Positions 1-64,000 of a DNA stretch of 64,000 nt are shown piece after piece. The stretch covers positions 434,001-498,000 of the forward strand of contig NZ_JACCBH010000001.1 in NCBI RefSeq assembly GCF_013409745.1, read 5' to 3'. Every line of letters begins with the position of its first letter. Positions within the stretch are counted from its first letter, which is position 1. Source of the stretch: Microbacterium pseudoresistens (GTDB taxonomy: Bacteria; Actinomycetota; Actinomycetes; Actinomycetales; Microbacteriaceae). The notes beneath the pieces were generated by a model that was not told where the DNA came from, ran no database searches, and worked only from the letters and a program-made list of their open reading frames with translations. A program made the position numbers and the translations under genes.

Positions 1-1584
<1,584 letters not shown>

Positions 1585-1588
1585 TGCC

Positions 1589-1617
1589 ATTCTGGCACTC
1601 GACCCCTGCGAGTGCAA
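1589..1617 (-). promoter_or_regulatory. predicted groEL promoter
   Basis: On the minus strand, TTGCAC (1612-1617) and CAGAAT (1589-1594) are separated by exactly 17 bp, as for a housekeeping sigma-70-type promoter. The half-sites of the degenerate CIRCE at 1592-1618 cover both hexamers, so a bound repressor would block RNA polymerase directly. Confidence 0.65.
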
Positions 1618-1618
1618 G
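1592..1618. promoter_or_regulatory. degenerate second CIRCE overlapping the groEL promoter
   Basis: CTGGCACTC (1592-1600), nine bases, GAGTGCAAG (1610-1618). This matches CIRCE at 14 of 18 conserved positions and keeps the exact 9-nt spacer. It starts 34 bp from the perfect copy, giving a tandem pair. Confidence 0.7.
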
Positions 1619-1630
1619 CCGCCGGAATCG

Positions 1631-2245
1631 CTACTGCGCGGAGCCGTCGCCGGAGTCGTCCGTCGACCCGTCCGTGCCGCCGTCGGCGGGCGCCTCGGGG
1701 ACCGGAGCCCGATCCATGCCGATCACGATGGTGAGCTGCTTCTGCCCGTCGCTCACGTCGTTCGCATAGACGTCGCTCTGGGCGATCTTCGCCCCGCCGA
1801 TCACCTCTGCCAGGCCCAGCGCGGCCGCCCGGTCCTCGTCGCTCTGGTAGTAGACGATCGTCTCCGGGAAGTCGGTGACATCGGCGTTGCCGGGGAGCAC
1901 GGACTCCGCGGGCCATCCTGCGTTCACGACGGTGTCGCGCATGCCCGCCGCCAGGCCGTCGCCGGCGGTCGCGTTGAGCACGAGCACCGCGTACGAGGTG
2001 TCGATCGTCCCGGTCTCGGTGGGCGACGGGGCGGGCGCGGTGGCCACGGCATCAGGGCCCAGCGTGATCTTTCCCATCGCGACCATCGCCCCGAAGATGC
2101 CGCCGACGATGAGCACCAGCGCGGCCACGAACGACCACAGCAGCACGATCCATCCGTTCATGCCCGGGTTCTCGGCACGGTGCGCGCCGACACGACCCTG
2201 CGCGCGGGGGACATCGTCGAAGCGATCGCGTACGGGTTTTGACAC
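1631..2245 (-). CDS. membrane-anchored LytR C-terminal domain (LytR_C) protein
   Basis: 204 residues. A short cytoplasmic N-terminus is followed by one hydrophobic segment at about residues 31-55, a Pro/Thr linker, and a LytR_C-type domain (about 80-175) around YAVLVLNATAGDGLAAG. The tail is Gly/Asp/Ser-rich. LytR_C domains accompany the wall-polymer transferases (LCP family) of actinobacteria, but this protein lacks the catalytic LCP domain, so its exact role is unknown. A GTG start is chosen, after a weak GAGGGG. The DUF3263 gene lies just upstream on the same strand, a pairing often seen in actinobacteria. Confidence 0.85.
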   Translation of the reverse strand: MSKPVRDRFDDVPRAQGRVGAHRAENPGMNGWIVLLWSFVAALVLIVGGIFGAMVAMGKITLGPDAVATAPAPSPTETGTIDTSYAVLVLNATAGDGLAAGMRDTVVNAGWPAESVLPGNADVTDFPETIVYYQSDEDRAAALGLAEVIGGAKIAQSDVYANDVSDGQKQLTIVIGMDRAPVPEAPADGGTDGSTDDSGDGSAQ

Positions 2246-2307
2246 CCCTCGATGTTAGCGGCACGCTGTCGGGCGATCCTGAGCGGGTCGGACGGCGCGC
2301 GATCCCG

Positions 2308-2565
2308 TCAGCCGGTCGCGCCCGCCAGCCGCGCCGCCCTGCGTCGCTCGGCGTCGTCGCGCCGACGGCGAAGGCGCTGCACGAGGAGGGGGTCGTGAGC
2401 CAGTGCGGCGCCGTCGTCGATGATCCGGTCCAGCAGCAGGTAGTAGCGCGCGGGGGTGAGGGCGAGCTCGTTGCGGATCGCCTCCTCCTTGGCGCCGCCG
2501 TGCTGCGGCCTGCGCGCCTCGAAGTCGAGGATCGCGCGGTCTCGGTCGGAGAGCTGCTGGGTCAT
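2308..2565 (-). CDS. DUF3263 family protein
   Basis: 85 residues beginning MTQQLSDRDRAILDFE. The layout matches the actinobacterial DUF3263 family: a helical N-terminal half with ALTPARYYLLLDRIID, which resembles a small helix-turn-helix, and a very Arg-rich C-terminal tail. The family has no firm biochemical role; DNA binding is inferred only from charge and helical content. It precedes the LytR_C gene (63-bp gap) and diverges from msrB, with about 105 bp shared between the two starts. Confidence 0.85.
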   Translation of the reverse strand: MTQQLSDRDRAILDFEARRPQHGGAKEEAIRNELALTPARYYLLLDRIIDDGAALAHDPLLVQRLRRRRDDAERRRAARLAGATG

Positions 2566-2670
2566 CGTGTTCAGGCTACGTCGGCGGATCGCGGAGGCCG
2601 CGCATCCACCTCCGCGATCCGCGGAACCGGCCTCACCTGGCGTGGAGGGAGGGAGAATGGAGGCGAGAGG

Positions 2671-3105
2671 ATGTGCACCATGGACTACCGCGTGAGCAAG
2701 ACCGAAGAGCAGTGGCGCGAAGAGCTGGACCCGCAGCAGTATGCGGTGCTGCGCACCGCCGCCACCGAGCGCCCGTGGACCGGTGAGCTGCTCGACGAGG
2801 GGCGCGCCGGCCTGTACACGTGCGGCGCGTGCGGGGCGGAGCTGTTCCGCAGCGGCACGAAGTTCGACTCCGGGTGCGGGTGGCCGAGCTTCTACGAGTC
2901 GATCCGCCCGGAGGCCGTCGAACTCATCGAGGACTCCAGTCTGGGCATGGTGCGCACCGAAGTCCGCTGCGCCGCCTGCGGATCGCACCTCGGGCACGTC
3001 TTCCCCGACGGTTTCGGCACGCCCACCGGTGACCGGTACTGCATGAACTCGGTCGCGCTGAGCTTCCGACCCACGAGCGGCGAGGCGGCGGAGAGCGAGG
3101 AGTGA
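2671..3105 (+). CDS. msrB: peptide-methionine (R)-S-oxide reductase
   Basis: Reduces methionine-R-sulfoxide in oxidised proteins. 144 residues from ATG 2671, which has GGAGG seven bases upstream. ATG 2680 (MDYRVSKTEEQW) is an equally plausible start and fits the family better. Two CxxC pairs (CGAC, CAAC) form the structural zinc site. GCGWPSFYE and the catalytic Cys in RYCMNS are present, so an active enzyme is expected. The stop overlaps the GTG start of the nitroreductase gene (GTGA), so the two are probably co-translated, consistent with an oxidative-stress pair. Confidence 0.95.
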   Translation: MCTMDYRVSKTEEQWREELDPQQYAVLRTAATERPWTGELLDEGRAGLYTCGACGAELFRSGTKFDSGCGWPSFYESIRPEAVELIEDSSLGMVRTEVRCAACGSHLGHVFPDGFGTPTGDRYCMNSVALSFRPTSGEAAESEE

Positions 3106-3716
3106 GCGCACTCGAGGCGGTTCTCGCGCGCAGGTCGTGGTCGAAGGTGACCGATGAGGCACCCGACCGCGACGAGTTGCTGACGCTGATCGCCGCGGCC
3201 GGCCGCGTGGCCGACCACTCCTCGTTGCAGCCGTGGCGGCTCATCGAGCTGCGCGGCGATGCCCGCCACCGGCTCGGCGCCGCCATCGCGGTGGCGCAGG
3301 ATGCCGACGAGCCGTCGACCAAGCCCCTGCGAGCGCCGCTGCTCATCGCCGTCGTGGCGAGCTTCCGCCGCAGCGAGAAGGTGCCGCATTGGGAGCAGGA
3401 GGCTGTGGCCGCGGGTGTCGCGCACGTGCTGAGCCTGCTGCTCGATGAGGCGGGCTGGGGCGTGATCTGGCGCACCGGCGGCTACACGAGGCATCCTGCC
3501 GTCGCCGCCGCGCACGGGCTCGCGCCCGACGAGCAGTTGCTGGGCTGGCTGTATGTCGGGGGCAGGCCCGAGCGCGCTTCGGGGCGTCGCTCGCCCGTTG
3601 ACGCCGACGCCCTTCTCACACCGATGCCGGCGGACGGGCCGACCGTAGTGGCGGCCTCGACGTTGGAGAAGACGAAGAAGGACAAGAAGCGCAAGAAGGA
3701 CAAGGGGTCATCCTGA
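3102..3716 (+). CDS. nitroreductase-family protein with lysine-rich tail
   Basis: 204 residues. The FMN-dependent nitroreductase fold is indicated by ARRSWSKVTDEAP at the N-terminus, the ADHSSLQPWRLIEL flavin-binding stretch, and a C-terminal GWGVIWRTGGYTRHP region followed by LGWLYVGG. The substrate is unknown. The last ~18 residues are almost all Lys/Asp, an unusual basic tail that could bind nucleic acid or polyphosphate (inference). GTG start overlaps msrB by four bases. A strong hairpin at 3732-3775 ends the transcript. Confidence 0.88.
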   Translation: MSALEAVLARRSWSKVTDEAPDRDELLTLIAAAGRVADHSSLQPWRLIELRGDARHRLGAAIAVAQDADEPSTKPLRAPLLIAVVASFRRSEKVPHWEQEAVAAGVAHVLSLLLDEAGWGVIWRTGGYTRHPAVAAAHGLAPDEQLLGWLYVGGRPERASGRRSPVDADALLTPMPADGPTVVAASTLEKTKKDKKRKKDKGSS

Positions 3717-3731
3717 CAAGTGGGTTCTCCC

Positions 3732-3775
3732 AGAGGAGCCCCCTCCCGGCCATCGGGCCGAGAGGGGGCTCCTCT
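3732..3775. terminator. bidirectional hairpin terminator
   Basis: Perfect 14-bp stem (3732-3745 with 3762-3775), with arm AGAGGAGCCCCCTC and a 16-nt loop that contains a further GGCC/GGCC pairing. It lies between two convergent genes. The U-tract is weak on either strand. Confidence 0.85.
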
Positions 3776-3787
3776 TCGTCAGCGAGC

Positions 3788-3985
3788 TCAGTTGTCGCGC
3801 AGTTCGTCCTTGACGTCGTTGCGCGCCTTGACGGCGTCGCGCTCGGCTTCCGCCTTCTTCACGTCAGCGTCGGCCTTGAGCTCGTCGGCCTTGTCCTTCA
3901 GCTTGTCGACACCGTCCTCGACAGCACGACCGGCCTGCTTCGCGGCCTCGCCGATCGTCTCTTTCGCATCGTCCAAGAAACCCAT
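3788..3985 (-). CDS. small helical stress-type protein (65 aa)
   Basis: 65 residues, Lys/Asp/Glu/Ala-rich with no Cys or Trp. MGFLDDAKETIGEAAKQAGR followed by DKLKDKADELKADADVKK predicts one long amphipathic helix, like CsbD or LEA-type stress proteins. I cannot assign it firmly to a family. AAAGGGGGG stands about seven bases before the ATG, an excellent ribosome site, so high expression is likely. It converges on the nitroreductase gene and shares the terminator at 3732-3775. Confidence 0.8.
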   Translation of the reverse strand: MGFLDDAKETIGEAAKQAGRAVEDGVDKLKDKADELKADADVKKAEAERDAVKARNDVKDELRDN

Positions 3986-4064
3986 GTTGAGCCCCCCTTT
4001 CTCTTGAGGTGGATAGCCAGGCTAGGCCGAGCATCCACCGAGCGCAAGGGACCCGCTGGCCACG

Positions 4065-4140
4065 TGGAGCCGACTGCGGGACTCGAACCCGCGACCGCCT
4101 GTTTACAAGACAGGTGCTCTACCAGCTGAGCTAAGTCGGC
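4065..4140 (-). tRNA. tRNA-Thr (anticodon TGT)
   Basis: Complete cloverleaf on the minus strand. Acceptor GCCGACT pairs with AGTCGGC. D-arm AGCTCAGCTGGTAGAGC, anticodon stem CCTGT/ACAGG with loop CTTGTAA, and T-arm GCGGGTTCGAGTCCCGC are all present. CCA is encoded at 4065-4067. The anticodon TGT reads ACA threonine codons. Confidence 0.97.
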
Positions 4141-4209
4141 GCACCGCATCGCGAACGACCGGCGTCGATCCAGCCTACCGGCGCCGGCAGGCGTTCTTCG
4201 CCGCCCGGA

Positions 4210-5160
4210 TCAGGCCGCGGGGGTCTCCGTCGGCGTCTGCGTGGGCTTGGGCGTGGAGTAGTAGGCGTCGCTGGCGATCGACAGCACGAACTGCGAGAAC
4301 TCTGCCGGATCGTCCAGCGCACCCGCGTAGGCCTGACCGTTCACGACGATCATCGGCGCACCGTTGAGCACGAGGTCGTCCGAACCCGGCAGCGGGCCCT
4401 CCAGCGCACGGCTCGTGGCATCCTTCGCCCAACTGGTGAAGCTCTTCTTCTCGATGCAGCCGCGCACACCGGCGACGTCGTCCACGCCGACGGCCTGGGC
4501 GAGGTCGGCCAGTTCGATGTCGGTGCGGCCGTCGCTGTCGAGCTCGGGCTGGTTCACGAGCAGCTCGTGGTTGAAGGCATAGAACTTGTCGGGCGCGAAC
4601 GAAGCCACGCACGCCGCGGCGGCGGCCGCGCGCAGCGAGTACTTCGTGCCGTTCGAGTTGGCGGTCAGCAACGACACGGGGTGATACGACACGGTGGCCG
4701 CGCCCTGGTCGATCCAGCTCACGAGCTGACGTGTGTTCGCCCGCTCGAACTCGCCGGCACCGGGCGAGAGGTAGTCGACGTAGATGTGGATGTCGACCGC
4801 GTCCGCGTCGACCGTGGGCGAAGGCGTCGGGGTCGCCTCGGCGCCATCCGTCTCGGACGAAGGAGTCGCTTCCGCATCAGGCGCTCCCTGCGCCACGGAG
4901 GTCGAAGAAGCCTCGCGCACGACCACGCCGTCATCGTCCATGTTGCTGGGCGACGCCGTCGGCTTCGACATGGCCGATCCGACCGCCCAGGCCACACCCG
5001 CTCCCGCCGCACCGACCACCACGACGGCGACCAGCGCAATGATCGTCCGTCGCATGATCCGCGCGCGGGACTGCTGGGCGTGCACCTGCTGTGCCTTCTC
5101 CCTGACCGCCTCGCGCGAATGGCGAGGGGTGGGTACGTTCGGCGTTTCGTCGCTCGACAT
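4210..5160 (-). CDS. membrane-anchored DsbA/thioredoxin-fold protein lacking the CxxC
   Basis: 316 residues: basic cytoplasmic N-terminus, membrane segment at about 38-62, a Ser/Thr/Pro/Glu-rich linker to about 120, then a DsbA-like (Thioredoxin_4) domain. Where the family has a CPxC active site, residues 132-135 read SPGA (context IYVDYLSPGAGEFERAN), so both redox cysteines are gone. The only cysteines in the fold are C184 (AAACVASFAP) and C236 (VRGCIEKK). The cis-Pro region (NGAPMIVVNGQAYAG) is kept, arguing for an intact fold. It may act as a chaperone-like or binding protein outside the membrane rather than as an oxidase (inference). Confidence 0.88.
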   Translation of the reverse strand: MSSDETPNVPTPRHSREAVREKAQQVHAQQSRARIMRRTIIALVAVVVVGAAGAGVAWAVGSAMSKPTASPSNMDDDGVVVREASSTSVAQGAPDAEATPSSETDGAEATPTPSPTVDADAVDIHIYVDYLSPGAGEFERANTRQLVSWIDQGAATVSYHPVSLLTANSNGTKYSLRAAAAAACVASFAPDKFYAFNHELLVNQPELDSDGRTDIELADLAQAVGVDDVAGVRGCIEKKSFTSWAKDATSRALEGPLPGSDDLVLNGAPMIVVNGQAYAGALDDPAEFSQFVLSIASDAYYSTPKPTQTPTETPAA

Positions 5161-5318
5161 CGTTCCTCTTGAGACAGATCGGGGGACGGATCTCCCCGGC
5201 CGCTGCGTTCACAGGACCGAGGACGATGCTAGCCAGGCAGGCTGAGAAAACCCCAGACGAATCGCCCTGCGCACGCGCAGAACGTCGCAGGCGCGGATGG
5301 ACGCGCGCACCCGTCGCG

Positions 5319-5327
5319 TGACATACT
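5319..5327 (+). promoter_or_regulatory. candidate extended -10 promoter of the sugar ABC ATPase gene
   Basis: TG-A-CATACT at 5319-5327 fits an extended -10 element. No convincing -35 is seen. It would give a leader of roughly 90 nt before ATG 5421. Confidence 0.4.
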
Positions 5328-5420
5328 GGCGCTGGCCCGATGGCGGGCCACGGCGGGTCGTTCCGCCGCTTCCATCACAACGGATCGTCCGGCACGTACC
5401 TGCCGGTGAAGGAGAAAACA

Positions 5421-6527
<1,107 letters not shown>

Positions 6528-6609
6528 CACCGGCATCGAGGCGCGGGCGGACCACGGTCCCCCGCGCCTCGGTCGTCTCCACCGCGAACCCGGCCGCCGG
6601 GAGGAAACG

Positions 6610-7914
6610 ATGAGCGACGCCCTGCGCATCACCGCCAGTGCGGTGGATCCCGGCTTGCTGGAGCTGCCGTGGGATCGCCCGCTGGCCAAGTGGCCCTCAC
6701 GCACCATCGTGTCGCTGCCCAAGGGGCTCTCACGCCACTTGGTGCGCTTCGCCGATCTGTCGGGCCGCGTCGTCGCGGTGAAGGAGACCACCGCCGAGAT
6801 GGCGCGCAGGGAGTACGAGATGCTCGGTAATCTCGCCCGCCTCGACGTGCCGTGCGTCTCGCGCGTGGCCGTCATCGCCGGGCGCCATGACCGCGACGGC
6901 GCGCCGCTGCCGGCGGCCCTGGTCACCGCGCACCTGAAGTTCTCGATGCCGTACCGGGCGCTGTTCACCCGTGTGCTGCGCCCCGACACGGCCACGCGCC
7001 TGGTCGACGCGCTCGCCCTGCTGCTCGTGCGCCTGCACAACGTGGGCTTCTTCTGGGGCGACGTCTCGCTCTCCAACGCGCTGTTCCGCCGCGACGCGGG
7101 CGCGTTCGCGGCCTACCTCGTGGATGCCGAGACCGGCGAACTGCACGAAAAGGGTCTCACCGACGGCCAGCGCGGGCACGACCTCGACGTGGCGCGCACG
7201 AACATCGCCGGCGAGATCATGGACCTCGCCGCGGGCGGTCGCCTGGAGCACGGCGTCGATGCCGTCGCGATCGCCGACGGCATCGTGTCGTCGTACCGGG
7301 CCCTGTGGGCCGCCCTCACCGAGCACGAGTCGTTCGCCGCGGGTGAGACATGGCGGATCACCGAGCGCGTGGAACGTCTGAACGCGCTGGGATTCGACAT
7401 CGGCGAGATGTCGATCCAGGCCACCGACGACGGCACGCGCGTGCAGATCGAGCCGAAGGTCGTCGACGCGGGGCACCACCAGCGACGACTCATCCGCCTC
7501 ACCGGGCTCGATGTGGAGGAGAACCAGGCGCGGCGCCTGCTCAACGACCTCGACGAGTTCCGCGCCCGTTCCGCCAAGGAGTGGACGGACGAGGAGATGT
7601 ACGCGCACGAATGGCTCACGCGTGTGTTCGAGCCGGTCGTGCGCGCGATCCCCTACGACCTGCGGGCGAAGCTCGAACCCGCAGAGGTGTTCCATCAGGT
7701 GCTGGAGCACCGCTGGTACATGTCGCAGGCGCGTGGATCGGCGGTGCCGCTCGCCGAGGTGCTCACCTCGTACATCAACGACGTGCTGCGCCATCGACGC
7801 GACGAGGCGACCATCATGGGCTCGCCCACCGACACGATGAGCCTGCCCGTGGTCACCGGTGCTGTGCCCGTGGGCGACGACACCGGCGTGATCGACTGGC
7901 GCGACCTGGTGTAG
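6610..7914 (+). CDS. DUF4032 / kinase-like fold protein
   Basis: 434 residues. The N-terminal half resembles a lipopolysaccharide-kinase-like fold: VVAVKETTAEMARREYEML (Lys/Glu region), HNVGFFWGDVSLSNALF (HxGxxxGDxSxxN-like catalytic loop) and YLVDAETGE (DxE-like metal site). The C-terminal half (about 210-420) matches DUF4032 and ends in an Asp-rich stretch. The substrate is unknown. Proteins of this kind are widespread in actinobacteria and lack experimental annotation as far as I know. GGGAGGAA precedes the ATG at good spacing. It follows the ABC ATPase by 82 bp and may share its transcript. Confidence 0.85.
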   Translation: MSDALRITASAVDPGLLELPWDRPLAKWPSRTIVSLPKGLSRHLVRFADLSGRVVAVKETTAEMARREYEMLGNLARLDVPCVSRVAVIAGRHDRDGAPLPAALVTAHLKFSMPYRALFTRVLRPDTATRLVDALALLLVRLHNVGFFWGDVSLSNALFRRDAGAFAAYLVDAETGELHEKGLTDGQRGHDLDVARTNIAGEIMDLAAGGRLEHGVDAVAIADGIVSSYRALWAALTEHESFAAGETWRITERVERLNALGFDIGEMSIQATDDGTRVQIEPKVVDAGHHQRRLIRLTGLDVEENQARRLLNDLDEFRARSAKEWTDEEMYAHEWLTRVFEPVVRAIPYDLRAKLEPAEVFHQVLEHRWYMSQARGSAVPLAEVLTSYINDVLRHRRDEATIMGSPTDTMSLPVVTGAVPVGDDTGVIDWRDLV

Positions 7915-7929
7915 CCCGGGGCGAGGGAA

Positions 7930-8568
7930 TCAGTACCCGACAGTGAAGTTCTCCCGATGGTGCTTCGGGTCCTCGATCTCGTCGACGAAGGCGACACCGA
8001 GGTCGCGACCCGAGATGAACGACTCCCCCGCGTCGTCCGTGACGAGCACGGATCCGCCGTCGCGGTACGAACCGGTGCGCTCGCCCGGGTTCCAGGCGCC
8101 GAAGGCGGCGGCGGGATGCACGAAGAACCAGTCCTTGCCGCTCGCGTCGGCACGCAGGTCGTCGAGCACGCCGATCGCCTCCTCGGCCTCCGCCCTGAAC
8201 TCCTCGGGAAAGCCGGAGTCGATGACGCGCGGCCCGCCGGGGGCGACAAGGCTTCCTCCCGCGCCGCCGACGACGCCGAGGCGCACATCCTCAGGCAGGG
8301 CGGCGAACAGCTCGGCCGTGGCCGGACGCACCTTGCCGACCATGTCGCCGCGCGGCGAGAGCGCCTGGATCACGACGTCGACCTCGCCGAGCTGCGCGAG
8401 CAGACCGGGCACGTCGAGGATCGTGCCCTCGACGTAGACGGCGCCCTCGCCCCGTTCGGTCGGCACCGTGCGCGAGACCGAGACCACCGAGTGGCCGCGC
8501 TCCACCGCCTCGGCGACGATGTTCGATCCGGCGTAGCCGGTTCCTCCGATGACGGCGATGCGGGTCAT
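7930..8568 (-). CDS. NAD(P)-binding oxidoreductase (YwnB-like atypical SDR)
   Basis: 212 residues. The N-terminal Rossmann motif IAVIGGTGYAGSNIVAEAVE is the GxxGxxG of atypical short-chain reductases that bind NAD(P). The mid-region (LGVVGGAGG, IDSGFPEEFRAEA) and DWFFVHPAAAFGAW match the YwnB/NmrA-like group. The classical Tyr-x3-Lys pair is not obvious, so catalysis or a sensing role is open. GGAAGGAAACGC before the ATG fixes the start. It converges on the DUF4032 gene with a 15-bp gap. Confidence 0.88.
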   Translation of the reverse strand: MTRIAVIGGTGYAGSNIVAEAVERGHSVVSVSRTVPTERGEGAVYVEGTILDVPGLLAQLGEVDVVIQALSPRGDMVGKVRPATAELFAALPEDVRLGVVGGAGGSLVAPGGPRVIDSGFPEEFRAEAEEAIGVLDDLRADASGKDWFFVHPAAAFGAWNPGERTGSYRDGGSVLVTDDAGESFISGRDLGVAFVDEIEDPKHHRENFTVGY

Positions 8569-8624
8569 GCGTTTCCTTCCGACGGTGAAGACGACATGGA
8601 GGGAAAAGCGCTTCCTCTCCGGGT

Positions 8625-9636
8625 TTATTCCGTGGCGGCGTGCGCGGCGCGGATCGTGGCGACCTGGTACAGCGCCACCGAGGTGGCGATCCCGGCGTTG
8701 AGCGACTCGGTCACAGCCGAGATCGGGATGGAGACGACCTGGTCGCACGTCTCGGTGACAAGGCGCGAGAGCCCCTTGCCCTCCGAGCCCACGACGATCA
8801 CGACGGGCTGGTCGGCCAGCTGCAGCTCTGGCAGTGACACGTCGCCGTCGCCGTCCAGGCCGATGACGAACACGCCCTGCTTCTTGTACTCCTTGAGCTG
8901 CGTGGTGAGATTGGTGGCGAGCGCGACGGGGATGCGCGCGGCGGCCCCGGCGCTCGTCTTCCACGCGGCGGAGTTGACACCGGCCGAACGGCGCTGCGGC
9001 AGCACCACGCCGTGGCCGCCGAAGGCCGCCGTGGAGCGGATGATCGCCCCGAGGTTGCGCGGATCCGTCACGCCGTCCAACGCCACCAGCAGCGGGGTCT
9101 CGCCGCGATCGACGATCTGCTCCAGCAGGTCCTGGGGGTGTGCGTACTCGTACGGCGGCACCTTGAGCGCGACGCCCTGGTGCACGCCGTCGAAGCCGGC
9201 CATGCGGTCCAGCTCCTGCCGGGTGACCTCGAGGACGGGGATCTCGCGGTGCCGGGCGATGGAGAGCATCTCCTTGACGCGGTCGTCCATCTCCACGCGC
9301 TGGGCGATGTAGAGGGTCGTCGCGGGGATCTTCGTGCGCAGCGCCTCGAGCACCGAGTTGCGGCCGGTGACCGTCTCGGTGTCGGAGTCGGCCTTGCCCC
9401 GGCCGCCGGAACGGTTCGCGTTACCTCCCTGACCGCCGCGCGATCCGCCCGGACGCCCCTTGCCGCCTGCGGCGGCGTAGCGCTCCTGCGCGGCCTTGCG
9501 CTTGCCCGCCGGATGCCAGGCGCGGTCTTCTGCTTTGGGCGTCGGCCCGCGCCCCTCGAGCGCCTTGCGGCTGTGCCCGCCGGTGCCCTTCGTGGCGCCC
9601 TTCTTCTTGCTGTTGCCCGCTCCCGGACGTCCAGGC

Positions 9637-9644
<8 letters not shown>
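8625..9644 (-). CDS. rlmB: 23S rRNA (guanosine-2'-O-)-methyltransferase RlmB (SpoU/TrmH family)
   Basis: 339 residues. It probably methylates G2251 of 23S rRNA. The first ~90 residues are a basic, Gly/Lys/Arg-rich disordered extension. Next comes the SpoU substrate-binding domain ([18 protein letters not shown]) and the knotted SPOUT domain with [31 protein letters not shown] and [21 protein letters not shown], the three motifs that form the SAM-binding trefoil knot. The ATG overlaps the cysS stop (ATGGCTAA), so the two are translationally coupled. Confidence 0.94.
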
Positions 9645-11097
<1,453 letters not shown>

Positions 11098-11143
11098 CGC
11101 TCAAGGATACTCGGCGCGCCTGCGCCGGCCCCGTTCCGTGTCG

Positions 11144-13633
11144 TCATGACGACGCCGCTTCCAGCGCCTCCCTCGCGGCGGCGCGCGCGGCATCGGCCGT
11201 CGGGGCGGAGACCGCGGCCTCGGCGGCACGACGGCAGTCGTCGATGCTCACGCGGGCCAGCGCGTCCGCCACGCGATCCAGCGCGCGCGGTGTCATCGAC
11301 AGGCTCGTGACCCCGAGGCCCACGAGCACCGGTGCGAGCGACGCGTCACCGCCCGCCTCACCGCACACTCCCACCGATCTCTCGGCGGCACGCCCCGCAT
11401 CGCCGACGAGGCGGATCAGTCGCAGCACGGCCGGCTGCCACGGGTCGTTGAGGTCGCCGAGCTCGGCCGAGAGGCGGTCGGCGGCCATCGTGTACTGGGC
11501 GAGATCGTTCGTGCCCAGGCTCACGAAGTCGACGACGTCGAGGATCTCTGCGGCCAGCAGCGCCGCCGCCGGCGTCTCGATCATCACGCCCGAGCGGGCG
11601 ATCCCCGCACGTCGGCACGCCTCCGCGAAAGCGCGGGCCTCGTCGACGGTCGCGACCATCGGCGCCATGACGTCGACGCGCGCGTTCTCGGCCTTGGCGG
11701 CCACCGCGATCGCGGAGAGCTGGTCGGCGAGCAGCTCGGGATTGCCCTGGGCGACGCGCAGCCCCCGCACGCCGAGTGCCGGGTTCTCCTCGTGCTCGGC
11801 CGTCGCGAACGGCAGCGGCTTGTCGGAGCCCGCGTCGAGCGTGCGCACGACCACCCGCTTTCCCGAGAACGGCGCGAGCACGGCGCGGTAGGCGGCGACC
11901 TGCTCGACGACGGTCGGCGCATCCTGCCGGTCGAGGAAGCAGAACTCGGTGCGGAACAGCCCCACGCCCTCGGCGCGCGCCTCGGCGGCGGCCTGCGCGT
12001 CCGCGGCGCCTCCGACGTTGCCGAGCAGAGTCACGGCCTGCCCGTCGGAGAGACGCCCGCGCCCGTCGAAGGCGGGAATGTCCGCCTCGGCGGCGGCGAG
12101 CGCGACCTGCTCGTCGGAGGGATCCAGCTGCACCGCGCCGCTCGTGCCGTCGACGAGCACCGTCGTGCCGGACGGGATGCGCGTGGCGCCGGCCGCGCCG
12201 ACTACGGCGGGGATGCCGAGGGCGCGCGCGATGATCGCGGTGTGCGATGTCGGCCCGCCCTGCTCGGTCACGAGAGCGACGCACGCGCTCGCGCCGAGGC
12301 CGGCGGCATCGGCGGGAGCGAGGTCGGTCGCGGCGAGCACGAACGGCTCTGCGCGATCGGGAACCCCTGGCAGCTCGGCGCCGAGCAGCTGCGCGATGAT
12401 ACGGTCGCGGACATCGCGCACATCGGCCACGCGCTCGGCCATGCGGCCGCCCAGCGCGGCCAGCGCATCCGTCTGCTCGGCGGAGGCCTCCCACACGGCG
12501 CGCGCCGCGGTGATCCCCGTGCTGCGCACCCGCTCGACGGCGGATGCGGCCAGTTCTGGGTCTTCGGCCATGGCCGTCGTCGCCTCGAGGATCGCCTTCG
12601 GCTCGCCCGTGGCGGCCTCGGCGCGGGCGCGCAGCTGCGCGGCGACGGCGGATGCAGCGGTCTGGATGCGCGCCGCCTCGGCATCGCGCTCGCCCTCGGC
12701 GATCGACGGCTGCGCAGAGGGTTCGGACAGCGCGGGAGCGAGGAGCACGACGGGGGCGACGACGCGACCCGCGCTGACCCCGCGGCCGGTGAGCGCCGAT
12801 CCTGCGGCGAGCGGCGAGGTCTCCTGCGGGGACGACGGCGCCGCGGGCGGTGCGGGCGGCTCAGAAGCGGCCCCCGCCTGCGCGGCCGGAGCCGACCCGT
12901 CCAGTTCGCCGAAGCCGTCGTCGAACAGCGAGGCGACGCGGTCGAGCGCTGCCTCGTCCGTGCCACTGAGTTCGACCTCGTCGCCCTGGCGGGCGCCGAG
13001 CACGAGCAGGCGCATCATGCTCGCCGCGGGTGACTCGGGCCCATCGGGCAGTCGGCGCACGCGCACGTCGGCGCCGGCGGCGGCTTCGGCGATCAGCGCC
13101 GCGGGACGCGCGTGCATGCCCTGCGGGTTGCGCACCGTGACGATGCGCGTGCCCGGTGCCGCCGGTACCGGTGCCTCGGCGGGCGGCTCCGCGGCGCCCT
13201 GCCCGACCGGACCCGTCTCCTCGAGCTGCCCGTTCTTGGCCTGCAGCGCGCGACGCGCCTCGTCGGCCGCCTGATCCAAGGTGCCGCCCGTCGACGCCGT
13301 GACGGTCGCCGCGAGCAGGCCCTCCACGAACGGGGCGGGCACGAGCCGCACCGGCACCTCGCTCGTGCGCAGCTCGAGGGCGAGCTCGGCGCTCATCACC
13401 GCCGAACCGAGATCCATGAGCACGAGCACCCCCTCGGTCTGCTCCGCCAGCTCATCGATCGCGGCGGCCACGGCCGTGGCATCCGTGCCGAGGATGGGAG
13501 CACCCTCCGGATCGCTCCCCGCCCCGGCTGCCGCGCGCACCGGGGCGCCCTCGCCGGGCACCATCTGGCCGGCGAGCTCGATCGCCGCCTCGGCCAGTCG
13601 TGCACTGTGCGAGACGGCGACGATGCCGATCAT
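11144..13633 (-). CDS. dhaM: DhaM-HPr-enzyme I fusion, phosphodonor for dihydroxyacetone kinase
   Basis: 829 residues with three PTS modules in one chain. Residues 1-130: DhaM domain with His9 (VAVSHSARLAE). About 160-245: HPr with His174 (QGMHARPAAL) and a Ser205 near the regulatory Ser46 position. About 280-829: enzyme I with phospho-His464 (GGPTSHTAII), GVGLFRTEF, VSLGTNDLAQYTMAADR and Cys757 (GVCGEAGGD). The C-terminal PEP-binding barrel is complete, whereas E. coli DhaM carries only the EI N-terminal part, so this protein should relay phosphate from PEP to DhaL-bound ADP unaided. ATGA overlap with dhaL. Linkers at 131-160 and 245-280 are Ala/Pro-rich. Confidence 0.93.
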   Translation of the reverse strand: MIGIVAVSHSARLAEAAIELAGQMVPGEGAPVRAAAGAGSDPEGAPILGTDATAVAAAIDELAEQTEGVLVLMDLGSAVMSAELALELRTSEVPVRLVPAPFVEGLLAATVTASTGGTLDQAADEARRALQAKNGQLEETGPVGQGAAEPPAEAPVPAAPGTRIVTVRNPQGMHARPAALIAEAAAGADVRVRRLPDGPESPAASMMRLLVLGARQGDEVELSGTDEAALDRVASLFDDGFGELDGSAPAAQAGAASEPPAPPAAPSSPQETSPLAAGSALTGRGVSAGRVVAPVVLLAPALSEPSAQPSIAEGERDAEAARIQTAASAVAAQLRARAEAATGEPKAILEATTAMAEDPELAASAVERVRSTGITAARAVWEASAEQTDALAALGGRMAERVADVRDVRDRIIAQLLGAELPGVPDRAEPFVLAATDLAPADAAGLGASACVALVTEQGGPTSHTAIIARALGIPAVVGAAGATRIPSGTTVLVDGTSGAVQLDPSDEQVALAAAEADIPAFDGRGRLSDGQAVTLLGNVGGAADAQAAAEARAEGVGLFRTEFCFLDRQDAPTVVEQVAAYRAVLAPFSGKRVVVRTLDAGSDKPLPFATAEHEENPALGVRGLRVAQGNPELLADQLSAIAVAAKAENARVDVMAPMVATVDEARAFAEACRRAGIARSGVMIETPAAALLAAEILDVVDFVSLGTNDLAQYTMAADRLSAELGDLNDPWQPAVLRLIRLVGDAGRAAERSVGVCGEAGGDASLAPVLVGLGVTSLSMTPRALDRVADALARVSIDDCRRAAEAAVSAPTADAARAAAREALEAASS

Positions 13634-14265
13634 CCGGCGACCGCGTCGGCAAGGGTCTCGAACAGCAGCGTGGTCGAGGCCGCGCCCGGATCGAGATGGC
13701 CGGCGCTGCGCTCGCCCAGGTAGCTCGCGCGCCCCTTGCGGGCGACCAGCGGCGTCGTCGCGTCGCGACCCGTCGCGGCGGCATCCGCCGCCGCGCGCAC
13801 GGCGGCGGGCAGGTCGGTTCCCCCGGCGACGGCCGCGTCGTACGCGTCGAGCGCCGGTGACATGGCGTCGAACATCGTCTTGTCGCCCGCTTCCGGCTTG
13901 CCGCGCGCGACGATGCCCTCCAGTCCCGCGCGCAGTGCGGCGCCGAAGCCTGCCGCATCCAGTTCGGTCACCGCGCCCGCGGTCATCCCCATCCGGAGGA
14001 AGAAGGTGCCGTACAGCGGGCCGCTCGCGCCGCCGACCGAGCTGACGAGCGTCATCCCCGCGGTCTTGAGCAGCTCGTCGATCGTGGCGGGCGGTGCGGC
14101 GTCGATCTTCTCGATGACCGCCGCGGTGCCGCGGGCCATATTGGCGCCGTGGTCGGCGTCGCCGATCGCGGAGTCGAGCTCGGTGAGCCACTCGCGCTTG
14201 TCTGCCGCGACCGCCGCGAAGCGGTGCAGCCAATCGATGAGGGTGGTCGTGTCGATGTTCGTCAT
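13630..14265 (-). CDS. dhaL: dihydroxyacetone kinase ADP-binding subunit DhaL
   Basis: 211 residues. Holds the ADP that DhaM rephosphorylates and passes the phosphate to dihydroxyacetone on DhaK. The metal-binding Asp cluster of the family is seen in LDSAIGDADHGANMARG, with SSVGGASGPLYGTFFLRMG and the C-terminal RASYLGERSAGHLDPGA. DhaK is encoded 47 bp upstream and dhaM overlaps its stop, completing the operon dhaK-dhaL-dhaM. Confidence 0.95.
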   Translation of the reverse strand: MTNIDTTTLIDWLHRFAAVAADKREWLTELDSAIGDADHGANMARGTAAVIEKIDAAPPATIDELLKTAGMTLVSSVGGASGPLYGTFFLRMGMTAGAVTELDAAGFGAALRAGLEGIVARGKPEAGDKTMFDAMSPALDAYDAAVAGGTDLPAAVRAAADAAATGRDATTPLVARKGRASYLGERSAGHLDPGAASTTLLFETLADAVAG

Positions 14266-14312
14266 GCGGTGTCCTGTGTCGTGTGGTGGATCGGGCAACG
14301 GCCGGCGGCGGG

Positions 14313-15308
14313 TCAGACGCCCCAGCGCAGACCCGGGGTGTTGACCGGTGCGTCCCACAGGTCGAGCATCTCGTCGTCGGCCTTGAGCAGGGTGACCGAG
14401 CAACCCGCCATGTCGAGCGAGGTGATGTAGTCGCCGACGAGGTTGCGGGCGATGCGCACGCCCGCCTTCTCGAGCAGGGCCGCGACCTCTCCGTACATCA
14501 GGTACAGCTCGATCAGGGGCGATCCGCCCATGCCGTTGAGCATGACGATGGCCGGTGCTCCGCTGAAGTCGTGATCGTGCAGGATCGGCTCGACCAGCTG
14601 CTCGGCGATCTCCTTCGCCGGGGCCAGCGGAACACGGTGCCGACCGGGCTCGCCGTGGATGCCGACGCCGATCTCCATCTCGTCCTCGGGCAAATCGAAG
14701 GTGGGCTTGCCCGCCGCGGGCACGGTGCAGCTGGTGAGGGCCATGCCCATCGAGCGGCCCTGGCCGTTGATCTTCTCGGCCAACGCGAGCACGGCGGCGA
14801 GGTCTCGCCCCTCTTCGGCGGCAGCCCCGAGCAGCTTCTCCATGAGCACGGTGAGCCCCACGCCGCGGCGGCCCGCGGTGTACAGCGAATCCTGCACGGC
14901 CACGTCGTCGGCCACGACGACCGAGGCGACCTCGACGCCCTCGGCAGCGGCGAGCTCGGCGGCCATCTCGAAGTTCATGACGTCGCCGGTGTAGTTCTTC
15001 ACGATGTGCAGCACGCCTGCACCGCGGTCGATCGCCGTCGTCGCCGCCTGCATCTGGTCCGGCGTCGGCGAGGTGAACACCGCGCCGGCGCAGGCCGCGT
15101 CGAGCATCCCGGGGCCGACGAATCCGCCGTGCAGGGGCTCGTGCCCCGAGCCGCCGCCGGAGAGGAGCGCGACCTTGCCCTGATCTTTCGGCGTCGCGCG
15201 GGTGATCACGCGCGTGTCGAAATCGACGGCGAGTTCGGGATGCGCCAGCGCGAGGCCGCGCAGCGACTCGACGAGCACGTCCTCGGGTGCGTTGATGAGC
15301 TTCTTCAT
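14313..15308 (-). CDS. dhaK: dihydroxyacetone kinase substrate-binding subunit DhaK
   Basis: 331 residues. It binds dihydroxyacetone covalently as a hemiaminal at His218, which here falls at exactly the same number as in E. coli (GVGIHGEPG). [15 protein letters not shown] and [16 protein letters not shown] complete the pocket. AAGGAGG stands just before the ATG. First gene of the PTS-type Dha operon. Use of PEP rather than ATP is shown by the separate DhaL and the PTS-fused DhaM. The operon diverges from an IclR regulator gene, with about 150 bp between the starts. Confidence 0.96.
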
Positions 15309-15364
15309 ACGTCCTCCTTGACGTCGTCCTCCCGAGGAAATCGGGTTAGAGATTTGGAATGCTT

Positions 15365-15379
15365 TTCGCTAATGTCGAA
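15365..15379. promoter_or_regulatory. candidate IclR-type operator between dhaK and its regulator
   Basis: TTCG (15365-15368), seven bases, CGAA (15376-15379), inside the AT-richer middle of the divergent dhaK/iclR promoter region. Spacing suits an IclR-family dimer, but this is a single short inverted repeat. Confidence 0.35.
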
Positions 15380-15458
15380 TATCACGGGCTCAGGCTCGAT
15401 TGTCAAGTGCGACGATCCGCTCCCCGGATTCGACGACGACACGGAGGGGAGAGCCCGC

Positions 15459-16226
15459 ATGATCCAGTCGATCGATCGCGCCGCGCGGGTTCTCGAACTG
15501 CTCCAGGGTGCGCGGCATCTCGGCATCACCGAGCTCGCCGCGCGCCTGGAGCTGTCGCCGTCGACGGTGCACGGCATCGTCAAGTCGTTGCACGAGCACG
15601 GCTTCGTCGCCAAGGAGCGGGGCGGCCAGCGCTACATGCTCGGCCCCACGCTCCTACGCCTGAGCAATGTCTACCTCGACACCCTCGACGTGCGCGCCCG
15701 TGCCCTGCGGTGGACGCAGGAACTGTCCCGCCGCACAGGCATGGCCGTGCGGCTGGGTGCCGCGCACTTCTCCGATGTGCTCGTCATCCACCACGTGCTG
15801 CGCCCAGACGACAGCCCGCAGATGCTGGAGACCGGAATGGCCATCCCCGCGCATGCCTCGGCCATGGGCAAGGTGCTGCTCGCGCACGACCTCGGCTTCC
15901 AGCGCACCGTGTTCGCCGAGCCGCTGCGCAGCCTCACCGGCGACACCGTCACCGACCCCGCGCGCCTGGCGCTCGAGCTGCCCGGCATCGCCGATCTCGG
16001 CGCGGCGAGTGAACTCGACGAAGCTGTCATCGGCGAGTCGTCGCTGGCGGCACCGATCGGAGACGCCAGGGGCGACATCGTGGCGGCGCTGGCCGTCGTG
16101 TTCCCCTCCTCGCAGGCGCCGACCCCCGACCCCGTGCTGCAGGCGCTCCGCGAGACGGCCCGCAACATCTCGCGCGAGCTGGGCGCCACGATCTGGCCCC
16201 CGCATGTCGCCCCCGCCGACGACTGA
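15459..16226 (+). CDS. IclR-family regulator, probably of the dha operon
   Basis: 255 residues. The N-terminal winged helix-turn-helix (IDRAARVLELLQGARHLGIT, then LAARLELSPSTVHGIVKSL) is followed by an IclR effector domain from about residue 75 (DVLVIHHVLR, IPAHASAMGKVLLA, GESSLAAPIGDARG). It is transcribed divergently from dhaK and so most likely responds to dihydroxyacetone, glycerol or a phosphorylated derivative (inference from position; GylR-type regulators are known). GGAGGGGA 8 bases before the ATG supports the start. Confidence 0.9.
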   Translation: MIQSIDRAARVLELLQGARHLGITELAARLELSPSTVHGIVKSLHEHGFVAKERGGQRYMLGPTLLRLSNVYLDTLDVRARALRWTQELSRRTGMAVRLGAAHFSDVLVIHHVLRPDDSPQMLETGMAIPAHASAMGKVLLAHDLGFQRTVFAEPLRSLTGDTVTDPARLALELPGIADLGAASELDEAVIGESSLAAPIGDARGDIVAALAVVFPSSQAPTPDPVLQALRETARNISRELGATIWPPHVAPADD

Positions 16227-16302
16227 ATGCCTTCGCCTCAGCCCGACGAGATCATCGAACAGGCCCGAGGGGCCGCCCTCTCGCGCGCGTCCCTCACCCT
16301 GT

Positions 16303-16338
16303 GTCATAATTACTGAACGATCGGTCAGTAATTATGAC
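16303..16338. promoter_or_regulatory. 36-bp palindromic operator before paaA (TetR/PaaR-like)
   Basis: Arm GTCATAATTACTGA (16303-16316) and its exact complement (16325-16338) flank ACGATCGG, whose core CGATCG is itself a palindrome. The inner part around ACTGAACGATCGGTCAGT resembles sites bound by TetR-family PaaR repressors. It ends eight bases before the paaA start and covers the likely promoter, so binding would repress. Confidence 0.8.
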
Positions 16339-16346
16339 AGGAGTCG

Positions 16347-17312
16347 ATGATGACCTCCCCCGCGGACGCGCACGACGCCGACGCGCAGCGCGCCTTCGAC
16401 GACCTCATCGCGAACGAGCGGCGCATCGAACCGCGCGACTGGATGCCGGAGGCCTATCGCAAGACGCTCATCCGGCAGATCAGCCAGCACGCGCACTCCG
16501 AGATCATCGGCATGCAGCCCGAGGGCAACTGGATCACCCGCGCGCCGAGCCTCAAGCGCAAGGCGATCCTCATAGCGAAGGTGCAGGACGAAGCCGGCCA
16601 CGGGCTCTACCTCTACTCCGCGGCGCAGACCCTCGGCATCACGCGCGACGAGATGACCGACCAGCTCATCGACGGCCGCGCCCGCTACTCCTCGATCTTC
16701 AACTACCCCACCCCCACCTGGGCCGACATGGGCGCGATCGGCTGGCTCGTCGACGGCGCCGCCATCTGCAACCAGGTGCCGCTGTGCCGCGCCTCGTACG
16801 GCCCGTACGCCCGCGCGATGGTGCGCATCTGCAAAGAGGAGTCGTTCCATCAGCGGCAGGGGTTCGAGATCCTGCTCGCGCTCATGCAGGGGTCGCCCGA
16901 GCAGCGGGTGATGGCGCAGGATGCCGTGGACCGCTGGTACTGGCCGAGCCTGGCGATGTTCGGCCCGCCCGACGATCAGTCGCCGAACTCGGCGCAGTCG
17001 ATGGCGTGGAAGATCAAGCGCTTCAGCAACGACGAGCTGCGTCGCCGTTTCGTCGGGATGCTCGTGCCGCAGGCCGAGGCGCTCGGCGTGACGCTGCCCG
17101 ATCCCGACCTCCGCTACGACGCCGACCAGGGCGTGACGGCGATGGGCGAGATCGACTGGGACGACTTCTTCGCCGTGCTGCGCGGCGACGGCCCGTGCAA
17201 CGCCGAGCGCATCCAGCGCCGCCGCACCGCCCACGAGGAGGGCGCGTGGGTGCGCGAGGCCGCGGCCGCCTACGCCGCGAAGCAGGCGGCGCCCCGAACG
17301 GAGGCGGCCTGA
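16347..17312 (+). CDS. paaA: 1,2-phenylacetyl-CoA epoxidase, catalytic subunit PaaA
   Basis: 321 residues (320 if ATG 16350 is used, which has better spacing from AGGAG at 16339-16343). Ferritin-like diiron monooxygenase subunit that epoxidises the ring of phenylacetyl-CoA. Iron ligands are visible in [17 protein letters not shown] (ExxH) and [13 protein letters not shown] (ExxH). [20 protein letters not shown] and [20 protein letters not shown] are characteristic. First gene of paaABCDE; its stop overlaps paaB by one base (TGATG arrangement). Confidence 0.96.
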
Positions 17313-17608
17313 TGACCGAGCCGACGACGAACCCCTGGCCGCTGTGGGAGGTGTTCGTGCGCGCGAACCGCGGACTCAGCCACGTGCACGTCGGCTCGCT
17401 GCTCGCACCCGATGCCGAGATGGCCGTGCGCAACGCGCGCGACCTGTACACGCGCCGCGGCGAGGGCGTATCGATCTGGGTGGTGCGCGCCGACGACGTC
17501 ACGACGAGCGATCCCGACGCCAAAGACGCCTTCTTCGAGACCGCGGCGGGCAAGAACTACCGCCACGCCGTGTACTACACGGCATCGGAGGGGGTGCCGC
17601 ACCTGTGA
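17312..17608 (+). CDS. paaB: phenylacetyl-CoA epoxidase subunit PaaB
   Basis: 98 residues. Small structural subunit that bridges PaaA-PaaC heterodimers. The family signature WPLWEVFVRANRGLSHVHVG and the tail FFETAAGKNYRHAVYYT are present. ATG overlaps the paaA stop and its own stop overlaps the GTG of paaC, so translation is coupled. Confidence 0.95.
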   Translation: MTEPTTNPWPLWEVFVRANRGLSHVHVGSLLAPDAEMAVRNARDLYTRRGEGVSIWVVRADDVTTSDPDAKDAFFETAAGKNYRHAVYYTASEGVPHL

Positions 17609-18429
17609 GCACCGCCGATGCCGCCGCGCACGTCACGGTCGAATCGCTCCGGCTGAGCGCAGAGCTCGCCGGATCGGACTCGCGCGCCCCGTCGGCCGAT
17701 GTCGCCGCATACGCGCTGCGGCTGGGCGATGACGCCCTCATCCTGTCGCAGCAGCTGGGCGCGTGGATCTCGCGCGCCCCCGAGATCGAGGAGGACGTGG
17801 CCCTGGGCAACATCGCGCTCGACCTGCTCGGGCACGCCAGGGCGCTGCTGCGATACGCCGGTTCGTGGGACGGACGCACCGAAGACGATCTGGCCTACTT
17901 CCGCGACGAAGCAGAATTCCGCAGCTGCTGGCTCGTCGAGCAGCCCAACGGCGGTTTCGCCCAGACCATCGCGCGGCAGTTCGTCGCAGCGACCTTCATG
18001 GTCGAGCTCTACGCCCGACTGCGCACGAGCACGGATGCCACCCTCGCCGCCATCGCCGAGAAAGCCGCGAAAGAGGTCGACTACCACCGCGACCATGCCG
18101 TGCAATGGGTGCTGCGGCTCGCCGGCGGCACCGCGAAGTCGCGGCGACGGATGCTGCGCGCGCTGAACGACGTCTGGCCGTACGTCGACGAGCTGTTCCG
18201 CGACGATGCGCTCATCGACCGCCTCGACGGCACAGCCGTTCGCCCGTCCGAGCTGCGCGACGGGTTCGACACCGTCGTCTCGACCGTGCTCGGTGAGGCC
18301 GGGGTTCCCGTGCCCGACGTGCACCCCTCCGCCGCGGGCGGACGCAACGGTGAGCATTCCGTCTGGTTGTCGGGCATCCTCGCCGAGATGCAGGTGCTCG
18401 CCCGCCGCCACCCGGGAGCGCGCTGGTGA
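17605..18429 (+). CDS. paaC: phenylacetyl-CoA epoxidase subunit PaaC
   Basis: 274 residues, non-catalytic ferritin-like partner of PaaA. LRLGDDALILSQQLGAWISR, IALDLLGHARALLRYAG and EVDYHRDHAVQWVLRLAGG match the family. The start is GTG within GTGA overlapping paaB; the stop is GTGA overlapping paaD. Confidence 0.95.
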   Translation: MSTADAAAHVTVESLRLSAELAGSDSRAPSADVAAYALRLGDDALILSQQLGAWISRAPEIEEDVALGNIALDLLGHARALLRYAGSWDGRTEDDLAYFRDEAEFRSCWLVEQPNGGFAQTIARQFVAATFMVELYARLRTSTDATLAAIAEKAAKEVDYHRDHAVQWVLRLAGGTAKSRRRMLRALNDVWPYVDELFRDDALIDRLDGTAVRPSELRDGFDTVVSTVLGEAGVPVPDVHPSAAGGRNGEHSVWLSGILAEMQVLARRHPGARW

Positions 18430-18962
18430 CCGCGCCCGCCGCCATCGGCCGCCGCACCGCCCCCGGCGAGCCCTGCTCCGAACCTCGTGCCGACCGGGCC
18501 CGGAAGGTCGCGGCGCGCATCGTCGACCCGGAGATCCCCGTGCTCACGATCGACGATCTCGGCATCCTGCGCACGGTCGAGGTCGACGGCGACTGCGTGC
18601 GGGTCGACATCACCCCCACCTACAGCGGCTGCCCCGCCATCGACGCCATCCGCGACGACCTCGTGCTCGCCCTCACGGCGGCCGGCTACGCCGAGGTCGA
18701 CGTGCGCCTCGTGCTCTCCCCCGCGTGGAGCACCGACTGGATCAGCGAGAAGGGCCGGCGCGCCCTGACCGCGTACGGCATCGCCCCGCCCACCGGGCGC
18801 CGCGCGGCGTCCGGTCCGATCCCGCTGCGGTTGTCGGTGCGCTGCCCGCGATGCGGCTCGCTCGACACGCGCGAGCTCTCGCGCTTCGGCTCCACAGCGT
18901 GCAAGGCGCTGTACTCCTGTGGCGCATGTCAGGAGCCGTTCGACCACTTCAAGGCGTTCTGA
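18426..18962 (+). CDS. paaD: PaaD, MIP18/DUF59-type iron-sulfur assembly factor
   Basis: 178 residues. The MIP18/DUF59 domain (RIVDPEIPVLTIDDLGIL, DITPTYSGCPAIDAIRDD) contains the conserved Cys. A C-terminal zinc-ribbon-like module carries CPRCGS and CGACQEPFDHFKAF. It is thought to help assemble the iron-sulfur centre of the epoxidase reductase PaaE. About 20 extra residues precede the domain. GTG start overlaps paaC. Confidence 0.94.
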   Translation: MTAPAAIGRRTAPGEPCSEPRADRARKVAARIVDPEIPVLTIDDLGILRTVEVDGDCVRVDITPTYSGCPAIDAIRDDLVLALTAAGYAEVDVRLVLSPAWSTDWISEKGRRALTAYGIAPPTGRRAASGPIPLRLSVRCPRCGSLDTRELSRFGSTACKALYSCGACQEPFDHFKAF

Positions 18963-20173
18963 TGAGCCTGTTCCGCCCGCCGATCGCCGCGCCGCTCGCC
19001 CGTTCCACGGCTCTCGGCGCCGCGACCCGCAGCTCCGCGACGGACGGCTCCGCGGAGTCGCCCCCGCGCCGCCGCGCCCGGTTCCACTCCCTCGCCGTCA
19101 GCCACGTGCGTCCGCTCACCGACGCCGCGATCGAGGTCTCGTTCGCCGTGCCGCCCGAGCTCGCCGACGACTACGACTACCGTCCCGGCCAGTACGTCGC
19201 GCTGCGCACGAGCCTCGACGGCGCCGAGGTGCGCCGCTCGTACTCGCTCTGCCGCCCTCCCGAGCACCGGGTCGACGGCTCGGCGGTGCTGAGCATCGCC
19301 GTCAAACGCGACGAGGGCGGCGTGTTCTCGACGTGGGCGCAGACCGGGCTCGTCGCGGGCACCCGGATCGACGTGATGAGCCCCCAGGGCACGTTCGTCT
19401 CCGCGCTCGAACGGCTCGACGGCGCGCACGTCGTCGGCATCGCGGCGGGCTCGGGGATCACCCCGCTCATGGCGCTCGCCCGCGACCTGCTCGCGGCATG
19501 CGAGTCGACCCGGTTCACCCTGCTCTACACCAACCGCGCCACGAGCGACGTGATGTTCCTCGACGATCTGTCCGACCTCAAAGACCGCTATCCGACCCGG
19601 CTCGTGCTGCATCACGTGCTTTCTCGCGAGCAGCGCACGGTGCCGGTGCTGTCCGGCCGCATCGACGAGAAGAAGCTGCGCATGATCCTCGCCGCGCTCA
19701 TCCCGCCCGCCACGGTCGACGAGTGGTTCCTGTGCGGGCCGTATCCGCTGGTCGCGCTGTGCCGGCGTGTGCTCGCCGACCAGGGCGTGACCCGCGAGAA
19801 CGTGCGGTTCGAGCTCTTCACGACGCCGGACTCGCCCACGACGTTGAACGCGCGCGGACAGCGGCCCACCGCGCCTCGTGCCGATGGCCCGAGCCGTCGC
19901 ATCGAGCTCACCCTCGACGGGGTCTCATCCCTCGTGCGGAGCCCCGTGGATGCGCACGAGAGCGTGCTCGACGCGGCCCTGCGCGTGCGCCCCGATGCAC
20001 CGTTCGCGTGTGCCGGAGGCGTATGCGGCACGTGCCGCGCCCGCCTCATCGAGGGCGACGTCGTCATGGCCGAGAACTACGCGCTCGAGCCCGACGAGAT
20101 CGAACGCGGGTATGTACTCACCTGCCAGTCCCACCCCACCACCGAGCGGATCGTCGTCGACTACGACGGATGA
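18962..20173 (+). CDS. paaE: phenylacetyl-CoA epoxidase reductase PaaE
   Basis: 403 residues. Passes electrons from NADPH through FAD and a [2Fe-2S] cluster to PaaABC. FAD domain RPGQYVALRTSLDGAEVRRSYSL, NAD(P) domain GIAAGSGITPLMALARDLL and EWFLCGPYPLV, and a C-terminal plant-type ferredoxin with CAGGVCGTCRARL and LTCQSHPTT (four Cys). About 45 Ser/Ala/Arg residues precede the FAD domain, longer than usual. ATG overlaps the paaD stop. Confidence 0.95.
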   Translation: MSLFRPPIAAPLARSTALGAATRSSATDGSAESPPRRRARFHSLAVSHVRPLTDAAIEVSFAVPPELADDYDYRPGQYVALRTSLDGAEVRRSYSLCRPPEHRVDGSAVLSIAVKRDEGGVFSTWAQTGLVAGTRIDVMSPQGTFVSALERLDGAHVVGIAAGSGITPLMALARDLLAACESTRFTLLYTNRATSDVMFLDDLSDLKDRYPTRLVLHHVLSREQRTVPVLSGRIDEKKLRMILAALIPPATVDEWFLCGPYPLVALCRRVLADQGVTRENVRFELFTTPDSPTTLNARGQRPTAPRADGPSRRIELTLDGVSSLVRSPVDAHESVLDAALRVRPDAPFACAGGVCGTCRARLIEGDVVMAENYALEPDEIERGYVLTCQSHPTTERIVVDYDG

Positions 20174-20190
20174 TCGGAGAGTGAGCGGCC

Positions 20191-20961
20191 ATGATCGAGC
20201 TGACGATCGCCGACGACGTCGCCGACGTCGTGCTGAACGCGCCGGACAAGCGGAACGCCCTCGACGCCGAGGCACTGCGCGAGCTGGATGCCGCATACGC
20301 CGAGGCGGAGCAGGTGCGCGTGCGCGCCCTCGTGCTGCACGGCGAGGGCCCGTCGTTCTGCGCGGGCCGCGACATCGCCGGGGTGGATCCGGCCACCGAC
20401 AACGTGCCGGGCTACCTCGACGGACTGCTCACGCCGCTGCTGCGACGCATGTCGGCCTTCCCCGCCCCCACCTTCGCCGCCGCGCACGGCGCGTGCCTGG
20501 GCGTGGGGCTCGGGCTGCTCATCGCGACGGATGTGGTGTACATCGCCGAGTCGGCGAAGATCGGCTCGCCGTTCGCGGCGCTGGGAGCGCTTCTCGACTC
20601 GGGCGGTCACGCCCTGTTCGTCGACCGGCTGGGCGCGCACCGCACCCTCGACCTCGTCTACACCGGGCGGCTGCTCACCGGCGCCGAGGCCGTCGCGGCG
20701 GGTCTTTTCTCGCGAGCGCTCCCGGACGACGAGGTGCTCGAAGCGACGCACGCCGCGGCGACGGCTGCAGCCCACGGGCCCACCCAGGCGTTCCTGGCGA
20801 GCAAGGCGCTCGTGACGCGCATCCGCGACGAGCGCCTCGCGCTGTGGGAGTCGATGGCCGTCGAGAACGCCGTGCAGGAGGCGCTGCGCGGCACCGCCGA
20901 CTACCGGGAGGGCTTCGCCGCGTTCGCGCAGAAGCGCGCACCGCGGTTCACCGGGCTGTGA
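20191..20961 (+). CDS. enoyl-CoA hydratase/isomerase of the phenylacetate pathway (PaaG-like)
   Basis: 256 residues of the crotonase fold. Oxyanion-hole regions are CAGRDIAGV and AAHGACLGVGLGL. The catalytic loop reads GALLDSGGHALF: an Asp rather than the Glu pair of hydratases, matching PaaG, which isomerises the 1,2-epoxide to the oxepin. The 17-bp gap after paaE and the shared strand make it the sixth gene of the operon. Ligase (paaK), paaZ, thiolase and dehydrogenase genes are not in the window. PaaF-type hydratase activity remains possible. Confidence 0.85.
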   Translation: MIELTIADDVADVVLNAPDKRNALDAEALRELDAAYAEAEQVRVRALVLHGEGPSFCAGRDIAGVDPATDNVPGYLDGLLTPLLRRMSAFPAPTFAAAHGACLGVGLGLLIATDVVYIAESAKIGSPFAALGALLDSGGHALFVDRLGAHRTLDLVYTGRLLTGAEAVAAGLFSRALPDDEVLEATHAAATAAAHGPTQAFLASKALVTRIRDERLALWESMAVENAVQEALRGTADYREGFAAFAQKRAPRFTGL

Positions 20962-20964
20962 TGC

Positions 20965-20980
20965 CGCGGGTCGACCCGCG
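20965..20980. terminator. short palindrome between convergent genes (possible terminator)
   Basis: Perfect 16-bp palindrome CGCGGGTCGACCCGCG in the 27-bp gap between the paaG-like gene and the phosphoribosyltransferase gene. There is almost no loop and no U-tract, so termination is only possible. Confidence 0.4.
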
Positions 20981-20988
20981 ACATGGGC

Positions 20989-21498
20989 TCATGCCGTGGG
21001 CGGCAGACCCAGATCCTCTTCGCGCACCGTGCCCCGGTAAGACCACGGGAAGTTGATCCACAGCGGGGTGTCCTTCCACGCGTAGTCGGGCTGGATGACC
21101 GTGCCCGGCTTCGTGTAGATCGTCACCGAGCGCACATCGGCGCCGCGTCCGCGCAGCAGATCGACGGCCAGGGCGAGGGTGCGCCCCGAATCGGCCACGT
21201 CGTCGACGAGCAGCACGCGACGTCCGTTCAGGTACTCCATGTCGAGTTCGGGAGGCAGCACCTCGGGCGCGTCGAGCACCGTGCCGATACCGGTGTAGAA
21301 CTCCACGTTGATCGCACCGCAGTTCTTCGCCCCGAGCCCGTAGGCGATGGCGCCGGCCGGCAGCAGCCCTCCACGCGCGATGGCCACGACCACCTCCGGC
21401 ACGAAGCCGCTGTCGAGAATCCGCCGTGCGAGGTCGCGCGTGGCCACCCCGAACCCATCCCACGTGAGCGTCTCGCGCCCGTCGTCTGCATCCGTCAT
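20989..21498 (-). CDS. phosphoribosyltransferase (xanthine-guanine type)
   Basis: 169 residues. The PRPP-binding loop RVLLVDDVADSGRTLALAVD is intact, and VVVAIARGGLLPAGAIAYGLG is the N-terminal PRTase strand-loop. NVEFYTGIG and the C-terminal PDYAWKDTPLWINFPW resemble xanthine/guanine or Gpt-like enzymes that salvage purine bases. ATG 21498 (MTDADDGRET) is preferred; upstream ATG 21516 lacks a ribosome site. It lies between the paa operon and a divergent ThDP enzyme and has no clear link to either. Confidence 0.87.
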   Translation of the reverse strand: MTDADDGRETLTWDGFGVATRDLARRILDSGFVPEVVVAIARGGLLPAGAIAYGLGAKNCGAINVEFYTGIGTVLDAPEVLPPELDMEYLNGRRVLLVDDVADSGRTLALAVDLLRGRGADVRSVTIYTKPGTVIQPDYAWKDTPLWINFPWSYRGTVREEDLGLPPTA

Positions 21499-21708
21499 CC
21501 CCTCATTCTCACCCATCCGCATCGCCGTCCCCGTCGCCGGCGCAGGCGCAGCGGTGCAGGCATCGACGCGGCGGTAGACTGGGGCCGTCCGGCGGTCGTG
21601 CACACACCGCCGCCGGTGCCCGAAAAAGGGGCACGCAGCCTGCGATGCCGCAGCGCGTCGCGCGAGACACATACGGAACACCACTCCTTCGTCTCGAAAG
21701 GCACGTTC

Positions 21709-23418
21709 ATGCCGACCGTCTCCGCGCACGTCGCGCTCACCCTCGCCCAGCACGTCGACCACGTCTTCGGCCTCATGGGCAACGGCAACGCCTATTTCCT
21801 CGACGCGCTGTCCACCCAGACCGACGCCTTGTTCACCGCCGTGCGCCACGAGCAGGGCGCGGTCGTCGCCGCCGATGCGCACTACCGCGCCTCGGGGCGC
21901 ATCGCCGCAGCCACCGCCACCTACGGCGCCGGGTTCACGAACACGCTCACGGCGCTCGCCGAGTCGGTGCAGGCGCGCATCCCGCTCGTGCTCGTCGTGG
22001 GCGACGAGCCGACCTCGGGCCCGCGCCCGTGGGATGTCGACCAGATCGCGCTCGCCTCGGCGGTGGGCGCGCGCACCTATACGACGGGGCGCGCGGATGC
22101 CGCGGCCACCACCGTCATCGCGATCGAGCATGCTCTCACCTACCGGGTTCCCGTCGTGCTCGCGATCCCGTACGACGTCGCGGCGCTCGAGGCCGGCGTC
22201 GTGCCCGAGGCGCCCGCGCCGCGCGTTCCCGTGGCGCTCGCCCCCGCGGGCGAGTTCGCCGACGGGATGCTCGACGAGATCGCTGCAGCGCTGCGCGGCG
22301 CCGAGCGTCCGTTCCTGCTCGCCGGGCGCGGGGCGTGGCTCGCCGGTGCAGGGGACGCACTGGGCGCCCTGGCCGATCGGGTCGGAGCCCTGACGGCATC
22401 CACCGCGCTCGGCCGGGGTGTGTTCCCCGCCGCGGAGTACGATCTCGGGGTGACGGGCGGGTTCGGCGCCGAGGGCGCCATGTCGCTCGTGCGGGAGGCC
22501 GACGTCGCGGTCGTGTTCGGCGCATCCCTCAACCAGTTCACGATGCGCTTCGGCGAGCTCTTCGCACCGGGAACGCGCGTCTTCCAGGTCGACGTGGCCC
22601 CCGCGGCGACGCACGCGCACATCGGCGGGTTCATCCGCGGCGACGCGCGGCTGGTCGCCGAAGCGCTCGTCGACCGTCTCACCTCCGCGAGAAACCCTTC
22701 TCTGCATGAGAAACCCCGCTCTAGGGGGTTTCTCATGCAGGAAGGGGTTTCTCACCGCGCGCCGTGGCGCGATGCGGATGCCGTCACCGCCGCCCGCGCG
22801 TACGCGCCCGGCAACGAGCTCGCCCCCGACGGCCGGCTCGATCCCCGCTCCGCCGCCCGCCGCATCGCCGAGCTGCTGCCCGACGACCGCGTCGTCGTCT
22901 CCGACGGCGGGCATTTCATCGGCTGGGCGAACATGTACTGGCCGGTCGCGTCGCCGGATCGGATGATCATGGTCGGCACCGCGTTCCAGTCCATCGGTCT
23001 GGGCTGGCCGAGCATCGTGGGCGCAACCAGGGCCCGACCGGAGTCGACGGTCGTGCTCACCAGCGGCGACGGCGGCGGGCTCATGGCGATCGCCGATCTC
23101 GAATCCGCCGTGCGCTCGGCCGCCGGTCGCGGGATGGCGGTGATCTGGAACGACGCCGCGTACGGCGCCGAGGTCAACCTCTACGGGCTGAAGGGGCTCG
23201 CCGAGGGGCCGATGCGCATCCCCGAGGCCGACTTCGCCGCGCTCGGCACGGCCGCCGGCGGCGAAGGCGTCGTCGTGCGCCGCCTCGAAGACCTCGACCG
23301 GCTGGGCGAATGGGCCGCGGAGGATCCCGCAGAGCGGCGCTTCCTCGTGCTCGACCTGCGCATCTCCGGCGATGTCGTGGCTCCTTACCAGCAGGAGATC
23401 ATCCGCGTGAACTCCTGA
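21709..23418 (+). CDS. thiamine diphosphate-dependent enzyme (acetolactate synthase/decarboxylase-like) with an inserted palindrome
   Basis: 569 residues. N-terminal PYR domain with the catalytic Glu48 (AVRHEQGAVVAA), a central domain ending near residue 325, and a C-terminal PP domain with the ThDP/Mg motif TSGDGGGLMAIAD ... VIWNDAAYG. It resembles acetolactate synthase or 2-oxoacid decarboxylases; the substrate is unknown and no regulatory subunit is adjacent. Residues about 327-349 are encoded by a nested palindrome (22689-22753), which appears as extra linker between the central and PP domains. GAAAGG about nine bases before the ATG supports the start. Confidence 0.9.
   Translation: MPTVSAHVALTLAQHVDHVFGLMGNGNAYFLDALSTQTDALFTAVRHEQGAVVAADAHYRASGRIAAATATYGAGFTNTLTALAESVQARIPLVLVVGDEPTSGPRPWDVDQIALASAVGARTYTTGRADAAATTVIAIEHALTYRVPVVLAIPYDVAALEAGVVPEAPAPRVPVALAPAGEFADGMLDEIAAALRGAERPFLLAGRGAWLAGAGDALGALADRVGALTASTALGRGVFPAAEYDLGVTGGFGAEGAMSLVREADVAVVFGASLNQFTMRFGELFAPGTRVFQVDVAPAATHAHIGGFIRGDARLVAEALVDRLTSARNPSLHEKPRSRGFLMQEGVSHRAPWRDADAVTAARAYAPGNELAPDGRLDPRSAARRIAELLPDDRVVVSDGGHFIGWANMYWPVASPDRMIMVGTAFQSIGLGWPSIVGATRARPESTVVLTSGDGGGLMAIADLESAVRSAAGRGMAVIWNDAAYGAEVNLYGLKGLAEGPMRIPEADFAALGTAAGGEGVVVRRLEDLDRLGEWAAEDPAERRFLVLDLRISGDVVAPYQQEIIRVNS
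22689..22753. repeat. nested palindromic element A, in frame inside the ThDP gene
   Basis: Two 29-nt arms (22689-22717 and 22725-22753) are complementary at 26 of 29 positions around a 7-nt centre. The three mismatches fall at arm positions 10, 12 and 13. Each arm holds GAGAAACCC twice, 19 nt apart, so the element has four copies of one word, two per orientation. It is read through without a stop as linker residues about 327-349 of the enzyme. Confidence 0.9.
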
Positions 23419-23448
23419 CCGGAACTCGACACCGACAGACATCGTGAG

Positions 23449-24069
23449 TCAGAGCCAGCCCTTGTCCTGAGCCATGCGCACGGCCTGAGCACGGTTGGCG
23501 GCGCCGACCTTGCCGATCGCCGACGACAGGGTGTTGCGCACGGTGCCCGCAGAGAGGAACACCTCCGCGGCGATCGCTGCGGCGCTGCGGCCGTCGGCGG
23601 CGAGTCGAAGCACCTGCCGCTCGCGTTCGCTGAGCGGATTGGCGCCTTCGAACAAGCTCGCCTCGGCGAGCGCGGGGTCGAGCACCCGCAGCCCCGCGTG
23701 CACACGCCGCACGGCATCGGCCAGCTGCTCCGCGGGAGCGTCCTTCACGACGAAGCCGTCCGCACCGGCCTCCAGCGCGGAACGCAGGTAGCCGGGTCGC
23801 GCGAAGGTCGTGACGATGAGCACCCGGGTCGCCGAGCTCGCCGCCCGCACCGCCTGCGTCGCCGCGATCCCGTCCATACCGGGCATCTGGATGTCCATGA
23901 GGCAGACGTCCGGATGCGCCTGCGCGACCACGCGCACGGCCTCCGCCCCGTCGCCGGCCGTCCCCACGACGGTGAGATCGTCTTCCAGCTCGAGCAGGGC
24001 GGCGAGCGCCCCGCGGAGCATCGCCTGATCGTCGACGACGACAAGGCGGATGGGCGTTGTGCCGCTCAC
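23449..24069 (-). CDS. NarL/LuxR-type response regulator
   Basis: 206 residues. Receiver domain with the acidic pair in VVVDDQAML, phospho-acceptor Asp in DVCLMDIQMPGMDG, and Lys in VVKDAPAEQL. C-terminal LuxR-type HTH: NPLSERERQVLRLAADGRS ... LSAGTVRNTLSSAIGKVGAANR. GTG start overlaps the kinase stop (GTGA). Partner of the adjacent kinase. The two follow an ABC transporter in one four-gene operon, so it probably controls that transporter or responds to what it exports. Confidence 0.94.
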   Translation of the reverse strand: MSGTTPIRLVVVDDQAMLRGALAALLELEDDLTVVGTAGDGAEAVRVVAQAHPDVCLMDIQMPGMDGIAATQAVRAASSATRVLIVTTFARPGYLRSALEAGADGFVVKDAPAEQLADAVRRVHAGLRVLDPALAEASLFEGANPLSERERQVLRLAADGRSAAAIAAEVFLSAGTVRNTLSSAIGKVGAANRAQAVRMAQDKGWL

Positions 24070-25238
24070 CACGTCACCTCCACACGCGTGCCACCGCTCT
24101 CCGGCGCGCTGACGGCAAGGGTCGCGCCTCCCGTCGTCGCCCGCTCCCGCATCCCGCGCACCCCGTTGCCCTCCGCGCCGCCGACCCCCCGGCCGTCGTC
24201 GATCACGGCGAACGTCCCCGGCGCGATCCGCACGGTCATGGTCCGCGCGCCGGAGTGGCGCAGCACGTTCGTGGTCGCTTCGCGCAGGATCCAGCTCGCC
24301 GTGAGCGACTGCGCGGGCGACAGAGCCGCGGCATCCCCGTCGACGCGCAGCGCGATGTCGGCGGCGCCCAGGGCGTCGCGGCACGACCGCAACTGATCCG
24401 AGAGCGTCGCGCTGCGCACGCCAGCGACGGTCGCCCTGACGCCCGCGATCGCCTCCGCCGTGAGGGACTCGATGTCAGCGAGCTCGGCCTTCGCGCGTTC
24501 CGGGTCGCTGTCCATGAGGCGGCGCACGAGCTGCGCCTTGAGCTTCACGACCGTGAGGGAGTGACCGACGAGATCGTGGACGTCGCGGGCGACGGCCTCG
24601 CGCCCCTCGCTCGTGGCGAGTTCGAGCCCCAGCCGCTCCGCTTCGGCCGAGCGGATGATGAGGCTCGTCGAGACCGTGTTCACCACGCCCAGCAGCACGA
24701 TGATCGCGAGAACCGATGCGTACGAGAGGCCATCGGGCAGCAGGAACACCAGCACGCCCGTGACGCTGACGCTCGCGGCCGCCGTGACCCAGTGCGCGAG
24801 CCGGTTCAGGCCGTAGGAGGCGAACGACATGATGAACGGCAGGAAGCCGACCGCGTATCCGCCGATACTGGGGATCGTCAGTGCGGCGCACGCGATCATT
24901 CCGCCGAAGGCGGCCCACTGGATGGGCCTGGGCGGATCGACGAGCCCTCCGCCGCCGAAGCTCATGCCGTTGATGAAGCCCGCGACGTAGACGACGACGA
25001 ACGCCACCAGCGCCGCCCACCCCGTGACGATCCATCCCTGTGACGCCTCCGAGCGGACCAGCTGGATGAGCGGGTACGCGAGGAAGACGAGCCAGATCAC
25101 GGCCATCAGCCAGCCGTAGCGCTCCCACGGCGACCCGGACCCCGGCCGGGGCCGCCGCGCGCCGGACGCCGCCCATGCCGCCGGCGCGGCGCCGGCCGCT
25201 GAGGCCGACACCGCGTCGCGGGTCACGTCTTCCGCCAT
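24066..25238 (-). CDS. DesK/LiaS-type sensor histidine kinase
   Basis: 390 residues. An Ala-rich cytoplasmic N-terminus is followed by about six hydrophobic segments (about 42-190) with very short loops, so signals are probably sensed in or at the membrane. Then HisKA_3 dimerisation with the phospho-His in ARDVHDLVGHSLTVVKLKA, and an ATPase domain with ILREATTNVLRHSGA (N box) and VIDDGRGVGG (G1). It lies 10 bp after the permease gene and overlaps the response-regulator start. Confidence 0.94.
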   Translation of the reverse strand: MAEDVTRDAVSASAAGAAPAAWAASGARRPRPGSGSPWERYGWLMAVIWLVFLAYPLIQLVRSEASQGWIVTGWAALVAFVVVYVAGFINGMSFGGGGLVDPPRPIQWAAFGGMIACAALTIPSIGGYAVGFLPFIMSFASYGLNRLAHWVTAAASVSVTGVLVFLLPDGLSYASVLAIIVLLGVVNTVSTSLIIRSAEAERLGLELATSEGREAVARDVHDLVGHSLTVVKLKAQLVRRLMDSDPERAKAELADIESLTAEAIAGVRATVAGVRSATLSDQLRSCRDALGAADIALRVDGDAAALSPAQSLTASWILREATTNVLRHSGARTMTVRIAPGTFAVIDDGRGVGGAEGNGVRGMRERATTGGATLAVSAPESGGTRVEVTW

Positions 25239-25248
25239 GCAGTCGACC

Positions 25249-26004
25249 CTAGCGGCGCGACCGCGAGCGCTTGACGCCCGCCGCGACGAGCACCGCGAAG
25301 ATCACGAGCCACACCACGACGTTCAGCACGACCCCCCAGAGCGGATCGGTCTGCCCCGTAGTCAGCACGCCGTCGGTCAGCGGCCAGCGGCTGAGCGCCA
25401 CGAAGCCGTACAGCGGCGTGAACCGGGCGATGTCGAGCATGACGCCGTCGAGCGGGATGAAGACGTTCCCGAAGAACGCGAAGAAGGTCATCGAGATGGA
25501 TGCCAGTGCCGCCGCGGAGTCGGAGTTGAAGAACAGGCCGACGCCGAGACCGAACAGGCCGTAGATGAGGCCGATGCCGAGGATGATGCCGGCCGCCGCC
25601 CACCAGCGCCAGGCGTCCGTGGCCTCCGCCCCGGTCGCGAGCCCTGCGGCGAAGACGAGAATCACGGCGAGCGCGGCGAACGAGACCGCCGTGAGCAGCT
25701 TCGTCATCGCGTACCCGGCCGTGCCGAGCGGTGTCATCGCGAGCTGGCGTCCCCAGCCCTGCTTGGCCTCGGTCGCGGCGAGCGAGGTGAGCGAGCTCAT
25801 CGCGACCGCTGTGCCGTACGCCGCCATCGACACCATCACGTAGAACTTGACGTTGCCGTGTCCGGCGGAGATGTCGCCGTAGCCCATGCTCGCGCCGAAC
25901 AGCAGGTACATCGCAACCGGCATCGCGAGGGTGAAGGCCAGGGTGTAGGGGTTGCGCACCTGACGCATCGCCTCGACGCGCATCATCGTGGGTGAGATGG
26001 TCAT
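25249..26004 (-). CDS. ABC-2 type permease
   Basis: 251 residues with about six membrane segments and the ABC-2 layout: MRQVRNPYTLAFTLAMPVAMYLLFG near the N-terminus and a Phe/Gly-rich ISMTFFAFFGNVFIPLDG stretch late in the chain. Partner of the ATPase encoded two bases upstream. With the kinase and regulator genes downstream it forms an ATPase-permease-kinase-regulator operon of the type that senses or exports membrane-active compounds (family knowledge; cargo unknown). Confidence 0.92.
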   Translation of the reverse strand: MTISPTMMRVEAMRQVRNPYTLAFTLAMPVAMYLLFGASMGYGDISAGHGNVKFYVMVSMAAYGTAVAMSSLTSLAATEAKQGWGRQLAMTPLGTAGYAMTKLLTAVSFAALAVILVFAAGLATGAEATDAWRWWAAAGIILGIGLIYGLFGLGVGLFFNSDSAAALASISMTFFAFFGNVFIPLDGVMLDIARFTPLYGFVALSRWPLTDGVLTTGQTDPLWGVVLNVVVWLVIFAVLVAAGVKRSRSRR

Positions 26005-26006
26005 GA

Positions 26007-26963
26007 TCAGTCCTCCGTCAGAGCCGTGAAGGCGGTTTCAAGGGTGGGGGCCGCGATCTCGAGATCGTGCGCGCCGGCGTTCAGCAGAACGGATGCCGCA
26101 GCATCCGAGTCGGCAGCACGCAGGCTCACACGGCCGGCGTCGATACGCACGTCGCCGATTCCCTCGGTCCGTTCGAGCCGGAGCACCAGCTCGTCCGCAC
26201 CGCCTGCGGGGAGGTCGGCGGAGAGCGTGCGGCCGCCGAGGTTCGCACGCAGCTGTGCGGTCGGGGCGTCGGCGACGATCACTCCACGATGCATCACGAC
26301 CGTGCGGCGGGCGAACTGCTCGGCCTCTTCGAGATAATGGGTGGCGAACAGGATCGTGCGTCCGGCATCTGCATCGGCGCGCATGACGTCCCAGAAATGG
26401 CGGCGGGCGGTGACGTCCATCCCCGCGGTCGGCTCGTCCAGCACGAGGATGTCAGGATCGGCCACGAGCGCGAGCGCGAACTTCACCCGCTGCTGCTCGC
26501 CGCCCGAGCACTTCGAGATGCGGCGGCGCGCGATGGGCGCCAGATCCGTGCGGTCCAGCACCGCGGGGACGCGGGCGAGGGCGTCGCCTCCGTGCAGGGA
26601 TGCGATGACCTCGACGGTCTCGCGCACGCTGAGGTCGGAGAGGAGCCCACCGGTCTGCAGAACTCCGGCGATGACGCCGGCCTTCGCCGCCCGTGCGGGT
26701 CGCTGTCCGTAGACGGCCACCGATCCTGCGCTGGGATCGGTGAGTCCCAGCAGCATGTCGAGCGTGGTGGTCTTGCCCGCGCCGTTCGGCCCGAGGAGGG
26801 CGGTGATCTCGCCGCGACGGATGCTGAGGTCGATGCCGGCGACGGCCTTCACCGTGCGCTCGCCGAGACCGAAGTGCTTGTGCAGCCCTTCGATGGAGAC
26901 GGCCATCTCGGACGCGTTGGTCGATGTGGATTCGTGAGTCTGCGTTTCCGCTGCTGTGCTCAT
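26007..26963 (-). CDS. ABC transporter ATP-binding protein
   Basis: 318 residues. Walker A GPNGAGKTTTLDMLLG, signature SGGEQQRVKFALAL (preceded by KC), Walker B DILVLDEPTAGMD and switch ATHYLEEAEQF. The last ~90 residues are the extra domain seen in drug and antimicrobial-peptide exporters of the DrrA/CcmA type. About 25 polar residues precede the ATPase core. ATG 26963 has GGAGG just upstream. First gene of the exporter/two-component operon. Confidence 0.94.
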   Translation of the reverse strand: MSTAAETQTHESTSTNASEMAVSIEGLHKHFGLGERTVKAVAGIDLSIRRGEITALLGPNGAGKTTTLDMLLGLTDPSAGSVAVYGQRPARAAKAGVIAGVLQTGGLLSDLSVRETVEVIASLHGGDALARVPAVLDRTDLAPIARRRISKCSGGEQQRVKFALALVADPDILVLDEPTAGMDVTARRHFWDVMRADADAGRTILFATHYLEEAEQFARRTVVMHRGVIVADAPTAQLRANLGGRTLSADLPAGGADELVLRLERTEGIGDVRIDAGRVSLRAADSDAAASVLLNAGAHDLEIAAPTLETAFTALTED

Positions 26964-27058
26964 GCCTCCAGCCTGGCCGCGCGGCACTCCGGAGTCCGGA
27001 GGGTGGTGTCACCTCGTTCGCATGACACGTGTCACGCGCATCCGCCCCACCGACGCCG

Positions 27059-27119
27059 GTTCAGGTCGCGAATCGTGCCGCTCCGGGGCCGCAATAACGG
27101 CATCCTTTGCGACCTGAAC
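27059..27119. repeat. palindromic element C between two minus-strand genes
   Basis: 22-nt arms (27059-27080 and 27098-27119) match at 18 of 22 positions: an 11-nt outer arm GTTCAGGTCGC, a mismatched middle, and an inner TGCCG, around a 17-nt centre. It sits 37 bp after the hydroxylase stop and before the ABC ATPase start. There is no U-tract, so it is not a typical terminator. Unlike elements A and B it lacks the repeated word 19 nt apart. Confidence 0.7.
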
Positions 27120-27155
27120 GGGACGAGGTCCGCATCGTCTGGGATTCGGACCGTC

Positions 27156-29024
27156 TCAGGCCGGCAGGAACACACCCTCGAGGAACTCGGCGAGCTGGGC
27201 CGTCGCGTCCATCGGCAGGACGGCGGCCACGTACTGATCGGGGCGCACGACGACGACGACCCCGTCACGCGACAGCTCGCGCTCGTCGAAGATGTCGGTT
27301 CGGCACCACGCGTTGGGCGCCGCCGAGTACACCTTCTCCCAGTCCGTGAGTCCCAGCGAGCCCGTCTTCGGCAGGAACAGCTCGGGCGATGCCAGCTGTT
27401 CGACCACGTCGAAGCCCTCCTGATAGACGACCTTCGCATCGATCACGGCATCCGCGTCGGCATCCACCGGCGTGACCCGGGCGATCAGCGGCGTCACGGC
27501 CGACGCCCACTCGCGGACCTTCGCGCCCCCCGCATCGGCGAACGCGTACACGCGCCAGCGTCCGTCCGCCTTGGCATGGTGCCCGAGGTGCACGACGTTG
27601 CCGTCGCAGACGCGGACGACCTCGGACGACGTGAAGCGCTTGCCGATCGGGAATCCGGCGGCGAGCGCCTGATGCGCAGCATCCCCCGTGATCGCCGACG
27701 GCGCGTACTGGGTCATGAATCCGGAGGGGAACTCGGCGGTGGCCAGGTAGTAGGTCGCGAGATCCTGAGGATCCGAGATCTCCTCGGGCTTGCGGGCCAT
27801 GAGGCTCGACCACTCGCGGTCGAAGTCGATGAGCTGCTGGGCGACGGGCCGGCGCTCGGCCGCATAGGTGGCCAGCAGCGACTCCGGGCTGCGCCCGGTG
27901 AGCACCGATCCGAGCTTCCAGCCGAGGTTGAAGCCGTCCTGCATCGACACGTTCATGCCCTGACCGGCCTTGGCGCTGTGCGTGTGACAGGCGTCGCCGG
28001 TGAGGAAGACGCGCGGGGTTCGGTCGACGCCCTCGGGCACGTCGTCGAACCCGTCGGTGACGCGATGGCCGACCTCGTAGACGCTGTGCCAGGCGACCTC
28101 CTTCACGTCCAGCGTGTACGGGTGCAGGATCTCGTTCGCCCGACGGATGACCTCCTCGATCGGCGTCTTGCGCACGGCGTGGTTGTCGCTCTCGGGCACC
28201 TCGCCGAGGTCGACGTACACGCGACTGAGGTATCCGCCCTCGCGCGGGATGTGCAGGATGTTGCCCGCCTTGGCGTTGATCGCGCACTTGGTGCGCCAGT
28301 CGGGGAAGTCCGTGTTCACGACGATGTCCATGACGCCCCAGGCGTGCGCGGCGATGCTGCCCACGTGCACCCGCCCGATCGCCTCGCGCACGCCGCTGCG
28401 CGCCCCGTCGCAGCCGGCGACGTACTTCGCGCGGATCGTGCGCTCCTCGCCCTCGCGGAGCCCGGCCGAGTATCGCACGCGCACCTCGACCGGGTACTCG
28501 CCCTCCTCGTGCACCGTGAGTCCGAGGAACTCCACGCCGTAGTCCGGGGCGATGCGCCCTGGACCCTGTGCGGCCGCCTCGGCGAAGTAGTCGAGCACGC
28601 GCGCCTGGTTGACGATGAGGTGCGGGAACTCGCTGATCTTGAGTCCGTAGTCCTCGGTGCGGGAGGTGCGGATGATGTTGTCGGGCTGCTCCGGATCGGG
28701 CCCCCAGAAGTTCATCCAGCCGATGTTGTACGCCTCGGCGACGATCCGCTCGGCGAAGCCGAACGCCTGGAAGGTCTCGACGCTGCGCGGCTGGATGCCG
28801 TCTGCCTGCCCGAGCACGAGGCGGCCGTCGCGCTTCTCGATGAGGCGGGTCGTGACGTCCGGATACTGCGACATCTGCGCGGCCAGCAGCATGCCTGCAG
28901 GGCCCGATCCGACGATGAGCACGTCCATCTCGTCGGGAAGGTCTGCGGGCCGGTCGATGCCGGTTCCCGCGGCGTCCGCGATCCGGGGATCACCGGAGAC
29001 GTACCCGTGGTGATGGAACTGCAT
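27156..29024 (-). CDS. FAD-dependent aromatic hydroxylase (phenol 2-/3-hydroxybenzoate 4-monooxygenase type)
   Basis: 622 residues. FAD-binding dinucleotide motif DVLIVGSGPAGMLLAAQM (about 34-51), the DG motif in AKYVAGCDGARSGVR, and the ribityl-contacting GD motif VFLTGDACHTHSAKAGQGMN. The C-terminal ~170 residues form the thioredoxin-like dimerisation domain found in phenol hydroxylase and MobA. It probably ortho-hydroxylates an aromatic acid to a catechol. 3-hydroxybenzoate or a hydroxyphenylacetate is likely given the homoprotocatechuate operon downstream; the substrate cannot be read from sequence. AAAGGATCG supports ATG 29024. Divergent from an IclR gene. Confidence 0.9.
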   Translation of the reverse strand: MQFHHHGYVSGDPRIADAAGTGIDRPADLPDEMDVLIVGSGPAGMLLAAQMSQYPDVTTRLIEKRDGRLVLGQADGIQPRSVETFQAFGFAERIVAEAYNIGWMNFWGPDPEQPDNIIRTSRTEDYGLKISEFPHLIVNQARVLDYFAEAAAQGPGRIAPDYGVEFLGLTVHEEGEYPVEVRVRYSAGLREGEERTIRAKYVAGCDGARSGVREAIGRVHVGSIAAHAWGVMDIVVNTDFPDWRTKCAINAKAGNILHIPREGGYLSRVYVDLGEVPESDNHAVRKTPIEEVIRRANEILHPYTLDVKEVAWHSVYEVGHRVTDGFDDVPEGVDRTPRVFLTGDACHTHSAKAGQGMNVSMQDGFNLGWKLGSVLTGRSPESLLATYAAERRPVAQQLIDFDREWSSLMARKPEEISDPQDLATYYLATAEFPSGFMTQYAPSAITGDAAHQALAAGFPIGKRFTSSEVVRVCDGNVVHLGHHAKADGRWRVYAFADAGGAKVREWASAVTPLIARVTPVDADADAVIDAKVVYQEGFDVVEQLASPELFLPKTGSLGLTDWEKVYSAAPNAWCRTDIFDERELSRDGVVVVVRPDQYVAAVLPMDATAQLAEFLEGVFLPA

Positions 29025-29079
29025 CGTCGTCGATCCTTTCCGAGCCGCGTCCGCGCGGTCTTGTACGTATCTCTCGAAT

Positions 29080-29114
29080 GTTCTATATTCGAACGTACCG
29101 TTCTGATATTGAAC
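29080..29114. promoter_or_regulatory. tandem GTTC-N7-GAAC operators (IclR-type) in the hydroxylase/IclR promoter region
   Basis: GTTCTATATTCGAAC (29080-29094) and GTTCTGATATTGAAC (29100-29114) are two 15-bp inverted repeats 20 bp apart, on the same helix face. They fit an IclR-family dimer pair and lie between the divergent hydroxylase and IclR genes, so both genes could be controlled. Confidence 0.65.
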
Positions 29115-29117
29115 AAA

Positions 29118-29127
29118 TCGTATACGA
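29118..29127. promoter_or_regulatory. TCGTATACGA palindrome, copy 1 (candidate GntR site)
   Basis: Perfect 10-bp palindrome just downstream of the tandem GTTC/GAAC sites and before the IclR gene. The TnGTnnACnA-like pattern suits FadR-subfamily GntR repressors. An identical copy is at 32897-32906. Confidence 0.6.
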
Positions 29128-29195
29128 CCTTGCGGGGCGACACAAGGCGCGTCCCGATCCCGCTCGTATCCCACTCGCACGCAGGAGGAGACCCC

Positions 29196-29900
29196 GTGGC
29201 ACAGCAGACCGCCCCCGCGTCGCAGACGCTCAGCCGCGGCATCCGACTGCTGGAGATCCTCGCCGATGCGCGCACCGCGCTCTCGATCGACGAGCTGGCC
29301 GCGCGGCTCGGGGTGCACCGGTCAATCGCGTACCGGCTGCTGCGCACACTGCAGGATCACGGCCTCATCGTGCGCGACGCCGCCGGCCTCATGGCGCTGG
29401 GCCCGCGCATGGCCGCCCTGGCCGCGGGCGTCGCCCACGACCTTCAGGCCGAGGCCCTCCCCGAGCTCACCGCCGTCGCCAACGAATTGGGGATGACGTG
29501 CTTCCTGGGCGTGCTCGATGCCGGCGAATGCATCACGCTTGTGAGCGTGGAGCCGCGGCACGCGGTGGCCAGTGTCGTGCAGCATCCCGGTGCGCGGCAT
29601 CCCGTCACCGTGGGAGCACCCGGCAAGGCCATCCTCGCGCAGGTGCGCGACGAGGAGTGGCCCGCCGACGTCTCCTCGACCCTGCGCGACGAGGTCGCCC
29701 GCATCCGTGTCGACGGCTTCGCCACGAGCCACGACGAGGTGATCCCCACCGTGCAGGCGGTGGCCGTGCCTCTACAGCTGCGCGGCCAGCGGCCGCTCGC
29801 CATCGCCGTGGTGCACGTGGCGACCGACCTCACGGATCCGCAGATCGCCGCACGTCTGCGCGAGAGCGCCGACGCGATCCGCGCATCCCTCGGCGCGTAG
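29196..29900 (+). CDS. IclR-family transcriptional regulator
   Basis: 234 residues. HTH at the N-terminus (RGIRLLEILADARTALSIDE, LAARLGVHRSIAYRLLRTL) and an IclR effector domain (FLGVLDAGECITLVSVEP, HPVTVGAPGKAILAQV, ATSHDEVIPTVQAVAVPL). GTG start chosen because AGGAGGAG lies at 29183-29190. Divergent from the flavin hydroxylase, which it presumably controls in response to the aromatic substrate or a ring-cleavage product (inference). Confidence 0.92.
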   Translation: MAQQTAPASQTLSRGIRLLEILADARTALSIDELAARLGVHRSIAYRLLRTLQDHGLIVRDAAGLMALGPRMAALAAGVAHDLQAEALPELTAVANELGMTCFLGVLDAGECITLVSVEPRHAVASVVQHPGARHPVTVGAPGKAILAQVRDEEWPADVSSTLRDEVARIRVDGFATSHDEVIPTVQAVAVPLQLRGQRPLAIAVVHVATDLTDPQIAARLRESADAIRASLGA

Positions 29901-29918
29901 CCGGCCCCGGGGACGGGA

Positions 29919-31274
29919 TCAGGCGTCGGCGAGGAGACGCTTCGCGGCCGCGGTGTGACTGGCGATGAGTTCCGCCAGATCCAGGTCGGCGATCGCACCG
30001 TCGAGCACGCGCCAGTCGCCCGCGACCATGACGCGGTCAGCCTGGCTGGCCCCGCACAGCAGCAGCGCCGAGATCGGATCGTGGCTGCCGGAGAAGCGCA
30101 GCTCGTCGAGACGATACATCGCCAGATCCGCCTGCGCGCCCACCTCGAGCCGCCCGATGTCAGTGCGCCCCAGCGCCGCCGCCGAGCCGCGTGTCGCCCA
30201 GCCCAGCACCCGCTCGGGCGTGACCTGCTCGGCGGGGTAGCGCAGCCTCTGGATGAGCAGGGCCTGACGCGCCTCCCAGATCATGTTCGAGTGGTCGTTC
30301 GAGGCCGAGCCGTCGACGCCCAGTCCCACCGGCGCTCCGGCATCCTCCAGCTCCACGGCACGGCAGATTCCGGAGGCGAGGCGCATGTTCGACGACGGGC
30401 AGTGCGCCACCGCCGTGCCCGCGGCACCGAGGCGTGCGATCTCCTCATCGTCGAAGTGGATGCCGTGGCCCAGCCACGTACGATCGGTCAGCCACCCGAC
30501 ACTGTCCAGATACTCGACCGTGCGCATGCCGAACATCTCGCGACAGAAGTCCTCCTCGTCGATCGTCTCGGCGAGGTGCGTGTGCAGGCGCACGTCGTGC
30601 TTCTCGGCGAGCAGCGCGCTGTCGCGCATTGTCTCGCGCGTGACGGAGAAGGGCGAGCAGGGCGCGAGGGCGATCTGCACCCTGGCTCCCGGACCGCGCT
30701 CGTGGTACTGCTCGATGAGGCGCACGCTGTCGGCGAGGATCACCTCGGGATCCTGCACCGTGCTCTGCGGCGGCAGGCCCCCCTCATCCTCACCCAGCGA
30801 CATGGATCCGCGGGTGAGCGTGGCGCGCATCCCGAGGCGGCGGACGACCTCGACCTGGGTGTCGATCGCGTTCTCCAGCCCGGCAGGGAAGAGGTAGTGG
30901 TGATCGGCCGCGGTCGTGCAGCCCGACAGCAGCAGCTCGGCCATCGCGGCGGTCGTCGCCAGCTCCAGGTCGCGCGGGGTGAGCCGCGCCCACACCGGGT
31001 AGAGGTTCTTCAGCCAGGGGAAGAGCGGGGTGCTCACCACGGGCCGCCAGGCGCGGGTGAGCGTCTGGTAGAAGTGATGGTGCGTGTTGACCATGCCCGG
31101 GATGACGACGTGGCCGCTCGCGTCGAGCGTCTCGTCCACCGGGGCTGAAGGCGTGTGACCAGCGCCCAGCACTTCGGCGATGACGCCGTCTTCGACGACG
31201 ATCCCGGCGGTCGCGTCGGCGTCCGTGGCGGTGAAGATCCCCTGCGGGTTCGAGATCCAGATCCTGTGCGGCAT
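29919..31274 (-). CDS. amidohydrolase, 8-oxoguanine deaminase type
   Basis: 451 residues. Metal-dependent hydrolase of the cytosine/guanine deaminase group (COG0402). Zinc ligands are in MVNTHHHFYQT, LHTHLAETIDEED and LGHGIHFDD, with the catalytic Asp in LGVDGSASNDHSN. SGCTTAADHHYLFP and NLYPVWARLTPRD are typical of 8-oxoguanine deaminases. It would convert an oxidised purine to a urate-like product. It sits between aromatic-catabolism genes without an obvious pathway link. AAGGAG precedes the ATG. Confidence 0.88.
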   Translation of the reverse strand: MPHRIWISNPQGIFTATDADATAGIVVEDGVIAEVLGAGHTPSAPVDETLDASGHVVIPGMVNTHHHFYQTLTRAWRPVVSTPLFPWLKNLYPVWARLTPRDLELATTAAMAELLLSGCTTAADHHYLFPAGLENAIDTQVEVVRRLGMRATLTRGSMSLGEDEGGLPPQSTVQDPEVILADSVRLIEQYHERGPGARVQIALAPCSPFSVTRETMRDSALLAEKHDVRLHTHLAETIDEEDFCREMFGMRTVEYLDSVGWLTDRTWLGHGIHFDDEEIARLGAAGTAVAHCPSSNMRLASGICRAVELEDAGAPVGLGVDGSASNDHSNMIWEARQALLIQRLRYPAEQVTPERVLGWATRGSAAALGRTDIGRLEVGAQADLAMYRLDELRFSGSHDPISALLLCGASQADRVMVAGDWRVLDGAIADLDLAELIASHTAAAKRLLADA

Positions 31275-31397
31275 GTCCCACTCCTTGCTCGGTGGAGCGG
31301 AACCGGCCGGCCCCGCTCGGGTGCCAGCTCAGTGGGCCTGTCTGCTGATCCAGGGCCTGCGTCGACGCAGCGCAGGGCTGGGGAAAGATTACGCGGA

Positions 31398-31428
31398 GCC
31401 CCTCCGCGGTGTCAACGCGCGGAGGGGC
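31398..31428 (-). terminator. terminator of the MHS transporter gene
   Basis: Perfect 11-bp stem GCCCCTCCGCG (31398-31408) with CGCGGAGGGGC (31418-31428). It lies seven bases after the transporter stop; on the minus strand it is followed by a partly T-rich run (TAATCTTT). Confidence 0.8.
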
Positions 31429-31434
31429 ACCCCC

Positions 31435-32814
31435 TCAGGCCCTGGCGAGCCCGTAGATCGGGCTGACGGCCTGCTCCTCCTCGTGCTCCGGCCCCAGCGG
31501 GATGCCGCTGCGGTCGCGCAGCAGGAGCGTCGCGATCAGGCCGATCACCGTCATGCCGGCGAGGTACCAGGTCACCGACATGGTCGTGCCGGTCGCCTTC
31601 ACCAGCGCCGTGGCGATGGTCGGGGCGAACGCACCGCCGGCGATGGCGCCGATCGCGTACGAGATCGAGACGCCCGAGAACCGGATGCTGGCGGGGAACA
31701 GCTCCGTGTACAGCGCCGCCTGGGGGCCGTAGGTGAATCCGAGACCGATCGTGAGGATCGCGAGCCCCGCGAACAGCAGACCGATGTTGCCCGTGTTCAC
31801 CAGCGGGAACAGGGCGAACACGCCGGCGAGCTGCAGAACCCAGCCGATGATGTACGTCGTGCGGCGGCCGAGCCGATCCGAGACGAAGCCGGCGAGCAGG
31901 GTCGACAGCAGCCAGGTCACGGCGGAGCCGGCCACGGCCCACAGTACCGGTCCGCGCGCGAGTGCGAGGGGGCCCTCGGGGTCGGTGGAGTAGTTCTGGA
32001 TGTATCCGCCGGTGGTCATGTAGCCGACGGCGTTGTTGCCGGCGAACACCAGCGCGGCGATGATCACGAGCAGCAGGTGCTTGCGGAACAGCTGCACGAT
32101 CGGCATCTTCGCCTTCTCCTTGCGCTCGGCGAGCTCGGCGAAGACCGGGCTCTCCTCGACGTTGCGGCGCACGTAGTAGCCGACCACGATGAGCACGACG
32201 CTGAGCAGGAACGGGATGCGCCAGCCCCAGGCGATGAACTGCTCCCCCGGTGCGATCGCCGTCATGATGGCCATGACGCCCGAGGCCAGCAGCAGCCCCA
32301 GCGGAACGCCGATCTGCGGCGATGCGCCGAACGCACCGCGCTTGCGCTTCGGCGCGTGCTCGACGGCCATCAGCACGGCGCCGCCCCACTCTCCGCCGGC
32401 GGACAGCCCTTGGAGAATGCGCAGCAGCACGAGCAGGACCGGCGCGGTCATGCCGATCGCGTCGTAAGTGGGCAGCACGCCGATCAGCGCGGTCGCCGCC
32501 CCCATGAGGATGAGCGTCCACATGAGCACGCGCTTGCGCCCCAGCTTGTCGCCGAAATGGCCGGCGAGGAAAGCGCCGAGCGGGCGGAACAGGAAGCTGA
32601 TGCCGACTGTCGCGAAACCGATGAGGATGCTGTCGGCGCCCAGCGGCTTGAAGAAGAGCTCACCGAAGACGAGCCCGACGGCGGTGGCGTAGATGAAGAA
32701 GTCGTACCACTCGACGGTGGTTCCGACCACGGTGGCGAACACGACGCGGCGGCGATCGGCCGCGTTCGCGATGGTTCCTGTGGGGGTGAACCCCTCTGCC
32801 TGCTGTCCGCTCAT
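31435..32814 (-). CDS. MFS transporter, metabolite:H+ symporter (MHS) family
   Basis: 459 residues with 12 predicted membrane segments. The MHS signature TVVGTTVEWYDFFIYATAVG opens TM1. GHFGDKLGRKRVLMWTL (loop 2-3) and LAGFVSDRLGRRTTYIIGW (loop 8-9) are the paired MFS motifs, and LQGLSAGGEWGGAVLMAVEH is typical of MHS carriers for organic or aromatic acids. It diverges from the homoprotocatechuate operon and presumably imports its growth substrate. GAGTGTCC region: CAGGAG lies about five bases before ATG 32814. Confidence 0.92.
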   Translation of the reverse strand: MSGQQAEGFTPTGTIANAADRRRVVFATVVGTTVEWYDFFIYATAVGLVFGELFFKPLGADSILIGFATVGISFLFRPLGAFLAGHFGDKLGRKRVLMWTLILMGAATALIGVLPTYDAIGMTAPVLLVLLRILQGLSAGGEWGGAVLMAVEHAPKRKRGAFGASPQIGVPLGLLLASGVMAIMTAIAPGEQFIAWGWRIPFLLSVVLIVVGYYVRRNVEESPVFAELAERKEKAKMPIVQLFRKHLLLVIIAALVFAGNNAVGYMTTGGYIQNYSTDPEGPLALARGPVLWAVAGSAVTWLLSTLLAGFVSDRLGRRTTYIIGWVLQLAGVFALFPLVNTGNIGLLFAGLAILTIGLGFTYGPQAALYTELFPASIRFSGVSISYAIGAIAGGAFAPTIATALVKATGTTMSVTWYLAGMTVIGLIATLLLRDRSGIPLGPEHEEEQAVSPIYGLARA

Positions 32815-32896
32815 GGACACTCCTGTTCCTGTGACCTCGTCGTCACGGCATATCCGACACGAGGCGCTCGAATCGGGCTTGCCGCAGATGGCTTGA

Positions 32897-32906
32897 TCGT
32901 ATACGA
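32897..32906. promoter_or_regulatory. TCGTATACGA palindrome, copy 2 (candidate GntR site)
   Basis: Perfect palindrome with the same ten bases as 29118-29127, between the divergent MHS transporter and FAH-RraA genes. The flank extends symmetry to ATCGTATACGAT. The GntR gene at 34452 is the natural candidate regulator. Confidence 0.65.
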
Positions 32907-32973
32907 TTTGAGATACGACGCAAGAGTAAACTCGGGAACGAGTCGTTCGTCGCATTCGCAAGGAGGCGTATCC

Positions 32974-34455
32974 GTGTCACTCCCCCTCACTCCCGGCAAG
33001 ATCATCGCCGTGCATCTGAGCTACGAGTCGCGTGCGGCGCAGCGCGGCCGCCGGCCCTCGCATCCCTCCTACTTCTTCAAGCCGGTCAGCTCCGTCTCCG
33101 CTACCGGCGGCACCGTCGAGCGCCCCGTCGGCACCGAGCTGCTGGCCTTCGAGGGCGAGATCGCGCTCGTCATCGGCGAGCGCGCGCGGTGGGTCGGCAT
33201 CGACGACGCCTGGACGCACGTCGCCGCCGTCACCGCCGCGAACGACCTCGGCCTGTACGATATGCGCGCGACCGACAAGGGCTCCAACGTCCGCAGCAAG
33301 GGCGGCGACGGCTACACGCCGGTCGGCCCGGAGCTCATCGATGCTGCGGGGCTCGACCCCGAGGGCATCCGCGTGCGCACCTGGGTCAACGGCGAACTGC
33401 GTCAGGACGACACGAGCGCGGGGATGTTCTTCTCCCTGCCGCAACTGGTCGCCGACCTCTCGCAGCACTTCACGCTGAACACCGGCGACGTCATCCTCAC
33501 CGGCACGCCGGCGGGGTCGAGCGTCGTCGTCCCCGGCGACGTCGTGGAGGTCGAGGTCGACGTGCCGACCACCGGCGCCACCTCGGGCCGGCTCACGACC
33601 ACCGTCACGCAGGGCGAGCACCCCTTCGACGAGACCCTCGGGTCGCTCCCCTCGGTCGACGACCTCCAGCGCACAGAGGCCTGGGGTTCGCGCGAGAGCG
33701 CGGGCCTTCCCGCAGAGGGATCGAGCGAAGCCGCCGGGCTGTCCGCCGCCACGCAGGGCCTCTCCCCCGCCCTGCGCGCCAAGCTCGAACAGGCACCGAC
33801 GGCCGGGCTCTCGGCACAGCTGCGCAAACGCGGCCACCACGCCTGCTTCATCGACGGCGTGCACGCGAACATCCCCGGCGCAAAGATCGTCGGCACGGCG
33901 CGCACGCTGCGGTTCATCCCCTTCCGCGAAGACCTCTTCACGGCCCACGGCGGCGGGTACAACGCGCAGAAGCGCCTCTTCGACGACGTCGGCGAGGGCG
34001 AGGTCGTCGTGATCGAGGCCCGCGGCGACGCCGGCACGGGCACGCTCGGCGACATCCTCGCCCTGCGTGCGAAGACGCTCGGCGCGGCGGGCGTCGTCAG
34101 CGACGGCGGCGTGCGCGATGCCGACGAGGTCGCCCGCATCGGCCTGCCCGTCTTCTCCCAGGGCGCCCACCCCTCGGTGCTGGGCCGGCGGCACGTGCCG
34201 TGGGAGCTCGACACGACGATCGCCTGCGGTGGCGCATCCGTGCAACCCGGTGATGTCATCGTCGGCGACGGCGACGGCGTGATCGTGATCCCGCCTGCCC
34301 TCGTCGAGGAGGTCGTCGATGCCGCGCTCGCCCAGGAGGACGAGGACGCCTGGATCGCGACGCAGGTGGCGGCCGGGCACCCCGTCGACGGGCTCTTTCC
34401 CATGAACGCGCAGTGGCGCGCGAAATACGACGCCGACACGGAGCGGGGAGCATGA
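32974..34455 (+). CDS. fumarylacetoacetate hydrolase-family / RraA-like fusion protein (HpcE-like role)
   Basis: 493 residues. Residues about 8-215 are an FAH-family domain with metal ligands E60 and E62 (LAFEGEIALVIG), D91 and the signature GDVILTGTPAGSS. Residues about 265-480 match RraA/HMG-aldolase proteins, including D360-x20-R381-D382. Classical HpcE/HpaG is a duplicated FAH protein that decarboxylates and isomerises the ring-cleavage product of homoprotocatechuate. Here the second half is replaced by RraA, a family that includes oxaloacetate decarboxylases, so the two steps may be split between the halves (inference). GTG start with AAGGAGG seven bases upstream. First gene of the operon. 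Confidence 0.9.
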   Translation: MSLPLTPGKIIAVHLSYESRAAQRGRRPSHPSYFFKPVSSVSATGGTVERPVGTELLAFEGEIALVIGERARWVGIDDAWTHVAAVTAANDLGLYDMRATDKGSNVRSKGGDGYTPVGPELIDAAGLDPEGIRVRTWVNGELRQDDTSAGMFFSLPQLVADLSQHFTLNTGDVILTGTPAGSSVVVPGDVVEVEVDVPTTGATSGRLTTTVTQGEHPFDETLGSLPSVDDLQRTEAWGSRESAGLPAEGSSEAAGLSAATQGLSPALRAKLEQAPTAGLSAQLRKRGHHACFIDGVHANIPGAKIVGTARTLRFIPFREDLFTAHGGGYNAQKRLFDDVGEGEVVVIEARGDAGTGTLGDILALRAKTLGAAGVVSDGGVRDADEVARIGLPVFSQGAHPSVLGRRHVPWELDTTIACGGASVQPGDVIVGDGDGVIVIPPALVEEVVDAALAQEDEDAWIATQVAAGHPVDGLFPMNAQWRAKYDADTERGA

Positions 34456-35168
34456 GCACCGTCGCGGACGGCGCCGACACGACCACCGCCGCCGAGGGGA
34501 GCAAGTCCGAGCGCGCCTATGCGTGGATGCGCGAGCGCATCTCGGCGCACGCGTTCGGACCGGGGTACCGGCTCGTGCTGAGCTCGATCGCCGATGAGCT
34601 GGGCATGAGCGTCGTGCCCGTGCGCGAGGCCGTGCGTCGCCTGGAGGCGGAGGGGCTGGTGACGTTCGAGCGCAACGTGGGCGCGCGCGTGACGCTCGTC
34701 GACGAGGGCGAGTACGCGCATACCATGCAGACCCTCGGTCTCGTCGAGGGTCTGGCCACGGCGCTGTCGGCCCCTCTGCTCGACGCCGCGGCGCTGGACC
34801 GTGCCGAGGCGGTCAACGACCGGATGCAGCGGCTGCTCGAGCACTTCGACGCGCACGTGTTCACCGATCTGAACAAGCAGTTCCACTCGGCCCTGTACGA
34901 AGCATGCCCGAATCCGCATGTGCTCGATCTCGTGCATCGTGGATGGCATCGCCTCTCGAGCATCCGCGACACGACGTTCGCCTCGGTGCCGGGGCGCGCC
35001 CAGCACTCCGTCGAGGAGCACGCCGAGATCCTCGACCTCATCCGCTCCGGCGCCGACCCGCTCGAGATCGAGCTGGCCGCGCGCAACCACCGCTGGCGCA
35101 CCATGGATGCCTTCCTGCGCGCCCGGCACCCCGAACGCGAACAGATCCCCACGGAAGGACGATCATGA
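34452..35168 (+). CDS. GntR-family regulator (FadR/FCD type) inside the homoprotocatechuate operon
   Basis: 238 residues. Winged helix at about 18-85 (SERAYAWMRERISAHAFGPG, IADELGMSVVPVREAVRRLE) and an FCD effector domain (TDLNKQFHSALYEACPNPHV, EEHAEILDLIRSG) with His residues suited to a metal/acid-binding pocket. ATGA overlap with the FAH-RraA gene and with the dehydrogenase gene, so the regulator is made with the enzymes. The TCGTATACGA palindromes at 29118 and 32897 are likely targets. Confidence 0.92.
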   Translation: MSTVADGADTTTAAEGSKSERAYAWMRERISAHAFGPGYRLVLSSIADELGMSVVPVREAVRRLEAEGLVTFERNVGARVTLVDEGEYAHTMQTLGLVEGLATALSAPLLDAAALDRAEAVNDRMQRLLEHFDAHVFTDLNKQFHSALYEACPNPHVLDLVHRGWHRLSSIRDTTFASVPGRAQHSVEEHAEILDLIRSGADPLEIELAARNHRWRTMDAFLRARHPEREQIPTEGRS

Positions 35169-36661
35169 CCGAGGCTCGCATCCCGACAGACCTCCCTGAG
35201 AAGATCCAGCACTACATCGACGGCGCATTCGTGGACTCGGTGGACGGCGGCACCTTCGAGGTGCTCGAGCCCGTGACCAACAAGACCTACGTCCATGCCG
35301 CCGCGGGCACGAAGGCCGACATCGACCTGGCCGTCGCCGCTGCCCGCCGGGCGTTCGTCGAGGGCCCCTGGCCGCGGATGCTCCCCCGCGAGCGTTCGCG
35401 CGTGCTGCACCGGATCGCCGACATCGTCGAATCCCGCGATCAGCGGCTCGCCGAGCTGGAGAGCTTCGACTCCGGCCTGCCGATCACGCAGGCGCTGGGT
35501 CAGGCGCGTCGCGCCGCCGAGAACTTCCGCTTCTTCGCCGACCTCATCGTGGCGCAGTCCGACGATGCGTTCAAGGTTCCGGGCAAGCAGCTCAACTACG
35601 TCAACCGCAAGCCGATCGGCGTCGCAGGCCTCATCACGCCGTGGAACACGCCGTTCATGCTCGAGTCGTGGAAGCTGGGGCCCGCTCTGGCCACCGGCAA
35701 CACCGTCGTGCTCAAGCCCGCCGAGTTCACGCCGCTGTCGGCCTCGCTGTGGGCGGGCATCTTCGAAGAGGCCGGGCTCCCGCAGGGTGTGTTCAACCTC
35801 GTGAACGGCCTCGGTGAAGACGCCGGTGACGCCCTTGTTAAGCATCCGGACGTGCCGCTCATCTCGTTCACGGGCGAGAGCTCGACCGGACAGCTCATCT
35901 TCGGCAACGCCGCGCCGCACCTGAAGGGGCTGTCGATGGAGCTGGGCGGCAAGAGCCCGGCGATCGTCTTCGAGGACGCCGACCTCGACCTCGCCATCGA
36001 CGCGTGCATCTTCGGCGTCTTCTCGCTCAACGGTGAGCGCTGCACGGCCGGGTCGCGCATCCTCGTGCAGCGCTCGGTGTACGACGAGTTCGTGGAGCGC
36101 TACGCCGCGCAGGCGAAGCGCGTGAAGGTCGGGCTCCCGAGTGATCCGACGACCGAGGTCGGCGCACTCGTGCATCCCGAGCACTTCGAGAAGGTCATGT
36201 CGTACGTCGAACTCGGCAAGACCGAGGGGCGGCTGGTCGCCGGCGGGGGGCGCCCGGAAGGCTTCCCCGAGGGGAACTTCGTCGCCCCGACCGTGTTCGC
36301 CGATGTGCCGTCCGACGCCCGGATCTTCCAGGAGGAGATCTTCGGCCCCGTCGTCGCGATCACGCCGTTCGATGACTGGTCGGACGCGCTCGAACTCGCG
36401 AACAACACCAAGTACGGCCTGGCCGCGTACGTGTGGACCAACGACCTCAAGGGCGCCCACAACTTCGCTCAGTCGATCGATGCCGGCATGGTGTGGCTCA
36501 ACTCCAACAACGTGCGGGACCTCCGCACCCCCTTCGGCGGTGTGAAGGCCTCCGGACTCGGCCACGAGGGCGGATACCGCTCGATCGACTTCTACACCGA
36601 CCAGCAGAGCGTGCACATCACGCTCGGCGAACCGCACAACCCCACCTTCGGCAAGCAGTGA
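35165..36661 (+). CDS. hpaE: 5-carboxymethyl-2-hydroxymuconate semialdehyde dehydrogenase
   Basis: 498 residues, NAD-dependent aldehyde dehydrogenase that oxidises the semialdehyde formed by the dioxygenase to 5-carboxymethyl-2-hydroxymuconate. Catalytic Cys in NGERCTAGSR, Glu in SMELGGKSP, cofactor contacts ITPWNTPFMLESWK and FTGESSTGQ, and the C-terminal NSNNVRDLRTPFGGVKASG typical of HpaE/HpcC. ATGA overlap with the GntR gene. Confidence 0.94.
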   Translation: MTEARIPTDLPEKIQHYIDGAFVDSVDGGTFEVLEPVTNKTYVHAAAGTKADIDLAVAAARRAFVEGPWPRMLPRERSRVLHRIADIVESRDQRLAELESFDSGLPITQALGQARRAAENFRFFADLIVAQSDDAFKVPGKQLNYVNRKPIGVAGLITPWNTPFMLESWKLGPALATGNTVVLKPAEFTPLSASLWAGIFEEAGLPQGVFNLVNGLGEDAGDALVKHPDVPLISFTGESSTGQLIFGNAAPHLKGLSMELGGKSPAIVFEDADLDLAIDACIFGVFSLNGERCTAGSRILVQRSVYDEFVERYAAQAKRVKVGLPSDPTTEVGALVHPEHFEKVMSYVELGKTEGRLVAGGGRPEGFPEGNFVAPTVFADVPSDARIFQEEIFGPVVAITPFDDWSDALELANNTKYGLAAYVWTNDLKGAHNFAQSIDAGMVWLNSNNVRDLRTPFGGVKASGLGHEGGYRSIDFYTDQQSVHITLGEPHNPTFGKQ

Positions 36662-36671
36662 GGACGCTGAC

Positions 36672-37808
36672 ATGACCGACAGAGAGCAGATGACCCTCAC
36701 CTCCGCGGGCTACTACGTGAGCCAGGAGGCGCCGATCGTCACCGACAACCCCGTCGCGACGCCCGCGAGCGCGCCACCCGACATCCTGCGCTGCGCGTAT
36801 ATGGAGCTCGTCGTCACCGACCTCGCAGCATCCCGCGAGTTCTACGTCGACATCCTCGGGCTGTACGTCACCGAGGAGGACGACCAGGCGATCTACCTGC
36901 GCTCCACGGAGGAGTTCATCCACCACAACCTCGTGCTGCGCAAGGGCCCGGTCGCGGCCGTCGCGGCGTTCAGCTACCGTGTGCGCGCGGCGGACGACCT
37001 CGACAAGGCGGTGGCCTTCTTCACCGAGCTCGGCTGCGAGGTGCGCCGCAGCGAGGACGGCTTCGTCAAGGGCATCGGCGACGCGGTGCGCGTGATCGAC
37101 CCGCTGGGCTTCCCCTACGAGTTCTTCCACCAGACCGACCACGTCGAGCGGATGTCGTGGCGCTACGACCTGCACGTCCCCGGCGAGCTCGTGCGTCTGG
37201 ATCACTTCAACCAGATGACGCCCGACGTCCCGCGGGCTGTGAAGTACATGCAGGACCTGGGCTTCCGCGTCACCGAGGACATCCAGGACGAGTCCGGCAC
37301 CGTCTACGCGGCTTGGATGCGGCGCAAGCCCACCGTGCACGACACGGCGATGACCGGCGGCGACGGCCCTCGGATGCACCACGTGTGCTTCGCCACGCAC
37401 GAGAAGCACAACATCCTCGCCATCTGCGACAAGCTCGGGGCCCTGCGCCGCTCCGACGCGATCGAGCGGGGCCCTGGCCGGCACGGCGTCTCCAACGCGT
37501 TCTACCTCTACCTGCGCGACCCCGACGGACACCGCGTGGAGGTGTACACGCAGGACTACTACACCGGCGACCCGGACAACCCCGTCATCACCTGGGACGT
37601 GCACGACAACCAGCGCCGCGACTGGTGGGGCAACCCCGTCGTGCCCTCGTGGTACACCGACGGCTCGCTCGTGCTCGACCTCGACGGCAACCCGCAGCCG
37701 GTCATCGCCCGCACGGACAGCTCGGAGATGGCGGTCACCGTCGGCGCCGACGGCTTCTCCTACACACGCCGCGATGAGCGGGAGGGCAAGCTCGGCAATC
37801 AGCTGTAG
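36672..37808 (+). CDS. hpaD: homoprotocatechuate (3,4-dihydroxyphenylacetate) 2,3-dioxygenase
   Basis: 378 residues. Extradiol ring-cleaving dioxygenase of the vicinal-oxygen-chelate fold. Metal ligands are H178 (RLDHFNQ), H237 (MHHVCF) and E290 (HRVEVYTQ), each 23 positions later than the H155/H214/E267 I recall for the Brevibacterium fuscum enzyme, so the two align without gaps there. IERGPGRHGVSNAFYLYL and TWDVHDNQRRDWWGNPVV are also shared. The extra 23 residues sit at the N-terminus, before APPDILRCAYMELVVTDLA. Ten bases separate it from hpaE. Confidence 0.97.
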   Translation: MTDREQMTLTSAGYYVSQEAPIVTDNPVATPASAPPDILRCAYMELVVTDLAASREFYVDILGLYVTEEDDQAIYLRSTEEFIHHNLVLRKGPVAAVAAFSYRVRAADDLDKAVAFFTELGCEVRRSEDGFVKGIGDAVRVIDPLGFPYEFFHQTDHVERMSWRYDLHVPGELVRLDHFNQMTPDVPRAVKYMQDLGFRVTEDIQDESGTVYAAWMRRKPTVHDTAMTGGDGPRMHHVCFATHEKHNILAICDKLGALRRSDAIERGPGRHGVSNAFYLYLRDPDGHRVEVYTQDYYTGDPDNPVITWDVHDNQRRDWWGNPVVPSWYTDGSLVLDLDGNPQPVIARTDSSEMAVTVGADGFSYTRRDEREGKLGNQL

Positions 37809-37815
37809 GCCGCGT

Positions 37816-37842
37816 ATCCCACCGAAGGCATCCCACCGAAGG
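37816..37842. repeat. 13-bp tandem duplication in the hpaD-hpaH gap
   Basis: ATCCCACCGAAGG occurs at 37816-37828 and 37830-37842, one base apart. The second copy flows into the GGAAGGAGGA ribosome site of the next gene, so the leader may have arisen by duplication of a ribosome-site precursor. Confidence 0.6.
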
Positions 37843-37854
37843 AAGGAGGATCCG

Positions 37855-38640
37855 ATGCTCGATGAGCACACCATCACCCGGCTCGCCGCCGAGCTGGCGG
37901 AGGCGGATCGCACGCACGGGGTGATCCCCCGGATCACGGCCCGTCACCCCGAGGCCACGGTCGAGGACTCCTACGCGATCCAGGGCGTCTGGCGCGATGC
38001 GCAGCAGGCCGCCGGGCGCCGGCTGATCGGCCGCAAGATCGGGCTCACCTCCAAGGCGATGCAGCAGGCGACGGGCATCACCGAGCCCGACTACGGCGTC
38101 ATGTTCGACGACACGGTGTACGCGAGCGGCGCCGAGATCCCCTTCGATCACTTCTCGAACGTGCGCATCGAGGTGGAGCTCGCCTTCATGCTCGCGCGCC
38201 CCCTCGAGGGCCCCGACTGCACCTTGGACGATGCGCTGGCCGCGATCGACTACGCCGTGCCGGCCCTGGAGGTGCTCAACTCGCACATCGAGCTGGAGGG
38301 GCGCACGATCGTCGACACAATCAGCGACAACGCCGCATACGGCGCCATGGTGCTCGGGGACGTGCGCAAGCGCCCGGACGAGATCGACCTGCGCTGGGTC
38401 TCGGCGCTGCTGCACCGCAACGGCGAGATCGAGGAGACGGGGGTCGCCGCGGGGGTGCTGGGGCATCCGGCCACGGGCGTGGCGTGGCTGGCGAACAAGT
38501 TCTCTCGGCACGGCGCGCGACTGGAGGCCGGCGAGCTGATCCTGGCCGGATCCTTCACCCGCCCGATGTGGGTCTCACGCGGCGACGACGTGCTCTGCGA
38601 CTATGGCCCGATGGGAGTGATCCAATGCCGTTTCGTCTGA
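37855..38640 (+). CDS. hpaH: 2-oxo-hept-4-ene-1,7-dioate hydratase
   Basis: 261 residues. Adds water to the ring-opened, decarboxylated intermediate before aldol cleavage. The hydratase/decarboxylase family motifs are VEDSYAIQGVWRDAQQAAGR, IGRKIGLTSKAMQQ, PDYGVMFDDTVYASG, NVRIEVELAFMLARPL and ALEVLNSHIE. GGAAGGAGGA precedes the ATG. Its end overlaps the aldolase start by 16 bases. Confidence 0.94.
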   Translation: MLDEHTITRLAAELAEADRTHGVIPRITARHPEATVEDSYAIQGVWRDAQQAAGRRLIGRKIGLTSKAMQQATGITEPDYGVMFDDTVYASGAEIPFDHFSNVRIEVELAFMLARPLEGPDCTLDDALAAIDYAVPALEVLNSHIELEGRTIVDTISDNAAYGAMVLGDVRKRPDEIDLRWVSALLHRNGEIEETGVAAGVLGHPATGVAWLANKFSRHGARLEAGELILAGSFTRPMWVSRGDDVLCDYGPMGVIQCRFV

Positions 38641-39434
38641 CCCCGGCCCCGTCGTTCCGCGACCGGCTCGCCGAGGCCGACCGCCCGCTCATGGGCGCCT
38701 GGATCTGCTCGGGCAGCCCGATCATCGCCGAGGTCGTGGCGGGTTCGGGCCTGGACTGGACCCTCATCGACGGCGAGCACAGCCCCATCGACCTCGAGAC
38801 GATGCTCGCCCTGCTGCAGGCCGTGGCACCATACCCGATCACGCCCGTCGTGCGCGTGCCGGCGAACGACGCCGTGCGCATCAAGCAGGTGCTCGACCTC
38901 GGTGCGCAGAACCTGCTGGTGCCCATGGTCGACGATGCCGAACAGGCAGCCGCCGCCGTGGCCGCCACCCGCTATCCGCCGCGGGGCATCCGCGGCGTCG
39001 GCAGTGCTCTGGCGCGCGCCGGGCAGTTCAACCGGATCGACGACTACCTGCAGCGCGCGCACGAGATCACCTCGCTCACCGTGCAGATCGAGTCGGCCGC
39101 GGCCGTCGGCAACGCCCGCGCGATCGCGGAGACCGACGGAGTGGATGCCGTCTTCGTCGGACCCAGCGACCTCGCAGCTTCCATGGGCCTGCTCGGGCAG
39201 CAGGGGCATCCCGACGTCGTGGCGGCCGTGACCGAGACGATCCGCGTCGTGCGCGAGACGGGCACGCCCGTCGGCGTGAACGCCTTCGACCCCGCCATGG
39301 CACGGCGATATCTGGACGCCGGCGCCGACTTCGCCCTCGTCGCGGCCGATGTGTCGATCCTCGCGCGCGCCACCGAGAAGCTCGCCGCCGACTGGATCCC
39401 CGGCGCCGTCGACCCGGAGCGCACCGGCTACTGA
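38625..39434 (+). CDS. hpaI: 4-hydroxy-2-oxoheptanedioate aldolase
   Basis: 269 residues. Class II (metal-dependent) aldolase that splits 4-hydroxy-2-oxoheptanedioate into pyruvate and succinate semialdehyde. LIDGEHSPIDLETMLALLQ, VVRVPANDAVRIKQVLDLGA, IRGVGSALARAG, IESAAAVGNARAI and DAVFVGPSDLAASMGL are all characteristic. Last gene of the operon; the next gene begins 68 bp downstream with its own ribosome site. Confidence 0.95.
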   Translation: MPFRLTPAPSFRDRLAEADRPLMGAWICSGSPIIAEVVAGSGLDWTLIDGEHSPIDLETMLALLQAVAPYPITPVVRVPANDAVRIKQVLDLGAQNLLVPMVDDAEQAAAAVAATRYPPRGIRGVGSALARAGQFNRIDDYLQRAHEITSLTVQIESAAAVGNARAIAETDGVDAVFVGPSDLAASMGLLGQQGHPDVVAAVTETIRVVRETGTPVGVNAFDPAMARRYLDAGADFALVAADVSILARATEKLAADWIPGAVDPERTGY

Positions 39435-39502
39435 GCGGGCTGGCGACTGAGCGATCGGCGCACCCGTGGCGGATTCATAGGGGTTCGCGCGACACTGGAG
39501 GC

Positions 39503-40222
39503 ATGACCTTCGCCGCCCTGCAGTCCCTTGCCGATCGTGCCTCGCTGTTCACTGCGCTGCGTCAGAACGCCCTCGCCGAGGCAACGGACGCCCTCGGCGA
39601 GAACAAGTGGGACATCGACATGGCGGCGCGGACGCTCACGTTCACGGCTGCCGACGCCCCGTCCCGACAGCTCGTCGCCCGCGTCGACCTCATCGCCACG
39701 ATCGCTCCGGGCCCCCGGTCGCTGCTGTGGGGCTGGGCGCACCCACGGGGAGAGGCCGACGGCCCCGCCGCCGCGTTGCGCGCGTACGGGGAGCAGCACG
39801 GGATCGTCGAGCTCACCACGCCCGAGATCCCCTTCCCCGATGAGACCGGTGAGGATGTCGAGGCGTGGGTCGCGCAGACCGCTCACACGATCGGCGGCGT
39901 CGCGGTGGAGATCATCGGGCGCTCGCCGTACTACTCCGCCCCGACCGGCGGAGGGTCGCGCGCCGTGTTCCTGCTCGATCTCCCCCTGCCCGTCCTCACC
40001 GTCGCGCAGGCCACGACGGCGCTGCCGCGCATCCGTGACGGCCTGACGATCGCCGACGAGCGCAGCGCGGCGTGGGATCTCGCCCGGCTCGCCGGATGGG
40101 GCATGCAGTGGGCCGATGACGCCTACTCGGGCGCCATCGTCTCGGATGCGACCGGGGCGAGCACGATCCGCTTCGACGAGCACGCCCGGATCTCGGGCAT
40201 CGAAGCCGCCGCGACGCACTGA
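39503..40222 (+). CDS. DUF6882 family protein
   Basis: 239 residues, no signal peptide or membrane segment. The pattern MTFAALQSLADRASLFTALRQN, LLWGWAHPRGEADGPA and DLARLAGWGMQWADDAY matches the DUF6882 family as I know it: a soluble protein with no assigned function. CTGGAGGC before the ATG supports the start. It follows the hpa operon but shares no obvious role with it. Confidence 0.75.
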   Translation: MTFAALQSLADRASLFTALRQNALAEATDALGENKWDIDMAARTLTFTAADAPSRQLVARVDLIATIAPGPRSLLWGWAHPRGEADGPAAALRAYGEQHGIVELTTPEIPFPDETGEDVEAWVAQTAHTIGGVAVEIIGRSPYYSAPTGGGSRAVFLLDLPLPVLTVAQATTALPRIRDGLTIADERSAAWDLARLAGWGMQWADDAYSGAIVSDATGASTIRFDEHARISGIEAAATH

Positions 40223-40305
40223 GCCGGGCGGCTCGATCAGCCGACCACCGAACTGTCGCAAGACATGCTCTTCCCTGCCCGCCCGAGTTGTGCCACTCTG
40301 GGCGC

Positions 40306-40875
40306 ATGAAAACCTGGGTCGTTCGTTCCGTCGCGTTGTACATCTTCAACGTCGTCGTGCTGCTCCTCATCGGGCTCGTGCTGCCGAACGTGAGCGTCGG
40401 CTGGCACGCCCTGTGGGCGGCCGTCGTGCTGACCGCCGTCACGCTCTTCATCAAACCTCTGCTGAGCAAGGCGTTCGGAAACGCTACGAAGGCGACCTCC
40501 AACAAGACGTGGGAAAAGGTTGTGCAGTATGCGAGCGTCTTCGTCGTCGCGCTCGTGATCTGGTTGCTCACGGTCTTGTTCAGCGGCGTGCACGTGACGG
40601 GCTGGTTCTGGGGGTACGTGATCCCCGCCATCGTGCTGCTGATCGCATGGGTGATCTACGACATCATCGACGACCGCGTCGAGGCCAAGGCTGGTCAGCT
40701 CTACGACGACGTGGAGGCGCGACTCGGCCATGCCTCATCGACCGCGTCCGATGCTGCCGGGCAGGCCGGCAGCGTCGCCTCGAACGCCGCCTCGGATGCC
40801 ACCTCGCAGGCCCGCACGGAGCTGAAGGACGGCCTTACGCCCGAGCAGAAGCGGATGCTCGACGACCTCAACTGA
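40306..40875 (+). CDS. integral membrane protein with Ala/Ser-rich tail (phage-holin-4-like)
   Basis: 189 residues with four membrane segments (about 5-25, 30-48, 72-92, 96-118), then about 70 soluble residues that are Ala/Ser/Asp-rich and likely helical (DAAGQAGSVASNAASDATSQ), ending LTPEQKRMLDDLN. The VGWHALWAAVVLTAVTLFIKP region resembles the PF04020-type 'phage holin' or YvlD-like families, which are mostly chromosomal and not lytic. ATG 40306 is chosen; no clear ribosome site precedes it. Function unknown. Confidence 0.75.
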   Translation: MKTWVVRSVALYIFNVVVLLLIGLVLPNVSVGWHALWAAVVLTAVTLFIKPLLSKAFGNATKATSNKTWEKVVQYASVFVVALVIWLLTVLFSGVHVTGWFWGYVIPAIVLLIAWVIYDIIDDRVEAKAGQLYDDVEARLGHASSTASDAAGQAGSVASNAASDATSQARTELKDGLTPEQKRMLDDLN

Positions 40876-40878
40876 GTC

Positions 40879-40917
40879 TGACACGTCTCCCCGCCCGAGC
40901 GGCGGGGAGACGTGTCA
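40879..40917. terminator. bidirectional terminator overlapping the folD stop codon
   Basis: Perfect 17-bp stem (40879-40895 with 40901-40917), arm TGACACGTCTCCCCGCC, 5-nt loop CGAGC. The right arm includes the folD stop codon (40915-40917). It serves two convergent genes. Confidence 0.85.
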
Positions 40918-41796
40918 TGTCAGGGTGCGTTCGGCGGCCTCGACGACGTTCGTCATGAGCAGTGCGACCGTCATCGGGCCCACGCCTCCGGGGTTGGGCG
41001 AGAGCCAGCCGGCGACCTCTGCCACATCGGGGTGCACGTCGCCGTAGACGCGGCTCTTCCCGCTCTCCGGGTCATCCTCGCGGGTGACTCCCACATCCAG
41101 CACCGCGGCACCGGGCTTCACGTCCTCGGCGCGGATGAGGTGCTTGACCCCCGCACCGGCGACGATCACATCGGCCTGACGCAGGAACGGCGTCATATCG
41201 GGGGTGCCGGTGTGCACCTGGGTCACCGTGGCGTTGAGGTCGCGCCGGGTGAGCAGCAGTCCCATCGGCCGCCCGATCGTCACGCCGCGACCGACGACTA
41301 CGACGTGCTTGCCCTTCAGGTCGTAGTCGTTGCGCAGCAGCAGCTCGATCACCCCGCGCGGCGTGCACGGCAGCGGGGTGAGGATGGGCGCGTTCACGTT
41401 GAGCACGAGGCGACCGAGGTTCGTGGGATGCAGGCCGTCGGCATCCTTGGCGGGATCGATGCGCTCGAGGATCGCATCCGTGTCGAGGTGCTTCGGCAAG
41501 GGCAGCTGCACGATGTATCCGTGGCATGACGGATCGGCGTTGAGCTCGTCGATGACGCGCTCAACGTCTTCCTGCGTGGCATCGGCGGGCAGCTCGCGCT
41601 GGATCGAGTTCATCCCGATGGCCTCGGACTGCCGGTGCTTCATCCCCACGTACAGCTGCGAGGCGGGGTCGGCTCCCACGAGCACCGTGGCGATCCCGGG
41701 CACGATGCCCTTCTGCTTCAGCGCCGCGACCCGTTCGGTGAGCTCGGCGCGGATGGCCGCCGACGCCGCCTTGCCGTCGAGGATCGTCGCGGTCAC
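40915..41796 (-). CDS. folD: bifunctional methylenetetrahydrofolate dehydrogenase / methenyltetrahydrofolate cyclohydrolase
   Basis: 293 residues. Interconverts 5,10-methylene- and 10-formyl-tetrahydrofolate. Active-site Lys in [16 protein letters not shown], plus [22 protein letters not shown] and the NADP-binding [19 protein letters not shown]-terminal [18 protein letters not shown] start follows GGAGGGAG. It lies 109 bp downstream of glyA on the same strand with palindromic element B between, so it probably shares the riboswitch-controlled transcript. Confidence 0.96.
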
Positions 41797-41823
41797 TGGG
41801 TCTCCCTCCGCTCCGCTCCTTCC

Positions 41824-41894
41824 CGCGAGACGTCGACTGCGTTCCGAGACCGTGCGCGAATTCCTCGGTCTCGGAACGGCGTTGCCGTCTCGCG
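41824..41894. repeat. nested palindromic element B between glyA and folD
   Basis: Two 29-nt arms (41824-41852 and 41866-41894), complementary at 25 of 29 positions, around a 13-nt centre. The four mismatches fall at arm positions 10, 12, 15 and 16. CGAGAC recurs inside each arm 19 nt apart. Arm length, mismatch zone and 19-nt period match element A at 22689, though the sequence differs. Confidence 0.88.
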
Positions 41895-41905
41895 AATAGC
41901 AGAAG

Positions 41906-43180
41906 TCACTGCTGCAGATCGGGGTAGAGGGGGAACGCCGTGGCGAGCGCCTCGACCCGGGTGCGCAGCGCCTCCACATCCGCGCCCGGCTGGAGCGCCA
42001 GAGCGATGATGTCTGCGACCTCGGTGAACTCCGCGTCCCCGAATCCGCGGGTCGCGAGCGCCGGGGTGCCGATGCGCAGACCCGAGGTGACCATCGGCGG
42101 GCGAGGGTCGTTCGGCACCGCGTTGCGGTTTACCGTGATGTGGATCTCGTGCAGCAGGTCTTCGGCCTGCTTGCCGTCGATCTCGGCATCGCGCAGATCG
42201 ACGAGCACGAGGTGCACGTCGGTGCCGCCCGAGCGCACGGCGATGCCGGCATCGGCCACGTCCTGCTGCGAGAGGCGATCGGCGATGATCGCCGCGCCCC
42301 GCACCACACGTTCCTGGCGCTCTTTGAACTCCGGGGTGCCGGCGAGCTTGAACGCCGTCGCCTTCGCCGCGATCACGTGCATGAGCGGGCCGCCCTGCTG
42401 ACCGGGGAAGACGGCGGTGTTGATCTTCTTGGCCAGGTCGGCGTCGTTGGTGAGGATGAAGCCCGAGCGCGGGCCGCCGATCGTCTTGTGCACGGTCGAG
42501 GAGACCACGTGCGCGTGCGGGACGGGGCTGGGGTGCAGGCCGGCGGCGACGAGACCGGCGAAATGCGCCATGTCGACCCACAGGTAGGCGCCCACCTCGT
42601 CGGCGATCGCACGGAAGGCGGCGAAGTCGAGCGTGCGGGGGTAGGCCGACCATCCGGCGATGATCACCTTCGGCTTGTGCTCCAGTGCCAGACGGCGCAC
42701 CTCGTCCATGTCGATGGTCGAGGTCTTGGGGTCGACCCCGTAGGCGACGATGTCGTACAGCCGCCCCGAGAAGTTGATCTTCATCCCGTGGGTGAGGTGG
42801 CCGCCCTGATCCAGCGAGAGGCCCAGCAGGGTGTCGCCCGGGCGGGCGATGGCATGCAGCACGGCAGCGTTGGCCGTGGCACCGGAGTGCGGCTGCACGT
42901 TGGCGAACTCGGCGCCGAACAGCGACTTGGCGCGCTCGATCGCGAGCTCTTCGGCGACGTCGACCTCTTCGCAGCCGCCGTAGTAGCGGCGACCGGGGTA
43001 GCCCTCGGCGTATTTGTTCGTGAGCACCGAGCCCTGCGACTGCAGCACCGAGACGGGCACGAAGTTCTCCGAGGCGATCATCTCGAGGAACGTGCGCTGG
43101 CGGTTCAGCTCGCGCTCGAGCACCTCGGCGATCTCGGGATCGACCTCGGACAGCGGGGCGTTGAAGTACGGATCGGTCAT
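41906..43180 (-). CDS. glyA: serine hydroxymethyltransferase
   Basis: 424 residues, PLP-dependent. Converts serine and tetrahydrofolate to glycine and methylene-tetrahydrofolate, the main one-carbon source for purines. PLP Lys in [54 protein letters not shown] and [13 protein letters not shown] are diagnostic. GAGGAGG precedes the ATG and abuts the expression region of a ZTP riboswitch. First gene of glyA-folD. Confidence 0.97.
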
Positions 43181-43194
43181 GGCGTCCTCCTCAG

Positions 43195-43252
43195 ACGGAT
43201 TCGAAAAAGGATGTGTTGTTCCTCATCGGCCCAGGCGCGCGGTCGAATCCGT
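43195..43252 (-). promoter_or_regulatory. 10-bp helix around the ZTP riboswitch 3' part, next to the glyA ribosome site
   Basis: ACGGATTCGA in the aptamer linker (transcript 43252 to 43243) is exactly complementary to TCGAATCCGT (43204 to 43195), two bases before the GAGGAGG ribosome site (43192-43186). This helix is a candidate expression platform linking ligand binding to translation. Confidence 0.55.
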
Positions 43253-43300
43253 GATGGTCGCTCCCCGGTGGTGACCCACCCAGACGCCAGTCGCGACGCC
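43226..43300 (-). ncRNA. ZTP riboswitch (pfl motif) controlling glyA-folD
   Basis: The transcript carries the conserved blocks of the pfl/ZTP aptamer in order: CGCGACTGGCG (near 43295), GGTGGGTCACCACCGGGGAGCG in two halves across the hairpin, a variable linker, and CCGCGCGCCTGGGC (ending at about 43229). Known ZTP riboswitches sense the purine intermediates ZMP/ZTP and turn on folate and purine genes such as glyA and folD, exactly the genes here. No strong intrinsic terminator separates it from glyA; see the helix at 43195-43252. Confidence 0.93.
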
Positions 43301-43368
43301 TCCGAGCATACCCGAGCGATGGCCTCTGACGGATGCGTGTTCCGACGGGTGCGCGATAGGTTTTGTTC

Positions 43369-44874
43369 ATGGTCTTTCCTGATCCGCTGCCGCTCGTCCC
43401 GTTCCCCGTGTCGGTGCAGCGTCTCGACGGCACGCTGCCCCTCCCGGCCACCGCACGGATCGCGGGCGACGACGCCCTGACGGCGCTGCTGCGCGACGAC
43501 CTCGCCGCACGGACCGGACTCGTGCTCGGGACCGCCGGGACGGCATCCGCCGGCGACATCGAGGTGCACATCGATTCCGCCGTCTCACACGACGAGGGCT
43601 ACGCCCTGACGGTGACCGACCGCATCCGCATCGTGGGGCACGACGCGGCCGGGGCCTACTTCGGCACGCGCACACTGCTGCAGCTCGTGCAGGCCGACGG
43701 CGACGCGTGGTCGGTTCCGCGCCTCGAGATCGAGGATGCGCCGCGCTTCGCGTACCGCGGCGTCATGCTCGACGTCGCCCGACACTTCTTCGACGTCGAC
43801 GCCGTGAAGAGATGGATCGACCGCGCATCCGACCTCAAGGCCAACACGCTGCATCTGCACCTCACCGACGACCAGGGCTGGCGGCTGCACATCGACGCCT
43901 GGCCGCTGCTGACCGAGCGCGGCGCGGCGACCTCGGCGCTCGGCGACCCGGGCGGTTTCTACACGAAAGACGATATCCGCGAGATCGTGACGCACGCCGC
44001 ACGCCGGCACATGATCGTCGTGCCCGAGATCGATCTGCCCGGGCACACCCACGCCATCGGCCTCGCCTATCCCGAGCTCGTCGAGCCGCCGGTCATGAAC
44101 GACGCGCTCCGGGCGGATGCGGAACGCCTCGGCCAGCCGCTGCCCGTCGCCGGAGAGCCCTACCTCGGCTGGGGCGTCGGGCACTCTTCGGTGCGGATCG
44201 GCGACGAGCGCGTGTACGAGTTCGTCGCCGATGTGCTCGACGAGACGGCGGCGCTGTTCCCCGGCCCCTACCTGCACATCGGCGGCGACGAGTGCCTGGG
44301 CACCGATCCGGCCGACTTCGCCGCGTTCATCGCACGGGCCACGAGGATCGCGGCGGACACGGGCAAGACGCCGGTCGCCTGGCACGAGGCGGGTGCCGTC
44401 GCCGACGTCGCGCCGGGCACCGTCGGCCAGTACTGGGGCGCTCTCGATCCGAGCGAAGCGCACGCCGCCGACGCCGCGCACTTCGTCGCCCGCGAGGGGG
44501 CCCTCATCCTCTCCCCCTCTGACGCCGCGTATCTCGATATGAAGCCGTCGGCGGACTTCCCTCTCGGCCTGACATGGGCGGGGGTCGTCGACCTGCACCG
44601 CGCGTACGGGTGGGACCCCGCGACTGTCGTCGACGGCATCGACGACAGCGCGATCCTCGGAGTGGAGGCGCCGCTGTGGACCGAGACGGTGCGCACGCCG
44701 GAGGATGCGGACCGCCTCGCCTTCCCCCGAGCCGCCGCGATCGCGGAGATCGCCTGGTCCTCCCCCGACGGCCCGGAGCGCGAGTGGGCCTCGTTCCGCG
44801 ATCGCGTCGCGAGGCTGGCACCGGCGTGGAAGACTGCCGGAATCCGCTTCACCCCGATCGAGGAGATCGCATGA
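43369..44874 (+). CDS. beta-N-acetylhexosaminidase (GH20)
   Basis: 501 residues. Releases terminal GlcNAc/GalNAc. A GH20b N-terminal domain (about 1-125) precedes the catalytic barrel: FAYRGVMLDVARHFFDVDAV, LHLHLTDDQGWRLHID, PEIDLPGHTHA, and the catalytic Asp-Glu pair in YLHIGGDECLG, with the late WTETV region. No signal peptide is seen, so it is probably cytosolic and acts on imported chito-oligosaccharides. ATG 43369 has only a poor ribosome site. The nagA start overlaps its stop (ATGA). Confidence 0.95.
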   Translation: MVFPDPLPLVPFPVSVQRLDGTLPLPATARIAGDDALTALLRDDLAARTGLVLGTAGTASAGDIEVHIDSAVSHDEGYALTVTDRIRIVGHDAAGAYFGTRTLLQLVQADGDAWSVPRLEIEDAPRFAYRGVMLDVARHFFDVDAVKRWIDRASDLKANTLHLHLTDDQGWRLHIDAWPLLTERGAATSALGDPGGFYTKDDIREIVTHAARRHMIVVPEIDLPGHTHAIGLAYPELVEPPVMNDALRADAERLGQPLPVAGEPYLGWGVGHSSVRIGDERVYEFVADVLDETAALFPGPYLHIGGDECLGTDPADFAAFIARATRIAADTGKTPVAWHEAGAVADVAPGTVGQYWGALDPSEAHAADAAHFVAREGALILSPSDAAYLDMKPSADFPLGLTWAGVVDLHRAYGWDPATVVDGIDDSAILGVEAPLWTETVRTPEDADRLAFPRAAAIAEIAWSSPDGPEREWASFRDRVARLAPAWKTAGIRFTPIEEIA

Positions 44875-46043
44875 CCGACCGCACGACCGACTCCACCACG
44901 GACGGGTCGCTGATCGTCCACTCGGCCCGGGTCGTGTCCGGCGGAGAGGTCGCCGACGACGCCTGGGTCCGCTTCGAGCGCGGCGAGGTCGTCGCCCGCG
45001 GCGACGGAGACGGATGGCAACCCGCCGACCGGGTCGTCGATGCGCGCGAGGCGGCGGGGCCGGGTGCCGTGCTCATGCCCGGCTTCATCGACATCCACGG
45101 CCACGGCGGCGCGGGGGCCGCCTACGACGACGGCGTCGACGCCATCCGTACGGCCCGCGCCGTGCATCGCGCGCACGGGACGACGCGCGCCGTGGTCTCG
45201 CTCGTGACGGGCACACTCGACGGCATGGCTGCGGCGGTGAGCGCGATCGCCGCTCTCACGGCATCCGACGTCGACATCCTGGGCTCGCACCTCGAGGGGC
45301 CGTTCCTCGACCCGGGTCACAAGGGCGCGCACGACCCCGCGCTGCTGCGCGCCCCCGCCCCGGCGGACGTGCAGCGGCTTCTGGATGCCGGCCGCGGCAC
45401 GGTGCGCCAGGTGACCCTCGCCCCCGAGCTGCCGGGGGGTCTGGATGCCGTGCGCCAGGTCGTCGCCGCGGGCGCGGCCGCCGCCGTGGGTCACACCGAT
45501 GCCGATGACGATGTGATGCGCGCGGCCTTCGATGCCGGAGCTACCATCCTCACGCACGCCTTCAACGCGATGCGCCCCATCCATCATCGCGATCCCGGCC
45601 CCGTGCTCACGGCCGCCGCTGACCGCCGCGTCGTGCTCGAGGCGATCGCCGACGACATCCACCTGCATCCCTCGGTGCTCAAACTGGTGTTCGACGAAGC
45701 GCCGGGTCGCGTCGCCCTCGTGACCGACGCCATGGCCGCGGCCGGCGCTGCCGACGGCGACTACCTGCTCGGCGCGCTGGAGGTCGCGGTGCGCGACGGC
45801 GTGGCCCGTCTGGAGAACGGGGCGATCGCCGGCTCTACGCTCACCCAGGAGGTGGCGCTGCGGCGCGCGTACGCCGCCGGGGTTCCCCTGGCTGCTGCCG
45901 TCGAAGCGCTCACCGCGACGCCCGCGCGAGCGATCGGGCTCGGAGGTCGCCTCGGCGCGCTCGAGGCTGGATTCGCGGGCGATGCCGTCCTCGCAGATGC
46001 GCACCTGCGGGTGACGCGTGTGTGGACGGGCACGGCGGTATGA
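44871..46043 (+). CDS. nagA: N-acetylglucosamine-6-phosphate deacetylase
   Basis: 390 residues. Removes acetate from GlcNAc-6-phosphate in the cytosol. Amidohydrolase features: PGFIDIHGHGG (first His pair), SHLEGPFLDPGHKGAHDP (metal Glu), AVGHTDADDDVMRAAFDAGA, LTHAFNAMRPIHHRDPG and LVTDAMAAAG (catalytic Asp). Product goes to NagB, encoded at 50709 on the other strand. Co-translated with the GH20 gene. Confidence 0.95.
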   Translation: MTDRTTDSTTDGSLIVHSARVVSGGEVADDAWVRFERGEVVARGDGDGWQPADRVVDAREAAGPGAVLMPGFIDIHGHGGAGAAYDDGVDAIRTARAVHRAHGTTRAVVSLVTGTLDGMAAAVSAIAALTASDVDILGSHLEGPFLDPGHKGAHDPALLRAPAPADVQRLLDAGRGTVRQVTLAPELPGGLDAVRQVVAAGAAAAVGHTDADDDVMRAAFDAGATILTHAFNAMRPIHHRDPGPVLTAAADRRVVLEAIADDIHLHPSVLKLVFDEAPGRVALVTDAMAAAGAADGDYLLGALEVAVRDGVARLENGAIAGSTLTQEVALRRAYAAGVPLAAAVEALTATPARAIGLGGRLGALEAGFAGDAVLADAHLRVTRVWTGTAV

Positions 46044-46328
46044 ACGGCGCAGGACGCGAGCCGGAGCAGAGCCTGAGCCGGAGAAGGGCCGCCGTTCCCC
46101 ATCCGGCGGCCCGTCCTACGGCCGGAGACACGGGCCGGAAACTCCTCCCCCGAGGCTTCCGATCGCACGGTCTCTCAAGAGAGAGACGACCCCGCACCCG
46201 TTTCATTACGCGAAGCGCGCAGCCTTTTTCTTCACGAGCTTTTCTCTGCACAGATCCGGTCGTTCCTCTGGCCCTTCTCAGCAACAAGGGGAAGAATAGG
46301 AAGTCCGCGTGATACGAGACACCGAAGC
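46044..46328. other. 285-bp intergenic region before the sigma-factor gene
   Basis: It is richer in T and A near its end (46200-46260), as expected for a promoter. It contains the small hairpin GTCTCTC-AAGA-GAGAGAC at 46171-46188. The one continuous reading frame here shows no protein-like pattern, so I call no gene. Confidence 0.5.
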
Positions 46329-48521
46329 ATGACCGACGAACATCAGACCCCCGCCGCAGAGACCGCCGACGCCGAGTCCCCGCGCAGCGACGCAGACCTC
46401 GTCCATCGATCCCGTTCCGGCGACGCCGACGCGTACGCCGAGCTCTGGCGACGCCACTACGGTTCGGGCATCGCCGTCGCCCGCTCGCTCACCAGCGCCT
46501 TCGATGCCGACGACCTCGTGCAGGAATCGTTCGCGCGCATCTTCCAGGCGATCCGAAAGGGATCCGGGCCCACAGCGGCATTCCGCGCCTACCTGTACAC
46601 GACCATCCGGCACACCGCTGCCGAGTGGGGCCGGGCCCGACGAGAGTCGACGCTCGATGAGCTCGACTCCGTCGCAGACCCGCGCACGACCGACGCCGCC
46701 ACCGAGGAGGCACTCGATCAGGGGCTCAGCGCGCAGGCGTTCCGCAGCCTTCCCACCCGCTGGCAGGAGGTGCTCTGGTACTCGGAGATCGAGCGGATGA
46801 AGCCCGCCGCGATCGCCCCGCTGCTCGGGATGTCGGCCGGCGCGACCTCTCAGCTCGCGTTCCGCGCCAGGGAGGGACTGCGCGAGGCATGGATCCAGGC
46901 GCACCTCCGGTCGGCCGAGACCGGTTCCGACTGCGAATGGACGATCGAGCGCCTGGGCGCCTACTCACGCGGAAACCTCGGCGCGCGCGACCGCGGCAAG
47001 GTCGATGCGCACCTCGAGGGCTGCGCGCACTGCATCATCGTCGCCGCGGAGGCCGAAGACGTCTCGCGCCGACTCGCCCTCGTGCTGGTTCCGCTGGTGC
47101 TGGGAGTCGGCGCATCGGGCGCCTCTCTCGCCGCGCTGCAGGGCGCCGGAGCACCCGTGGCCATCGCCGCCATGCCCTCGAGCGTCATCGGCGGCGCGAG
47201 CTCGGCAGCGGTGAGCACCGCCGGATCGGGCTCCGCAGCAGGCTCGGGAGCAGCATCCGGCTCGGGATCCGCCTCCGGTGGGGGGATCGTCTCCGGGCTC
47301 GGAGCCCTCGTCGGCGTCGGATCCGCCGCGCTCATCGTTGCCGGCGCGGTCGTCGCATCCGCGGTCGTGCCGGCTCTGGTCGCCGGGCCCCCGTCGACCT
47401 CCGCCCCCTCGGCGAGCGAGCTGGGTGCACCGGGCATCGTCGCGCAGGTCACCACGCCCGTCATCGACACCGAGCCCGAACCCGTGGTCGCCCCGACCGC
47501 GCCCGCGCAACCGGATGCCCGTCGCGAGAAGAAGGAGACCGCCGACCGGCTGGCCGGCCGGCAGCCCGCCGTCTCCGTGCCGTCGCCCCCTCCCGGCCTT
47601 CCTCCCATCGCGGATCCCGATCCCGACCCCGCTCCCGACGAGCCCGAGGACCCGGCGGATCCGGAAGACCCTGCGGACCCGGACAACCCCGACAATCCTG
47701 GCGACCCGGACAACCCCGACAATCCTGGCGACCCGGACGAACCCGGCGAGGACCCTGACCAGGGCGACCCGGATCCGAGCGATCCCGACCCGGGGGACTC
47801 CGATCCAGGGGACTCCGATCCGCAGCCGGTCGGCCCGAACGATCCTGATCCAGGTCTGCCCGCGGGAACGCCGTCCTACGGCACCGCCGATGTGCAGTGT
47901 GTCGCCGAGAACGGCGACCTGCCCTGGACCGCGCACTATTTCGTCCCCGTCGACGGTGTGCCCGGCGCCACCGTGCAGCCGTTCCTCGACGGCAGCGCGG
48001 CCGGGACGACGGCGGCCACGCTCGATGACGACGGCCACGGCGTGGTCGACCTGCGCCCGACGGTCCCGCAGCTTTGGTTCGACGCCACCGTGACCTTCCG
48101 CTATGCCTACGATGGCGAGTTCGGCGACGCCATCAGCGTGCGACTGTCTGAGTTGGGCTCGTTGATCGACTGCCTGCCGCTGGATGTCGCATCCGCCACG
48201 GCGCCCGCGCCCGTTGTCGATGAGGTCGCCGTCCCGGCCACCGTGTCCGTCCCGGAGCACGGCCCCGATGTCGGTTCCGACCCGGCTCCCATCGCCGATC
48301 CGGCTCCCGTCACAGACCCCGAAGCCATCGCCGACCCCGTGCCCACCAACCCTGCGAAACCCGGCGACAGCCCCTCCGTGAGCACCGACCCCGCGCCCGC
48401 CGCACCCGAGACGGCTGCCGACCCGGCTCCGGTCGCAGCGCCGATCGCCCGCCTTGTCACGGTTCCAGCCCCTGCGGCGATCGTCGCCGACGACGCGAGC
48501 ACGCAAGGCGGGGGCGAATAG
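46329..48521 (+). CDS. membrane-tethered ECF sigma factor fused to a zinc-finger anti-sigma domain and Pro/Asp-rich exterior
   Basis: 730 residues. Sigma region 2 (about 24-100, DADDLVQESFARIFQAIRKG), region 4 (about 125-185, LPTRWQEVLWYSEIERM and LLGMSAGATSQLAFRARE), then an anti-sigma-type zinc finger with H228-x3-C232-x2-C235 (DAHLEGCAHC). Two hydrophobic stretches follow (about 248-272 and 319-353) around a Gly/Ser linker. The outer part has a Pro/Asp/Asn-rich repeat (428-500), a small folded domain with Cys524 and Cys615, and a Pro/Ala tail. This looks like a sigma factor held at the membrane by its own anti-sigma module. Release might need proteolysis (inference). The ribosome site is weak. 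Confidence 0.9.
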   Translation: MTDEHQTPAAETADAESPRSDADLVHRSRSGDADAYAELWRRHYGSGIAVARSLTSAFDADDLVQESFARIFQAIRKGSGPTAAFRAYLYTTIRHTAAEWGRARRESTLDELDSVADPRTTDAATEEALDQGLSAQAFRSLPTRWQEVLWYSEIERMKPAAIAPLLGMSAGATSQLAFRAREGLREAWIQAHLRSAETGSDCEWTIERLGAYSRGNLGARDRGKVDAHLEGCAHCIIVAAEAEDVSRRLALVLVPLVLGVGASGASLAALQGAGAPVAIAAMPSSVIGGASSAAVSTAGSGSAAGSGAASGSGSASGGGIVSGLGALVGVGSAALIVAGAVVASAVVPALVAGPPSTSAPSASELGAPGIVAQVTTPVIDTEPEPVVAPTAPAQPDARREKKETADRLAGRQPAVSVPSPPPGLPPIADPDPDPAPDEPEDPADPEDPADPDNPDNPGDPDNPDNPGDPDEPGEDPDQGDPDPSDPDPGDSDPGDSDPQPVGPNDPDPGLPAGTPSYGTADVQCVAENGDLPWTAHYFVPVDGVPGATVQPFLDGSAAGTTAATLDDDGHGVVDLRPTVPQLWFDATVTFRYAYDGEFGDAISVRLSELGSLIDCLPLDVASATAPAPVVDEVAVPATVSVPEHGPDVGSDPAPIADPAPVTDPEAIADPVPTNPAKPGDSPSVSTDPAPAAPETAADPAPVAAPIARLVTVPAPAAIVADDASTQGGGE
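47676..47738. repeat. 27-bp tandem repeat encoding DPDNPDNPG
   Basis: Two exact 27-bp units (47676-47702, 47703-47729) and a 9-bp partial third. They lie inside the larger Pro/Asp-rich segment of the sigma-fusion gene, a site prone to length change by replication slippage in steps of nine residues. Confidence 0.9.
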
Positions 48522-48531
48522 ACTGGAGGCC

Positions 48532-48903
48532 ATGTCCTCGACGCCGCAGAGCCCGCCCGCGGGAGTCGGCCCCCGCGCCACCGCGCTCGACATCGTCCGC
48601 GTCATCGTCCTTCTGGTGGCTCTCGCCTCGCTCGCGATCTGGGGCCTGGCCGCCTGGCCGATGCCGTGGAGCATCGTGGCGGCCGTCGCCGCGCCGTTGC
48701 TCGTGCTGCTCGTGTGGGCGCTGTTCCTCTCGCCTCGCCCCGTACTCGCCGTGCACCCGTTCGTGCGGGCGGCCGTGGAGCTCGTCGTCTACGCCGCGGT
48801 GACGATCGCGTGGTGGTCGCTCGGGCAGACGTGGATCGGACTCGGATTCGGCGTCGTCGCCGTCGCGACCGGCGTCATGGCCGGGCGCCGTGCGCTGAGC
48901 TGA
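48532..48903 (+). CDS. YrdB-like (DUF2568) membrane protein
   Basis: 123 residues with three to four membrane segments: VRVIVLLVALASLAIWGLAA, IVAAVAAPLLVLLVWALF, and a C-terminal AAVTIAWWSLGQTWIGLGFG region. Size and pattern match the YrdB/DUF2568 family of unknown function. GGAGG lies two bases before the ATG, a short spacing. It begins 10 bp after the sigma-fusion gene and could be in the same transcript. Confidence 0.83.
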   Translation: MSSTPQSPPAGVGPRATALDIVRVIVLLVALASLAIWGLAAWPMPWSIVAAVAAPLLVLLVWALFLSPRPVLAVHPFVRAAVELVVYAAVTIAWWSLGQTWIGLGFGVVAVATGVMAGRRALS

Positions 48904-48908
48904 TCGCC

Positions 48909-50309
48909 GTGGACGTCGTCGCGCAGCTGCAGGCCGCACTGGGCGCGCGCGTCGACGTCTCCCCCGCCGCGCTGCGCGGGGCACGCGCGGACCGCTCGGG
49001 ACACTCCTCCTCCGGTGACCCGCTTGCCGTCGTGCACGCCGAGAGCGTCGCCGATGTGCAGCAGACGTTGCGGATCGCACACACGACCTCGACCCCGGTC
49101 GTCACGCGCGGTGCAGGCACCGGCCTCGCCGGCGCCGCGAACGCCGGGCCCGGCCAGATCGCCCTCTCGATGCGACGGATGGACCGCATCCTCGAGGTGC
49201 GACCCGACGACCTCCTCGCTGTCGTCGAACCGGGCATCCTCAACGCCGATCTCGGCCGCGACCTCGCCGAGCAGGGCCTGTGGTGGCCACCCGATCCCGC
49301 CAGCCGGGAGATCTCCACCGTCGGCGGCAATATCGCCACCGGCGCGGGCGGACTGCTGTGCGCCAAGTACGGGGTGGTGCGCGACGCCGTGCTGGCCTTG
49401 GACGTCGTGCTCGCCGACGGTCGCCTGCTGCACCTCGGCCATCGCAGCGTCAAGGGAGTGACGGGGCTCGACCTCACGGCGCTGATGATCGGCTCCGAAG
49501 GTGTGCTCGGCGTCATCGTGGGCGCCACCCTCAAGGTGCGAAGGATCACTCCCGGATCGCCCTGCAGCGTCGTCGCGGTCTTCGACGGGGTGCGCTCGGC
49601 CGCCGCCGCGTCGGCGACCGTCACCGCGAGCGGCGTGCAGCCGGCGATCATGGAGCTCATGGATGCGGCGAGCCTCGCCGCCGTGCACAGCCTCCTCGGG
49701 CTGACAGAGCCCGCGCCGGGAGCTGCGCAGCTGACCATCCAGACCGACGGGCCCGCTGCGGCCGATGAGGCCGACCGGATCGCCGAGATGCTGCGCGGTG
49801 CCGGCGGCGCGGTCACGGTGTCACACGATCCCGACGAGGGCGAGAAGCTGCTGGCCATCCGCCGTTCCATGCATCCCGCGATGGCGGCGCGAGGCATGAC
49901 CCTCATCGAAGACGTCTCGGTGCCGCGCAGCGCCCTGGCCGCGATGTTCGATGAGATCGCGCGCATCGAGCGGGTCCACGGTCTGACGATCCCCACGGTC
50001 GCGCACGCGGGAGACGGAAACCTGCATCCGAACTTCGTCTTCGACGGGCCGGATGTGCCCGACGTCGTGTGGCGAGCGGCCGACGACCTGTTCCGTGCGG
50101 CGATCCGCCTGGGCGGCACGCTCACCGGCGAGCACGGCATCGGCACGCTCAAGGCGCGCTGGCTCGCCGACGAGCTGGGCGATGATCAGTGGCGGCTCCA
50201 GCAGGACATCGTGCGCGTGTTCGATCCGGCCGGCATCCTCAACCCCGGCGTCGTCTTCGCCCACACCGATGCTGCGGGGCACACCGACCAGAAGGATCCC
50301 GATGCCTGA
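48909..50309 (+). CDS. FAD-binding 2-hydroxyacid oxidase/dehydrogenase (GlcD-like)
   Basis: 466 residues. PCMH-type FAD domain (VVTRGAGTGLAGAANAG, STVGGNIATGAGGLLCAKYG, IGSEGVLGVIV) and a C-terminal cap domain (IPTVAHAGDGNLHPNF, LTGEHGIGTLKARWL, IFDPAGILNPG-type ending) typical of GlcD, D-lactate or D-2-hydroxyglutarate dehydrogenases. The cluster of iron-sulfur cysteines found in larger relatives is absent. GTG start, five bases after the YrdB-like stop. The Nudix start overlaps its end by eight bases. Confidence 0.92.
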   Translation: MDVVAQLQAALGARVDVSPAALRGARADRSGHSSSGDPLAVVHAESVADVQQTLRIAHTTSTPVVTRGAGTGLAGAANAGPGQIALSMRRMDRILEVRPDDLLAVVEPGILNADLGRDLAEQGLWWPPDPASREISTVGGNIATGAGGLLCAKYGVVRDAVLALDVVLADGRLLHLGHRSVKGVTGLDLTALMIGSEGVLGVIVGATLKVRRITPGSPCSVVAVFDGVRSAAAASATVTASGVQPAIMELMDAASLAAVHSLLGLTEPAPGAAQLTIQTDGPAAADEADRIAEMLRGAGGAVTVSHDPDEGEKLLAIRRSMHPAMAARGMTLIEDVSVPRSALAAMFDEIARIERVHGLTIPTVAHAGDGNLHPNFVFDGPDVPDVVWRAADDLFRAAIRLGGTLTGEHGIGTLKARWLADELGDDQWRLQQDIVRVFDPAGILNPGVVFAHTDAAGHTDQKDPDA

Positions 50310-50712
50310 CATCCACGTGAGCGCCGCCGTGATCACGGACGCCGCCGGGCGCGCCCTGGTCGTGCGCAAGCGCGGCACCGAGCGATTCATGCAACCCGGT
50401 GGCAAGCCCGAGCCCGGCGAGACGGCGGCGCAGACGCTCGCCCGCGAGCTGGAGGAGGAGCTGGGCCTCGTCGTCGCGCCCGGGGCGCTGCGGCCGCTGG
50501 GCGTGTTCATCTCGGCCGCGGCGAACGAGCCGGGTCATCGTGTGGTCGCCACGGCGTTCGCGATGACGGCTGAAGACGCCGATGTGCGGGTACAGGCAGA
50601 GCTCGAGGAACTGCGCTGGATCCGCCCCGACGAGACGACCTCGCTCCCCCTCGCCCCGCTGAGCACAGAGCACCTGCTCCCGCTCGCCTGGCCGGGCGGA
50701 ATGCGCGGCTAG
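50302..50712 (+). CDS. Nudix hydrolase
   Basis: 136 residues. Nudix box GGKPEPGETAAQTLARELEE plus ELGL is complete (GxxxxxExxxxxxxREUxEExGU). It hydrolyses a nucleoside diphosphate linked to another group; the specific substrate is unknown. Its stop codon and that of the convergent nagB share the bases CTAG (50709-50712). Confidence 0.92.
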   Translation: MPDIHVSAAVITDAAGRALVVRKRGTERFMQPGGKPEPGETAAQTLARELEEELGLVVAPGALRPLGVFISAAANEPGHRVVATAFAMTAEDADVRVQAELEELRWIRPDETTSLPLAPLSTEHLLPLAWPGGMRG

Positions 50713-51488
50713 ATGCCCTGCCAGGCCGGCTTGTTGTCGAACGTGTACCGGTAGTAGTCGGCGAGCGCCAGGCGCGAAGCGGCCGCCTCGTCGATGATGA
50801 CGGTGGCGTGCGGGTGCAGCTGGATGGCGGATCCGGGCAGCATGGCGCTGACCGGCCCCTCCACGGCACCGGCGACGGCCTGCGCCTTGCCCTCGCCGAA
50901 GGCCAGCAGCACGAGGTGGCGCGCTTCGAGGATCGTGCCGAGGCCCTGGGTGATGCAGTGCATGGGCACGTCGGCGATATCGTCGAAGAAGCGCGCGTTG
51001 TCCTCACGGGTCTGCGCCGTGAGCGTCTTCACGCGCGTGCGCGAGGCGAACGACGAGCCGGGCTCGTTGAATCCGATGTGGCCGTCGGTGCCGATGCCGA
51101 GGATCTGCAGGTCCACGCCGCCGACCGCCGCGATGGCCGCGTCGTAGTCGGGGCCCGCGTGTTCGATGCCTTCCAGCGACCCGTTCGGCACCTGGATGCG
51201 GCGAGGATCGAGGCCCAGCGGCTCGACGACCTCGCGGGTGATCACCGACCGGTAGCTCTCCGGATGCGCAGGGTCGATCCCGACGTACTCGTCGAGCGCG
51301 AAGCCGCGCACCTGCGAGACGTCGACGCTCTCGAGCTTCGCGCGCAGCGCCGTGTAGACCGGCAGCGGCGTCGAGCCCGTCGCCAGTCCCAGCACGGCGT
51401 CGGCGCGCCCGCGGATCACCTCGACGATGGCGTCAGCGACGAGCGCTCCCGCGTCGTCGGCAGTGGGGACGATGACGACCTCAGCCAT
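50709..51488 (-). CDS. nagB: glucosamine-6-phosphate deaminase
   Basis: 259 residues. Converts glucosamine-6-phosphate to fructose-6-phosphate and ammonia. Phosphate loop GLATGSTPLPVYTAL, catalytic Asp in RGFALDEYVGID, and the His-Glu active-site loop GIGTDGHIGFNEPGS. Receives the NagA product. The start overlaps the ROK kinase stop by eight bases, giving the order ROK regulator, ROK kinase, nagB on the minus strand. Confidence 0.96.
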   Translation of the reverse strand: MAEVVIVPTADDAGALVADAIVEVIRGRADAVLGLATGSTPLPVYTALRAKLESVDVSQVRGFALDEYVGIDPAHPESYRSVITREVVEPLGLDPRRIQVPNGSLEGIEHAGPDYDAAIAAVGGVDLQILGIGTDGHIGFNEPGSSFASRTRVKTLTAQTREDNARFFDDIADVPMHCITQGLGTILEARHLVLLAFGEGKAQAVAGAVEGPVSAMLPGSAIQLHPHATVIIDEAAASRLALADYYRYTFDNKPAWQGI

Positions 51489-52521
51489 GGATTCCTGCTC
51501 TCTGCGTCGTGTTGTCGGTGCGCTTCGCCTCCGCCTGCGCGGCACGCTCGCGCGTGGCGGGGCCGTGCACGAGCGGATTGCGCGCCGCCGCGCCGATGAG
51601 CGCGGCGCCAAGTGCCGCAGCGGGCGAACCCAGCGGCAGAAGTTCGATTCTCTCATCGAGCCGCAGCGAGGCGAGGAACGCCGACCCGGAGCTCTCTTCG
51701 CGCAGTCGCACGACGACGTCGTCGAACAGTCGGCGGCCGAGCGCCGTGATGCCCCCGCCGATGATGACGGTCTCGACATCGGCGCCGAGCACGATGATGC
51801 GCACCGCCGCGGCCGTGCCGAAAGCGATCCCCTCGCGCAGCTCCCTGGCGTGCGCATCGCCTGCGTCGGCGGCGTCGTAGATGTCGCGGATGGGCAGCGA
51901 ACCGGGCCGGTCCCAGGCCCTCGCGACCGCGCCGCCGCCGCAGAACGTCTCCACGCATCCGCGCTGACCGCATCCGCAGATCCGTCCATGCGGATCGACG
52001 CTGATGTGGCCCACTTCGCCGGCCGTACCGCGTGCGCCGCGCCACAGCTCGCCCTCGACGACGATTCCCGCCGCTACGCCCGTGCCGAGGTTCAGGTAGG
52101 CGAGCGAGCGCATGTCGCCGCGCAGGGCACCGGCGCCGAGAGCCGCCGCCTTCACGTCGTTCTCGACGGCGACGGGCACGCCGAGTCGGTGCCCCACGGC
52201 CCCGCCCAGGTCCAGCGACGACACCTCGAGGTTCACCGCGTGCAGCACCCGCCCGGTGCCGGGTTCCACGAGCCCCGGGATGCCGATGCCGACCGACTCG
52301 ATCTCGCCGCGGTCGAGCTCGGCCTCGCGCCGCACCTCGTCGACGGCGGCGAGCACCGTCTCGACGACCTTGTCGTCTCCGCGTCCTGTGGGCGTGCGCA
52401 CGCGCGCCCGCACCGAGCCGTCGGTGCCCAGCGCGACGGCCTCGGTCTTGGTGCCCCCGACGTCGAGACCGACGCGGATTCCCCGCCCCGCCGGAATCGC
52501 GAGCTCATCGATGTACACCAT
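51481..52521 (-). CDS. ROK-family sugar kinase (probable N-acetylglucosamine kinase)
   Basis: 346 residues from ATG 52521; GTG 52524 would overlap the upstream stop and is nearly as good. ATP motif VGLDVGGTKTEAVAL, catalytic Asp in PVAVENDVKAAALG, ROK zinc site (GHISVDPHGR then CGCGQRGCVETF). Position between nagB and a ROK repressor argues for N-acetylglucosamine or glucosamine as substrate. It supplies GlcNAc-6-phosphate to NagA. Confidence 0.92.
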   Translation of the reverse strand: MVYIDELAIPAGRGIRVGLDVGGTKTEAVALGTDGSVRARVRTPTGRGDDKVVETVLAAVDEVRREAELDRGEIESVGIGIPGLVEPGTGRVLHAVNLEVSSLDLGGAVGHRLGVPVAVENDVKAAALGAGALRGDMRSLAYLNLGTGVAAGIVVEGELWRGARGTAGEVGHISVDPHGRICGCGQRGCVETFCGGGAVARAWDRPGSLPIRDIYDAADAGDAHARELREGIAFGTAAAVRIIVLGADVETVIIGGGITALGRRLFDDVVVRLREESSGSAFLASLRLDERIELLPLGSPAAALGAALIGAAARNPLVHGPATRERAAQAEAKRTDNTTQRAGIHG

Positions 52522-53726
52522 CACGACACCCCCAGCTGAGCGGAGAGCACCATGACCGCGGCGCCGCGCAGAACGATGTCGTCCTGACGGGTGAGTCTCA
52601 CGTCGATGTCGCCGAACACGCCCTCGAGGGTGCGATCGCGCAGCACATCCCTGGTCGTGCCGATCAGGGTGCCGTCGAGAAGGTCAGCGGGGCCCGACAG
52701 CACGATCTCGGACAGATCCAGGGCGGCGACGATCGGAGCGACGGCGACGGCCAGGCGCTCGCCGGCGTCGCGCAGCACGACCTCGCGCGCAGCATCGGTA
52801 TCCGCGGCCTCGACGCGTTCACGGAGAGAAGCGGCGTTGAGCCATGCCTCCAGGCATCCGTGACGGCCGCACACGCACAGCGGGCCGTCGCCCGCGCCGA
52901 CGACGACGTGGCCGATCTCGCCGGCGGCGAATCTGCTCCCCACGAGCGGTTGGCTGCCGGAGATGAGTCCCGCACCTACACCGCGACCTACCTTGATGAA
53001 GAGGGTGTCGGATCGCGCGGCGCCGAAGGTGTACTCGGCGAGCACCGCGGCGTTCGCATCGTTGCGCACGGTCACCGGAAGATCCAGAGCCGCGGCGAGC
53101 TTGCGCTCCAGCGGGAACTCGCTCCAGCCCAGGTTGGGCGAGCTGAGCACCACGCCGTCGGGGCGCACGATGCCCGGGGCGCCGACGCCCACGCCCAGGA
53201 TCGGCACGGTCGACAGCGCCGCGAGCTCGACCGCGAGAGCCTGCACGGCCTCATACGCGTCGTCGCCGCCGGCCGGACGCGGCACCTCTCGACGCTCGAT
53301 CACCTCGCCGTCCAGGCTCATCAGGCCGCCCTCGAAGACGCCGGGCAAGGACAGATCGATGCCCACGATGCGATGGCCGGTGCGATCCATGTCGACGAGG
53401 ATCGCGGGCTTGCCGGGCCCGCTGCTCTCGCGCACGCCTTTCTCCACCACGATGCCGTCGGCGATGAACTCGGCCACGAGATCGGAGATCGTCACGCGGG
53501 TCAGACCCGTCTGGCGCGAAAGGTCTGCGCGGCTCATCTCGCCCTCGTGATACAGCGTCTGCAGCACGAGCGAACGGTTATGGCCGCGGGCGTGCTCGGG
53601 AAGGACCTTGCCCTTGGTGCGAAGCCGACCGGAGGAGCCGAAGGAGTGCGGATCGGATGCCGGCCACGACGAGGCCCCCGCGGCGTGCACAGGCGGCGTG
53701 CGGGAGGAGTCAGCCGGGTCGGACAT
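52521..53726 (-). CDS. ROK-family transcriptional repressor of the amino-sugar genes (NagC-like)
   Basis: 401 residues. After about 45 polar residues comes a winged HTH (HNRSLVLQTLYHEGEMSRA, LSRQTGLTRVTISDLVAEFI), then a ROK sugar-sensing domain with IVGIDLSLPG, TVRNDANAAVLAEYTFG, FAAGEIGHVVVG and the zinc site CVCGRHGCLEAW. The 25-bp operator at 53728-53752 starts one base before its ATG, so autoregulation is likely. No ribosome site is visible (ACAAAC before ATG). Shares TGATG with the kinase gene. Confidence 0.92.
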   Translation of the reverse strand: MSDPADSSRTPPVHAAGASSWPASDPHSFGSSGRLRTKGKVLPEHARGHNRSLVLQTLYHEGEMSRADLSRQTGLTRVTISDLVAEFIADGIVVEKGVRESSGPGKPAILVDMDRTGHRIVGIDLSLPGVFEGGLMSLDGEVIERREVPRPAGGDDAYEAVQALAVELAALSTVPILGVGVGAPGIVRPDGVVLSSPNLGWSEFPLERKLAAALDLPVTVRNDANAAVLAEYTFGAARSDTLFIKVGRGVGAGLISGSQPLVGSRFAAGEIGHVVVGAGDGPLCVCGRHGCLEAWLNAASLRERVEAADTDAAREVVLRDAGERLAVAVAPIVAALDLSEIVLSGPADLLDGTLIGTTRDVLRDRTLEGVFGDIDVRLTRQDDIVLRGAAVMVLSAQLGVS

Positions 53727-53727
53727 G

Positions 53728-53752
53728 TTTGTTAGTAGACCTTACGAACAAA
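53728..53752. promoter_or_regulatory. ROK operator overlapping the repressor 5' end
   Basis: Interrupted palindrome TTTGTT-N-GTA-N5-TAC-N-AACAAA, the layout known for NagC/XylR-type ROK repressors. It begins one base upstream of the ROK repressor start codon, covering the promoter region. Confidence 0.72.
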
Positions 53753-53938
53753 ATTCGCGCAACCCTTCTCGGGTCTGCGCGATACACGGTTACCGAAACG
53801 TTACCCGATAGGTCGCGGGCACGGCGAACCGCCACGACGGCCCTGGGTCGATTCGCCCTTTGCGACCGCCTGTGCTTGACTGTCAGGCTGTCCCATTCCG
53901 GGGCGGCGTTGAATCACACCGCCCAGGGGGGTACCACC

Positions 53939-54442
53939 ATGAACCGTCGCATCATCGCACTCACCGTCACCACCGCCGCCGTCTTCGGCCTCGCCGCGTG
54001 CTCGAGCGCACCCGCCGCCGACACCGACGAGAAGAAGGGCACGGACACGTCGACCAGTAGCCCGTCGACCGGCAGCGACAGCGACGCGGCACCCGCGGAC
54101 CAGAGCGTCAACGAGGCGTGCGAGGACGTGCAGAAGGCCATCGCCGACGCCGGCTCGCAGTTCCAGAGCCTCGACTTCGAGGCCGCCATGGCCGACCCGC
54201 AGGCCACGGTCGATCAGTTCAAGACCGCCGCCGACGGCATCGGACAGGCCGTCTCGGCCGCGGGCAATGACGAAGTCCGTGCCGCAGGAGAGGCTGTGCA
54301 CTCGGGCTACGTCAAGCTCGCCGACATCCTGCAGAAGGCGCTCATCGAACAGGACACCTCTGTCATGGCCGATCTCAGCTCGGTGCAGACCGAGTTGACC
54401 GAGAGCGCGCAGAACTTCGCCGAGGTGTGCACCGCCGGCTGA
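53939..54442 (+). CDS. small secreted lipoprotein
   Basis: 167 residues. Lipoprotein signal peptide MNRRIIALTVTTAAVFGLAA followed by Cys (lipobox LAAC at 18-21), a Ser/Thr/Asp linker to about 55, and a helical domain (VNEACEDVQKAIADAGSQF ... QNFAEVCTAG) whose two Cys may pair. AGGGGGGT lies about seven bases before the ATG. No family recognised; cell-surface location is secure, function unknown. Confidence 0.88.
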   Translation: MNRRIIALTVTTAAVFGLAACSSAPAADTDEKKGTDTSTSSPSTGSDSDAAPADQSVNEACEDVQKAIADAGSQFQSLDFEAAMADPQATVDQFKTAADGIGQAVSAAGNDEVRAAGEAVHSGYVKLADILQKALIEQDTSVMADLSSVQTELTESAQNFAEVCTAG

Positions 54443-54450
54443 GCGCACAA

Positions 54451-54494
54451 GACTGAGCGCCCTCGCGACCCGCCGGGTCCGGGGGCGCTCAGTC
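54451..54494. terminator. hairpin terminator after the lipoprotein gene
   Basis: Perfect 12-bp stem GACTGAGCGCCC (54451-54462) with GGGCGCTCAGTC (54483-54494), 20-nt loop that can form a short inner stem. It lies nine bases after the lipoprotein stop. Confidence 0.8.
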
Positions 54495-54590
54495 ATCCCG
54501 CAGCGGAGTCCAGGCTTCCGTTGCCGTTCCGTTACACCGATCCCGTACCATGAATTCCAGGTTTCTTACAACCGATATCTGGGGGCAATC

Positions 54591-56375
54591 ATGACCGATC
54601 TCGCGACCTCGCCCGAGGCGGCGACAGGCTCGACGCCCGTCGCCGACCGCGCCACGGGCGAAGAGCACGCGACGGACATGCCTGCCGAGCACGTCGAGGA
54701 GACCCTGGACGAAACCGCATCCGAGGCCCCCGCAGAGGCCGAACCCGCCGCGCAGTGGCCCGCGGAATCGTCGATCGAGAACGCCGAAGACGGCGCATCC
54801 GAGGCCGCCGAGACCGTGTCCGAGAACGAGTCCACTGACGCCGACGACGAAGAGGCCGCCACCACCCCGGAGGCCGCCACCACGAGCGTCATCGGCAGTG
54901 CGGACGAGGCCGAGGCCGCGGCGACCGCTCCGCACGGGGTCGGGAGCGATGCGGAGGCGGAGACCGACGCCTCGGGCGCGGACGACACCCCGACCGCGCA
55001 GTGGGCGCCCGTCGAGCCCGAGCGCAAGAAGCGGCACGTCGGTCGCTGGATCGCCGTGGGCGTCGGAGCCCTCGTGCTCGGCGCTGCCGCCGTGTCGACG
55101 ATCCTCATCGCCCCCGGCGTCACCATCGCGGGGATCCCCGTCGGCGGGATGACCCCTGGTGCGGCCGCGGAGGCCGTGCAGCACCGGCTCGACGACTTCC
55201 AGGTGAACCTCAGCGGCCCCGACGGCGACGCCACCATCACCGGCGCCGACCTCGGCGCGAACACCGATGCCGAGGCCTTGGCGGACAAGGCGTTCGACGC
55301 GCACCCGATGTGGAACGTCACCACCTGGTTCCCCGGCAGCGACGAGGGCGAGATCTCGCTCGACGAGGCCCAGGCCAAGGACGCGCTGCGCACTGCCGCT
55401 CCCTCGGTGTACCTCGACCCGGTCGATGCCACGGTCTCCTTCGACGCAGCCAGCAGCGCCTACGTCGCCACCCCCGCCGAGCGCGGCACGGGCATCGATC
55501 AGAACACGCTCACCTCGACCATCGCCGATGCGCTCGCCGAGGGCAGGAGCACCGTCGACGTCACGGCCAAGGCCTCTCCCGTCGCACCGTCGATCTCCGA
55601 TGCCACGGCCAAGAAGGCCATGGACGACCTCAACGGCGTCATCGCGACGGCCGGGTTCTACGTGGGCGCCGAGCGCACCGTGCCGATCGACGCGGCGACG
55701 CTCGCATCCTGGCTCACCGTCTACGACGAGGACGGCTCGATCGAGATCGATGCCGACAGCACCGCCATCCAGGCCTCGGTCGACGCCCTGCCCGGTCTGG
55801 TGAACCGGGCGCCGGTGAACGCCACCACCGTCGTGGACTCCGGAGGCAATGTTCTCTCCACGATCGCCGACGGCATCAACGGGCGCGAGCTCGGCGACGT
55901 GTCCGGCCTCGCCTCGACCTTCGCCCGCGCGCTCGAGAAGGGCGGTGCAGAGTCCGGCATCGCCGCGCTCCCCGTCACCGAGGTGCCCTTCGCCGTGACG
56001 CCCCTCGTGCGCACGATCGACGTCGACCTCGCCAACCAGACGGTGACCGCGATCGAGAACGGCGTCGCCATCGATTCATGGCTGGTCTCGTCCGGCCGCG
56101 GAGAGTTCGCGACGCAGACCGGCCACTTCACCGTGAACTGGAAGCTCAGCAGCCAGAACATGGGCAACCGCGACCTCACCCAGGCGCCGTTCTACTTCCA
56201 GCCCGACGTGCGCTGGGTGATGTACTTCAACGGCGACGAGGCCCTGCACGGCGTGTACTGGCACGACAACTGGGGCGTGCCGATGAGCCACGGCTGCGTG
56301 GGCATGCCCGAGTGGCGTGCCCAATGGCTGTACGACTGGTCGCCCGAGGGCGTCGAGGTCAACGTCCACTACTGA
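54591..56375 (+). CDS. L,D-transpeptidase (YkuD) with a long acidic cytoplasmic head
   Basis: 594 residues. About 1-145: Glu/Asp/Ala/Thr-rich, disordered. 145-151: KKRHVGR stop-transfer. About 152-173: membrane segment. About 180-455: two putative peptidoglycan-binding (PG_binding_4/VanW-like) repeats. About 460-594: YkuD catalytic domain with His in ALHGVYWHDN and catalytic Cys569 in MSHGCVGMPEW. It crosslinks peptidoglycan outside the membrane by 3-3 bonds. The long acidic intracellular head is unusual. It lies 148 bp after the lipoprotein gene. Confidence 0.92.
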   Translation: MTDLATSPEAATGSTPVADRATGEEHATDMPAEHVEETLDETASEAPAEAEPAAQWPAESSIENAEDGASEAAETVSENESTDADDEEAATTPEAATTSVIGSADEAEAAATAPHGVGSDAEAETDASGADDTPTAQWAPVEPERKKRHVGRWIAVGVGALVLGAAAVSTILIAPGVTIAGIPVGGMTPGAAAEAVQHRLDDFQVNLSGPDGDATITGADLGANTDAEALADKAFDAHPMWNVTTWFPGSDEGEISLDEAQAKDALRTAAPSVYLDPVDATVSFDAASSAYVATPAERGTGIDQNTLTSTIADALAEGRSTVDVTAKASPVAPSISDATAKKAMDDLNGVIATAGFYVGAERTVPIDAATLASWLTVYDEDGSIEIDADSTAIQASVDALPGLVNRAPVNATTVVDSGGNVLSTIADGINGRELGDVSGLASTFARALEKGGAESGIAALPVTEVPFAVTPLVRTIDVDLANQTVTAIENGVAIDSWLVSSGRGEFATQTGHFTVNWKLSSQNMGNRDLTQAPFYFQPDVRWVMYFNGDEALHGVYWHDNWGVPMSHGCVGMPEWRAQWLYDWSPEGVEVNVHY

Positions 56376-56388
56376 TCTCGTAGACGAT

Positions 56389-56437
56389 ACGACATCGACC
56401 CGCCGGCTCCTCTTGGAAGCCGGCGGGTCGATGTCGT
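56389..56437. terminator. 20-bp-stem bidirectional terminator
   Basis: Perfect 20-bp stem (56389-56408 with 56418-56437) and a 9-nt loop. It sits between the L,D-transpeptidase stop and the end of the convergent icd gene. Confidence 0.85.
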
Positions 56438-56453
56438 CGCAGCTGATGTCGTG

Positions 56454-58673
56454 TCAGGCCAGGGCGTCGATGACGGCGTTCAACGCGGCGCTCGGGCGCA
56501 TGACGGCGGCGACCTTCTCGGCGTCGGTACGGTAGTAACCGCCGATGTCGGCCGCCGAGCCCTGCGCGGCGAGCAGCTCGTCGACGATCGTCGACTCCTT
56601 CGCCGCGAGCGCCTCGGCCACCGGCGCGAAGGCTGCGGCCAGCTCGGCGTCGTCGGTCTGCGCCGCCAGCTCCTGCGCCCAGTACAGGGCGAGGTAGAAG
56701 TGGCTGCCGCGGTTGTCGATCGTGCCCAGCTTGCGACCAGGCGAGCGGTCCTCCTCGAGGAAGGTGCCGGTCGCGGCATCGAGGGTGGTGGCGAGGATGC
56801 GCGCCCTCTCGTTGCCGGTGCGGTCGGCGTAGTGCTCGAACGACGCCGCCAGCGCGAAGAACTCGCCCAGCGAATCCCAGCGCAGATAGTTCTCCTCGAC
56901 GAGCTGCTGCACGTGCTTGGGGGCGGAGCCGCCCGCGCCGGTCTCGAAGAGTCCGCCACCGGCGAGCAGCGGCACGATCGAGAGCATCTTGGCGCTCGTA
57001 CCCACCTCGAGGATCGGGAAGAGGTCGGTGAGGTAGTCGCGCAGCACGTTGCCGGTCACCGAGATGGTGTCCAGGCCGTGGCGCATGCGGGCCAGCGTGT
57101 AGCGGGTGGCCTCTTCGGGGGCGAGGATCGAGAACTGCGCGCCGGTGGTGTCGAGCGTCGCCACGGCCTGATAGATCTTCGCGATGAGCTGAGCGTCGTG
57201 CGCCCGGTTCTGGTCGAGCCAGAACACCGCGGGCGACCCGGTGGCCTGCGCCCGCGAGATCGCCAGGCGCACCCAGTCCATGACGGGGATGTGCTTGGTC
57301 TGCGTCGCGCGCCAGATGTCCCCGGCGGCCACCTCGTGCTCGATGACGACGGTGCCTTCGCCGTCGACGACCTCGACCCGGCCCGCCGCGGCGATCTCGA
57401 AGGTCTTGTCGTGGCTGCCGTACTCCTCGGCCGCCTGCGCCATGAGGCCGACGTTGGGCACGGTGCCGATCGTGGCGGGGTTCAGCGGGCCATTGGCGAT
57501 GACGTCGTCGATCACGGCCTGGTAGACCCCGGCGTAGGAGGAGTCGGGGATGACGGCGAGCGTGTCGTCCTCTCCCCCGTCGACGCCCCAGAGCTTGCCG
57601 CCGTTGCGCACGAGCGCGGGCATCGACGCATCCACGATGACGTCCGAGGGAACATGCAGGTTGGTGATGCCCTTGTCGGAGTTGACGTACGACAGACGCG
57701 GCCCCGCGGCGACGGCCCTCTCGAACTCGGCGATGATCTCGGCGCCGCCGTCGATCTTGGCAAGACCGGCGAGGATCGAGCCGAGGCCGTCGTTCGCACT
57801 GAGGCCGGCCTCGGACAGCTGATCGCCGAACCGGTCGAACACGTCGGCGAAGAACGCCGTGACGACGTGCCCGAAGATGATCGGGTCGGAGACCTTCATC
57901 ATCGTGGCCTTGAGGTGCACGGAGTACAGCACGTCGTCGGTCTTGGCCGTCTCGAGCGTCTCGGCGAGGAAGGCGTCGAGCGCGGCGGCCGACAGGAACG
58001 TCGCGTCGACGATCTCGCGCGGCAGCACCTTCAGGTCGTCCTTGAGGATCGTGACCGTGCCGTCTTCAGCGGTGTGACGGATGGTGAGCACGTCGTCGTG
58101 CGCGGCGACCCAGCTCTTCTCGTTGTGCTTGAAATCGTCGTGGCCCATGGTCGCCACCCGGGTCTTCGAGCCCTCGGAGAACGGCTTGTTCATGTGCGGG
58201 TGCTTCTTGGCGTAGTTCTTCACCGCCAGCGGAGCGCGGCGGTCGCTGTTTCCCTCGCGCAGCACCGGGTTGACGGCCGATCCCTTGATGCGGTCGTAGC
58301 GCGCACGCACATCCTTCTCTTCGACCGAGCCGGGCTCGTCGGGGTAGTCCGGGATGTCGAAGCCCTTGTCCTGCAGCTCGGCGATCGCCGCCTTCAACTG
58401 GGGGATGGAGGCGGAGATGTTGGGGAGCTTGATGATGTTCGCCTCGGGAAGGGTGGCCAGGCCCCCGAGCTCGGCGAGCGCGTCGCCCACCTCCTGCTCA
58501 GCGGTGAGCCGCTGCGGGAAGGCGGCGAGGATGCGCCCTGCCAGCGAGATGTCGCGCGTGGCGATCTCCACTCCCGCCTGGTGCGCGAAGCCGCGCACGA
58601 TGGGCAGCAGGGAGGCCGTAGCCAGCGCCGGCGCCTCGTCGGTATAGGTGTAGATGATGGCGTCGTCGGTCAC
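56454..58673 (-). CDS. icd: NADP-dependent isocitrate dehydrogenase, monomeric type
   Basis: 739 residues, the normal size of the monomeric (Azotobacter/Corynebacterium) enzyme; the dimeric form is about 420. Oxidises isocitrate to 2-oxoglutarate in the TCA cycle. Typical stretches are [59 protein letters not shown], and [23 protein letters not shown] start is used, with GGAGA upstream. It converges on the L,D-transpeptidase gene. Confidence 0.97.
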
Positions 58674-58801
58674 CGGATCTTCTCCGTTCGCATGCGGATT
58701 TGTCTCGATACCAAGATACCTGAGGGAGTGCGCGAGCCAACTTCTGCACACGATCGGGCGCATCCGATAATTCGTGCGCCGCGAGGGGTTAGCCTGGGGG
58801 C

Positions 58802-59260
58802 ATGACGGATCTGCGCCTGGTCGAACTCTCCGCAGCGACGATCGTCGCTGTCAACAACCTGTCCCTCAAGCCGGGGCAGGAGCAGTTCCTCGCCCCCGTC
58901 TCCTACGGGATCGCCGCCACGGTGATCAACCCGCAGACCTCATGGCAGCGCGTCGTGCTCGACGGCGACGAGGTCGTGGGATTCGTCAGCGCCAACTTCG
59001 ACCCCGAGGCGCAGGAGGATCACTTCCGCTCCGTGCTGTGGCGCATCAACGTCGACGCCGACGACCAGGGTCGCGGCGTCGGCCGGTTCGCCGTCGAGAA
59101 CCTCGTCGCCGAGGCCCGCCGCCGTGACTTCGATCACCTCAACGTGATCTACGAAGCGGGCGAGAACGGTCCCGAGGCGTTCTTCGAGCGCGTGGGCTTC
59201 TCGCCGGTCGGCGAGACCCAGTACGGCGAGGTCATCGCCGAGGTGCGCTTCACGAAGTAG
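58802..59260 (+). CDS. GNAT-family N-acetyltransferase (SpeG/diamine-type)
   Basis: 152 residues. Acetyl-CoA motif A is [19 protein letters not shown] (Q/RxxGxG/A). [12 protein letters not shown] and [11 protein letters not shown] are the usual flanking strands. The start resembles diamine/spermidine acetyltransferases, but the substrate is not certain. ATG 58802 has only GGGGG nearby, so a leaderless or short-leader message is possible. It diverges from icd. Confidence 0.87.
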
Positions 59261-59336
59261 TCCGGATCGCCGGATCACCCCACAGTCCGGCGGCGGGGCC
59301 TCGGATCCCCTCCCCCACCGAGGCTCCGTCGCCTTC

Positions 59337-61241
59337 TCATCCCTCCAGCGCGTACACCCGCGCCTCGTACGGGACCAGGCGCCTCTCGTCTCCCGCACCG
59401 GTGGCGTAGAGGAGGCGGGCCCGCGCGGGCATCCGCCACCGATGGGGCCGGTCGGTCAGGTTCGCGGCGACGCCGATCGTCTCGTCCTCGGCGCGGCGCT
59501 CGTAGAGCCAGAGTCCGCGACGCCTCGGGCCGAAGACGATCGCTCCGCGCGTGAGGGCGGGATGCGCGCGGCGCAGCGCGATGAGGTCGCGGCAGGCGCG
59601 GAGCACGGATCCCGGGTCGGCCGCCTGATCCTTCGCGTTCCACTTCTCGTGGTCGCCGTCGCCCATCAGCCACGGCGTGCCGTCCGTGAATCCGCCGTAC
59701 GGTCCCGAGGTCCACGGCATCGGAACCCTGGCGTGGTCTCGACTGCCGGCGAGCACCTCGGCGAACGCCTCCGCGTCGCTGCGCCCGAGCTCGCGCAGCG
59801 CGGCGTAGCGGTTGAGGCTCTCCACGTCGCGCAGCTGCGCGACGGAGGAGAACGCGTGGTTCACCAGCCCCAGCTCCTGCCCCTGGTAGAGAAAAGGCGT
59901 GCCCCGAAGGGTGAGCTTGAGCAGCAGGAGCAGTGTGCCCAGCGCCGCGCGGTGCTCGGGGCGCGGGTCGATCTTGGAGATCATGCGCGGGTTGTCGTGG
60001 TTCTCGAGGAACAGGCTCGGCCAGCAGGTCGCGCCGTACTCGCGCTGCCAGTCGGTCCAGGCGTCGCGCAGGTGGCGCAGGTCGTATCGGTAGTCCTCGA
60101 AGCGGGTGCGGCCGGGGGCGTCGAGATGGTCGAAGCCGAAGATCATGTCGAGCTCGCCGCGGTCCGGCGCGGTCAAGAGGCGTCCCAGCCGGGCGCCCAC
60201 ACCGGGGGTCTCCCCGATCGACACCGCCGCGTACGGCTCGAAGGCCTCCGCCCGCAGCTGCCGCAGGTGCTCGTGCAGGCGGGGTCCGGCGAAGTAGTGC
60301 TCCACGCCGGTGTACTCCATGAGCGCGCCGACGGTCGCATCCCCGTCGGGGAGCGCGGGCGGCTTGGAGATGTAGTTGATGACGTCGAGACGGAAGCCGT
60401 CGACCCCCTTCTCGAGCCACCAGCGCACCATCTCGACGATCTCCTCGCGCATCGGCGGATGGGTCCAGTCGAGATCCATCTGCCGGGGAGAGAACAGGTG
60501 CAGCGCCCATTCGCCGCGCTCGGGGAACCACCGCCACGCGGAGCCGGAGAAGAACGAGGTCCAGTTGTTCGGCGGCGCATCCGGCTCGCCCGGGCGGAAG
60601 AAGTAGTAGTCGCGGTAAGGCGAGGCGGGATCGGCGAGCGCCTGCTGGAACCAGGCGTGCTCATCGGAGGTGTGGTTGACGACGAGATCCATGATCAGCC
60701 GCATGCCGCGGCGGTGCAGCTCGTGGACGAGGCGGTCGAGATCGTCCATCGTGCCGAACTCGGCCATCACCGCGCGGTAGTCGCGGATGTCGTAACCGTT
60801 GTCGTCGTTGGGCGAGTCGTAGACGGGCGAGAGCCAGAGGGCGTCCACGCCGAGGTCCTGCAGATGGTCGAGTCGGGCGAGGATGCCGCCGAGATCGCCG
60901 ATGCCGTCGCCGTCGGAGTCCATGAACGAACGCGGATACACCTGGTAGAAGACCGCATCCTGCCACCAGGCGCGCGGACGCTCGGCGACCTCGTCGCTCG
61001 GGATATCGCGATGCTGGTTCAGCAGGTCGAGCAGCGTCGGGACGAAGCCCTCGCCCACCCGGCGCGCGAACAGGCGGTGCACGGTGCCAAGGCGCAGCGA
61101 GCCGATGACCGGGTTGTCGATCCAGCGGGTCGACCGGCCCAGTTGCAGGAGGATCTTCTGCACGATGTCGTGTCCCAGCGGATGCGCCCTGACGTCGCGC
61201 ACCCGGCTGCCCATGTCCAGCAGCGGTGCCTGCTCAGCCAC
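59337..61241 (-). CDS. GH13 alpha-glucosidase-type enzyme with an N-terminal extension
   Basis: 634 residues. GH13 core from about residue 92 (WWQDAVFYQVYPRSFMDSDG). Catalytic residues are Asp in GFRLDVINYI, Glu in SIGETPG and Asp in LENHDNPR, consistent with the oligo-1,6-glucosidase/alpha-glucosidase group. The first ~90 residues (RVRDVRAHPLGHDIVQKILL, LRLGTVHRLFARRVG) are an extra helical module that I do not recognise. A GTG start is chosen because it overlaps the transporter stop by eight bases; Met10 is an alternative. Last gene of a three-gene sugar operon. Confidence 0.92.
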   Translation of the reverse strand: MAEQAPLLDMGSRVRDVRAHPLGHDIVQKILLQLGRSTRWIDNPVIGSLRLGTVHRLFARRVGEGFVPTLLDLLNQHRDIPSDEVAERPRAWWQDAVFYQVYPRSFMDSDGDGIGDLGGILARLDHLQDLGVDALWLSPVYDSPNDDNGYDIRDYRAVMAEFGTMDDLDRLVHELHRRGMRLIMDLVVNHTSDEHAWFQQALADPASPYRDYYFFRPGEPDAPPNNWTSFFSGSAWRWFPERGEWALHLFSPRQMDLDWTHPPMREEIVEMVRWWLEKGVDGFRLDVINYISKPPALPDGDATVGALMEYTGVEHYFAGPRLHEHLRQLRAEAFEPYAAVSIGETPGVGARLGRLLTAPDRGELDMIFGFDHLDAPGRTRFEDYRYDLRHLRDAWTDWQREYGATCWPSLFLENHDNPRMISKIDPRPEHRAALGTLLLLLKLTLRGTPFLYQGQELGLVNHAFSSVAQLRDVESLNRYAALRELGRSDAEAFAEVLAGSRDHARVPMPWTSGPYGGFTDGTPWLMGDGDHEKWNAKDQAADPGSVLRACRDLIALRRAHPALTRGAIVFGPRRRGLWLYERRAEDETIGVAANLTDRPHRWRMPARARLLYATGAGDERRLVPYEARVYALEG

Positions 61242-62640
61242 CGATCGCCCCCTCGCGCGGTGCGACGTCGTGGGCGCGCAGGCGGAGCTCTTCGACGATG
61301 CGGGCGTACCGGGCAGCGTCGAGGCGGTACCAGATCCGGTAGACGAGGTAGCTGAGCACGATCAGGATCAGCGGCAGCCAGAACATGCTCCCGCGGATCA
61401 GCGTCGTCCCCTCCGGACTCATGTCGGCGGCGCCCGTGGCCTCCTGCATGCCCGAGGCGATGACCGTCCACCCGATGACGCCGTTGGAGACTGCGGCGGC
61501 CATCTTGTAGACGAAGGGCTGCAGCGACAGGGTGATGCTGTCGTTGCGGCTGCCGAGCTTCCAGTGCCCGTACTCGACCGTGTCGGCGATGAACATGAGC
61601 ATGAGCAGCTGGATCGCCGCCTGCGCGGAGAAGATCAGCAGCCCCGCGATGACGATCATCGCCAGCGCCCCGGGCGGGGTGAACGAGAACAGCACGTACC
61701 CCAGAGCCACGCACGCCACGGATGCCGTGAACAGAGTACGCCGCGAGGCGAGCCGGCTCAGCAGGGGGAAACAGGCCAGAGCGGCGATCTGGGCGACGCC
61801 GAGCACGACGGCGAACACCGAGTAGACGCCCTCGTCTCCGAAGACGTACTTGAAATAGAAGAGTCCGAGCCCGGTCGTGATCGAGAAGGCCGACATGAAC
61901 AGCAGCATCGCGACGCCGGCGACGAGGAGCTGGTCGTTGCGGACGATGATCCGGAACAGCTCGCGCAGCTTCGTCGCCCCGCTGGGCACCGGGATCGTCG
62001 GGTCCTCGCGGACCAGGAGCACCATCACCGTCTGGAAGACGAGCATGAGCACCGCCGCGGCGAGTGCGATGACCGTGTACGCCGAGCGCAGGTCGCCGGT
62101 GACCGCGGCCAGCGCGTTCGAGACGGGGACGATCGCGACGACCATCGAGAAGACGCCGATGTTGGCGCAGATCCGGGCGAAGGCGCCGATGCGCTCGCGC
62201 TCGTCCTGATCCTGCGTGAGCGCGGGAAGCATCGACCAGTAGCCCAGGTCGTTCATCGTGTACGAGATCTCCCACGCCACATACACGACGGTGAAGACGA
62301 CGACGAAGGCGGCGTCGTCGAGGCCGAAGTCGGTGAACATCAGCACGAGGAAGAGGCAGGAGAGCACCGCCCCGACGACGATCCAGGGCCGGAAGCGTCC
62401 CCAGCGGCTGCGGGTGTTGTCGACGATCAGCCCCATGAAGGGGTCGTTGACGGCGTCGAAGACGCGTGCGATGACGAGGACGACCGTGACTGCCGCGAGC
62501 ACGCCCGCCGAGACCTCCAGCACATCGCTGAGGTAGAAGATCAAGTACATGCTCACGAGCGTGTACGACAGGTCCCGTCCCAGCGTCCCGATCCCGTAGC
62601 CGTAGCGGGTGCGCCGCACGTGCGGACCAGGAGCGGTCAC
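61234..62640 (-). CDS. GPH-family sugar:cation symporter (MelB-like)
   Basis: 468 residues, 12 membrane segments. GPH-family pattern: YGIGTLGRDLSYTLVSMYLI opening TM1, DPFMGLIVDNTRSRWGRFRPW (loop 2-3, DP/NTR-RWGRFRP signature) and GHWKLGSRNDSITLSLQPF in the later loop. It imports glucosides or glucuronides with a cation; the GH13 enzyme downstream indicates an alpha-glucoside such as isomaltose. GTG start overlaps the upstream stop (GTGA). Confidence 0.93.
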   Translation of the reverse strand: MTAPGPHVRRTRYGYGIGTLGRDLSYTLVSMYLIFYLSDVLEVSAGVLAAVTVVLVIARVFDAVNDPFMGLIVDNTRSRWGRFRPWIVVGAVLSCLFLVLMFTDFGLDDAAFVVVFTVVYVAWEISYTMNDLGYWSMLPALTQDQDERERIGAFARICANIGVFSMVVAIVPVSNALAAVTGDLRSAYTVIALAAAVLMLVFQTVMVLLVREDPTIPVPSGATKLRELFRIIVRNDQLLVAGVAMLLFMSAFSITTGLGLFYFKYVFGDEGVYSVFAVVLGVAQIAALACFPLLSRLASRRTLFTASVACVALGYVLFSFTPPGALAMIVIAGLLIFSAQAAIQLLMLMFIADTVEYGHWKLGSRNDSITLSLQPFVYKMAAAVSNGVIGWTVIASGMQEATGAADMSPEGTTLIRGSMFWLPLILIVLSYLVYRIWYRLDAARYARIVEELRLRAHDVAPREGAIGG

Positions 62641-63473
62641 TTCTCGCCCCGCCGGAACGGATTGCGCTCGGTCCATTGCGAGATCGCAGAGGAGACCGCA
62701 CCCGCGGCATCGTCCAGGAGCCGGGCGGAGCGCCCGATGGCGTCGTGCGCCGCCTCCTGCCACGATGCCGCCCTGGCGCGCTCGGCGGCCGGGTCGCGCC
62801 CCTCGGCTCTCGCCCGCGCCGCGCGCTCCGCGCGATCCAGGGCTCGACCCATCGCGTCGACGGCATCGCGATACGCGGAGAACGCCGACGCGGTCACCTG
62901 CCGGTCGTCCGCATCGGGGCGCAGCCGCTGCGCCTCGGCGGCCGCGGTGAAGAACAGGCCCGTGTCGGGGTCGCGACCATCGCTCATGGTCGGAAAGGCG
63001 ATGAGCTTGTGCGGATCGGTCTCGTACGTCATCCAGCGCGCCGTGAGCGCATCGTGCGCGCGGTGCAGACGAGGCAGCGGCCACTGCTCGGGCGGCAGCG
63101 CCGAGGCGAGCTCCTGCCGGGCGGCGTCGCGCTGCGCCCTGCGCGCCCGGACGGCGGCCACACCTGCTCGGAGCGCCAGTTCGGCGTCGCGCAACGCCCT
63201 GCGCGCCGCCGCGACCTCGGCGGCGCCGACCGCCGACACGGCCCGATCGGCCGCGGCCTTTGCGGCATCCGCCCTGGCGAGCTTGACCGTCACCCGCGCA
63301 CGCGCCACTTCTTCCTGCGCGCGCTGCAGGTCGTGCCGAGCGGCGTCGTAGGCGAGTCGCCGACGCAGATCCCGCTTCATGCCGCGCACCGCCAGCACCC
63401 CGGCAGCGCCCGCGGCCGCCGCGACGGGGCCGAGCCACCAGAACTCGGCCGCGAACGCCCACAGAGGATCCAC
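62637..63473 (-). CDS. membrane-anchored coiled-coil protein of unknown function
   Basis: 278 residues. A single N-terminal membrane segment (about 10-32) is followed by a long Ala/Arg-rich predicted coiled coil (about 35-125, e.g. DLQRAQEEVARARVTVKLAR) and a C-terminal globular part ending SQWTERNPFRRGEK. No catalytic motif seen and no family recognised. GTG start, without a clear ribosome site. It overlaps the GPH transporter gene by four bases, so the operon order is coiled-coil protein, transporter, GH13. Confidence 0.8.
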   Translation of the reverse strand: MDPLWAFAAEFWWLGPVAAAAGAAGVLAVRGMKRDLRRRLAYDAARHDLQRAQEEVARARVTVKLARADAAKAAADRAVSAVGAAEVAAARRALRDAELALRAGVAAVRARRAQRDAARQELASALPPEQWPLPRLHRAHDALTARWMTYETDPHKLIAFPTMSDGRDPDTGLFFTAAAEAQRLRPDADDRQVTASAFSAYRDAVDAMGRALDRAERAARARAEGRDPAAERARAASWQEAAHDAIGRSARLLDDAAGAVSSAISQWTERNPFRRGEK

Positions 63474-63528
63474 CCGTCGAGACTATCCATCGCCGCCGTC
63501 GCCATGGGACGAGCCTACGTCGCCACCC

Positions 63529-64000
<472 letters not shown>

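Follow-up and report, generated by a model that had tools for sequence, protein, structure and literature searches.

A nested palindromic repeat family of Microbacterium with an in-frame copy in the interdomain linker of a ThDP-dependent enzyme

In the window, the whole 64-kb stretch of Microbacterium pseudoresistens DNA that was analysed, the gene of a ThDP-dependent enzyme carries a nested palindrome that is translated in frame between two domains. It is quite probable that this palindrome is an inserted copy of a family of the genus, here called F1, that the linker in which it lies has been occupied several times, and that the family has spread in a transposition-like way through an agent other than a Y1/RAYT transposase. 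The copies of F1 are dispersed and near-fixed in length, the insertion adds residues in frame, and several families use the same linker. In-frame coding palindromes are best known from Rickettsia, and they are now found in a high-GC actinobacterial genus, in dozens of genomes.

The palindrome and its host gene

The palindrome in the window, first described as two 29-nt arms with a motif present four times, is confirmed. The 5′ arm (22689..22717, +) and the 3′ arm (22725..22753, +), each 29 nt long, pair at 26 of 29 positions (90% complementary) across a gap of 7 nt, and together they make up the 65-bp nested palindromic element at 22689..22753, which has no strand of its own. The motif GAGAAACCC occurs four times in the 64-kb window, twice on each strand and always inside the palindrome, a number reached in none of 100 shuffles. 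Copy 1 (22689..22697) and copy 2 (22708..22716), which follows it after 19 nt, are on the plus strand, and copies 3 (22726..22734) and 4 (22745..22753) are on the minus strand. The RNA fold of 22680-22762 has an energy of −53.2 kcal/mol (z −8.3), and none of 200 shuffles is equally stable. The boundary is best placed one base further out on each side than in the first-pass annotation. In all 51 copies whose flanks were compared, drawn from many genomes, C or T precedes the element and G or A follows it, in all four combinations, including 7 copies with C..A and 11 with T..G; the count leaves aside five further copies with a length of 64 nt or a position near a contig end. Since Y before and R after are found in every copy and in every combination, the F1 unit is YGAGAAACC...GGTTTCTCR, 67 bp, which corresponds to 22688-22754 in the window.

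The gene in question (21709..23415, +; stop 23416-23418) encodes a ThDP-dependent enzyme of 569 aa. Pfam places TPP_enzyme_M at residues 189-320 and TPP_enzyme_C at 399-545, with a TPP_enzyme N domain also present, and the insert lies between the first two, so that the in-frame interdomain linker proposed from the sequence at the outset is borne out. The palindrome corresponds to about residues 327-348 (~22 residues), and the codons of residues 326-349, SARNPSLHEKPRSRGFLMQEGVSH, at 22684..22755 (+), lie in a hypervariable linker between the central and PP domains. Compared by sequence, the nearest relatives of solved structure are TPP enzymes, acetolactate synthases among them, and the similarity is low. 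In an AlphaFold2 model of mediocre quality (mean pLDDT 67.9), residues 329-349 fall below pLDDT 50 and are coil, flanked by helices 313-326 and 356-363. The extra ~22 residues probably form a flexible loop that the enzyme would tolerate at no cost.

A known structured RNA was considered and rejected, as no Rfam family is found at the site at the gathering threshold. Elsewhere in the window, Rfam identifies an msiK RNA at 5363-5421 (+; 64.7 bits) and a ZMP/ZTP riboswitch at 43222-43304 (−; 52.2 bits), and a tRNA is located at 4068-4140 (−).

F1 as a dispersed family of the genus

Searches of the genome and the genus for further copies, called for at first pass, were productive. The source genome (G000), one contig of 2,914,491 bp (2.9 Mb), contains nine full-length F1 copies and one 32-nt match according to R1, a covariance model built from eight copies; eight of the nine are exactly 65 bp long and one is 64. 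The copy in the window has the highest F1 score of the genome, 83.6 bits, and is also among the eight used for the model. In genus-wide model scans (E<=0.01, with rough calibration, capped scoring and strict filters), R1 matches 83 of 149 Microbacterium genomes and is without a match in 66. An exact-pattern search had found F1 in 0 of 98 other genomes, a misleading zero because relatives mostly carry GAGAAACCAC, and these copies were found by the covariance model.

Dispersed copies inside one genome have a mean identity of only 71-76%, and few of them therefore look recent. The conservation is uneven: among copies of the same genome, compared in three genomes with 7, 11 and 8 copies, identity amounts to 86-92% in the four motifs but only 53-64% in the arm spacers and 43-54% in the loop. 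Motif columns that outlast spacers and loop in this way are not what plain decay of inert copies gives. Two explanations may account for them, namely that copies must be intact to multiply, as in replicating REPIN populations, or that the arrays serve as binding sites for a protein and are kept by selection where they stand; presence and absence of copies between sister species favours the first. Covariation of the arms beyond the consensus is weak (A1), the observed pairing being reached in 23 of 500 shuffles and the covariation score in 14 of 500, with own-arm pairing of 23.1 vs 22.5 across copies for F1 in the source genome.

The placement of copies on chromosomes is biased in some genomes. 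In G070, where dnaA is at position 1 (L336), the F1 copies (15) and the copies of a further family, F4 (23 of 24), that were listed cluster near the replication origin, with median relative origin distances of 0.18 for F1 and 0.25 for F4 (KS p about 2e-4 each, for top-scoring or first-listed copies). In the source genome, whose GC-skew minimum was placed coarsely at 1.2-1.5 Mb, the nine F1 copies lie nearer to this minimum (p 0.009-0.022, depending on the origin assumed), and in G033 the bias of 10 F1 copies is non-significant (p 0.19).

These data bear on the idea that the palindromes have a function as arrays for DNA binding, in chromosome organisation or in the manner of BIMEs, recognised by a putative YGAGAAACC binder and selected locus by locus, with the coding copies as ordinary sites that fall in a gene. 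The idea draws on motifs that stay alike while spacers and loop drift, on Y/R flanks that all 51 copies keep, pairable or not, which fits a reading of DNA over pairing in RNA, and on the clustering near dnaA in G070. We nevertheless regard it as unlikely: copies that must be intact in order to multiply could show conserved motifs too, sister species differ in which family they have at the ThDP linker or in having any, F1 finds no match in 66 of 149 genomes under strict filters, and the origin bias is not significant in G033.

The relationship of the coding copies to the dispersed ones varies between genomes. The coding copy of the source genome has a mean identity of 0.76 and a maximum of 0.86 to the copies of its own genome and 0.72 to the ThDP copy of G146, values that are suggestive of kinship with its own genome's copies. 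For the G146 coding copy, identity to the dispersed copies of G146 (0.72) is no higher than identity to the G033 copies (0.75), and the same holds for the G033 coding copy, with 0.70 for its own genome and 0.71 for G000. In another genome, G132, the ThDP gene has a cluster of at least two F1 matches right beside it (L026 1201-1423, L228), and the linker of that gene is itself long, with no F1-F3 assignment.

The ThDP linker and copies in other genes

ThDP homologues are present in 149 of 149 genomes of the genus, in some only as distant paralogues. A set of 70 loci (30 from the homologue search and 40 chosen) and 80 records yielded 150 ThDP genes with both anchors, 125 of them distinct, in which 8 to 100 residues separate the anchors. 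In all but one of the 125 distinct genes, hence in 124, the linker length is divisible by 3. The exception, L052, suggests a frameshift or sequence error in a genome (G090) that is 68% complete, and it was not placed on the tree. On the resulting tree of 124 rows, made by a quick method with SH-aLRT support only and rooted at the midpoint, all 41 genes outside one clade (support 99) have short linkers of 8-16 residues, and the 83 genes inside it comprise 38 with short and 45 with long linkers (25-100 residues), all long ones in frame. The residues are missing outside one clade and thus represent an insertion, as was suspected, and the alignment contained no homologues carrying the same residues in unrelated codons.

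Among the 45 long linkers, 32 are matched by family models: two by F1, 21 by F2, eight by F3, and one by F3 followed by F2. The F2 model (R2, 84 bp) was built from twelve F2-type copies, one of which is the F2 part of the F3-F2 linker, and the F3 model (R3, 76 bp) from five F3 copies; the remaining F2 and F3 linkers were found by the models, which were run on 58 of the 80 record loci, on L016 and L017 and on eight other unassigned loci. One of the 21 F2 linkers, L043, bears the label 'other' on the tree, which was not rebuilt after it was recognised as F2 when scanned alone. Like F1, these families are dispersed, with matches (E<=0.01) in 88 of 149 genomes for F2 and 69 of 149 for F3, and neither was found in the source genome by model scan. 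The other 13 long linkers have no clear match to the F1-F3 models, two of them matching weakly (L204 to F2, E 0.0015; L038 to F3, E 0.0085). Five of the 13 (L019, L022, L191, L042 and L204) have ends that by eye resemble those of F4, AACTCCGGA...TCCGGAGTT. This end pattern is present in 38 of 149 genomes, as against 0 of 149 for a reversed control; G070 has 24 forward matches and G041 has 15. The pattern spans 73-75 bp in most copies among the matches listed, within a range of about 73-81 bp. The linker of one clade has been occupied several times by at least three dispersed families, F1, F2 and F3, and F4 is probably a fourth.

Alternatively, a single ancestral insertion could have diversified later within the ThDP linker. 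Every long linker does belong to a single clade, and like labels sit together on the tree, all labels requiring 28 changes vs a shuffled mean of 42.7. We consider a single insertion improbable, since 5 changes would suffice and 28 are required, sisters with long and with short linkers alternate, and the occupants are different dispersed families with lengths of 65, 84, 76 and about 73-81 bp. The minimum number of changes, losses included, is 14 for F2, 5 for F3 and 2 for F1, and those forced by well-supported branches number 8, 5 and 2, respectively. The F2 linker of G028 has a short-linker sister, L175, and the F2 linker L161 groups with L057 and L059, both short. The sisters G041 (F4-type) and G106 (F3) share 45 identical nt and then diverge; the F4-type element of G041 starts at the point of divergence, and the F3 element of G106 starts, as judged by eye, some 15 nt later. 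The ThDP linker therefore offers replicated natural insertions with short-linker sisters as controls.

The linker also lengthens in other ways, through low-complexity runs and tandem arm repeats, as is seen from the long linkers that match no family. Linkers that bear F2 have grown further, with tandem copies resembling F2 arms in G107 (L047) and G142 (L050) and a Ser-Pro run in G124 (L046), reaching up to 100 residues in these three genomes and remaining in frame. In an F3 copy of G106 (L280 1501-1576), a unit, CGCTTCGCGCGGA, is repeated 19 nt apart in one arm; this spacing is the same as that of the F1 motifs, a similar architecture without evident shared sequence.

Coding copies also recur outside the ThDP gene. 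Among top-scoring copies, a crude ORF caller flagged 13 of 54 F1, 1 of 23 F2 and 8 of 20 F3 copies as coding, including three of the other eight copies of the source genome (L005, L008 and L010). Of the 22 flagged copies, a frame-composition test upheld on both sides only the one in the window together with L261 and L283, and L280 was a borderline case; a coding frame was upheld for none of the other eight F1 copies of the source genome. An earlier frame test, which caught 14 of 18 ThDP copies given to it and 0 of 59 others, misses some. L261 (G033) is an F1 copy in frame in what is by eye a biotin-dependent carboxylase subunit and L283 (G068) an F3 copy in frame in what is, likewise by eye, an ABC-F ATPase, and the borderline L280 (G106), of which we are less sure, would be an F3 copy in frame in a membrane protein. 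The same carboxylase linker has an F1 match in G010 (36 bits, E 5e-9) and none up to E 1 in G002, G013, G004, G001 or G012, the last of which had by eye been taken for a decayed F1 copy. The carboxylase insertion is not clean, as the linkers of G002, G013 and G004 are variable and 6-10 residues shorter than that of G033. The idea of a coding palindrome of the Rickettsia type in an actinobacterium, put forward in the first-pass annotation, holds.

The four coding F1 copies supported by the model (ThDP in G000 and G146, carboxylase in G033 and G010) use one common reading frame, and the possible decayed copy of G012, recognised by eye alone, would fit it. When 49 other copies are read on both strands, 82 of the 98 readings have this frame open, as against 54 and 61 for the other two; a T at the Y position gives TGA in both of these less open frames. 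The pattern ARN....EKP....F...VS is common to the G000 and G033 enzymes, with variations in G146 and G010, and could be taken to mean that the peptide is of use, for example in binding or regulation, and that the repeat has been kept for the protein. This is very improbable, as DNA motif and open frame together account for the pattern, the peptides that other families give at the ThDP linker are unrelated, and many sisters are without any insert.

Most sampled copies outside the ThDP gene have no coding frame. According to crude gene calls on the top-scoring sample, 75 copies judged non-coding lie between convergent (38), tandem (29) or divergent (8) genes. The convergent share and the strong hairpin would suit bidirectional transcription terminators or mRNA stabilisers at gene ends; however, for REPs a similar 3′-end bias has been reported (PMC3733652), the window copy has no T run after it, other copies are in frame within enzyme genes, and conserved motifs at near-fixed length exceed what a hairpin needs. 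A role of this kind is unlikely.

Spread of the copies and comparison with known systems

The Y1 transposase domain PF01797 (Y1_Tnp), found in 5 of 14 known genomes used as control, is present in one of 149 genomes of the genus (G040) and absent from the source genome, which makes a RAYT-driven REP/REPIN unlikely; a GTAG or CGTC tetranucleotide end was not found, the ends of F1 being YGAGAAACC. In 51 F1 copies, direct repeats at the borders stay close to expectation (2 nt, 11 seen and 9.2 expected; 3 nt, 1 vs 1.1; 4-8 nt, 0), and a DDE-type MITE with target duplication was rejected on this basis. Terminal inverted repeats are present in F1, and a half-site scan of viral_contigs for a parent element returned one hit, which from its surroundings was taken as chance. 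A plasmid or phage origin was also discarded, as blastn of the 83-bp stretch gave no phage record and one weak plasmid record (Rahnella, E 0.05).

On the reading we prefer, F1 is a small dispersed Microbacterium family, a nested palindrome of near-fixed length with four YGAGAAACC-type motifs, two per arm as direct repeats 19 nt apart, one copy of which has entered the ThDP interdomain linker in frame. Its dispersal and its presence or absence between relatives point to mobility. The copies have likely spread by a transposition-like copying of the palindrome that creates no target duplication, and a Y1/RAYT transposase of these genomes is probably not the enzyme responsible. Inside genes, insertions would survive only in linkers that can take extra residues, and only with an open frame. 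Repeated occupation of the ThDP linker would thus arise because a change of length is accepted there, provided that what is added is a multiple of 3 and has its frame open. The mobile family tolerating coding insertion envisaged at first pass gains from the dispersal and the recurrent in-frame copies, while its mobility stays a matter of likelihood, as neither a mover nor an autonomous partner was found.

A bolder version, which we offer tentatively, is that a set of Microbacterium palindrome families is moved by an unrecognised, duplication-free, non-Y1 mechanism working on repeated-motif arrays, and that the interdomain linkers of certain enzymes are recurrent in-frame landing pads for different families. 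If so, selfish DNA would repeatedly rewrite the same stretch of the same protein. Neutrality, rate of arrival and the movement of palindromes without RAYT become testable in this system.

Among known systems, the Rickettsia palindromic elements (RPEs) are comparable in working style. They comprise several short families per genus, located between genes and in frame in conserved genes, and the inserts are tolerated as extra residues, with a Wolbachia report cited there (PMC10969869, PMC2229807). F1 likewise is a palindromic repeat that is both dispersed and in frame in protein genes. In contrast, the Microbacterium families measure 65-84 bp vs about 100-150 bp for RPEs, the host is a high-GC actinobacterium, most sampled copies outside the ThDP gene are non-coding, and several families share a linker.

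REPs have been described inside genes of other bacteria, the listed cases being mostly proteobacterial, and in recB of Xanthomonas different REPs lie at about the same site (PMC3733652). With REPs and REPINs, F1 shares dispersed palindromes, the bias to 3′ ends and some intragenic copies, and the recB site, as described there, parallels the ThDP linker. Unlike the GTAG and CGTC families, F1 has no GTAG/CGTC end, a larger unit and direct-repeat motifs 19 nt apart, and a Y1 transposase occurs in only one of 149 Microbacterium genomes. DDE MITEs, which are non-autonomous, resemble F1 in small size, terminal inverted repeats, near-fixed length and dispersal, but F1 lacks their target-site duplication (51 copies). 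Among the open-licence literature matches listed, no title describes a Microbacterium element of this kind. In-frame palindromes in Rickettsia and intragenic REPs are known; what is notable here is the phylum, the lack of a RAYT and the repeated occupation of one linker.
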